Source of the DNA: Rhodoferax sp.
Lineage (GTDB): Bacteria; Pseudomonadota; Gammaproteobacteria; Burkholderiales; Burkholderiaceae_C
Length of the DNA stretch: 40,607 bases
NCBI RefSeq assembly: GCF_028715765.1
Contig: NZ_JAQURE010000030.1
Coordinates: 1 to 40,607, forward strand
Reading direction: 5' to 3'
Shown: one piece after another, positions 1 through 40,607 of the stretch
How the letters are laid out: each line of letters begins with the position of its first letter
Position numbering within the stretch: position 1 is the first letter of the stretch
Translations under genes and position numbers: made by a program
Notes under the pieces: generated by a model
What the model saw: only the letters and a program-made list of their open reading frames with translations
Databases searched by the model: none
Told to the model about the DNA's origin: nothing

Positions 1-60
1 CCCAGCGCGCTGGTGCTGGACGATTTGTGCGACAACCCTTCGGCGCGGACGGCGCACTAA
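1..60 (+). CDS. 3' end of an unidentified protein (partial)
   Basis: Frame 1 stays open from the window edge to a TAA at 58-60, giving a 19-residue C-terminal tail that ends in NPSARTAH. The GC-rich codon use and the convergent position against the DUF1631 gene, whose stop lies 10 bp further on, fit the end of a real plus-strand gene. The tail is too short to assign a family. The gap holds a short tandem of TAAGCCC units (58-77). Confidence 0.45.
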   Translation, partial: PSALVLDDLCDNPSARTAH

Positions 61-70
61 GCCCTAAGCC

Positions 71-2359
71 CTAAGCCAGCAATTGCGCGGGGTTGGCCTG
101 CAGCTTGTCAAGGGCATCTCGGGTGGCACGCTGGGTGAGTGGCTCGGCCTCTTGCGGCTCCAGCAGACCGCCTTGCAGGTAAGCAGCCAGTCGCACCGTT
201 TGCAGCAGGTAACTGTGCCCCACGCTGGTGGCAAACAGGTGCAAATGCCCCATCGGGCTGCGCCAGGCATATTGCACCTGAGAGGTTTGCCCGTTGAACT
301 GCAGCGTGAACCACGCGCCCAGATCGAGCTCATGCGCCCAGGCCAGCATCACAGCACTGGCCTTGCCGCCACCTTCCAGAATCACATCAAGCGCGGAGGC
401 ATCGACATCCAGCAGCTCCTCTATGCTTTGGCTGTCCAGCGGCAGCTCTTGTGCATCGTCGTCACCAATGTAGTCTTCGAGGTTGGCCAGGCGAGCTGCC
501 AGCGCCTGAATTTGCTCGTCTGCAATGGCTTGGGTTTTGGACATGAAGGCCTCCACCAGCACAGCACTGACACGTTTGATGTGGTCCTCTTGCTCGGCCG
601 CAGGCATATTCAAGAGGGTCAAGCCGTCACGCAGGCATTGCAACAAGTCTGGCAAATCTGATATCACCCGTGCCCGGTCAGCACGGTTGGGCTTGGCACT
701 GGCCGCCCAAATCAGGTCTGAGGCGGCTTTTTTCAGGACCAAAGTGTCTTCATGCTTGCTGCCTTTGCGCACCGCTGAGAGCGCCAGCACTTCAGCCCAC
801 ACCTTGAACAAAAAGTCGCGAATTTCATCGCGCACTGGCATGTCTTTGAGCTGGTTGCGCAGCTCAATGGTGAATTGAATCGCCAGCGTTTCCTTTTGCT
901 CCACCTGCTGCGCCACGCCCACCAGCTTTTGTGTCACCGGCTTGTCTGTCAAGTGCTGTTTCAGAAACGCTTGAAATTCTTCGTAGACCTTGGCATACAC
1001 CTTTTGCCCGGTCTCTGGGTACTGCTCGATGACTTGCACCACGCGTTTGATCTCAGACTCCAGCGTGGCGCTGCTGATGCCACTGGCATCGAAACCCATC
1101 ACACACGAGCCCATGCGGTCGATCAACAGGCGCGCCGGGTGGTCGAGCTTTTGAAAAAAAGCCGGCTCTTGCAGCGACAGCCGCAGCACCGGCATTTGCA
1201 AGCGGGCAAACCAGACCCGTACGCCAGGGGGAATGCGGTCTTCTTGCAAAATGGCCTGAAACATCAACGCCACCAGCTCGATGATGGCTTTTTCAGCCTC
1301 GGTGCTCGCCTGATTTTTAAGCGCGGCAGACTGCTGGCGCAGTTGCACCGCCATTTGTCCCACCACTTCAGGCGCCACAACTTGCCCCGCTGCGCCCGAA
1401 GACACCCAATACCCCTCGCCCAACACCGGCTGCTGCGCCACCGCCGCCAACAAGGCCTCAGAGGGTGGGCTGGCGTACAGGATGGGCGCGTCGTCGGCTC
1501 TGGGGGCTACCCGCGAGGCTGGTTGCGCCAGCGCGCGCGCCGACGGGTGGGCACTACCACCCACCCATTGGCCAATTTGATCCAACAAACCTTGCGCCCG
1601 CGCACTGCGCCAGTGGTGACCCGGTGGCAGGGGCGCATGGTGGCCTGAAGGCGCTGCGTTGCCCTCAGCGCGTGCCGACCAGCCATCCTCACCCGCCACG
1701 GGCGCAGGCGCCACCGGGCGTGCCGGCTTGGGCGCGGCGAAGTCAATCACCGGCAACACCCCTTTGTCAATCAGCAGGGTGTTGCATTGGGCGTAGGCGG
1801 CTTGCAGGTGGTGCGCCAAATGGCGCTGAACCACATCGGCCACCGACTGCCAGGCCTCTTGGCTCAAGCCACACGCAACCCAGTGCTCTACCAGCGGCAA
1901 CAGCAGGGCTTCGGGGTGCACCAAGTCCTGCGCAGGCAAATCGCGTTCGCCTTGGAGTGACTTCAAGCGCTTGCGCAGGTCGTTGACCTCTTGCGCGGCG
2001 TGCTCCATCAAGTTCAAGGCCAACCGAGAGGCCAGAATTTTGTTTTCAACCACCTCGGTGCCGACCAACTCAAACACACCATCTGAGGCTGCTTTGGCCG
2101 CGTGACGGGTGGGCTGCAGGGTGTGTTGCCAGGCTGCGGCCACCGCCTCATGCCATTGGGTTTTGTGGCGCTGGTAGTGCGCCCAGGTGTCACGGCGCTG
2201 CTGCGCTTCACGCCAGGGCACAGCCTCGTCCATCAGCTCGGTCAACCGCGCTTGCACCACCGCCAACAGGCTGAGCAGGGCTTGATCGGCCAGCGCCACC
2301 AACCGCTGGCGCACCTGAAGTGCCAGTGTTTGGGCGGCTGCAGACGGTAATTTGGTCAC
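71..2359 (-). CDS. DUF1631 family protein
   Basis: A 762-residue, Ala/Leu/Gln-rich, largely helical soluble protein with no signal peptide or membrane segment. The whole-length architecture and a C-terminal module around residues 670-760 (ending in a segment that includes WFTLQFNGQ and YLQGGLLEP) match my memory of the DUF1631 family, which is common in Beta- and Gammaproteobacteria and sometimes mis-annotated as thymidine phosphorylase. I see no catalytic motif and its role is unknown. The start is a GTG at 2359, preceded by an AGGTG ribosome-binding site about 6 nt upstream. It follows secF on the same strand with a gap of 26 bp and may be the last gene of the yajC-secD-secF transcript; this link is positional only. 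Confidence 0.7.
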   Translation of the reverse strand: MTKLPSAAAQTLALQVRQRLVALADQALLSLLAVVQARLTELMDEAVPWREAQQRRDTWAHYQRHKTQWHEAVAAAWQHTLQPTRHAAKAASDGVFELVGTEVVENKILASRLALNLMEHAAQEVNDLRKRLKSLQGERDLPAQDLVHPEALLLPLVEHWVACGLSQEAWQSVADVVQRHLAHHLQAAYAQCNTLLIDKGVLPVIDFAAPKPARPVAPAPVAGEDGWSARAEGNAAPSGHHAPLPPGHHWRSARAQGLLDQIGQWVGGSAHPSARALAQPASRVAPRADDAPILYASPPSEALLAAVAQQPVLGEGYWVSSGAAGQVVAPEVVGQMAVQLRQQSAALKNQASTEAEKAIIELVALMFQAILQEDRIPPGVRVWFARLQMPVLRLSLQEPAFFQKLDHPARLLIDRMGSCVMGFDASGISSATLESEIKRVVQVIEQYPETGQKVYAKVYEEFQAFLKQHLTDKPVTQKLVGVAQQVEQKETLAIQFTIELRNQLKDMPVRDEIRDFLFKVWAEVLALSAVRKGSKHEDTLVLKKAASDLIWAASAKPNRADRARVISDLPDLLQCLRDGLTLLNMPAAEQEDHIKRVSAVLVEAFMSKTQAIADEQIQALAARLANLEDYIGDDDAQELPLDSQSIEELLDVDASALDVILEGGGKASAVMLAWAHELDLGAWFTLQFNGQTSQVQYAWRSPMGHLHLFATSVGHSYLLQTVRLAAYLQGGLLEPQEAEPLTQRATRDALDKLQANPAQLLA

Positions 2360-2385
2360 TTCACACCTGAAAGAACTTAAAGAAC

Positions 2386-3342
2386 TTAAACGCTGGCGCC
2401 AGCGTTGGGGTCGTTGGGATCAAGGTCTTTTTTGACCACAGTGCCCTTGACCAGGTCTTCGCGCTGGATGCCCAACCACATGGCAATGGCCGCAGCCACA
2501 AACACCGACGAGTAAATGCCAAACAAGATGCCAATGGTCAGCGCCAGCGCAAAGTAGTGCAGTGTGGCACCCCCAAACAGCAACATCGACAACACCATCA
2601 TTTGCGTGGAGCCGTGGGTGATGATGGTGCGGCTGATGGTGGAGGTGATGGCGTTGTTGATGATCTCCACCGTGTTCATTTTGCGGTAACGGCGGAAATT
2701 TTCACGAATCCGGTCAAAAATCACCACCGACTCGTTCACCGAGTAGCCCAGCACCGCCAGCACTGCGGCGAGCACCGGCAACGAAAATTCCCATTGGAAA
2801 AAGGCAAAAAAACCAAGAATGATGATGACGTCGTGCAAATTGGCAATGATGGCGGCCACGGCAAACTTCCACTCAAAGCGCACCGCCAAGTAAATCATGA
2901 TGCCCACCACCACAAACGCCAGCGCCTTGAGGCCATCAGCGGCCAGTTCGTCACCCACTTGCGGCCCCACAAACTCAGTGCGGCGCATGGTGGCTGAGGG
3001 CTCAACCGCTTGCAAAGCGGTCATGACCTGGGTACTTTGCTGCGCAGAACTGACGCCCTTTTGTGCCGGCAGGCGAATCAGCACATCACGCGCGGTGCCA
3101 AAGTTTTGCACCTGCACATCTTGAAAACCCAATTTGCCCACGGTGTTGCGCACGCCGCCCAGATCAACCGGCTGGGCGTAAGTGACCTCCAACAAGGTGC
3201 CGCCGGTGAACTCGACCGACAGGTGCAAGCCGCGCGAGAACAAAAAGAACACCGCCGCCAAAAAGGTCACCAGTGAAATCAGGTTGAACACCAGCGCATG
3301 CCGCATGAACGGAATGTCGCGTTTGATCCGAAAAAATTCCAT
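2386..3342 (-). CDS. secF: Protein translocase subunit SecF
   Basis: SecF, 318 residues, pairs with SecD and YajC in the inner membrane and uses the proton gradient to help pull preproteins out of the SecYEG channel. The first membrane helix is near residues 15-38. A periplasmic P4 domain (about 40-130) follows, then five helices. The family signature is present as SVNESVVIFDRIRENFR around residues 200-220, inside the RND-like membrane core. The length is normal. The start is an ATG at 3342, 12 bp after the secD stop, consistent with co-transcription. The last codons lie within an 18-bp perfect palindrome (2389-2406) that also touches the stop codon. Confidence 0.96.
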   Translation of the reverse strand: MEFFRIKRDIPFMRHALVFNLISLVTFLAAVFFLFSRGLHLSVEFTGGTLLEVTYAQPVDLGGVRNTVGKLGFQDVQVQNFGTARDVLIRLPAQKGVSSAQQSTQVMTALQAVEPSATMRRTEFVGPQVGDELAADGLKALAFVVVGIMIYLAVRFEWKFAVAAIIANLHDVIIILGFFAFFQWEFSLPVLAAVLAVLGYSVNESVVIFDRIRENFRRYRKMNTVEIINNAITSTISRTIITHGSTQMMVLSMLLFGGATLHYFALALTIGILFGIYSSVFVAAAIAMWLGIQREDLVKGTVVKKDLDPNDPNAGASV

Positions 3343-3354
3343 GCTGTTTCTGCC

Positions 3355-5235
3355 TTATTCAGTCTTGAGGGCGCTGCCGCCATCGGGTCGCCAGACCGTG
3401 CCAATCGACACCGTTTTCAGGCGGTTTTGACGGCCATACCAAAAATTGACCACCCCGCGTGAGAAAAACACGCCAGAGAACATGCTGGTCATGATACCCA
3501 GCACGTGCACCACAGCAAAGCCGCGCACCGGTCCTGAGCCAAAAGCCAGCAGCGCCAAACCGGCAATCAAGGTGGTGATGTTGGAGTCAAAAATTGTGGC
3601 CCAGGCACGGTCGTAACCGGTGTGAATGGCGGCCTGCGCGGAAGCCCCGTTGCGCAGCTCTTCACGAATGCGCTCATTGATCAGCACATTGGCATCAATC
3701 GCCATGCCCAGTACCAGCGCCATGGCAGCCATGCCAGGCAGCGTCAAAGTGGCTTGCAGCATGGAGAGAATGGCCACCAGCAGCAGCAAATTGAACGCCA
3801 GCGCAATGCTGGAAAACACGCCAAACAGCATGTAATACAGGCACATGAACACTGCCACCGCCACAAAGCCCCAGGTCACGCTGTTGAAGCCCTTGGCAAT
3901 GTTTTCCGCCCCCAGGCTCGGGCCAATGGTGGTTTCTTCGATGATTTCCATCGGCGCAGCCAAGGAGCCTGCGCGCAGCAGCAAAGAGGTGTCGTTGGCC
4001 TCGGTGGTGGTCATGCGGCCTGAGATTTGCACCCGCCCGCCACCAATTTCGGTGCGAATGACGGGCGCGGTCACAACCTCGCCCTTGCCCTTCTCAAACA
4101 ACAAAATGGCCATGCGCTTGCCCACGTTTTCACGCGTCACATCGCGGAAGATGCGGGTGCCTTTGGCGTCAAGGTTGAGGTTGACGGTGGGTTCTTGGGT
4201 TTGGCTGTCAAAACCGGGCTGGGCATCGGTCAGGTTTTCGCCGGTCAAGATGACTTGTTTTTTGACAATGACCGGCTGACCATTGCGCTCCAGATAGCGC
4301 TCCGAGCCAAAAGGCACCACGCCCGTGCCCAGCTCGGCACTGCGCGCTTCGGCGGTTTCGTCAACCATGCGCACTTCAAGCGTGGCGGTGCGCCCCAAAA
4401 TGTCTTTGGCTTTGGCGGTGTCTTGCACGCCCGGCAGCTGCACCACAATGCGATCCAAGCCCTGCTGCTGAATCACCGGCTCGGCCACGCCCAGCTCATT
4501 GATGCGGTTGTGCAGCGTGGTGATGTTTTGCTTGAGAGCCTGGTCTTGGATGCGCCGTGCCGCCTCGGGCTTGATGGTGGCGGTGAGTTTGAACTCAGCG
4601 CCGTTGGGTGCCTCGGTGACTTGCAGGTCGGCAAATTGATCCAGCACCAGGTTTTTGGCTGCGGCCAGTGTGGTGGCATCGCGCAGATTGACCTCGATGG
4701 TTTGGCCGTTGCGATTGATGCCGCTGTGGCGAATGTTTTTCTCGCGCAACGTGGTGCGCACATCCCCCGCCAGCGATTCGGCGCGTTTGGTCAGCGCGGC
4801 TTGCATGTCGACCTGCAGCATGAAGTGCACGCCCCCGCGCAAATCCAGCCCCAGGTACATGGGCGAGGCTTTCAGGCTGGTCAGCCAAGCGGGTGAACGT
4901 GTCAGCAGGTTCAAGGCCACCACATAGCCGGGGTTGGTGGCATCGGGCACCAGCGCTTTCTGGATGGCGTCTTTGGCTTTGAGCTGGGCGTCGGTGTTGG
5001 CCAGGCGCACCTTGATCGAGCCCGCATCCAGGCTGACCAGATCGGGGCTGACGTTGGCGGCTTTGAGCGCGGCCTCTACCTGCATCAAGGTGGCGGCATC
5101 CACCTTGACCATGGGCTTGGCGGCTGACACTTGCACGGCCGGAGATTCACCAAAAAAATTGGGCAGCGCATAAAGCCCGCCCACCACCAGTGCGACCAAA
5201 ATGATCACATATTTCCAAACCGGGTAACGATTCAT
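3355..5235 (-). CDS. secD: Protein translocase subunit SecD
   Basis: SecD, 626 residues, is the larger partner of SecF. It has an N-terminal membrane helix (about residues 7-27), a large periplasmic P1 domain with the LGLDLRGGVHFML signature near 127-140, and five C-terminal helices from about residue 450. The conserved membrane motif MAIDANVLINERIREEL contains the Asp thought to serve proton transport in this RND-related family. The ATG at 5235 is preceded by AAAGGG about 6 nt upstream, which supports this start. It lies between yajC (81-bp gap) and secF (12-bp gap), the canonical order. Confidence 0.97.
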   Translation of the reverse strand: MNRYPVWKYVIILVALVVGGLYALPNFFGESPAVQVSAAKPMVKVDAATLMQVEAALKAANVSPDLVSLDAGSIKVRLANTDAQLKAKDAIQKALVPDATNPGYVVALNLLTRSPAWLTSLKASPMYLGLDLRGGVHFMLQVDMQAALTKRAESLAGDVRTTLREKNIRHSGINRNGQTIEVNLRDATTLAAAKNLVLDQFADLQVTEAPNGAEFKLTATIKPEAARRIQDQALKQNITTLHNRINELGVAEPVIQQQGLDRIVVQLPGVQDTAKAKDILGRTATLEVRMVDETAEARSAELGTGVVPFGSERYLERNGQPVIVKKQVILTGENLTDAQPGFDSQTQEPTVNLNLDAKGTRIFRDVTRENVGKRMAILLFEKGKGEVVTAPVIRTEIGGGRVQISGRMTTTEANDTSLLLRAGSLAAPMEIIEETTIGPSLGAENIAKGFNSVTWGFVAVAVFMCLYYMLFGVFSSIALAFNLLLLVAILSMLQATLTLPGMAAMALVLGMAIDANVLINERIREELRNGASAQAAIHTGYDRAWATIFDSNITTLIAGLALLAFGSGPVRGFAVVHVLGIMTSMFSGVFFSRGVVNFWYGRQNRLKTVSIGTVWRPDGGSALKTE

Positions 5236-5316
5236 GATCGCCCTTTACACATCACATCCCACCAGACACGCCAACCCGACCGGGCTGGCACAGCACATTC
5301 GCAATTTCTGCAAGCC

Positions 5317-5652
5317 TTACTTGATGCTGCCTTTGGGCAACACTTGCACCACCGCGCTGCGCTGCAACATCACCTCGACACCGTTGGCAATTTCAATGTG
5401 CACATAGGTGTCGCCCAGCTTGCTGACCTTGCCCAGCACGCCACCGGCGGTGGCCACTTCGTCACCCTTGGCCAGGGCGTCGATCATGGCTTTGTGCTCT
5501 TTGGCTTTTTTCATTTGCGGGCGAATCATCACAAAGTAGAGCACCACAAACATCAGCACCAACGGCAACATGCCCATCAGGGACGACTGCAAGTCGCCGC
5601 CAGCGGCAGCAGCGGCGGGAGCGGTTTGGGCAAAGGCAGAAGAAATAAACAA
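5317..5652 (-). CDS. yajC: Preprotein translocase accessory subunit YajC
   Basis: YajC is a small inner-membrane protein that associates with SecDF. I place the start at a TTG (5652). It is preceded by GGAG with a 6-nt spacer, and the product then begins LFISSAFAQTAPAAAAAG, as YajC proteins of this group do from memory. The longer open frame to 5709 would add 19 residues with three cysteines that look unlike YajC. The result is 111 residues with one membrane helix (MLPLVLMFVVLYFVMIRPQ) followed by the conserved RPQMKKAKEHKAM basic stretch and a beta-rich cytoplasmic tail. A TACAAT sequence at 5737-5742 could be the -10 element of an operon promoter, but the best upstream -35 match (TTGCGC) sits only 14 bp away, so that promoter is uncertain. 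Confidence 0.94.
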   Translation of the reverse strand: MFISSAFAQTAPAAAAAGGDLQSSLMGMLPLVLMFVVLYFVMIRPQMKKAKEHKAMIDALAKGDEVATAGGVLGKVSKLGDTYVHIEIANGVEVMLQRSAVVQVLPKGSIK

Positions 5653-5783
5653 GGCAAACTCCAGATTTTCAATTGAGGTAGAGGAACACACTGACCCGCA
5701 AAAACACATCGTCCAACGGCAGCTGCAAAGCCGGACATTGTATGCGGGTGCTCACAGCGCAAGCGTTGTGGGGAGTTGCTCGG

Positions 5784-8700
5784 TCACGCCCTGATCTGTG
5801 CCAGCAATGCCTCCCAGCGCTGTTGGGCGGCTTGCATGTGGCGCAACTTGACGTGACCAAAGCCACGAATGTCTTGCGGCACAGCCATCAATTGACAAGC
5901 AATTTGATAGCTATTCATGCTTATTTCATAAGGTCTAGAGGCCAATAACTTATATATTTCTTGCAGCGCAACCAGGTAACGCTCAAGCCAGGCGCGCTCC
6001 TGGCGGCGCTCCGCGCTGTAGCCAAACACATCCCCAACCGTGCCGCGCAAACCTTTCAGGCGAGCCAACACTTTGAACGCGGTGAGCACCCAGGGGCCAA
6101 AGCGCTGTTTGACCAGTTCACCCTGGTCATTGGTTTTGCCCAGCAAGGGCGGGGCCAGGTGAAAGTGCAGCTGGTAGTCGCCCTCAAACTGCTTGGCCAG
6201 CTTGGCGGCAAAACTGCCATCGGTGTACAGGCGCGCGACCTCGTATTCGTCCTTGTACGCCATCAGCTTGAACAGGTTGTGCGCCACCGCTTCGCTCAAC
6301 GCGGTTTTGCCCAGCAAGGCATCCACGCGCTGCACCTCGTCCATCATTTTTTGATAGCGTGCGGCGTAAGCTGCATCCTGGTAAGCGGTCAAAAATGCCA
6401 CACGTTTGGCGATGACATCGGCCAGGGCAGGCTTTTTGACAAACTCGATCACTTGTGCGGTCTGCAGCAGCGCCTGCACCGCTGTCAAGTCGTGCGCGCA
6501 GTGGCGACCCCACTCAAACGCCGCCTGGTTGTTGGCCACTTGCACACCGTTGAGCGCCATAGCACGCAGCAAGGCGGCACGGCTCAAAGGCACTCGACCT
6601 TTTTGCCAGGCGTAGCCCAGCAGCAAAGGGTTGGTGTAAATCGCGTCGCCCAGCGCCAGCGTGGCGACCTGCTCGGCATCGAACACGCCCAAAGCCTGCG
6701 CGCCTACATTGGCAGCAATAGCCGCCTCGCAGCCACCTTCTGGAAACTGCCACTGCGGGTGGTGCACAAACGCTGCCGTGGGCGTGGCGTGGCTGTTGAG
6801 TGCCACAAAGGTGCGCCCATGCTGCATCACATTCAGCGTCACCTTGCTGGCCGCCACAATGGCATCGCAGCCAATCACCAGGTCGGCACGGGCGGTGTCC
6901 ACCTTGCTGGTGTAAATGGCCTCTGCGGTGTTGGCCACCTGGACAAAGCTCCAGGTGGCACCGCCCTTTTGCGCCAGGCCACCGGCATCTTGCGTGACCA
7001 CACCTTTGCCGTCCAGATGTGCCGCCATGCCCAGCAGCTGGCCAATGGTGATGACCCCGGTGCCGCCGACACCGCCCACCACCATGCCCCAAGCCGCATC
7101 TGTGGCGGGCAACACCGGCTCTGGCAACGCGGGCAAGGCCTCCAGGCTGCCCTGCTGGTCTTTTTTGGGTTTTTTGAGCTGCCCGCCTTTGACGGTGACA
7201 AAACTCGGGCAAAAGCCTTTGACGCAGCTGAAGTCTTTGTTGCAGCTGCTCTGGTTGATGGTGCGTTTGCGGCCAAATTCGGTCTCAAGCGGCTCAATGC
7301 TCAGGCAGTTGGACTGCTCGCCGCAGTCGCCACAACCTTCACACACCAACTCGTTGATGACCACCCGTTCATCGGGCTCTGTGAGCGTGCCGCGCTTGCG
7401 TTTGCGGCGTTTTTCGGTGGCGCACATCTGGTCGTAGATGATGGCGGTGGTGCCTTTAAGCGCACGAAATTCGCACTGGATGCGGTCGAGTTCATCACGG
7501 TGTTGCACGGTCACGCCGGGCGACAACACCACGCCAGAGTATTTTTCAGGCTGGTCGGTCACGATCACCAGTTTGGCCACGCCCTCACTCACCAGGCTGG
7601 CCATGATTTGCAACACGCTGTGGCCCTCGGGGCGCTCACCCACACGCTGGCCGCCGGTCATGGCCACGGCATCGTTGTACAGCACTTTGTAGGTGATGTT
7701 GACCCCGGCGGCAATGCTCTGACGAATGGCCAGCAGGCCGCTGTGAAAGTAAGTGCCGTCGCCCAGGTTGGCGAACACGTGGGTGTCGGTGCTAAAGGGT
7801 TGCTGCCCCACCCAGGCCACACCCTCGCCGCCCATCTGGCTGAAGGTGCTCGTTGACCGGTCCATCCACACCGTCATGTAATGGCAGCCAATGCCCGCCA
7901 GCGCGCGTGAACCTTCGGGCACGCGGGTGCTGGTGTTGTGCGGGCAGCCGCTGCAAAACCAGGGCAAGCGTTCACCGGTGTCGGACTTGATGGCCAACGC
8001 GCCGCGTTCTTTGGCCGCCAGCAGCGCCAGATGCTGCTCCATGCGTTGCGCCACGTCATCGGGCACACCCAGTTTTTGCAGGCGCTTGGCAATGGCCTTG
8101 GCCACCAGACCCGGGTTCAGGTCGGCATTGGCACGCAGCAAGGCACTGCCGCCCGGGTTGGGCTGGCTCCATTCGCCACCCGTGCCATCCGCATCGTCGT
8201 CAAACTTGCCCACCACGTTGGGGCGCACGCGCCAGTGGTACAGCTCTTCCTTGAGTTGGTATTCAATCACCTGGCGTTTTTCTTCCACCACCAGAATCTC
8301 TTGCAGCCCCTGGGCGAAGTCGCGCGTGCCGCTGGCCTCCAGCGGCCAGACCACGTTGACCTGGTGCAGGCGCAGCCCGATGCGCTGGCAGGTGGCCGCA
8401 TCCAGCCCCAAATCGGCCAGCGCTTGCCGTGTGTCATTGAACGCCTTGCCGCTGGCGATGATGCCAAAGCGGTCCTGGCTGCCCTCGATGACGTTGTGGT
8501 TGAGCTTGTTGGCGCGCACATAGGCCAGCGCGGCGTACCACTTGTAGTCCATCAACCGCGCTTCTTGGTCCAGCGGCGCATCAGGCCAGCGGATGTGCAC
8601 GCCGCCAGCAGGCATGGCAAAGTCTTCAGGCATGACGATCTTGACGCGGGTCAGACTGACATCGACCGAGCTGCTGGACTCCACCACCTCCTGAATCGTC

Positions 8701-9335
8701 TTCATGCCCGCCCACACACCCGAGAAACGGCTCAGCGCAATGGCGTGCAAGCCCATGTCCAGAATGCCCTGCACATCCGACGGAAAAAACACCGGCAGGC
8801 CGCAAGCCTTGAAGATGTGGTCGCTCTGGTGCGCAGCGGTCGAGCTTTTGCTGACATGGTCATCCCCCGCCACCGCCACCACGCCGCCATGCACCGCCGT
8901 GCCGGCCATGTTGGCGTGTTTGAACACGTCAGAGCTGCGATCCACGCCCGGGCCCTTGCCGTACCAGATGCCAAACACGCCGTCGTATTGCTTGCTTTGC
9001 GGATACAGGTCGAGTTGCTGCGTGCCCCACACCGCGGTGGCGGCCAGCTCTTCGTTCACGCCGGGCTGGAACACGATGTGCTGCGCCTGCAGATGCTTGC
9101 GCGCGGCCACCAGCGCCTGGTCGTAGCCACCCAGCGGCGAGCCGCGGTAACCGCTGATGAAGCCGGCGGTGTTGAGCCCAGCCAAGGCATCGCGCTGGCG
9201 CTGCAGCATGGGCAGACGCACCAGCGCCTGCACCCCGCTCATGAAGGCGCGGCCCTGGGTTTGGGTGTATTTGTCGTCCAGGCTGACGCTGGGTTGGGCA
9301 GAGAAAGACGGGGGAAACGGTGCGTTCATGGCCAT
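5784..9335 (-). CDS. Indolepyruvate ferredoxin oxidoreductase (fused alpha/gamma form)
   Basis: A 1183-residue fused 2-oxoacid:ferredoxin oxidoreductase, the type that oxidatively decarboxylates indolepyruvate and other aryl- or acyl-pyruvates to the CoA thioester, passing electrons to ferredoxin. In order: an N-terminal pyruvate-binding domain (ISGYRGSPLGGYD near residue 60); a thiamine-diphosphate domain with LGDGTYFHSG near 520-530 and then YNDAVAMTGGQ; a Cys-rich segment (CEGCGDCGEQSNC, later CNKDFSCVKGFC; about 660-705) that should bind [4Fe-4S]; a gamma domain with GVGGTGVITIGQLLG near 750; and a family-specific C-terminal region. Length is normal for the fused form. Codons for about residues 1126-1143 lie in an AT-rich repeat copy (5906-5957), read in frame. 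A second ATG two codons later (9329) is an equally possible start. A terminator for cheV lies directly upstream. It is monocistronic as far as can be seen. Confidence 0.93.
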   Translation of the reverse strand: MAMNAPFPPSFSAQPSVSLDDKYTQTQGRAFMSGVQALVRLPMLQRQRDALAGLNTAGFISGYRGSPLGGYDQALVAARKHLQAQHIVFQPGVNEELAATAVWGTQQLDLYPQSKQYDGVFGIWYGKGPGVDRSSDVFKHANMAGTAVHGGVVAVAGDDHVSKSSTAAHQSDHIFKACGLPVFFPSDVQGILDMGLHAIALSRFSGVWAGMKTIQEVVESSSSVDVSLTRVKIVMPEDFAMPAGGVHIRWPDAPLDQEARLMDYKWYAALAYVRANKLNHNVIEGSQDRFGIIASGKAFNDTRQALADLGLDAATCQRIGLRLHQVNVVWPLEASGTRDFAQGLQEILVVEEKRQVIEYQLKEELYHWRVRPNVVGKFDDDADGTGGEWSQPNPGGSALLRANADLNPGLVAKAIAKRLQKLGVPDDVAQRMEQHLALLAAKERGALAIKSDTGERLPWFCSGCPHNTSTRVPEGSRALAGIGCHYMTVWMDRSTSTFSQMGGEGVAWVGQQPFSTDTHVFANLGDGTYFHSGLLAIRQSIAAGVNITYKVLYNDAVAMTGGQRVGERPEGHSVLQIMASLVSEGVAKLVIVTDQPEKYSGVVLSPGVTVQHRDELDRIQCEFRALKGTTAIIYDQMCATEKRRKRKRGTLTEPDERVVINELVCEGCGDCGEQSNCLSIEPLETEFGRKRTINQSSCNKDFSCVKGFCPSFVTVKGGQLKKPKKDQQGSLEALPALPEPVLPATDAAWGMVVGGVGGTGVITIGQLLGMAAHLDGKGVVTQDAGGLAQKGGATWSFVQVANTAEAIYTSKVDTARADLVIGCDAIVAASKVTLNVMQHGRTFVALNSHATPTAAFVHHPQWQFPEGGCEAAIAANVGAQALGVFDAEQVATLALGDAIYTNPLLLGYAWQKGRVPLSRAALLRAMALNGVQVANNQAAFEWGRHCAHDLTAVQALLQTAQVIEFVKKPALADVIAKRVAFLTAYQDAAYAARYQKMMDEVQRVDALLGKTALSEAVAHNLFKLMAYKDEYEVARLYTDGSFAAKLAKQFEGDYQLHFHLAPPLLGKTNDQGELVKQRFGPWVLTAFKVLARLKGLRGTVGDVFGYSAERRQERAWLERYLVALQEIYKLLASRPYEISMNSYQIACQLMAVPQDIRGFGHVKLRHMQAAQQRWEALLAQIRA
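5906..5957 (+). repeat. Dispersed hairpin-like repeat, copy A (inside the indolepyruvate oxidoreductase gene)
   Basis: An AT-rich patch in an otherwise GC-rich gene. It contains ATAGCT starting at 5907 and ATAAG starting at 5928 (21 bp between first bases), then CTAGAGGCC. The centre CTTAT-TTC-ATAAG can form a short hairpin. Three more copies with the same spacing are at about 9403-9464 (minus orientation), 30510-30568 and 34402-34450. The host gene reads it antisense, giving residues including ASRPYEISMNSYQI. Confidence 0.75.
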
Positions 9336-9344
9336 GCTAAACCC

Positions 9345-9384
9345 AACAAAAACGCCATCCAGAAGCCGTGCTGCTGGATGGCGT
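9345..9384 (-). terminator. Rho-independent terminator of cheV
   Basis: An 11-bp perfect stem (ACGCCATCCAG at 9352-9362 pairing with CTGGATGGCGT at 9374-9384, 11-nt loop) is followed on the minus strand by TTTTTGTT (down to about 9345). The orientation fits termination of transcripts leaving cheV. It ends only about 10 bp before the start codon of the indolepyruvate oxidoreductase gene (9335), so it also occupies that gene's leader. Confidence 0.75.
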
Positions 9385-9402
9385 GATTCAAATCATTTAT
9401 AT

Positions 9403-9464
9403 GCGTTTTAAGCCTCTAGAGCTTATAGATAAAGCTTAAGTAGCTATTTATTAAATAGCTATTG
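9403..9464 (-). repeat. Dispersed hairpin-like repeat, copy B (intergenic)
   Basis: On the minus strand it reads AATAGCTATTTAATAA, then ATAGCTACTTAAGC (ATAGCT starts at 9447), then ATAAG (starts at 9426, spacing 21), then CTCTAGAGGCTTAAAA. The doubled ATAGCT 5' arm is shared with the copy in ubiA (AATAGCTATGTAAAAC then ATAGCT). It sits just beyond the cheV stop codon, between that stop and the cheV terminator. Confidence 0.8.
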
Positions 9465-9466
9465 AA

Positions 9467-10429
9467 TCAATGCGTCAACACCTTGCGAATGGTTTGAGCC
9501 AGTTCGTCGGCAACAAATTTGGCCACATAGGCATCGGCGCCAACTTTCTTGACGTGCTCTTCGTTGGTGGTGCCTGTGAGCGAGGAGTGAATCACCACTG
9601 GAATGCCGCTGTAGCGCGGGTCTTGCTTGATGTTGCGGGTGAGTGTGAAGCCGTCCATCTCAGGCATTTCCAGGTCGGTCAGCACCAGAGCGACTTTGTC
9701 TTTGATGGTTTGACCGCGCGATTCGGCCTCGGAGGCCATGGCTTTGAGGCGATCCCACGCCTCTTGACCAGATTTGGTCATGATGAACGGCACGCCCATT
9801 GATTTGAGGCCTTGTTCAATCATCATGCGCGCCACCGCAGAGTCGTCGGCAGCCAGCACCACCGTACCGGGCGGGATATGCAGCTTGCTCTCGGAGGAAA
9901 CCTCCACTTGGTGTGCTTCCGGGAACACATCGCGCAGGATTTGCTCCACATCCAGCACCTGTGCCAGGCGGGTGTTTTCAGCGTCGCCATCGAGCCGGGC
10001 AATGCTGGTGACGAGTCCGCCGCCACGGCCTTCGGCAGACAGCACTTGCTTCCACTCCAGGCGCACGATCTCATTGACCTCTTCCACGGCAAAGGCTTGC
10101 GTGGTGCGGGCAAATTCGGTCACCAACAAAATACCCAGCCCCTTGGTGGGGTTGGTGCCCACCAGCTGCGGCAGGTTGATGACGGTGATCATCTGGCCGC
10201 GGATGTTGGCCACACCCATCACCGAGGGCGGCGAGTTGACCATGGCCGTGACCTCGGGCATGACCAAAATTTCACGCACTTTGAACACGTTGATGCCAAA
10301 CAGTTCGCGCTTATCGGTGCCAGGCGCTTCACCCAAACGAAACAGCAGCAGCTCAAACATGCTGTTACCGGCCAGGTTGGTGCGCTCGTCAATGTCGCGC
10401 ATGGTGGATTTGTGGCTGGATGTGCTCAT
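9467..10429 (-). CDS. cheV: CheV-type chemotaxis coupling protein (CheW + receiver)
   Basis: 320 residues: an N-terminal CheW-like domain (about 25-165; GVANIRGQMITVINLPQL is the typical coupling core) fused to a C-terminal phospho-acceptor receiver domain (about 188-318). The receiver has the acidic pair D195/D196, phospho-acceptor D252 in LTDLEMPEMDG, a Ser in HSSLTG near 283 and K304 in YVAKF. This is the CheV layout: a scaffold coupling chemoreceptors to the CheA kinase whose activity can be tuned by phosphorylation. The ATG at 10429 has GGAA 8 nt upstream. It starts 56 bp after the mltA stop and has its own downstream terminator. No other chemotaxis gene is in the window. Confidence 0.88.
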   Translation of the reverse strand: MSTSSHKSTMRDIDERTNLAGNSMFELLLFRLGEAPGTDKRELFGINVFKVREILVMPEVTAMVNSPPSVMGVANIRGQMITVINLPQLVGTNPTKGLGILLVTEFARTTQAFAVEEVNEIVRLEWKQVLSAEGRGGGLVTSIARLDGDAENTRLAQVLDVEQILRDVFPEAHQVEVSSESKLHIPPGTVVLAADDSAVARMMIEQGLKSMGVPFIMTKSGQEAWDRLKAMASEAESRGQTIKDKVALVLTDLEMPEMDGFTLTRNIKQDPRYSGIPVVIHSSLTGTTNEEHVKKVGADAYVAKFVADELAQTIRKVLTH

Positions 10430-10485
10430 AGGAAATTCCGGTCAAAGGGGTGAAATAAAACCGCGTAATGGGTATGGTAACGCCA

Positions 10486-11679
10486 TCAGCGTGGCCGCGG
10501 CCACAGCACCCACAGACGCAGCGGTTGGTTGAGCTGACCCGCCAGCTCACCCGCTGCAGTGCCCCAGCCGGCAAAATAATCGGCGCGTACCGCCCCCCGA
10601 ATGGCACTGCCAGTGTCTTGCGCCAGCACCAGCCGCTGCAGCGTGAGCTGACTGCCTTCAGAGACCAGCCAGACCGGCGTGCCATAAGGAATGCTTTGGG
10701 GGTCGACCGCAATCGAGCGACCGGGCGTGAGCGGCACTCCTTGGGCACCTTTGGGGCCAAAACCACTGTCAAAGCTGTTCAAAATTTCTTCTTTGAAAAA
10801 CACCACGCGTGGGTTTTGCCACATCAGCTCTTGCGTGCGCTGCGGGTTTTGCAGGAGCCAGGCGCGAATGCCTGGCCAAGAGGCATCACGCAGTTCGCCC
10901 TGGTCAAGCAGCCATCGGCCAATGCTCTTGTAGGGCTGGCCGTTGTTGCCAGCGTAGGCCAGCCGCACCCACTGCACGCGGCCATCGGCCTCGGTCAGGC
11001 GCAACCGACCCGAGCCTTGAATTTGCATCAACATGGCCTGCACTGGGTCGGCCACATAGGCTATGGCGCGCCCGTTGAGTGCGGCTTGCGCCTCAGGCCG
11101 GGTGTCGATGTCTTGCCGGGTGAACCACGGTGTGCGGGCGTTCAAGCCCACCGGGGGTTGAAACAATGGCACCTCAAAACCGCGGCTGGGGCGGCGCCGA
11201 GCCTCAAACTCTGGCTCGTAGTAGGACGTGAGCAGCCCGCTGCTGCGGCCTTGCAGCGACTCGACCCGGTAGGGCACAAACTGCGCTTGCAACCACTGCA
11301 GTTGCTCTTGTGCAGTGGCAATGCTCAAGGCGCGCACCTGTGGGCACAGCGCGGCAAACACATCGCCCGGGCGCTCACAACTTTTAAGCCAGGCGTTCCA
11401 GGCTTCAAACAGGGTGTCGGTCTGCAGGCCGGGCAGATCAGTCCACGGCACGGCCACCCAGCGGCTGCTGCCACGCTGCAGGGGTGGCAGGGTGCTGAGG
11501 TCGGGCACGTCCAAAGCGGCTTCAGGCACGGATGTGGGTGGCGCAGGCTCAGCAGTGGCAGGCACGCTGGCGGGTGGCTGCACCGGCGCGCTGCCGCAAG
11601 CCACCAGCAGGCTGGCTGCCAGTGCCAGAACCACATGCTTTGGCAGCACTTGCCAGTGTGTGTGGACAGCGCCCCTCAT
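10486..11679 (-). CDS. mltA: Membrane-bound lytic murein transglycosylase A (MltA)
   Basis: A 397-residue outer-membrane lipoprotein that cleaves peptidoglycan glycan strands, forming 1,6-anhydro ends. The start at 11679 is chosen because it gives an immediate lipoprotein signal (hydrophobic VVLALAASLLVAC, lipid-accepting Cys28) and because its ATG overlaps the stop of the upstream gene as ATGA; the frame stays open further upstream, but that extension lacks any signal. The C-terminal 3D-type domain carries LAQDTGSAIRGAVRADYF, including the Asp expected to be catalytic, followed by FAGWG. It is the last gene of the yhdP-nitrilase-mltA operon. A Pro/Ala-rich linker follows the lipidated Cys. 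Confidence 0.93.
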   Translation of the reverse strand: MRGAVHTHWQVLPKHVVLALAASLLVACGSAPVQPPASVPATAEPAPPTSVPEAALDVPDLSTLPPLQRGSSRWVAVPWTDLPGLQTDTLFEAWNAWLKSCERPGDVFAALCPQVRALSIATAQEQLQWLQAQFVPYRVESLQGRSSGLLTSYYEPEFEARRRPSRGFEVPLFQPPVGLNARTPWFTRQDIDTRPEAQAALNGRAIAYVADPVQAMLMQIQGSGRLRLTEADGRVQWVRLAYAGNNGQPYKSIGRWLLDQGELRDASWPGIRAWLLQNPQRTQELMWQNPRVVFFKEEILNSFDSGFGPKGAQGVPLTPGRSIAVDPQSIPYGTPVWLVSEGSQLTLQRLVLAQDTGSAIRGAVRADYFAGWGTAAGELAGQLNQPLRLWVLWPRPR

Positions 11680-12506
11680 AGCACGCGGTGCTGCAGTGCA
11701 GGCAAACGCTTGCGGCAAGCGGTCAGGGTGGCCATGTCGAGGTCTGCCAACACCACGCCTGCACCCTGGGCTTGCTGCGCCAACACCTTGCCCCACGGGT
11801 CGACCAGCATGGCATGGCCCCAAGTGTGGCGCTGATTGTCATGCATACCGCCTTGCGCGGCAGCGGCCACATAGGCCAGGTTTTCAATGGCGCGGGCGCG
11901 CAGCAACACCTCCCAGTGGTCTTGGCCAGTGGTGTAAGTAAAGGCGCTGGGCACCAGCATCAGGTGCGCGCCAGCGGTGGCGTAATGCCGGTAGAGCTCG
12001 GCAAAGCGCAGGTCGTAGCAAACACTCAGGCCAATGCGCCAGGTATGGCCGTCACGTGAAGGCAGGTCAAACATGGTGGGGTGCTGACCTGCGCGCAGCA
12101 CCAGAGACTCGTCATAGCGCTCCGTGCCGTTGTCAAACCTGAACAAATGCATCTTGTCATAGCGCGCCACACGCAGGCCTTGTGGTGAATACACCAAACA
12201 GCTGTTGAACACGCGCTCGGTGTTGCCCACACCATCGGTCTCGGCGCACAGAGGAATCGTGCCCCCCACCAGCCACACGCCCAACTGGCGCGCGGTGTCT
12301 GCCAAAAATTGTTGCAACAGGCCTTGGCTATCAGGCTCGGCCAGCGGCAATTTGTCGCGGTCGTGGTGACCCATCCAACAAAAATATTCTGGTAACACCA
12401 GCAGTTCGGCGCCCGCCTGTGCGGCTTGGCGCAACAAGGTGGCGGCCTGCTGCAGGTTGGTCTGGACGTGGGCACCAGAGACCATTTGAATGACGGCAAG
12501 GATCAT
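11676..12506 (-). CDS. Nitrilase/carbon-nitrogen hydrolase family amidase (Nit-like)
   Basis: 276 residues covering a complete nitrilase-superfamily fold. The triad is visible: E40 (LLVLPEYF), K118 (ARYDKMHLF) and C163 (IGLSVCYDLRFAELYR). These motifs and the length resemble the Nit1/Nit2 branch, whose members act as omega-amidases or deaminated-glutathione repair amidases; the exact substrate cannot be told from sequence alone. Both ends are coupled by ATGA overlaps: its start with the end of yhdP and its stop with the start of mltA, so the three genes are almost certainly one transcript. In other proteobacteria a nitrilase gene also tends to follow yhdP. Confidence 0.88.
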   Translation of the reverse strand: MILAVIQMVSGAHVQTNLQQAATLLRQAAQAGAELLVLPEYFCWMGHHDRDKLPLAEPDSQGLLQQFLADTARQLGVWLVGGTIPLCAETDGVGNTERVFNSCLVYSPQGLRVARYDKMHLFRFDNGTERYDESLVLRAGQHPTMFDLPSRDGHTWRIGLSVCYDLRFAELYRHYATAGAHLMLVPSAFTYTTGQDHWEVLLRARAIENLAYVAAAAQGGMHDNQRHTWGHAMLVDPWGKVLAQQAQGAGVVLADLDMATLTACRKRLPALQHRVL

Positions 12507-15500
12507 GGCTTTGTGTCTTTAGAGGGGTGGGCGTGGTTGACTTTGGTGACTTGCGGGTCGGTCCAGGAGCCGGTCACATGCAGCTCCTGGGTGTTGGATT
12601 CAATCAAGGGGCGACGCAAAAAAAGCTGTGCCAAAAACGAGCCCAGCCCCACGGCCGGGTTGATGACCGAGGCAAGCAACGAGGCCGTGCCGGCATTGAT
12701 CTCGGGTACCACCACCACTTTCAGGTCTTGGGTTTCACGGTCAATGTCAGCCTGGCCTTCCATCAACACGGCGGCGTTGACACCTTTCATTTGCAGGTTG
12801 TTGGTGTGGGCAATGCCTTGCACCACGGTCACGTCGCCACGCAAAAAATCAAATCTGAAACCTTCACTGAAGACATCGCGGAAATCAAGTGTCAGCCGCC
12901 GAGGCAAGGCTTGCAAGCTCAACACACCCAGCAACTTGGCAATGCCGGGGTCGGCTTTGAGAAATTGGCCGGCGGTCATGTTCACGGTAAAAGCGCCCCC
13001 CAGCGTGGGGTAATCGAGCTTGAGCGGCGAACCGAGCCAGGCCACCTGGCCTTCCAACTTGCCACTGGCCTGGCGCACCACATCTTTCATGCCCAGGCGT
13101 GCCAGCAACGCACCGCCATCAGCCACATCCAGTTTGAAGTTGAGCACGGTGCGCCGTCGCTCGCTGGGGTTGCTTGTTCTCTGGGGTGCGGTGGTGGGCT
13201 GCAGGCGTGTCCAGTTTCCGCTGGCAGTCAAGGTGGCCTCTGGCGTGTGCAAATTGAACTGGTTCAGCCGCCATTCAGGCACACCCGGTGAGGCCGGGGT
13301 GGCATTGGCCATGCGGTTGAGGGCTTGCACTTCCAGCCGCCCCATGTGTTTGCCACGCAGCTCAAAGTCGTCCACCACAATGTCGAGTGCAGGCACGCTG
13401 GCCGGTTGGGCATCCAGCATGGCTTCAACCTGGGTGGCTACAGATGGGGCAATGCTGAGGTGTTGCAGGCGCGCATAAACACGTCCGGCGCTGCTATTGG
13501 CATCTGTCCCTTGGGTGGGACGATATTCAAGGTAGCCATTGAGCTCGTTGGCATGCAGGTTGGCGCGCCACAGCGCCCCTTCCCGGCTGCCGCCCGCAAC
13601 CAGCTGGTTAAAGGTGCGTCCGGCCACCTGCAACACATCGGCCTGCAGCGCCAACGTGCTTGGCAAATAAGCCATGGCCTCAGTGTGGTCACCATAGGTG
13701 GCCGCCAAGTCAGCAAACACCGCTTGCCAGGCATCTACATCCAGAAACGGCAAGTTGAGCTGGGCAAACACGCCTTGGGTTGGCATGGGCCAGGTTTCTT
13801 GCGCATTGGCATCCAGGCTGACCGCGCCACGTGTCACCCGGGCAAAGGCGCCCGAGAGGTTTCGCTCATACACGGCGCGTCCCACCCCAGCCACACTCAG
13901 GCTTAACCGGTCTGACTGCGCTGAGGCTGCGGCATCACCCGAGGGTGAAGCAGAAGTCAACTCGGTTTGAATGCGCAGTGGCAGCACTGAGGTGGCGTTT
14001 TTTTGCAGGGGTGCGGGCAAATTCAAGGCCATGCCTTGCAGGGTGCTCTGAATCAGCAGCTCCGGCTGACCCTGCCGAAATCCCAAGCGGGCGGTGTAGC
14101 TGGCGCTGCCCACTGCACGGTTTGCCAAGTGGGTGACCCAACCCAATTCTTTGGCTTGTTGCAAGCCCTCAGCGCTGACGCTGCCAGTTGCCACAATTTG
14201 GGTGGGCGCGCGCTGTGCGGTGGCCAGTGGCGAGAACACTAGGCCACCGTCCAGCAGGACATCACCCCCCAAGGCGCGCGCTTGCACACCTTTCAGGTCC
14301 AAACCACTCTGGCTAAAGTTCAACTGCCCGCGCACACGGCTGAGTTTGGGGGTGTCGGGGGTGATCTGCAGGTCGTTGCCGCTGAACAAAACACTGCCAC
14401 GCACCTTGGACTGGTTCAAATGGGCGATCGGCAAGCTCAGTTGAAGGCTGGCTTGCGCCGCCCCGCTGCCTTGAGCTTGCGCCAGTGCAGCGCTGGTAAG
14501 GTCTTTCAGGGGCGAGGCGTTGATGACTCTGAGCGCATCGGGCACGCTGCCTTTGAGTACCGCATTGAGGTTGACCGTGGTGTGCAACAGGTCTGGAATC
14601 GTCACGTCTGCGCTGCTGATGTGCACATCAGGCGCTTGTGCAACGACAGCGTTGGCGTTTTTAACTTGCAGTTGGGTGCGGTCAATCAACAGCTGCCCAC
14701 TGACGTCTGCCAACGTGAGCCAAGGCAATTCGTCTGCAGGTTGCAGACTGCGTGGCACAAATGTCAACGCGCCGTGCTGGATGTCAGCACTGATTTTGAA
14801 CTGGCCTTGGCGCAGATCTGGCTGCGGCATGTTTTGGATATCGCCCTTGATGGCAAAGCGCACGTTGTTGGCTTGCCCAGCCGTGATGGCTTCACGGACG
14901 TAATCACGGGCACGTTCATCCATCAGCAGCGGCAGGTAGCGATGCACCTTGGTGCCATCCACTTGGTTGAGCGTGGCCTGCAGATCCAGCACGCCAGGAA
15001 AGCGGCTGTGATTGGGCGACGTGGTGGCGTCTGAGGTGTGCCATTTGACTTGCGCCGTGCCTTCGCCGTCTGCATTGGCAAAACGCACGTCATTGGCCTG
15101 CACGGCGAGCTGATCGCCCTTGACCAGCCAACGCAACTGCGCTGCAAAGCGTGACACATCCACCTGACTCTGCTGCAACACGCCTGGCAAATCAACGGTG
15201 CCTTGTTCAAGCTGCAGATCAACCTTGCCGCCGAGTTGATTCAACTCAAAATTTGCATTCAGGCCACTGACACCCGGCTGCCCATTGACAGCGGCCACGG
15301 TGAGCTGGCTCAACTGCCCCTGGGCGGTGTAACTTTGCAGAGCGCTCAAGGCGCCCTGCCAGGTCAGCGCCAGCTTGTTCGCATTGCCCTGGGGTCCATA
15401 CTGAAAGAGTTGGTCGCGCCACAGGTCAGGGATGGGCAGTCGTTGCAGCAGTTGCGCCAGGGTCGCCAGATCAAGCCGATCTGCCTGAAATTCGCCCCGT

Positions 15501-16585
15501 GGCGCAATGGCACCTTCACCGCCCAGATACATCACATGCACGTTGCCGCCAGGCCAGTGCAACCCATCAGTCGCATCAAAGGTCAAGTTGTGCGCAGAGG
15601 CTTCAAAACCATTGGCCAGCTCGCGCCCAGCCACGCGCCCTTGGACATGTTGCACGGTTAGGGGCGGCAGATTTTTGTCGAGCGTCAAGTCAACTTCTTC
15701 CAAGGCCATGTCCGCCGTGACACCCGTGAACTGACCTTGACTCACGTCTAGCCATGCTCGCAGAGCACCCCGGCCTTGTCTGACGTCCACCTTGAGATCA
15801 ACATGGCGCTGCAACGCGGAGAGATCAACCCGCTCAAACGCTGTGTACAGCTGACCCTCCCAATCTTGCCAGCGCCCGTTCTGGCGCGTGAGCAGCGGCT
15901 GCATGAATTTACCGCTCACACGCAAGCGATCTCCCCAAATTGTGGGCGGTGTGGCTTCCAGGCGCAGGTCATGGCGCCGACCAGAATTGCGCACCCACAG
16001 GTTCACATCGGTGAGTTCAATGGCATCGGCATTTCGCGTCTCGTCCGTCCAGTGCACGCTGCCACCTTGAATGGCAAATTCAATTTGCGAAAAAAACCAG
16101 TCTTGAAGTGGGGCATGCAAGGTGGAGGTGCCCGCCACATCCATGCCCGCCACGGTGATGCGGCCGTCTTTGAAGCGCCGCACTTCAAGTTGCGGAGCGT
16201 CAATGACCATTTGCTCAAACCCCAATCGCCACAGTGAGCGCACCGAAACGGCCACCTGGACTTTCGGCAGCTGGAGCACCGCACGACCTTGGTTGTCGTA
16301 CAAAGCAACCTGCTCTAGCTCAAAAGATGGGATGAAACTGTTGGTTTTGGAGGCCAAACGCGCTACCCGCACCTGCAACCCTATGGCTTGCGTGGCTCGC
16401 GCTTCCAGCCAAGGACGAAAATTGTCGATTCGCGGCACAATCCACCAATGCAGTGCACCCCAGGTCAAGCCCACGACCAACCATGCCAACACCACCAAGC
16501 CGAGCATCACGTGCGTCAGAGCCGACCAGATTTTGAGTAAGTGAGACGGGGTTGGATGCACATTGAGACCATGAATTGACAACAT
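12503..16585 (-). CDS. yhdP: YhdP-type AsmA-like envelope protein
   Basis: About 1360 residues. One N-terminal membrane helix (HVMLGLVVLAWLVVGLTWGAL) is followed by a very long, repetitive, beta-rich periplasmic body and the family's C-terminal AsmA-like region (GSFLAQLFLRRPLIESNTQ near the end). YhdP is one of the bridge-like AsmA proteins thought to move phospholipids from the inner to the outer membrane; that role comes from E. coli work, not from this sequence. I chose the ATG at 16585, giving MLSIHGLNVHPTPS. The frame continues to 16639, but that would overlap glnE. The glnE ATG lies only 7 bp away, divergently. Length is normal to slightly long. Confidence 0.9.
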   Translation of the reverse strand: MLSIHGLNVHPTPSHLLKIWSALTHVMLGLVVLAWLVVGLTWGALHWWIVPRIDNFRPWLEARATQAIGLQVRVARLASKTNSFIPSFELEQVALYDNQGRAVLQLPKVQVAVSVRSLWRLGFEQMVIDAPQLEVRRFKDGRITVAGMDVAGTSTLHAPLQDWFFSQIEFAIQGGSVHWTDETRNADAIELTDVNLWVRNSGRRHDLRLEATPPTIWGDRLRVSGKFMQPLLTRQNGRWQDWEGQLYTAFERVDLSALQRHVDLKVDVRQGRGALRAWLDVSQGQFTGVTADMALEEVDLTLDKNLPPLTVQHVQGRVAGRELANGFEASAHNLTFDATDGLHWPGGNVHVMYLGGEGAIAPRGEFQADRLDLATLAQLLQRLPIPDLWRDQLFQYGPQGNANKLALTWQGALSALQSYTAQGQLSQLTVAAVNGQPGVSGLNANFELNQLGGKVDLQLEQGTVDLPGVLQQSQVDVSRFAAQLRWLVKGDQLAVQANDVRFANADGEGTAQVKWHTSDATTSPNHSRFPGVLDLQATLNQVDGTKVHRYLPLLMDERARDYVREAITAGQANNVRFAIKGDIQNMPQPDLRQGQFKISADIQHGALTFVPRSLQPADELPWLTLADVSGQLLIDRTQLQVKNANAVVAQAPDVHISSADVTIPDLLHTTVNLNAVLKGSVPDALRVINASPLKDLTSAALAQAQGSGAAQASLQLSLPIAHLNQSKVRGSVLFSGNDLQITPDTPKLSRVRGQLNFSQSGLDLKGVQARALGGDVLLDGGLVFSPLATAQRAPTQIVATGSVSAEGLQQAKELGWVTHLANRAVGSASYTARLGFRQGQPELLIQSTLQGMALNLPAPLQKNATSVLPLRIQTELTSASPSGDAAASAQSDRLSLSVAGVGRAVYERNLSGAFARVTRGAVSLDANAQETWPMPTQGVFAQLNLPFLDVDAWQAVFADLAATYGDHTEAMAYLPSTLALQADVLQVAGRTFNQLVAGGSREGALWRANLHANELNGYLEYRPTQGTDANSSAGRVYARLQHLSIAPSVATQVEAMLDAQPASVPALDIVVDDFELRGKHMGRLEVQALNRMANATPASPGVPEWRLNQFNLHTPEATLTASGNWTRLQPTTAPQRTSNPSERRRTVLNFKLDVADGGALLARLGMKDVVRQASGKLEGQVAWLGSPLKLDYPTLGGAFTVNMTAGQFLKADPGIAKLLGVLSLQALPRRLTLDFRDVFSEGFRFDFLRGDVTVVQGIAHTNNLQMKGVNAAVLMEGQADIDRETQDLKVVVVPEINAGTASLLASVINPAVGLGSFLAQLFLRRPLIESNTQELHVTGSWTDPQVTKVNHAHPSKDTKP

Positions 16586-16592
16586 CAGAATT

Positions 16593-19292
16593 ATGACCCG
16601 CCCATCCCTTGCGCTGACTTCACGCTTTGCCCAGCGCATTCACCGCCGCTACGCGCAACAGCTTGATTTTTTAGCCCCTGGCTGTCCTGGCACTACTGAC
16701 ATTGAAGCGCTTTTTGCGTCGCTGACGCAGCAAGGACAAAGTTGTGCCAATGCCCTGCGCATCACGCGTCAGCTGGTTTTGCTCAGGCTGCTGACACTCG
16801 ACTGCGATCAACAGTTAAGCCTGTCGCAAGTGACCCAATGCATGACCCATTTGGCAGAGTTCGCCTTGAATGTGGCGTTGGCAGAAGCTGAAAAAGCATT
16901 AGATCAATTGCACGGCGCCCCCATGACTTCTGCAGGCCAAAGGGCTCGGGTCTGGATTGTGGGCATGGGCAAACTGGGGGCACGTGAACTCAATGTGTCA
17001 AGCGACATTGATTTGATCTATGTTTACGATGATGACGGTGAAACCACTGGCAATTCAGAGGGGCGCAATCACATTTCTAACCATGAGTACTTTGCCAAGG
17101 TGGTCAAAGCGGTTTACGCCTTGGTCGGCGACACCACAGAACATGGGTTTGTGTTCAGGGTTGACTTGGCGTTGCGCCCCAACGGCAATTCAGGTCCGGC
17201 GGCGGTCTCTTTGGACGCGCTGGAGGAGTACCTTCACGTTCAGGGGCGCGAATGGGAGCGTTTTGCCTGGCTCAAAAGTCGGGTGGTTGCACCTGCACAG
17301 TGCGTTCCCGATGGGGCGATTCAAGCCTTGCGCAAGGTGGTGATGCCTTTTGTGTTCAGACGCTACCTTGACTACAGTGTGTTTGATGCCTTGCGCACGC
17401 TGCACAAGCAAATTCGCAGTCATGCCAGCAAGCGCAGCGCTGGGCATCCGGAGCGTGCCAATGATGTGAAGCTCTCACGCGGCGGTATTCGAGAAATTGA
17501 ATTTACCGTGCAACTATTGCAAGTGGTGCGCGGCGGGCAGTTTCCAGAGCTTCGAACCCGCCCCACACTCAGTGCCCTGTTGCGCTTGGTGCGTGCCGGG
17601 TTGATGCCCGCCAGCACGGCGGAGGCACTGACACAGGCCTACATTTTTCTGCGCCAGCTGGAGCATCGCATTCAGTATTTGGACGATCAACAAACGCATG
17701 TATTGCCTGGCAATGATCAAGACCTGAACTGGATTGCGCACACCATGGGGTTTGCAGCGGCTGATCAACTTTTGGCACAGCTTGATGCCCATCGTGAGGT
17801 AGTTGCGCACGAATTTGACAAGTTGCTTGGTGGAAATGAGTCTGAATGCAAAGGGTGTCATGGCAAAAAATTTGAGAGCAGTCAAAGTTCTGTCTCAGAC
17901 ATGCTGCCGCAACTCGGTGAGCAGCTCAACGCCAGATTGACCGCCTGGTCCACCCTCCCGCGTGTGCTGGCCTTGCGTGACGAGGCCAGCGTGCGGCTGT
18001 GGCGCTTGATTTTGCGCACGCTTGAATGGGTGAAAGAAGGCACCGTCTCTGAAGTTTCTGCGTTGCGTTGGCTGGACTGGATAGAACCACTGCTTCGCCG
18101 TGAAAGTTATCTGGCGTTGCTGTGGGAACGCCCGCATGTGCATGAGCGATTGTTGCGCCTACTGGGTGCGGCGCGCTGGCCTGCACGGTATTTGATTCAG
18201 CATCCGGGTGTGATTGACGAGCTGGCCGCCACGGATGTTTTTTATGAGAGATTCAACGCTGATGAGTTTGAAGCCGACCTGGATTACCGCCGCTCGTCCC
18301 TGAAGGGCACCGGTGACGACGACGAAGAATCGTTGCTGAATTTGCTGCGCCGTGCACACCATGCAGAAGTTTTCCGAACGCTTGCGCGCGACGTGGATGG
18401 GCAGCTCAGCGTTGAGCAAGTCGCTGATGACCTGAGCGCTTTGGCTGACGCTGTGCTGCGCATCACCCTACGCTGGTGCTGGTCACTGCTTAAAAAAGCG
18501 CATCGGCCAGAGCCGCAAATTGGCATCATTGCCTACGGCAAACTCGGCGGCAAAGAGTTGGGTTACGGCAGCGATCTGGATGTGGTGTTCGTTTTCGATG
18601 ATGAGGATGAGCGCGCCCCTGAGGTGTATGCAGCGCTGGTCAGGAAGCTCATCAATTGGTTGACGGTGAAAACGGGCGAGGGCGACCTCTATGAGATCGA
18701 CACCGCGCTGCGACCCAACGGTAACGCGGGTTTGCTGGTGACCAGTTTTGCTGCCTATGCCAACTACCAGCAACAGCGCGGCAGCAACACGGCATGGACT
18801 TGGGAGCATCAGGCCATGACACGCGCACGCTGCGTGGTAGGTAACGCCAGTCTGCGTGCGCGCTTTGATGCAGTGCGCCTGGCGGTCATTGCTGCACCAC
18901 GCGACGAGCAAAGTCTTCGCCAAGAAATCATGGCTATGCGCGTGCGCATGGCCTCAGCACACCCGCACAAACCTGATCAATTTGACTTCAAGCAAAGCGC
19001 TGGCGGCATGATTGACGCCGAGTTTGTGATGCAATTTTTGGTGTTGTCACAATCTGGTGCGTATCCTGAATTGCTTGCCAATGCGGGGAACATTGCGCTT
19101 TTAGAACGTGCTGAAGTGCTAGGACTGCTGCCAGAGGGTTTGGGGCACACTGCAGCAAACGCCTACCGAACCATGCGACAAGTGCAACACAAGGCGCGCC
19201 TGGACGAAACCCCCAGTTTTGTGTCACAAAATGAACTACAAAACGAGCGTCAGGCCATCTTGGCACTTTGGCACCACGTGTTTGGCGCTTAG
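16593..19292 (+). CDS. glnE: Bifunctional glutamine synthetase adenylyltransferase/adenylyl-removing enzyme
   Basis: 899 residues, normal for betaproteobacterial GlnE. The protein switches glutamine synthetase activity off and on by adding or removing AMP in response to PII and glutamine. Two nucleotidyltransferase domains are evident: the first (adenylyl-removing) has GMGKLGARELNVSSDIDLIY near residues 124-143, the second (adenylylating) has AYGKLGGKELGYGSDLDVVF near 647-666. Each is followed by a helical regulatory region. It starts divergently 7 bp from yhdP, so its promoter must lie inside the yhdP 5' coding region unless one of the two starts is misplaced. The following cytochrome gene starts 55 bp downstream. 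Confidence 0.96.
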   Translation: MTRPSLALTSRFAQRIHRRYAQQLDFLAPGCPGTTDIEALFASLTQQGQSCANALRITRQLVLLRLLTLDCDQQLSLSQVTQCMTHLAEFALNVALAEAEKALDQLHGAPMTSAGQRARVWIVGMGKLGARELNVSSDIDLIYVYDDDGETTGNSEGRNHISNHEYFAKVVKAVYALVGDTTEHGFVFRVDLALRPNGNSGPAAVSLDALEEYLHVQGREWERFAWLKSRVVAPAQCVPDGAIQALRKVVMPFVFRRYLDYSVFDALRTLHKQIRSHASKRSAGHPERANDVKLSRGGIREIEFTVQLLQVVRGGQFPELRTRPTLSALLRLVRAGLMPASTAEALTQAYIFLRQLEHRIQYLDDQQTHVLPGNDQDLNWIAHTMGFAAADQLLAQLDAHREVVAHEFDKLLGGNESECKGCHGKKFESSQSSVSDMLPQLGEQLNARLTAWSTLPRVLALRDEASVRLWRLILRTLEWVKEGTVSEVSALRWLDWIEPLLRRESYLALLWERPHVHERLLRLLGAARWPARYLIQHPGVIDELAATDVFYERFNADEFEADLDYRRSSLKGTGDDDEESLLNLLRRAHHAEVFRTLARDVDGQLSVEQVADDLSALADAVLRITLRWCWSLLKKAHRPEPQIGIIAYGKLGGKELGYGSDLDVVFVFDDEDERAPEVYAALVRKLINWLTVKTGEGDLYEIDTALRPNGNAGLLVTSFAAYANYQQQRGSNTAWTWEHQAMTRARCVVGNASLRARFDAVRLAVIAAPRDEQSLRQEIMAMRVRMASAHPHKPDQFDFKQSAGGMIDAEFVMQFLVLSQSGAYPELLANAGNIALLERAEVLGLLPEGLGHTAANAYRTMRQVQHKARLDETPSFVSQNELQNERQAILALWHHVFGA

Positions 19293-19347
19293 GGGCACAG
19301 AACAGATTCAACCCAACCTCACTGATATTTTCAGCTTTGATTCCACC

Positions 19348-19821
19348 ATGAACACACTCACAAAAATCGCCCTCTCTTTATCAGCCAGCCTGGTGCTTGT
19401 TGCCTGCGGTCAAAACCTCAAAGACACACATCCAGACCAACTGCTGACCAAAAGGCTAGCTATTTTTAAAAAATTCACCAAAGCGTTTGAGCCGCTGGGC
19501 TTGGTTGCCAGAGACAGGCAACCCTATGTCAAGGCAGACTTTGTGGCACAGGCATTGGTTTTGCAAGAACTGTCAATGCAGCCCTGGGAATATTTCAGCA
19601 AAGAGGGTAACTACCCACCCACACGTGCCAAATTGGAAGTTTGGACACAGCCTGACGCATTTAAATCTGAACAATTGGCTTTCAAGTCGAAAGTCGACGC
19701 TTTGGTACAAGTCTCAGCAAGCGCAGACATGACTGCCATCAAAGACAGTGTGGAGGCAGTGCAAAAGAGTTGTAAAAGTTGCCACGACAAGTTCCGGAAT
19801 GACACGGCATCTAAAAGGTAA
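19348..19821 (+). CDS. Class II (cytochrome c'-type) c-type cytochrome, putative lipoprotein
   Basis: 157 residues. A signal sequence ending LVLVAC gives a candidate lipidated Cys20. A single C-terminal haem-binding CKSCH motif (C142, C145, H146) sits 12 residues before the end, as in four-helix-bundle cytochromes c' and c-556 (Cytochrom_C_2 family). The start at 19348 is chosen for the signal peptide; the frame stays open upstream to 19219 but would overlap glnE. These proteins carry electrons or bind NO in the periplasm; the specific role is unknown. No strong ribosome-binding site is visible. An initial lipobox is unusual for the family, whose members are usually soluble. Confidence 0.8.
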   Translation: MNTLTKIALSLSASLVLVACGQNLKDTHPDQLLTKRLAIFKKFTKAFEPLGLVARDRQPYVKADFVAQALVLQELSMQPWEYFSKEGNYPPTRAKLEVWTQPDAFKSEQLAFKSKVDALVQVSASADMTAIKDSVEAVQKSCKSCHDKFRNDTASKR

Positions 19822-19828
19822 GAGCCGT

Positions 19829-19972
19829 AAAACCAGACATCAACTTATAAGCGAGGTGATGCGCGAGGCCAAAAACATCAAAAAATTGACTACCCGCTTG
19901 CATCGCAACCGATCGTCTTTCACGAAGAATGTCAGCATGTTGGAGAAGATGGGACTCATCGTCTCAAGGTAG
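19829..19972 (+). pseudogene. Relic of a winged-helix transcriptional regulator
   Basis: Immediately after the cytochrome stop, in another frame, the DNA encodes a helix (HQLISEVMREAKN) and then a convincing winged-helix DNA-reading unit (KKLTTRLHRNRSSFTKNVSM, then LEKMGLIVSR) ending in TAG at 19970. This pattern resembles MarR-like or HVO_A0114-like HTH proteins, some of which act as antitoxins. There is no start codon with a ribosome-binding site of its own and the usual flanking domain parts are missing, so it is most simply a decayed internal fragment. The assignment rests on pattern only. Confidence 0.4.
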
Positions 19973-20120
19973 CTGTCTAATCCCAGACACGGTTTTCAAA
20001 GGGTAGTGCAGACAGAGAAAGTAACTTTCTGGTTCACAGATCTATAGCCCAATGATCGTTACAGCGTTTTGACAAAATCCGCGGGCTACAGATGGGCTAC
20101 GGATTGGCTATTTTTGGGCT

Positions 20121-20153
20121 ACAAAGCAAAACGCCCACTGTTAGTGGGCGTTT
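20121..20153 (-). terminator. Rho-independent terminator downstream of rplQ and tRNA-fMet
   Basis: An 11-bp perfect stem, AAACGCCCACT (20129-20139) with AGTGGGCGTTT (20143-20153) and a 3-nt loop, is followed on the minus strand by TTTTGCTTTG. It lies 27 bp after the tRNA CCA end, in the right orientation to end the rplN-to-rplQ/tRNA transcript. A second, weaker hairpin (ACGGG at 20158-20162 with CCCGT at 20169-20173) lies between it and the tRNA. Between the HTH relic (19972) and this terminator I see no gene. Confidence 0.82.
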
Positions 20154-20179
20154 ACTTACGGGAAAAGCCCCGTATCTAT

Positions 20180-20256
<77 letters not shown>

Positions 20257-20272
20257 ATATTTGTATTATAGA

Positions 20273-20668
20273 CTATTTATCTGCTTCTGAGGTAACTTCA
20301 ACTGAAGAATCTTCACGATCAACAAATTCAACCAATGCCATTGGGGCATTGTCACCCACGCGGAAACCCATTTTCAAGATTCGGGTATATCCACCTGGAC
20401 GAGCTTTGAAACGAGGACCCAATACATTGAAAAGCTTTACAACGCTGTCACGATCACGCAAACGATCAAAAGCCAGTCGATGATTTGCCAAAGTAGGCTC
20501 TTTGGCTAAAGTAATCATAGGCTCAACAACACGGCGAAGTTCCTTTGCTTTTGGCAAAGTAGTTTTAATTACTTCGTGTTCAATAATGGAATTCATCATA
20601 TTGCGCAACATCGCAAGACGATGTGATGAAGTACGATTTAATTTTCTAAGACCAAGACCATGACGCAT
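20273..20668 (-). CDS. rplQ: 50S ribosomal protein L17
   Basis: 131 residues, typical L17 from the N-terminal [17 protein letters not shown] to the acidic tail found in many betaproteobacterial versions ([15 protein letters not shown]). It contacts 23S rRNA near the exit-tunnel side of the large subunit. It is the last protein gene of the cluster, 63 bp after rpoA and 16 bp before tRNA-fMet. Confidence 0.98.
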
Positions 20669-20731
20669 AAATGTTCCTTTTATTTATAAAGAATAGCCGT
20701 ATCAGGTACTATTCTGAGTGGGTATCTTTAA

Positions 20732-21721
20732 TTAACGTTTTTCCAAAGCCGAAGGCGGCCAAGAATCTAATTTCATACCAAGTGTCAAACCACGAGAAGC
20801 CAAAACTTCTTTGATTTCATTCAATGACTTACGACCAAGATTTGGTGTTTTGAGCAACTCATTTTCGGTACGTTGAATCAAATCACCAATGTAATAAATG
20901 TTTTCAGCTTTAAGACAATTGGCGGAACGAACAGTCAGCTCCAATTCATCAACTGGACGCAGCAAAACAGGGTCAAATTGTGAACTTGACCGAGCCGATG
21001 AACTGACAATGGCATCCACTTCACCGCCTTCAAGTTGTGCAAACACAGCAAGCTGCTCAACAAGAATTTTAGCTGATGCGCGAATCGCGTCCTCCGCCGT
21101 GATGGCGCCGTTGGTTTCAATATCAACAATAAGTTTGTCAAGATCAGTTCTTTGCTCGACACGTGCACTCTCAACGGTATAGCTCACGCGACGAACTGGT
21201 GAAAAGGATGCATCTAAAACAAGCCGACCGATAGACTTGTTCAATTCATCCGCATGACGGCGAACAGAACCAGGCACATAGCCACGACCCTTCTCAACCT
21301 TGATCTGCATGTCAAGCTTGCCACCATACGAAAGGTTAGCAATGACATGATCAGGGTTGATGATTTCAACATCATGTGGTGTCTGGATATCTGCAGCTGT
21401 TACAACACCTTCAGAGTCTTTTCTGAGACTAAGTGTGACTTCATCACGATTGTGAAGCTTGAAGACCACACCTTTTAAGTTCAGCAAAATGTTAACAACA
21501 TCTTCTTGAACGCCATCAATAGAAGAATACTCATGAAGAACGCCTGCAATAGTCACCTCAGTAGGAGCAAACCCCACCATCGATGACAAAAGAACGCGCC
21601 TTAACGCATTACCTAATGTATGGCCATAGCCACGTTCAAAAGGCTCTAAAACCACCTTTGAACGGTTATTTTCCAACTGTTCAACAGTGATAGTTTTTGG
21701 CTTCAGTAAATTAGCTTGCAT
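20732..21721 (-). CDS. rpoA: DNA-directed RNA polymerase subunit alpha
   Basis: 329 residues. The N-terminal dimerisation and assembly domain (about 1-230) includes [21 protein letters not shown] flexible linker follows, then the C-terminal domain (about 250-315), which contacts UP-element DNA and activators through [18 protein letters not shown]. The start at 21721 ([17 protein letters not shown]) is supported by GAGAGG about 7 nt upstream; an ATG five codons earlier would put extra residues in front of the conserved N-terminus. Codon use is strongly A/T-ending. A 96-bp gap separates it from rpsD and contains a small CCGAT/ATCGG dyad. Confidence 0.98.
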
Positions 21722-21817
21722 ATATAAACCTCTCAATACCCCCGATACGTTACATCGGTAAGGCTGATCTGAAGCTGAAATTCAGTTAAGAAACAGCAAA
21801 AATAAACAAATGAAAAT

Positions 21818-22441
21818 TTACCGTGAGTACAACTCAACAATCAGAGATTCATTAACATCAGCAGCGAATTGATCACGATCAGGAACTGATTTAAACTTAC
21901 CTTCAGCTTTGTCAGTATTGACTTCAACCCAATCAGGGAAGCCAACTTGTTGAGCCAACTGAAGTGCTTCAATCACGCGGGCTTGCTTAGCTGATTTTTC
22001 TCTCACAGTAACTGCATCACCGGCTGTAACCATGTAAGACGGAATATTCACAGATTTACCGTTAACGAGAATCGCTTTATGAGATACAAGTTGACGAGCT
22101 TCAGCTCGGGTCGAACCAAAACCCATACGATATACAACATTGTCTAATCTGCACTCTAAGATCGACAACAAGTTTGAACCAGTATTACCTTTACGGCGAT
22201 CTGCTTCTTCAAAATATTTTCTAAACTGCTTCTCGAGAATGCCGTACATTCTCTTAACTTTTTGTTTTTCACGCAGTTGAACACCATAATCAGAAGTTCT
22301 TGCTCCTGATGTGCGACCATGCTGGCCTGGTTTTGAATCAAACTTCGCTTTATCGCTGATAGAGCGGCGAGCACTCTTCAAAAAGAGATCGGTACCTTCA
22401 CGGCGTGAAAGTTTTGCTTTGGGACCTAAATAACGTGCCAC
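21818..22441 (-). CDS. rpsD: 30S ribosomal protein S4
   Basis: 207 residues, a primary 16S rRNA binding protein and, in E. coli, the translational repressor of the alpha operon. It is the zinc-free (C-minus) form: the N-terminal [20 protein letters not shown] region has no Cys pairs. The S4 RNA-binding domain runs from about residue 97 ([20 protein letters not shown]). It lies between rpsK and rpoA, the standard order. Confidence 0.98.
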
Positions 22442-22462
22442 TTGAGTTTCCTTTTATTCATC

Positions 22463-22480
22463 TTCCGCTGCGAAGCGGGA
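22463..22480 (-). promoter_or_regulatory. Small hairpin in the rpsK-rpsD spacer
   Basis: The 78-bp spacer contains a compact stem (CCGCT at 22465-22469 with AGCGG at 22474-22478, 4-nt loop), extendable by two weaker pairs. It lies about 20 nt upstream of the rpsD start on the minus strand. It could be a processing site or could modulate rpsD translation. The run of AT-rich sequence around it makes it stand out, but nothing proves a function. Confidence 0.3.
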
Positions 22481-22519
22481 GCTCAAACAAGATATTGAAT
22501 GAGCGGTGGGCTTAATAAA

Positions 22520-22924
22520 TTAAATACGACGACGCTTTTGTGGGCGGCAACCATTGTGCGGAACAGGCGTGACATCAGCAATCATATTGATGCGAATGCC
22601 AAGAGCTGCCAATGCACGGACTGAAGATTCACGGCCTGGACCTGGACCTTTGATCTCAACATCAAGATTCTTAATGCCTTGATCAATGGCTGCACGACCA
22701 GCAACTTCCGAAGCGACTTGAGCAGCGAAAGGGGTAGATTTACGAGAACCCTTGAACCCCTGCCCACCTGATGAAGCCCAAGATAAAGAGTTACCTTGGC
22801 GATCGGTTATGGTGATGATGGTGTTGTTGAAAGACGCGTGAACGTGAGCAATACCATCAGCAACGTTCTTACGGATTTTTTTCCGCACACGCTGAGCAGC
22901 ATTATTTGCAGGTGCTTTTGCCAT
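22520..22924 (-). CDS. rpsK: 30S ribosomal protein S11
   Basis: 134 residues. S11 lines the platform of the small subunit near the mRNA exit (Shine-Dalgarno) site. The diagnostic motifs are intact: [20 protein letters not shown], the [17 protein letters not shown] glycine-rich loop, and the terminal [17 protein letters not shown]. It starts 19 bp after the rpsM stop. Confidence 0.98.
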
Positions 22925-22943
22925 GATTAACCTTCAGTGAGAA

Positions 22944-23309
22944 TTATTTTTTAAGTGAGGCTGCTGCTTTACGCGGGCCTTTACGTGTACGAGCATTTGT
23001 CCGGGTGCGTTGACCACGCAATGGCAAACCGCGGCGATGACGAAAACCACGATAGCAACCAATGTCCATCAAACGCTTGATATTCATTGTTGTTTCGCGA
23101 CGAAGATCACCCTCAATAGTGAATTTTCCAACTTCATCACGCAATTTCTCAAGATCAGCATCAGAGAGATCCTTGATCTTTTTGGAATAGTCGATGCCAC
23201 AAGCTTCGCAAAGCTTGCGAGCACGGCTGCGACCAACCCCGAAAATAGCTGTTAAACCAATTTCAGTGTGTTTTTGCGGTGGGATGTTTATACCAGCGAT
23301 ACGTGCCAT
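22944..23309 (-). CDS. rpsM: 30S ribosomal protein S13
   Basis: 121 residues. S13 sits in the small-subunit head, bridges to L5 and touches the P-site tRNA through its basic tail. It begins [20 protein letters not shown], contains [20 protein letters not shown], and ends in a Lys-rich tail (RKAAASLKK). It follows rpmJ by 24 bp. Confidence 0.98.
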
Positions 23310-23333
23310 TTTAATCCTCTATTACTCTAGCTC

Positions 23334-23447
23334 TTAACCTTGACGCTGTTTGTGACGCGGATCTGTACAAATCACACGAACAACACCTTTACGACGAATA
23401 ACCTTGCAATTACGGCAAATCTTCTTTACCGAAGCAGAAACTTTCAT
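23334..23447 (-). CDS. rpmJ: 50S ribosomal protein L36
   Basis: A 37-codon gene, found by reading the gap between infA and rpsM. The product runs [20 protein letters not shown] and then ends [10 protein letters not shown]. The zinc ligands are present (the Cys pair in ICRNC, a third Cys in RVICTD, His in PRHKQ), making it the zinc-binding form. The ATG at 23447 has GGAG about 7 nt upstream. It fills the space between infA and rpsM exactly, as in other bacteria. Confidence 0.96.
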
Positions 23448-23476
23448 TGCCTTCTCCTAACAAATAAATAATAAAA

Positions 23477-23695
23477 CTATTTAGCGCGAAATACGATTCG
23501 CGCACGACTTAAATCATAGGGTGTCAACTCGACAGTCACCTTATCACCAGGAAGAATTCGAATGTAATGCATACGCATCTTTCCTGAAATATGGCCGAGT
23601 ACTATATGACCATTTTCTAACTTCACTCGAAACGTAGCATTTGGTAAGTTTTCAACAATCTCACCTTGCATTTGAATAACATCATCTTTTGCCAT
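23477..23695 (-). CDS. infA: Translation initiation factor IF-1
   Basis: 72 residues, a single OB fold that occupies the ribosomal A site during initiation. It begins [20 protein letters not shown] and contains [20 protein letters not shown]. Its position between secY and rpmJ is common in betaproteobacteria, whereas E. coli keeps infA elsewhere. It starts 7 bp after the secY stop. Confidence 0.97.
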
Positions 23696-23702
23696 ACTAA
23701 AC

Positions 23703-25016
23703 TTAAGAAGCCTTAAAGTTTGCTTTTTTCAAAAGCGAGTCATATTGCTGCGACATTAAATAATTTTGAACTTGAGCCATGAAATCCATTGTTACAACAA
23801 CAATAATCAAAAGTGATGTACCCCCAAAATAAAATGGGACGTTGTATTTCAAAATTAAAAATTCAGGAAGCAAACAAACTAAAGTGATGTAGATTGCACC
23901 GATAAACGTCAAACGAAGCAAAATCTTGTCAATGTACCGTGCTGTATTATCCCCAGGACGTATACCAGGAACAAAAGCTCCACTCTTCTTTAAGTTTTCA
24001 GCTGTTTCCTTGCTGTTGAAAACCAGAGCTGTATAAAAGAAGCAGAAGAAAATTATTGCTGCAGCATAAAACATTACGTAGACAGGTTGGCCAGGTGTCA
24101 AGGATCCTGCTATATCTTTGAGCCATCTCATAGATTCACCAGCACTGAACCAACCAACAACTGTTGCAGGTAACAAAATAATAGACGATGCGAAAATTGG
24201 AGGAATTACACCAGCCATATTCAACTTAAGCGGTAGATGCGAAGACTGACCACCATAAACTTTGTTACCAACTTGTCGGCGTGCATAGTTCACAAGTATT
24301 TTTCGTTGACCACGTTCAACAAAAACTACAAAATACGTAACAAGCCCCACCAAAACAACAATAACCATTGAAATTATGATGCTCATTGCGCCAGTACGCA
24401 CCAGTTCGAGTAAACCACCAACTGCGCTTGGGAGTCCAGCTGCGATACCTGCAAATATCAATATTGAAATACCATTACCAAGACCACGTTCAGTAATCTG
24501 TTCACCCAGCCACATTAGAAAAAGCGTTCCTGAAGTGAGCGTAACAACTGCTGTCATGCGAAAGCCAAAACCCGGTGCAATCACTAACCCAGCTGAACTC
24601 TCAAGTGCTACAGCAATACCAAGAGATTGAAACAGTGCCAAACCCAGTGTTCCATAACGAGTGAATTGTGTAATTTTTCTTCTTCCAGCTTCACCCTCTT
24701 TTTTCAGCTGTTCGAAAGTAGGAACAACATAGCCCAAGAGCTGCATAATGATCGATGCCGAAATGTATGGCATGATTCCTAATGCAAATATCGTAAATCT
24801 GGACAGTGCACCACCTGAGAACATGTTAAACATGCCCAAGATGCCACCTTGTTGACCTTTGAAAAATTGTTGTAGCTGATTCGCATCGATACCAGGCACA
24901 GGAATATGTGCTCCAATACGATAAACAACAAGGGCAAGTAATAAAAAGATAAGACGGCGACGTAAATCACCATACTTATCTGTTTTTACAGAGCTCATTG
25001 AGCTAGAAGTTACCAC
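23703..25016 (-). CDS. secY: Preprotein translocase channel subunit SecY
   Basis: 437 residues with the ten membrane helices of the protein-conducting channel. Family landmarks include [20 protein letters not shown] near the N-terminus, [14 protein letters not shown] (helix 2), and the cytoplasmic loop [19 protein letters not shown]. The likely start is a GTG at 25016 with GGAAAAAG about 8 nt upstream; an ATG six codons later (24998) is an alternative. Base composition is very AT-rich: 23 of 60 bases are G/C in 23881-23940. It lies 20 bp after rplO. It works with the SecDF-YajC complex encoded at 2.4-5.7 kb. Confidence 0.97.
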
Positions 25017-25036
25017 TGAGCTTTTTCCAAAACGAT

Positions 25037-25468
25037 TTATTGAAGGCTACCACCAGCCGACAGCAAAGCTGCCTTCGCACCAGCAGTTGCACCAATTCCA
25101 GTCAGAATGAACTTTTTGGAAACTGTACCGGTGTGAATAACTTTAACAACCTTGGCTATTTCATTCACCAAACCAGCCTGCTTCAAAACAACAATATTGA
25201 TTTCACCAGCTTCCAACGAATTCAATGCATCTAGAGTTACTTCAGCATTGAACTTTAGCAGTGCAGACTTGAAACCGCGTTTGGGAAGACGGCGCTGCAT
25301 AGGCATTTGACCACCTTCAAAACCAACTTTATGGTAGCCACCAGCGCGTGATTTTTGACCTTTGTGTCCACGTCCAGCCGTCTTACCTAAGCCTGAGCCG
25401 ATGCCACGACCTACACGGCGTTTGTAATGCTTTGCTCCGTCTGCCGGCTTGATGCTATTGAGTTCCAT
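25037..25468 (-). CDS. rplO: 50S ribosomal protein L15
   Basis: 143 residues. A Gly-rich, basic N-terminal half ([20 protein letters not shown] and then QKSRAGG) threads into 23S rRNA; a globular C-terminal half follows ([13 protein letters not shown]). It starts with [18 protein letters not shown]. It follows rpmD by 10 bp and precedes secY, the standard spc order. Confidence 0.98.
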
Positions 25469-25478
25469 TTTTTACCTC

Positions 25479-25661
25479 TTAAAGCACTTTAACTAAATAG
25501 CTAATTTTGTTGATCATTCCACGCACTTCTGGTGTGTCAATCAACTCACTTGTGCTGTGCATTTTGCGCAAGCCCAAACCACGAACTGTTGCGCGGTGAG
25601 ACTCGGCACAGCCAATCGGACTGCGTACGAGTTTCACTGTTACTTTCTTTTGTGAAGTCAT
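25479..25661 (-). CDS. rpmD: 50S ribosomal protein L30
   Basis: 60 residues, the short bacterial form: [20 protein letters not shown], then the conserved [16 protein letters not shown]. It starts 15 bp after rpsE and ends 10 bp before rplO. Confidence 0.97.
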
Positions 25662-25676
25662 GTCAACAATCTCCGA

Positions 25677-26201
25677 TTAGGCAAACAATTCTTCAACTGT
25701 TTTACCGCGTTTTGCAGCAACATTTGAAGGTGTAGTAGCGTTTGATAGTGCATTCAGCGTTGCACGCACCATGTTGTAGGGATTGGATGAACCGTGGCTC
25801 TTTGCAACGATGTCTGTAATTCCAATCACTTCAAAAACAGCGCGCATTGGGCCACCAGCAATGATGCCAGTTCCCTTGGGCGCCGGTGCCATCATGACTG
25901 ATGCTGCGCCATGGTGACCCATGACTTTGTGATGGATTGAACCATTTTTGAGAGAGACTTTTGACATGTTGCGACGAGCTTCTTCCATCGCTTTTTGCAC
26001 AGCAGCTGGCACTTCTTTCGATTTACCTTTACCCATGCCAACAGTGCCATCGCCATCACCAACAACTGTCAATGCTGCAAAACCTAGAATTCGACCACCC
26101 TTCACCACTTTGGTGACGCGGTTGATCGCAATCATTTTTTCACGCAAGCCATCTTCAGGCCCATCAGCCTTACCTTGCATTTTCGCTTGTACTTTAGCCA
26201 T
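25677..26201 (-). CDS. rpsE: 30S ribosomal protein S5
   Basis: 174 residues with the two S5 domains: a dsRNA-binding-like N-terminal domain ([20 protein letters not shown], then [20 protein letters not shown]) and a C-terminal domain ([20 protein letters not shown]). S5 lies at the mRNA entry channel and influences decoding accuracy. It follows rplR by 17 bp. Confidence 0.98.
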
Positions 26202-26218
26202 CTTAATTTCCGATCTGC

Positions 26219-26584
26219 TTAGAACTGCAAGCCAGCTTCACGTGCCGCTTCAGCCAACGCTTTCACGCGGCCATGGTACGCAAATCCAGCACGGTCAAAT
26301 GCCACTTTCTCAATCCCAGCCGCTTTGGCTTTTTCAGCCACGCGTTTGCCAACCACTTGTGCTGCAGCGACGTTACCGCCCTTGCCAGACGCACCCAAGG
26401 CTTGACGAACTTCGGCTTCTGAGGTTGAGGCTGTTGCCAAAACTTTGGAACCATCTCCAGAAATAACACTTGCGTAGATATGCAAGTTGGTGCGGTTGAC
26501 CGTTAAACGCGCTACGCCTTGATTGGCAATGCGAATGCGCGTTTGACGTGCTCTGCGAAGACGCTGCTCTTTTTTGCTCAACAT
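26219..26584 (-). CDS. rplR: 50S ribosomal protein L18
   Basis: 121 residues. L18 binds 5S rRNA together with L5. It begins with a basic [19 protein letters not shown] arm and ends [20 protein letters not shown] plus AREAGLQF, the conserved L18 C-terminus. It follows rplF by 11 bp. Confidence 0.98.
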
Positions 26585-26595
26585 AATGCAGATCC

Positions 26596-27129
26596 TTATT
26601 TCTTCTTGGTTTCTTTGATAGCTACTTTTTCTTCTGCGTAACGAATGCCTTTGCCTTTGTATGGCTCTGGCGGACGAATTGCACGAATCTCAGCAGCAAC
26701 TTGACCAACACGCTGACGGTCAGCACCCTTGATCACCACCTCAGTGGGAGTTGGTGTAGTCACAGTGATACCTTCAGGCATCACCTTGTCAACCGGGTGG
26801 GAATAGCCAACTGTTAAGTTGAGTTTGTTCCCAGTTGCTTGAACTTTGTAACCCACACCGATCAAAGTTAGCTTCTTTTCAAAGCCCTTGGTCACACCAA
26901 GAACCATGTTGTTGACCAGTTGCCGCATCGTGCCTGTCAGGGCATCTGCATTGCGCGAGTCATTGGCAGCTGTGAAGCTGACCGAACCTGACACATCGGT
27001 GATTTTTACTAAGGCATTTTGCGCAAGTGTCAACTGACCACCAGCACCTTTAACGATGATCTGTTGCTCATCCATCTTGAATTCCACACCTGATGGAATT
27101 GAGACAGGCATTTTGGCTATACGAGACAT
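26596..27129 (-). CDS. rplF: 50S ribosomal protein L6
   Basis: 177 residues with two repeated L6 folds. The N-terminus is [17 protein letters not shown]; the C-terminal signature [19 protein letters not shown] is intact and followed by IKETKKK. It sits near the factor-binding site of the large subunit. It starts 26 bp after rpsH. A GATAGCTACTTTT string at its 3' end is ordinary coding sequence, not a repeat copy. Confidence 0.98.
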
Positions 27130-27155
27130 TTGTTACTTCTCCTGAATGTCAAGTA

Positions 27156-27551
27156 TCAAGCGACGTAGCAGAGAACTTCTCCGCCAACACCAGTTGCACG
27201 CGCTTTACGATCTGTCATCACACCTTTTGGTGTGGTGACAATTGCAACACCCAGTCCGTTTTGGACTTGCGGGATTGCATCGCTACCACGGTAAACGCGC
27301 AAGCCTGGACGACTCACACGCTCAATTCGCTCGATGACAGGACGACCTGCGTAGTATTTCAACGAAATTTCTAAAACTGATTTGCCTTCTGTTGTAGTCA
27401 CTTTGATGTCATCAACGTAACCTTCATCTTTGAGAACTTGCGCAATGGCAACTTTCAATTTTGAAGACGGCACACATACTGAAGTTTTCGCAACCATTTG
27501 AGCGTTACGAATACGTGTCAGCAAGTCGGCGATCGGATCACTCATACTCAT
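27156..27551 (-). CDS. rpsH: 30S ribosomal protein S8
   Basis: 131 residues, a primary 16S rRNA binder. In E. coli it represses its own spc operon by binding the rplE translation-start region; whether a mimic site exists here was not resolved. The start [18 protein letters not shown] has two possible ATGs (27551 and 27545). The C-terminal [20 protein letters not shown] is conserved. Confidence 0.98.
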
Positions 27552-27569
27552 ATCTATTTCTCCTACCGA

Positions 27570-27875
27570 TTACCAGCTGGCTTTGACAATGCCAGGAATT
27601 TCCCCAGCAAATGCCATTTCACGAATTTTTGCTCTGGCCAAACCAAAGTGTGCAAATGTGCCACGTGGGCGACCTGTGATTGCACAACGGTTGCGCTGAC
27701 GTGTTGGGTTTGCATTGCGTGGAAGCATTTGCAAACCTAAGCGCGCGACTGCTCGTTCTTCATCGGTGCGTTTGGCATCCGTAGAAATAGCTTTCAATTC
27801 CGCATGTTTTTTTGCGAATTTGGCAACCAGTTTGTCTCGTTTGAGCTCGCGCTCGATTAAAGCCATCTTAGCCAC
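27570..27875 (-). CDS. rpsN: 30S ribosomal protein S14
   Basis: 101 residues, the long, zinc-free (C-minus) form of S14: [20 protein letters not shown] at the start, then [20 protein letters not shown] plus [18 protein letters not shown]. There is no CxxC pair. It lies between rplE (8-bp gap) and rpsH. Confidence 0.98.
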
Positions 27876-27883
27876 AGATCACC

Positions 27884-28429
27884 TCAGTTCTTGAAGGGGA
27901 AACGGAAACCAGACAAAAGTGCTTTGCACTCATCATCTGTCTTGGCCGTTGTTGTGATGCTGATATTGAGACCACGCAAAGCGTCAACTTTGTCGTATTC
28001 AATTTCAGGAAAAATAATTTGCTCTTTCACGCCGATGTTGTAGTTTCCGCGACCGTCAAATGAACGGCCTGAGATACCACGGAAGTCGCGAACGCGTGGC
28101 AAAGCAATTGTCACAAAGCGATCCAAAAACTCATACATCTGAGCGCCACGCAATGTCACCATGCAACCGATGGCTTGACCTTCACGAATCTTGAAACCTG
28201 CAATGGCTTTTTTCGACATGGTGACCACGGGTTTTTGACCGGCGATTTTTGTCAAATCACCAACTGCATGATCCATGACTTTTTTATCTGCAACTGCTTC
28301 GCTCACACCCATATTGAGTGTAATTTTTGTCATGCGAGGCACTTCCATCACTGATTTGTAGCCATATTTAGCCATTAATTCAGGAGCCAGTTTTTCACGG
28401 TAGATTTCTTGCAAACGAGCCATGTTCAT
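27884..28429 (-). CDS. rplE: 50S ribosomal protein L5
   Basis: 179-181 residues. L5 binds 5S rRNA and forms the bridge to S13. Two in-frame ATGs compete. The one at 28429 overlaps the rplX stop as ATGA. The one at 28423 ([16 protein letters not shown]) has better spacing from the AAGGTGG sequence, so the true start may be two codons inside. The remainder, including [18 protein letters not shown] and [20 protein letters not shown] C-terminal sequence ([20 protein letters not shown]), is canonical. Confidence 0.97.
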
Positions 28430-28746
28430 GCCACCTTGATTTCTTCACCGCTTGATTTGTAAACGCGTGTGCGTTTGCCATCAGCAAGTAATTTGATACC
28501 AACGCGATCTGCCTTACCGGAAGCCGCATTAAAAATTGCTATGTTGGATTGATGGATGGGCATGGTCTTTTCCACAATGCCGCCCGCCTCACCCTTCATG
28601 GGGTTTGGTTTTGCGTGTTTTTTCACAACGTTCACACCCTCAACAATGAGATGTGAATCATCGCTACGCAGCGTTACCTTACCGCGCTTACCTTTGTCGC
28701 GCCCAGTGAGCACGATCACATCGTCGCCTTTGCGAATTTTGTTCAT
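28426..28746 (-). CDS. rplX: 50S ribosomal protein L24
   Basis: 106 residues, an assembly-initiator protein of the large subunit with an N-terminal KOW motif ([20 protein letters not shown]) and the RNA-contacting [20 protein letters not shown] segment. It starts 9 bp after rplN and overlaps rplE by 4 bp (ATGA), implying translational coupling. Confidence 0.98.
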
Positions 28747-28755
28747 GTGATGTCC

Positions 28756-29124
28756 TTACAAAACTTCTGGTGCCAAAGACACGATCTTCATGAATTTTTC
28801 AGTGCGCAATTCACGTGTGACCGGGCCAAAGATGCGAGTACCAATTGGCTCAAGCTTGGCATTCAGCAGCACTGCCGCATTGCCATCAAACTTAACCAAT
28901 GAACCATCACTACGACGAATTCCCTTGGCAGTTCGAACCACTACCGCACTGTAAACATCGCCTTTTTTGACACGTCCACGTGGAGCAGCTTCTTTGATAC
29001 TCACTTTGATGATGTCGCCTACGCTAGCGTAGCGACGTTTAGATCCGCCCAGCACCTTGATGCACAGAACGGACTTGGCACCGGTGTTGTCGGCGACTTC
29101 GAGTCGAGATTCAGTTTGGATCAT
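28756..29124 (-). CDS. rplN: 50S ribosomal protein L14
   Basis: 122 residues, exactly the family length when started at 29124 ([20 protein letters not shown]); GGGAA lies about 9 nt upstream. An upstream in-frame ATG at 29172 would add 16 non-homologous residues. The [20 protein letters not shown] region and terminal [19 protein letters not shown] end ([15 protein letters not shown]) are typical. This is the first gene of the spc cluster here; upstream lies proC on the other strand and not the S10 operon. Confidence 0.98.
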
Positions 29125-29269
29125 TTGTTTAATTCCCAACTTGCACTGAAACTTGCTATTTGCACAACGCAAATTTGGTTTTCAGTCAGTCTTGGGCCCG
29201 TCACACACAACATAAACCACTTACGTTGTGCATCTTGGGCAGATAATTCGCTTTAGTGCGAAGTCTTGT

Positions 29270-29299
29270 ATTATGCATTAAAAATGCTCAGACATTCAA
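29270..29299 (-). promoter_or_regulatory. Candidate promoter of the rplN-to-rplQ cluster
   Basis: On the minus strand TTGAAT (29294-29299) and CATAAT (29270-29275) are 18 bp apart, in an AT-rich stretch, giving a start near 29263 and a leader of roughly 140 nt before rplN. Because no ribosomal gene lies upstream, the cluster needs its own promoter, and this is the best match I see. The rest of the 343-bp rplN-proC interval shows no gene. Confidence 0.5.
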
Positions 29300-29467
29300 G
29301 TTTGTCTTGTTTTTTTCATTCATCTCCACGATCCGGCTTTGGTGCGTTGCAACGCCGTATTGTCTCTTGCACCTTGTTCACCCATTGACTCCAACTTCAG
29401 TCGTCTGCGCTTTGTTTAGACTCGGTGCTTTTAAACGCTCAATCAGTTCCCGCTGACCTATTCCTTT

Positions 29468-30283
29468 ATGAGACAACACATTGCATTCATTGGCGGTGGC
29501 AACATGGCCAGCGCCATCATTGGCGGTTTGATCAAACAGGGCCTGAGCCCCCAGCTCATTGACGTGGTGGAGCCCTTTGAGGACGCACGCACCAAACTCC
29601 AAAGCAACTTCGGCATCACAGCCCAGCCGCAGGCCGGGGCTTTTTTGACGGCTGCCAAGCTGGTGGTCTGGGCCGTGAAACCTCAAACTTTCAAAGAAGC
29701 CGCCCATAGCGTCGCTGCCCACACCACCCAGGCACTCCATTTAAGCGTTGCCGCAGGCATTCGCAGCGACAGCATTGCGGCTTGGCTGGGGACTGAGCGA
29801 GTTGTCCGTGCCATGCCCAACACCCCTGCGCTGATTGGCCAAGGCATCAGTGGGCTGTTTGCCCGTGCCGCAGTCACCTCAACCGACAAGGCGCAGATTG
29901 AGCAAGTGATGTCAACCACTGGCCAATTTCTGTGGCTTGAGGGTGAATCCCAGTTGGATGCAGTCACCGCTTTGTCCGGCTCCGGTCCCGCCTATGTGTT
30001 TTACTTCATGGAAGCCATGACGATGGCTGGCGTGGAGATGGGCTTCACGCGCGATCAAGCGTATCAGTTGGCCGTGGCCACCTTCTCTGGCGCCAGTGCC
30101 CTTGCTCAAGCCTCCAGCGATTCACCCCAGGTACTGCGCCAACGCGTCACCTCCAAAGGCGGCACCACCTTTGCCGCCATTTCCAGCATGGAAGACAACG
30201 ACGTGCGCGCCCTGTTCATTGATGCCATGTATGCCGCTCGCGAGCGTGCCAAGCAACTGGGCGACGAATTCGGCAAAGCTTGA
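29468..30283 (+). CDS. proC: Pyrroline-5-carboxylate reductase
   Basis: 271 residues. It catalyses the NAD(P)H-dependent last step of proline synthesis in the cytoplasm. An N-terminal Rossmann fold carries AFIGGGNMASAIIGGLIKQG. The helical dimerisation domain carries the family signature ALSGSGPAYVFYFMEAMTMA and the TSKGGTTFAAI loop. It is divergent from rplN and convergent with ubiA, so it is probably transcribed alone. Codon use returns to the GC-rich pattern immediately. Confidence 0.96.
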   Translation: MRQHIAFIGGGNMASAIIGGLIKQGLSPQLIDVVEPFEDARTKLQSNFGITAQPQAGAFLTAAKLVVWAVKPQTFKEAAHSVAAHTTQALHLSVAAGIRSDSIAAWLGTERVVRAMPNTPALIGQGISGLFARAAVTSTDKAQIEQVMSTTGQFLWLEGESQLDAVTALSGSGPAYVFYFMEAMTMAGVEMGFTRDQAYQLAVATFSGASALAQASSDSPQVLRQRVTSKGGTTFAAISSMEDNDVRALFIDAMYAARERAKQLGDEFGKA

Positions 30284-30365
30284 GGAAAAAAAGACAGGGC
30301 AGCTCCGCGCCTGCAGATAAGTGCTTACTGGATTTCAGGTCAAGCCCGCAGCAACAGGCTGTTGG

Positions 30366-31229
30366 CTATTGAACGAAGTAGCTGGCTGCAATGCCCGCAA
30401 ACACCGCAAAGCCGAGCCAGTGGTTCAGCCGAAAAGCTTTGAAGCAGCCTTCACGGCTGCGGCTACGGATCAGCGTAAAGTGCCACAGCACCTGCGCCAA
30501 AGCTACCAGAATAGCTATGTAAAACATAGCTCCTTGAGCATATGAAATAAGGGCTACAGCCCATATTGTTATAAATAACAAGTAACACAGCAGCACCACC
30601 GGCACATCCCAGGCGCCCAACGTGATGGCCGAGGTTTTGATGCCAAGTCGCAGATCATCGTCGCGATCCACCATGGCGTACTCGGTGTCATAGGCCAACA
30701 CCCAGCACAGGTTACCCAGCATCAGCACCCAGGCCAGTGCCGGCACTTCGCCCTGCACCGCAGCAAACGCCATCGGAATGCCCATGCCAAAGGCCACCCC
30801 CAGTACGGCTTGCGGCATTGATACGTAGCGCTTGGCATAAGGGTAAGCCAGTGTGATGGCCAGCGCCGCACCCGATATGCCCACCGTGAGCGTGTTGGTG
30901 CTCAGCACCAGCCCAAACGCCAGCAGCGCCAGCACCGCCCCCACAGCCAAAGCCTCTTTCACCGACACTGCGCCGGTGGTCACCGGCCGCTGTGCAGTGC
31001 GCTTGACATGTTTGTCGAATTCGCGATCAGCCACATCGTTGATGCAGCAGCCAGCACTGCGCATCAAAATCGTACCCGCCACGAACACCGCCAGCAAATG
31101 CCAGCCCGGAAAACCATCCGCGGCCACCCACAGCGCACTCAGTGTTGGCCACAGTAGCAGCAGCCAACCCGCAGGCCGATCCCAACGGATCAAAGCCAAA
31201 TACAACTTAAATTTGCCAGAAAAATGCAT
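30366..31229 (-). CDS. ubiA: 4-hydroxybenzoate polyprenyltransferase
   Basis: 287 residues, an integral membrane prenyltransferase that attaches the isoprenoid tail to 4-hydroxybenzoate in ubiquinone synthesis. Both aspartate-rich motifs are present: [19 protein letters not shown] near residue 64-82, and [14 protein letters not shown] near 185-200. About eight to nine membrane helices are visible. The start is an ATG at 31229, 19 bp after the oxyR stop, so the two may be co-transcribed. Codons for about residues 220-240 ([19 protein letters not shown]) lie in an AT-rich repeat copy (30510-30568). It forms a plausible membrane helix in place of the usual sequence there. Confidence 0.94.
30510..30568 (+). 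repeat. Dispersed hairpin-like repeat, copy C (inside ubiA)
   Basis: It reads AATAGCTATGTAAAAC, then ATAGCTCCTTGAGC (ATAGCT starts at 30526), then ATAAG (starts at 30547, spacing 21), then GGCTACAGCCC. The doubled ATAGCT arm matches the intergenic copy B closely, and the 3' half matches the copies in the oxidoreductase gene and recG. It is antisense to ubiA and translated in frame. Confidence 0.75.
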
Positions 31230-31248
31230 CTTTTTGAGACCCCAAACT

Positions 31249-32208
31249 TCACGACAAACGCGTCACACCCGGCAACTCGCAGGCGTAAATGGCGTTGCGC
31301 AGGGCGGCAATGGCTTCGTAGCGGGTAAAGCTGCGCCGCCAGGCCAGCACAATGCGCCGGGTTGGGGGTGCGCCACTGTCCTTGTCCACAATCGGCAGGT
31401 ACTTCACATACGGGTCTTCGTCGCGTTTGCGTTGGGTGCTGAAGGCTTCTTTGGGCACACTCAAACGCGGCACCAGCGTCACCCCCATGCCGGCCGCCAC
31501 CATATGCTTGATGGTTTCGAGAGATGAGCCCTCAAAACTTCTGCGAATCCCCTCTGCGTTGCTTGAAAAGCGGGCAAATTCGGGGCACACCTCCAGCACA
31601 TGGTCTCTGAAACAGTGGCCACTGCCCAGCAGCAGCATGGTCTCGTTTTTCAGCGCCTCGCTGGTGACCTGCGTTTGCGCTGCCAACGGGTGATGAAAGG
31701 GCAATGCGGCCATGAACGGCTCGTCATACAGCGGCGCAATAGCCAGCCCGGCATCTGGAAAAGGCTCAGCCAAAATGGCGCAGTCAATCTCGCCCGTGCG
31801 CAGCATCTCCAGCAATTTGACAGTGAAGTTTTCTTGCAGCATCAGCGGCATTTGCGGTGTGCGGGTGATCATTTGGCGCACCAGATCGGGCAACAAATAG
31901 GGGCCAATGGTGTAAATCAGCCCCAGCGTGAGCGGGCCGCCCAGCGGGTCTTTGCCACGTTTGGCAATTTCCTTGATCACTGCGGCCTGCTCCAGCACGC
32001 TTTGCGCCTGGCGCACGATGTCTTCGCCCAACGGCGTGACCGTGACCTCGTTGGCACTGCGCTCGAACAGCTTCACATCCAGCTCTTCTTCAAGCTTTTT
32101 GATTGCCACCGACAGGGTGGGTTGCGACACATAGCAGGCCTCAGCCGCTTTGCCAAAGTGGCGTTCACGCGCCACCGCCACGATGTATTTGAGTTCAGTC
32201 AAGGTCAT
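31249..32208 (-). CDS. oxyR: Hydrogen peroxide-sensing LysR-type regulator OxyR
   Basis: 319 residues. An N-terminal winged helix-turn-helix ([20 protein letters not shown], then [13 protein letters not shown]) is followed by a LysR effector domain. The two redox cysteines that form the peroxide-sensing disulfide are present in [14 protein letters not shown], which separates OxyR from other LysR proteins. The start at 32208 is set by the conserved N-terminus; an ATG 17 codons earlier adds an unrelated leader. It is upstream of ubiA (19-bp gap) and divergent from a CBS-domain gene, with 189 bp between them. Confidence 0.95.
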
Positions 32209-32337
32209 CCGGGTATTTTCACCCAGAGCAGGGCGCGGCATGCCCAGCCCTGACACCACCCTGTCCCAACAAGACGTTTCGATGTCAGCCCTTGAGTTGG
32301 CGCAAGGGTGGGTTGAGGGTCTCCACCAAGCTGAAGG

Positions 32338-32351
32338 TTGACGCCGGTCAA
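32338..32351 (+). promoter_or_regulatory. FNR/ANR-like dyad upstream of the CBS-domain gene
   Basis: TTGAC-GCCG-GTCAA is a perfect 14-bp dyad resembling the FNR/ANR site TTGAT-N4-ATCAA. A TAGCAT at 32373-32378 could be the -10 element; transcription would then start near 32385, placing the dyad centre at about -41, the class II activator position. The ribosome-binding site follows directly at 32387-32391, so the leader would be very short. The match is suggestive only. Confidence 0.4.
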
Positions 32352-32397
32352 TATGCGTGTGGGCTTGCTCGCTAGCATGAACGCCCGGAGGTTCCCC

Positions 32398-32829
32398 ATG
32401 TTTGATTTACCCGTGAAAAGCGTCATGGATCGCAACAAATTCATCACCGTTTCACCCGACCACACCATCAGCCAGGCCGCCCAGTTGATGGCGCACAAAC
32501 ATTTTGGTGTGGTCTGGGTCATTGACGATGCGCAGCTGGTTGGCGTGCTGACTGAGCGTGATGTGGTTTTCAGGGTCATCGGCCAGGGGCTTGACCCGCA
32601 TACCACGCAAGTGCAAACCGCCATGACCCACCACCCGCAGTCCATCGGTCTGGAAGACGCTTTTGGCACCGCGCTGATCAAAATGCACACGCATGGTGTG
32701 CGGCATTTGCCTGTGATAGAGCAGGGCCAGGCCATCGGCGTGGTGTCGGCGCGGCACGCCATGGACCCAGAACTAGACGAGTTTGTCTCAGAAGCGCGGC
32801 GCCGCGAGCATTACCAAACCGGGCCTTAA
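32398..32829 (+). CDS. Two-CBS-domain protein
   Basis: 143 residues made almost wholly of a CBS pair. The first domain runs from about residue 6 (VKSVMDRNKFITVSPDHTIS) to LTERDVVFRV; the second from about 75 (AMTHHPQSIGLEDAFG) to GVVSARHAMD. Such stand-alone pairs bind adenosine nucleotides and act as energy or redox sensors; the partner is unknown. The start at 32398 is chosen because GGAGG lies 6 nt upstream. Earlier in-frame starts (such as 32377) lack this. It sits backwards between recG and oxyR and has an FNR-like dyad upstream, which suggests low-oxygen control; that is inference. Confidence 0.85.
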   Translation: MFDLPVKSVMDRNKFITVSPDHTISQAAQLMAHKHFGVVWVIDDAQLVGVLTERDVVFRVIGQGLDPHTTQVQTAMTHHPQSIGLEDAFGTALIKMHTHGVRHLPVIEQGQAIGVVSARHAMDPELDEFVSEARRREHYQTGP

Positions 32830-32860
32830 CGCCGCGCCACATTGCCTCAAAACTGGCGCT

Positions 32861-34975
<2,115 letters not shown>

Positions 34976-35131
34976 GGCTGGATTTTGCCCACTTTGCTTG
35001 GCATGCCAAACACAGTGCACACGCACGGCAGGGCGCAACAACACTGGGGCGGTTGTGCGCAAGTCATGCTCAGACTGCGACAATGCGCCCCTCTTTCACT
35101 TGGCACGGGGCACGTTCACCCCTCAAGCACC

Positions 35132-36214
35132 ATGCACACCCTACATCCAGACACCCGCCGCACTTTTGTACTTAGCGACTTCGACTTTGAGTTGCCCCCC
35201 GAGCTGATTGCCCAGCACCCCGCGCCGGAGCGCAGCGCCTCGCGGCTGCTCGACGGCACAGGCAGCACGCCTGTAGACCGTATCTTTCGCGACTTGCCCG
35301 CGCTGTTGCATCCCGGCGACCTGATGGTGTTCAACGACACCCGCGTCATGAACGCCCGCCTGTTTGGCGAAAAGGCCACCGGCGGCAAGCTGGAGCTGTT
35401 GATTGAGCGCGTGCTGGGCGGCAACCAGGTCGCTGCGCACATGCGTGTCAGTAAAAAGCCAGAGGTGGGCAGCACCGTGCGCCTGGTGGCTGCGCCTGGC
35501 AGCAACGACAACTTAAGCGCCACCTTGCTGGGGCGCTGGCCTGATGCACCCGGCCCGCTGTTTCGCTTTGTGCTCTCCAACGATGCGGGTGACGACCCCT
35601 ACACCCTGATGGCGCGCCACGGCCATGTGCCACTGCCACCCTACATCACCCACGCCGACTCCCCCGAGGACGCGCAACGCTACCAAACCGTGTTTGCCAA
35701 AAATATGGGCGCCGTGGCCGCCCCCACCGCTGCGCTGCATTTTGATGAAGCCCTGCTGGCCGCCATTGATGCCCGAGGGGTGCAACGTGCGCATGTGACG
35801 CTGCATGTGGGTGCTGGCACGTTCCAGCCGGTCAAGACCGAAAACCTGGCCGAGCACCAGATGCACAGCGAGTGGTATGACGTGCCCGCTGCCACCCAGC
35901 AAGCCGTGGCTGACTGCCGCGCACGCGGTGGCCGCGTCGTTGCAGTGGGCACCACCAGCGTGCGCACGCTCGAATCCTGGGCCCAAAGTGGCCAGGCCAC
36001 CGGTGACACCCGAATCTTCATCACACCGGGGTTTGATTTCAAGCTGGTGGATGCGCTCATCACCAACTTTCACCTGCCCAAGTCCAGCCTGATGATGCTG
36101 GTGAGCGCCTTTGCCGACTATGAACACATCATGGCGCTGTATGCCCACGCCATCAACAGCCAGTACCGATTCTTCAGTTATGGCGATGCCATGCTGCTAC
36201 AGCGGGCGAGCTGA
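35132..36214 (+). CDS. queA: S-adenosylmethionine:tRNA ribosyltransferase-isomerase
   Basis: 360 residues. QueA transfers and isomerises the ribose of S-adenosylmethionine onto preQ1-modified tRNA, making epoxyqueuosine. The start at 35132 ([20 protein letters not shown]) fits the family; the open frame extends 49 codons upstream without family features. Motifs include [43 protein letters not shown] and [18 protein letters not shown] near the end. No clear ribosome-binding site is visible. Its last 18 bp overlap the 3' end of the convergent vapC-like gene. Tgt, which acts just before it in the same pathway, follows after the toxin-antitoxin pair. Confidence 0.96.
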
Positions 36215-36586
36215 CGGTTTGGCAAAGTAGTTCACCCCCGGCAAGCCCTGGTAGTCAATGTCTTGTGTCCAGAACGTGGCACCCAGCTCTTGCGCCAGGC
36301 TGTACATCATGGCATCGGCCATGGCCAGGCGGTGCGCTGCCGCCACTTGAGCCGCAGCCACCGCACGTCGGTCGGTGATCTCCAGCACACGCCCCAGACG
36401 CATCACGTCCAGGCACTGCGCCACAGCATCGGGTGGCACTTTGCGACTCAGCACCTTGTGCACTTCAAACAGGGCAATCACGGGGACGAACAAGGCGTTG
36501 CGCTGCTCAATGACGGGCTTGAATTTGGGCCCATTGGCACCGGCCAGAAAAAACTCGATCCAACCCGATGCATCAACGACGTTCAT
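36197..36586 (-). CDS. vapC: PIN-domain toxin, VapC-like
   Basis: 129 residues with the PIN-domain acidic set: D5 (MNVVDASGW), E41 (ALFEVHKVL), D91 (LAMADAMMY) and D109 or D111 (WTQDIDYQG), expected to bind Mg2+/Mn2+ for RNA cleavage. Its ATG overlaps the antitoxin stop as ATGA, so it is translationally coupled to vapB. Its 3' end overlaps queA by 18 bp in the convergent direction. It appears intact. Known VapC toxins cut initiator tRNA or the 23S sarcin-ricin loop; the target here is unknown. Confidence 0.88.
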
Positions 36587-36813
36587 TCAAACTCCCGATC
36601 GGGTTCTTTTTCAATTTCCAGATCAGCCGGGTTCAGGTTGTACTTTTTCAGCATCCCGTAATACGCACGCATCGGCAACTCCGGCTTGATCACCAGCTCT
36701 TTCCCGCGCAACTCGAATTTGATGTGCGAACCCGCGCTGATGCCCAGTTTGGCGCGCATGGCAGCGGGCAGCGTGACCTGCCCTTTGCTTGATACAACTG
36801 CTTCAGCCAACAT
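36583..36813 (-). CDS. vapB: AbrB/MazE-type antitoxin, VapB-like
   Basis: 76 residues. An N-terminal swapped-hairpin DNA-binding domain (MLAEAVVSSKGQVTLPAAMR, then AKLGISAGSHIKF) is followed by an acidic C-terminal tail ([16 protein letters not shown]) of the sort that wraps the toxin. The start at 36813 is supported by AAGGA 7 nt upstream; earlier in-frame starts would cover the operator region. It is the first gene of the pair, as usual, and presumably represses its own promoter. Confidence 0.88.
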   Translation of the reverse strand: MLAEAVVSSKGQVTLPAAMRAKLGISAGSHIKFELRGKELVIKPELPMRAYYGMLKKYNLNPADLEIEKEPDREFE

Positions 36814-36822
36814 GATGAAATC

Positions 36823-36862
36823 CTTTACAAAATAATATGTAAAGTAAATCATAGTCGTAAAG
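36823..36862 (-). promoter_or_regulatory. Candidate vapBC promoter/operator
   Basis: CTTTAC (36823-36828) and GTAAAG (36839-36844) form an inverted repeat around the candidate -10 TATTAT (36832-36837, minus strand); a further GTAAAG lies at 36857-36862 overlapping a TTTACG -35 candidate 18 bp upstream. Three copies of one 6-mer over a promoter just ahead of an AbrB-like antitoxin suggest autoregulation. The remaining sequence up to tgt (36863-37020) shows no gene and no strong promoter. Confidence 0.45.
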
Positions 36863-37014
36863 CGGATGAAGCACCAACACCTCAAGCCATCAGTAGCCAT
36901 CCTCGTTTGGACTTTTCACTGGGCAGGCTGTTCCGCCCCACGGCTACCAGTGACTGTGCCACTGAGAATTGGCTCGCCATCAGATCAAAGACAATACCGA
37001 CCAAGCTTTTTTGA

Positions 37015-38283
<1,269 letters not shown>

Positions 38284-38304
38284 GCCAATGGCGTGAATTT
38301 ATCC

Positions 38305-38339
38305 TGGCAAAACATGGAATGAAACGCCATGTTTTGCCA
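38305..38339 (+). terminator. Perfect inverted repeat after tgt, possible terminator
   Basis: TGGCAAAACATGG (38305-38317) and CCATGTTTTGCCA (38327-38339) form a perfect 13-bp stem with a 9-nt loop, 21 bp after the tgt stop. No U-run follows on either strand, so it is not a textbook terminator; it could be a protein-binding dyad or a small mobile-element trace. The rest of 38340-38501 holds nothing I can identify. Confidence 0.4.
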
Positions 38340-38501
38340 AGGTGTTTTCGCTCGACCTGCTGCGCAACTTCAAGGGAATGGCCGGTCTACAGGCAGAACC
38401 ATCGAACGTCTCATAGCGACCGGAAGATGGCCATCTTGAAAGTCACAAAAGTGAAATTTAATCCGGTCATGATGGAGTTTTAGCCTGCACACACCGGATA
38501 C

Positions 38502-38720
38502 ATGCCACACACTGCCACCTCTGAGATATCGCCCAACGGCTTGCGCTACACCAGCAAACAAAACGGCTCGCCGTTTCGCGGCATGAGCAGCTCTGGGGAA
38601 ACCCTGAGCTGCATCCAATGCGGCCAGCACAAACTGCGCAGCAAAGGGCTTTACAAGCGTTACTTGAATGCGTTGTTTTTCTTTTGTGCGGATTGCAAAC
38701 CGCGGCTGGCCAAGGGGTAA
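38502..38720 (+). CDS. Small zinc-ribbon-like protein, function unknown
   Basis: 72 residues with two CxxC knuckles, CIQCGQHKLRSKG and FFCADCKPRLAKG, spaced about 25 apart, typical of a zinc ribbon. It has a basic middle and no signal peptide. It begins MPHTATSEISPNGLRYTSKQ. A partial GGA ribosome-binding site lies just upstream of the ATG. It resembles short conserved hypothetical proteins of Burkholderiales as I remember them, with no known role. It stands alone between tgt and the convergent mcrC, whose stop is 25 bp away. Confidence 0.6.
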   Translation: MPHTATSEISPNGLRYTSKQNGSPFRGMSSSGETLSCIQCGQHKLRSKGLYKRYLNALFFFCADCKPRLAKG

Positions 38721-38745
38721 AGCCGTTTCTCTTGGCGGTTGTACT

Positions 38746-40161
38746 TCACGCCAACAACTCACCTATTGACTTCGCAGCTTGCTCGACCTTTCCAGACATG
38801 GGCACAGCCAGCAAAGCCACTTCGACTTGACGCAGGCCATGGCGCACTGTGGCGCGTGACAACACCCGGCCCTCTTGCTGCATGTGCCGCCACTTTGCAT
38901 CGGGCGCAGGGTAAGCCAAGCATGCCACCACTCTGGGGGTGTCAAACAAACTGGTGTAGGCCAGGCACTGCAACAAATCATCACGGTGCTGCGCTTGCCA
39001 GTCATGGTGTCCTGCGCCATACAAGCCATAGCCCACCAATTGCGCGTGGCGTTTGTATTTGGCGTCGATCACCACCGTCACGCCAGGTCGATGCAACACC
39101 ACATCAGGAATCAATGACCGCTGGGTGCCATACCTGGCAGGCTGCCAATGCAAGCGCACTGTGGTTTCCTGACGCCGCCCCGTGCTGAGGGTGGCACCTG
39201 TCTGGCGCGCCGCATGTTCCGCAATGGCTTCCACCCAAGCTTCAAAAAACGATGCCATGTCCATGCGCCAGGGCAAGCCAGCCAGGTCACTGGTGCCGCC
39301 CAAACCACGCTCATCTGCAGTCCACTCAATGGCCTCCAAGCCCTTGCGAAAAACCTCTGCCTGAGCCGTGCCAGACGGCACATGCCACCCAGGTGCCGGG
39401 CGCAGGGGCGCAAACTGACGCAGCACCGTGAGCAAGCTGTCGCAGCGTTGCAGCAGTTGCCGCACCACCTCATGGCGCCCAAGCTGCCCACGCAGCGCAC
39501 CTTGATGACACAACACGGTCCAGTGCAACGCGGCACCCAGCTTGGCGTCTGGTAGCAGGTCTGGAAAGCGGCAAGGCACTTGCAACCACTGGCCACGGGC
39601 CACGTGTGCCGTCACGTAGCGCGCCCATTGCACTTGGCCTTTGGGCGCAGGCAGCACATCGTCTTGAAACTCAAAGCGGCGATTGAGTTGCTTGACCACA
39701 GCGGCAATTCGCATCAGCACCGTGGCACTGAGCACCCAGGGGGGAATCAGGCGGTCAGACTGCGCCACCATGCGGGATATTGGCAAAATCTCTGGCGTGA
39801 TCCGAAACCCCGTGCCGCTGAGCATGTCGCCTGCGCTGCGCCAGCTAAAACGTGGCTCAATCACCAGCCCCAAATCAGGCTTGGCCGTGGCGGGCGAGAG
39901 CAGTGGCAAGGCGCCAATGTGGGTGTCGGTGTCGAGCCAGACACCCATGGCACCTTGCGATGTGCCCACTTGTCCGTGCACACCAAAGTCACGCAACAGT
40001 CCGCCGTTCATGCGCAAAAAATCTTCGCTGCGCCGCTGCGAAAGCTCTTGCACCTTTCGCGGCTCTGTTTTGGCATCCAAAAACCACGCGGCAGCCGGTA
40101 CAAAACTGCGGGCACTGTCTGGCAGCCGCCGAACGGGTTGTATGAGCCCTGCGCTGGCCAT
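38746..40161 (-). CDS. mcrC: McrC-family restriction endonuclease subunit
   Basis: 471 residues. The C-terminal half has a PD-(D/E)XK nuclease core: D353 (SLIPDVVLHRPG), D366-A-K368 (TVVIDAKYKR), and Q398 in DDLLQCLAYTSLF. A FFEAWVEAIAEHAA helix near 305-318 is typical of McrC. McrC supplies the cutting activity of McrBC systems, which restrict modified-cytosine DNA after GTP-driven translocation by McrB. The start codon lies 2 bp after the stop of the mcrB remnant, the usual mcrBC coupling. With mcrB truncated, this subunit probably has no motor here unless one is encoded elsewhere. The catalytic residues look intact. Confidence 0.75.
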   Translation of the reverse strand: MASAGLIQPVRRLPDSARSFVPAAAWFLDAKTEPRKVQELSQRRSEDFLRMNGGLLRDFGVHGQVGTSQGAMGVWLDTDTHIGALPLLSPATAKPDLGLVIEPRFSWRSAGDMLSGTGFRITPEILPISRMVAQSDRLIPPWVLSATVLMRIAAVVKQLNRRFEFQDDVLPAPKGQVQWARYVTAHVARGQWLQVPCRFPDLLPDAKLGAALHWTVLCHQGALRGQLGRHEVVRQLLQRCDSLLTVLRQFAPLRPAPGWHVPSGTAQAEVFRKGLEAIEWTADERGLGGTSDLAGLPWRMDMASFFEAWVEAIAEHAARQTGATLSTGRRQETTVRLHWQPARYGTQRSLIPDVVLHRPGVTVVIDAKYKRHAQLVGYGLYGAGHHDWQAQHRDDLLQCLAYTSLFDTPRVVACLAYPAPDAKWRHMQQEGRVLSRATVRHGLRQVEVALLAVPMSGKVEQAAKSIGELLA

Positions 40162-40163
40162 GA

Positions 40164-40526
40164 CTATTCGGGCAGGCCGTCAATGAAGGCGTAAATTTCA
40201 TCGCGAAAGCCACTTACATGGCCTTGGGCGATGTACTCCAGTAGCAGGGGTTTGAGCTCGGTGTGCAGCTTGACCTTGGCACGAGCCTCATCCACTTCCA
40301 AAAAATAGGCATGCCCAGGCAACAGTTGAAAACCGTCATCTGCCGCATGCATGACAAAAATATTCAGCAGCTGTGTAAAGGTTTGCAGCATCAGCGGGCA
40401 AGCCTGGGCTGGGTCACGCAACACGGCAAGGTCTGGCCACATCGTCACAAAGGCAAACCGGCGCCGCACCGCCACATCCATCAACCCAGATAGTCCATTA
40501 GGATTTTCAAAAGAAAAGTGGTGCAA
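40164..40526 (-). pseudogene. 3' remnant of an McrB-like AAA+ ATPase gene
   Basis: Only about 120 codons remain, starting after an in-frame TAG near 40547. The segment GLMDVAVRRRFAFVTMWPD is the arginine-rich AAA+ element that follows the sensor 1 region in McrB-type ATPases, and the rest looks like the C-terminal helical lid. The Walker A and B motifs and the N-terminal DNA-recognition domain are absent; the 80 bp left before the window edge do not encode them in any frame. A TTG at 40526 follows GGAGGT too closely for a good start. The gene appears truncated, by deletion, insertion or rearrangement. Confidence 0.6.
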
Positions 40527-40541
40527 ACCTCCCAGTGCAGA

Positions 40542-40566
40542 TTTCTAATGGATACCATTAGAAATT
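40542..40566. promoter_or_regulatory. Perfect 25-bp palindrome at the mcrB breakpoint
   Basis: ATTTCTAATGG (40542-40552), ATA, CCATTAGAAAT (40556-40566) is a perfect dyad with 11-bp arms. It covers the TAG that closes the mcrB frame. It is followed by CTGGAGGTGAG at the very end of the window, which looks like a ribosome-binding site for a plus-strand gene starting just outside. The dyad may be that gene's operator, or a recombination scar. Confidence 0.5.
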
Positions 40567-40607
40567 CCGTTTGAAATCATACGGTTATCCAACAGTCTGG
40601 AGGTGAG

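Follow-up and report, generated by a model that had tools for sequence, protein, structure and literature searches.

The stretch of DNA analysed here (the window, 40,607 nucleotides) belongs to contig C30 in G000, a draft genome of 3.41 Mb that is placed among Rhodoferax in a RecG tree of 81 rows. It carries four copies of a short AT-rich repeat, three inside genes and one in a spacer (Table 1). The search pattern, ATAGCT-N15-ATAAG-NN-CT-NN-AG-N-C with up to three mismatches, matches the window in exactly four places, with 0, 0, 0 and 2 mismatches; shuffled sequence gave a mean of 0.02 matches, and four were reached in none of 100 shuffles. The first-pass annotation had picked out the same four segments, and their coordinates and strands were recovered as described. 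The distance between the first bases of the two boxes, which it gave as 21 in every copy, is indeed 21 bp, or two helical turns. Profile matches bore out the host genes, and the single intergenic location and the antisense placement of the genic copies were also confirmed.

Table 1. Repeat copies in the window, with their host and neighbouring genes
Feature	Position	Strand	Remarks
Repeat copy in indolepyruvate ferredoxin oxidoreductase gene	5895..5958	+	70.5 bits; antisense, phase 0; core 5907-5942
Intergenic repeat copy, between the indolepyruvate oxidoreductase and CheW/receiver genes	9396..9459	-	79.6 bits; extra 5' palindrome GCTATTTAATAAATAGC; core 9412-9447
Repeat copy in ubiA	30514..30577	+	58.7 bits; antisense, phase 2; core 30526-30561
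Repeat copy in recG	34390..34453	+	55.2 bits, 2 mismatches; antisense, phase 1; core 34402-34437
Indolepyruvate ferredoxin oxidoreductase family gene, 1183 aa	5784..9335	-	NF009588, 1803 bits
CheW + response-regulator receiver gene	9467..10429	-	next gene upstream of the intergenic copy
ubiA, 4-hydroxybenzoate octaprenyltransferase	30366..31229	-	TIGR01474, 303 bits
recG, ATP-dependent DNA helicase	32861..35083	-	NF008166, 1128 bits

The window also has an AT-rich stretch at 20183-29000, with a tRNA and no repeat copy. A prophage was considered for this 20-29 kb region and ruled out; it is the ribosomal protein / rpoA / secY operon. At gathering thresholds, Rfam matched only the tRNA in the window and offered no family for the repeat.

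The repeat described in the first-pass annotation is real, and its conserved unit is longer than was stated there: it measures about 64 bp and consists of an imperfect hairpin of some 36 bp flanked by AT-rich sequence. The hairpin has a head of ATA or GTA followed by GCT-n-CT-nn-CGCTTAT-nnn-ATAAGCG-nn-AG-n-GGC. A profile trained only on 52 intergenic copies covers 64 bp with about 57 bits, 39 of these within the 36-bp core; it was used instead of a profile from all fetched loci, which drifted toward the abundant ubiA orthologues. The core folds into an imperfect hairpin with small internal loops, and the intergenic 36-mers have a mean folding z of -2.18 against mononucleotide shuffles (n = 52), with 65% of the copies below -1.5. 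Covariation of the stem columns was not above expectation in the copies examined, as would be expected if the sequence itself is conserved, and we therefore build no structural claim on covariation. The head reads ATAG in 69, AGAG in 10 and GTAG in 6 of 91 copies, with a search pattern that itself favours ATAG. Some copies have an extra 5' palindrome, GCTAT...ATAGC, and the pentamer lies upstream in 14 of the 52 intergenic copies.

That the four copies belong to a large family, as had been proposed, was confirmed by searching the whole genome, where the pattern has 436 matches (227 + 209) and the reversed pattern 6 (3 + 3). Placement was studied in 24% of the genome, a sample of 824 kb made up of the window and 784 kb of further G000 sequence; 718 genes were called in it by a simple custom ORF caller rather than a published one. 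The pattern found 91 copies in this sample (control 4): 52 intergenic, 9 across a gene end and 30 inside genes. Four of the 30 genic hits are probably noise, with scores for the 36-bp core below 15 bits, and one pattern hit, C2:48241, has a negative profile score. The profile at more than 20 bits found 129 copies (reversed control 0), of which 62 are genic, 57 intergenic and 10 across gene ends; this genic count supersedes the pattern-based 30. By simple extrapolation from the sample, the genome would hold about 530 copies. The presence of copies inside open reading frames is thus borne out by 62 of the 129 sampled copies, and 57 of the 718 genes (about 8%) carry one. When codons were shuffled synonymously, keeping the proteins and the codon set of each gene, only 3.3 of the 62 genic copies were left on average, so that the likeness lies in the DNA and not in the protein, as the first-pass annotation had argued.

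The intergenic copies are placed much like REP elements, 3' of genes and rarely between divergent ones, and yet 62 of the 129 copies are genic. Only 3 of the 52 intergenic copies lie between divergent genes, though such spacers make up 21.5 of 89.5 kb, and among the 718 genes there are 45 gene-copy pairs within 30 bp after the stop codon, 23 of them within 15 bp. In the complete genome G010, which has 51 perfect copies, their orientation showed no bias by replichore. Four of these 51 copies fall within 1.8-3.2 Mb, that is, in 1.4 of 4.9 Mb; the limits of this sparse region, which may surround the terminus, were chosen post hoc.

The genic copies, 39 antisense and 23 sense, have a wide range of hosts: lpxB, murU, an aroA-cmk fusion, dapE, pgeF, a pyruvate-dehydrogenase E2-like gene, CDP-glucose dehydratase, recG and ubiA, together with ileS, a reading from a structure match, and two genes that we take, from the sequence itself, to be purL (two copies, in two frames) and trpB. 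In purL (both copies), lpxB, ubiA, recG and others the repeat is read in frame. The first-pass annotation had each coding copy in a different frame, which holds for the three coding copies of the window and fails in general, since 30 of the 62 genic copies share one frame. This frame, antisense-2, yields an alanine/leucine-rich, helix-like peptide similar to ALALINKAQAAI. Among the 52 intergenic copies the core is open in frame sense-0 in 39, antisense-0 in 33 and antisense-2 in 15; antisense-2 accounts for 15 of the 30 genic copies of the pattern-based set, and for 15 of the 99 frames that are open in the intergenic set (p = 0.0003). This excess indicates that survival in genes is filtered by the peptide, not solely by the absence of stop codons.

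Several of the hosts show features of their own. The gene read as trpB (C3:119949-121274) encodes a protein that ends six codons past the repeat copy, with a tail resembling a C-terminal extension, as if the stop codon had been displaced by the repeat. The PurL linker (about residues 1098-1117 in G000) has other inserts in three relatives (L285, L282 and L283), in the first of them repeated VIAGDTPKNS-like peptides, which suggests that this linker is a hot spot for several repeat families. In recG, some relatives (L047-L050) have a linker, at about their residues 282-300, that exceeds the one of G000 by more than 20 residues; this stretch was considered as an insert and rejected, as it is a hypervariable linker with no evident repeat copy.

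Whether the repeat enters coding DNA or replaces it, the two routes named in the first-pass annotation, was approached through the length of the G000 protein minus that of a homologue at the repeat, taken from orthologue alignments or best structure matches. Insertion fits nine of the 14 compared genic sites, where G000 is longer; one site is shorter and one, in an enoyl-CoA hydratase, unclear, and replacement or evolution in place fits the three neutral ones, ubiA, lpxB and CDP-glucose dehydratase. The net changes vary by site from -9 to +18 aa. For ubiA the change is 0 in all 30 rows, 10 of them from other families, and over the 64-bp stretch all repeat-bearing orthologues, from Rhodoferax and Polaromonas, are gap-free (79 of the 95 orthologues in all, the other 16 being repeat-free). 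For lpxB it is 0 in 29 of 29 genus rows and against the best structure match, and many residues are common to repeat-bearing and repeat-free relatives. The recG site is likewise unchanged in 20 of 20 genus rows, and differs from other families by +3 (7 of 9 rows) or -1 (2 of 9). The indolepyruvate oxidoreductase differs by -1 to +3 from its 13 orthologues in the genus and by +5 or +7 from the 13 remaining rows, which come from other families and distant relatives. Site 1 of purL is +5 to +8 against nine of ten homologues from other families (the tenth has 4 residues more than G000) and unchanged in most of the genus; site 2 is +9 to +11 against nine of ten from other families and, within the genus, +4 to +13 against six rows that lack the repeat, with three further genus rows bearing longer, different inserts. 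At murU the change is +8 or +18 when four genus rows without the repeat are taken for comparison, and structure matches gave 0 for CDP-glucose dehydratase, +5 for aroA, +8 each for pgeF and dapE, +12 for a CoA-transferase and -9 for ileS. Against the nearest repeat-free orthologue, in the genus and its neighbours, there is no net change at five of the six sites for which a close one exists, an outcome that fits decay of an old copy no less well than replacement. The first-pass annotation had counted orthologues without a discontinuity at these positions as evidence against its proposal, and such orthologues do exist in part: many Rhodoferax orthologues of ubiA and recG also carry the repeat, and others lack it at equal length.

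Among 399 genomes of the order searched at no more than two mismatches, high copy number is confined to the family of the window. G000 has 311 matches at this threshold, four of 11 other sampled family members have 59-205, and the other seven 0-5, while each of the 387 genomes outside the family has five or fewer, within the range of the reversed controls. The ubiA and recG copies are found in register in many Rhodoferax and several Polaromonas genomes, and they must be old, since relatives carry copies at the same place. On the RecG tree seven changes are needed for the ubiA copy (19 rows with it, 47 without) and seven for the recG copy (29 with, 51 without), which means repeated loss, repeated gain or both. 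Insertion polymorphism of the MITE type was looked for in three genomes at 91-92% identity (G004, G041 and G062). The copy is present in both genomes in 43 of 46 placed comparisons at more than 20 bits, and no clean empty site was found among the three; the 3 comparisons that lack a copy all sit beside poorly aligned flanks and are unusable. The mobile element of the first-pass annotation is thus not supported as far as current mobility is concerned, and the family is old and apparently quiet.

Several observations bear on constraint acting at the level of DNA. In lpxB, with orthologues chosen on one half of the repeat and tested on the other, codons inside the repeat have a modal-codon share of 0.85 and those outside one of 0.65 (p = 0.0047 and 0.0037; 7 codons each). 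Six sites pooled gave 0.83 and 0.72, a biased comparison because the rows were chosen on the repeat itself; recG (p = 0.07) and murU (p = 0.23) were not significant alone. Between Rhodoferax and Polaromonas the ubiA repeat stretch ranked 12th of 276 with repeat-bearing rows only and 40th with all rows, and the recG stretch 105th of 675. Among copies common to the three close genomes, divergence was 5.6% in conserved columns, 12.3% in variable columns and 9.4% in flanks; the 20 pairs behind these figures were selected by score and are interdependent. These sequence comparisons are suggestive of some constraint, or function, acting on the DNA itself.

A candidate for past mobilization is encoded in the same genome. 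One IS200-like (Y1) protein was found in G000, matching PF01797 at 48.3 bits (cut-off 23) and NF047646, "REP-associated tyrosine transposase", at 79.3 bits, just under the cut-off of 80. A perfect repeat copy begins directly after its stop codon, and the Y1 gene lies upstream of one that we presume, from its translated sequence, to be glutamate synthase. No second, inverted copy flanks it in G000; the 800 bp upstream contain none even when five mismatches are allowed. This single adjacency is weak evidence, as the 718 genes include 23 such pairs of a gene and a copy no more than 15 bp past its stop, which implies a chance of about 3%. In nine of 19 genus neighbourhoods of the Y1 protein, G000 included, a copy with up to three mismatches lies within 15 bases of the stop codon, and G465, from another genus, has a one-mismatch copy immediately upstream of the Y1 gene. 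A Y1 protein is also present above the Pfam cut-off in four of the seven sampled family members having 0-5 matches. Beside the transposase there is another block, GGGGTCAG/TGTCCC, which was ruled out as the true repeat, GGGGTCAGATTCCAATT having only 3 copies in 824 kb. In most of the printed genomes (L391-L409) a block of the form TGTCCC..AATTA....AATTGGAATCTGACCCC stands shortly 3' of the RAYT-like gene, and it is rare elsewhere in G000. It resembles GGGGWSAS, given as a terminal-repeat motif in the section drawn on here (PMC3733652).

How does this repeat compare with known systems? Rickettsia palindromic elements (RPEs), which are palindromic repeats lying in frame within conserved genes, are alike in kind, by description, and the present repeat differs from them in having some copies of great age and three that leave the length of the protein unchanged. 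REPs of the GTAG superfamily, which are associated with RAYTs, are described in the relevant sections as short imperfect hairpins of 20-40 bp with hundreds of copies per genome (PMC2817692, PMC3733652), situated near 3' ends, between co-oriented or convergent genes, and in some cases inside ORFs (PMC3733652). The first-pass annotation called the presence in reading frames the unusual part; the copies are there, but they are not unique in this, as intragenic REPs and RPEs have been published (PMC3733652). Going by those sections, our repeat shares with REPs the hundreds of copies, the imperfect hairpin, the 3' placement of its intergenic copies, the copies in ORFs and a RAYT-like gene in the genome, and it is a high-copy short imperfect palindrome like them (436 matches; z -2.18). 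Its head, in contrast, is mostly ATAG instead of GT(A/G)G, and the RAYT-like gene of G000 has one copy, on the 3' side only, instead of two inverted flanking REPs. With head and flanking both failing to agree, we do not file the repeat as a GTAG REP; by analogy, it would work like one. It differs further from REPs in being AT-rich, in having about half of its sampled copies in genes, and in being abundant in one betaproteobacterial family only, among the genomes of the order searched.

Traces of the family may have been recorded before. One published section lists the motif pair GCTTAT(N)5AAGCG in Acidovorax ebreus, with 114 copies, mostly intergenic near gene ends and 4% in genes, and ATAGCT(N)22CAAAAG in Polaromonas naphthalenivorans, with 14% in genes (PMC5217627). 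The spacing of the former equals that of hairpin positions 12-17 and 23-27 of our repeat, and the latter shares the first box ATAGCT. Given the exact hairpin spacing of the A. ebreus pair, members of the repeat family were probably seen there as unexplained motifs; the pairs are presented as uncharacterised spaced motifs, in a section that describes no element, hairpin, genic history or transposase (PMC5217627). The beta-proteobacterial repeat element BRE, in the section describing it, is about 90 bp long, 69% G+C on average in Bordetella and partly tandem, and it resembles our repeat in occurring in Comamonadaceae with some copies inside coding sequences (PMC3110155). The AT-rich, roughly 64-bp repeat is set apart from it by description. 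A description of the repeat as an element was not found in the open-licence literature, whether by its sequence or with Comamonadaceae repeats or RAYTs. Repeats in genes are already known from REPs and RPEs; what stands out here are the genic share, the long retention and the length-neutral copies.

The account that we favour, and to which we give about an even chance, is that of an old REP-like hairpin family of Comamonadaceae, once spread as hairpin DNA, filtered in genes by selection on the protein and now simply inherited. The repeat would have spread in the past probably by means of a RAYT-type (Y1/HUH) transposase like the single one that remains. Many copies would have settled just after stop codons, and many others would have entered genes, where a copy would have survived only if its frame was open and its peptide tolerable; about half of the survivors use the frame encoding the alanine/leucine-rich, helix-like peptide. 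Such copies would have become parts of proteins and then been inherited for a long time, as was shown for ubiA and recG, while some suggestive DNA-level constraint seems to persist. Counting against this account are the mostly ATAG head, the missing second flanking copy, the Y1 proteins of family members poor in matches, the lack of stem covariation and a synonymous constraint that is weak or absent in recG and murU. Nor does insertion account for the three length-neutral genic copies in ubiA, lpxB and CDP-glucose dehydratase. It is these copies that speak for a rather improbable alternative, a DNA-level site, putatively for a DNA-binding protein or as an uptake signal, that evolved in place by substitution where the protein allowed it and was spread by selection or biased recombination, not by insertion. 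The residues common to repeat-bearing and repeat-free lpxB relatives, the box spacing of two helical turns and the conservation at codon and column level would suit such a site; however, some 57 bits over 64 bp seem too much for hundreds of de novo origins, extra residues stand at the repeat in 9 of the 14 compared sites, and the 51 perfect G010 copies have no strand bias by replichore.

A further possibility, which we also think unlikely, is that short-patch, illegitimate or homeologous recombination overwrote stretches of genes with repeat DNA, roughly length for length. The gap-free 64 bp of the repeat-bearing ubiA orthologues in Rhodoferax and Polaromonas would then follow naturally, as would net changes at other sites that vary from -9 to +18 aa in place of one fixed insert size. 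Against it, neither a donor-recipient event nor a breakpoint was seen, and the equal-length, repeat-free orthologues of the genus are equally well explained by decay of old copies. A resemblance due to chance or to the proteins, among AT-rich stretches or common peptides, has hardly any probability left: a few of the three-mismatch hits are noise, as the control count of 4 against 91 in the sample and the hit at C2:48241 indicate, but the reversed controls of 6 against 436 and 0 against 129, the 3.3 of 62 genic copies that outlast synonymous shuffling and the AT-rich ribosomal-protein operon of the window, which has no copy, all stand against it. Chance or composition as the source of the repeat was accordingly ruled out by the shuffles, the reversed controls and the synonymous codon shuffling.

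With about 8% of the sampled genes carrying a copy, the repeat has shaped many proteins of this genome, core ones included. From free intergenic copies through genic copies with extra residues to length-neutral ones, the family offers a natural series in which to test how small mobile or functional DNA turns into protein sequence, and to ask if a function of the DNA itself can limit codon choice in core genes. The boldest reading of the series, for which we see only a modest chance, is that a 64-bp DNA-level site, as opposed to an insert, has been written into the coding genes of a whole bacterial family without change of length, and has been kept because a cellular factor, putatively a DNA-binding protein or the uptake machinery, needs it. 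If this were true, core genes, lpxB among them, would carry a protein message and a DNA message in one set of codons.
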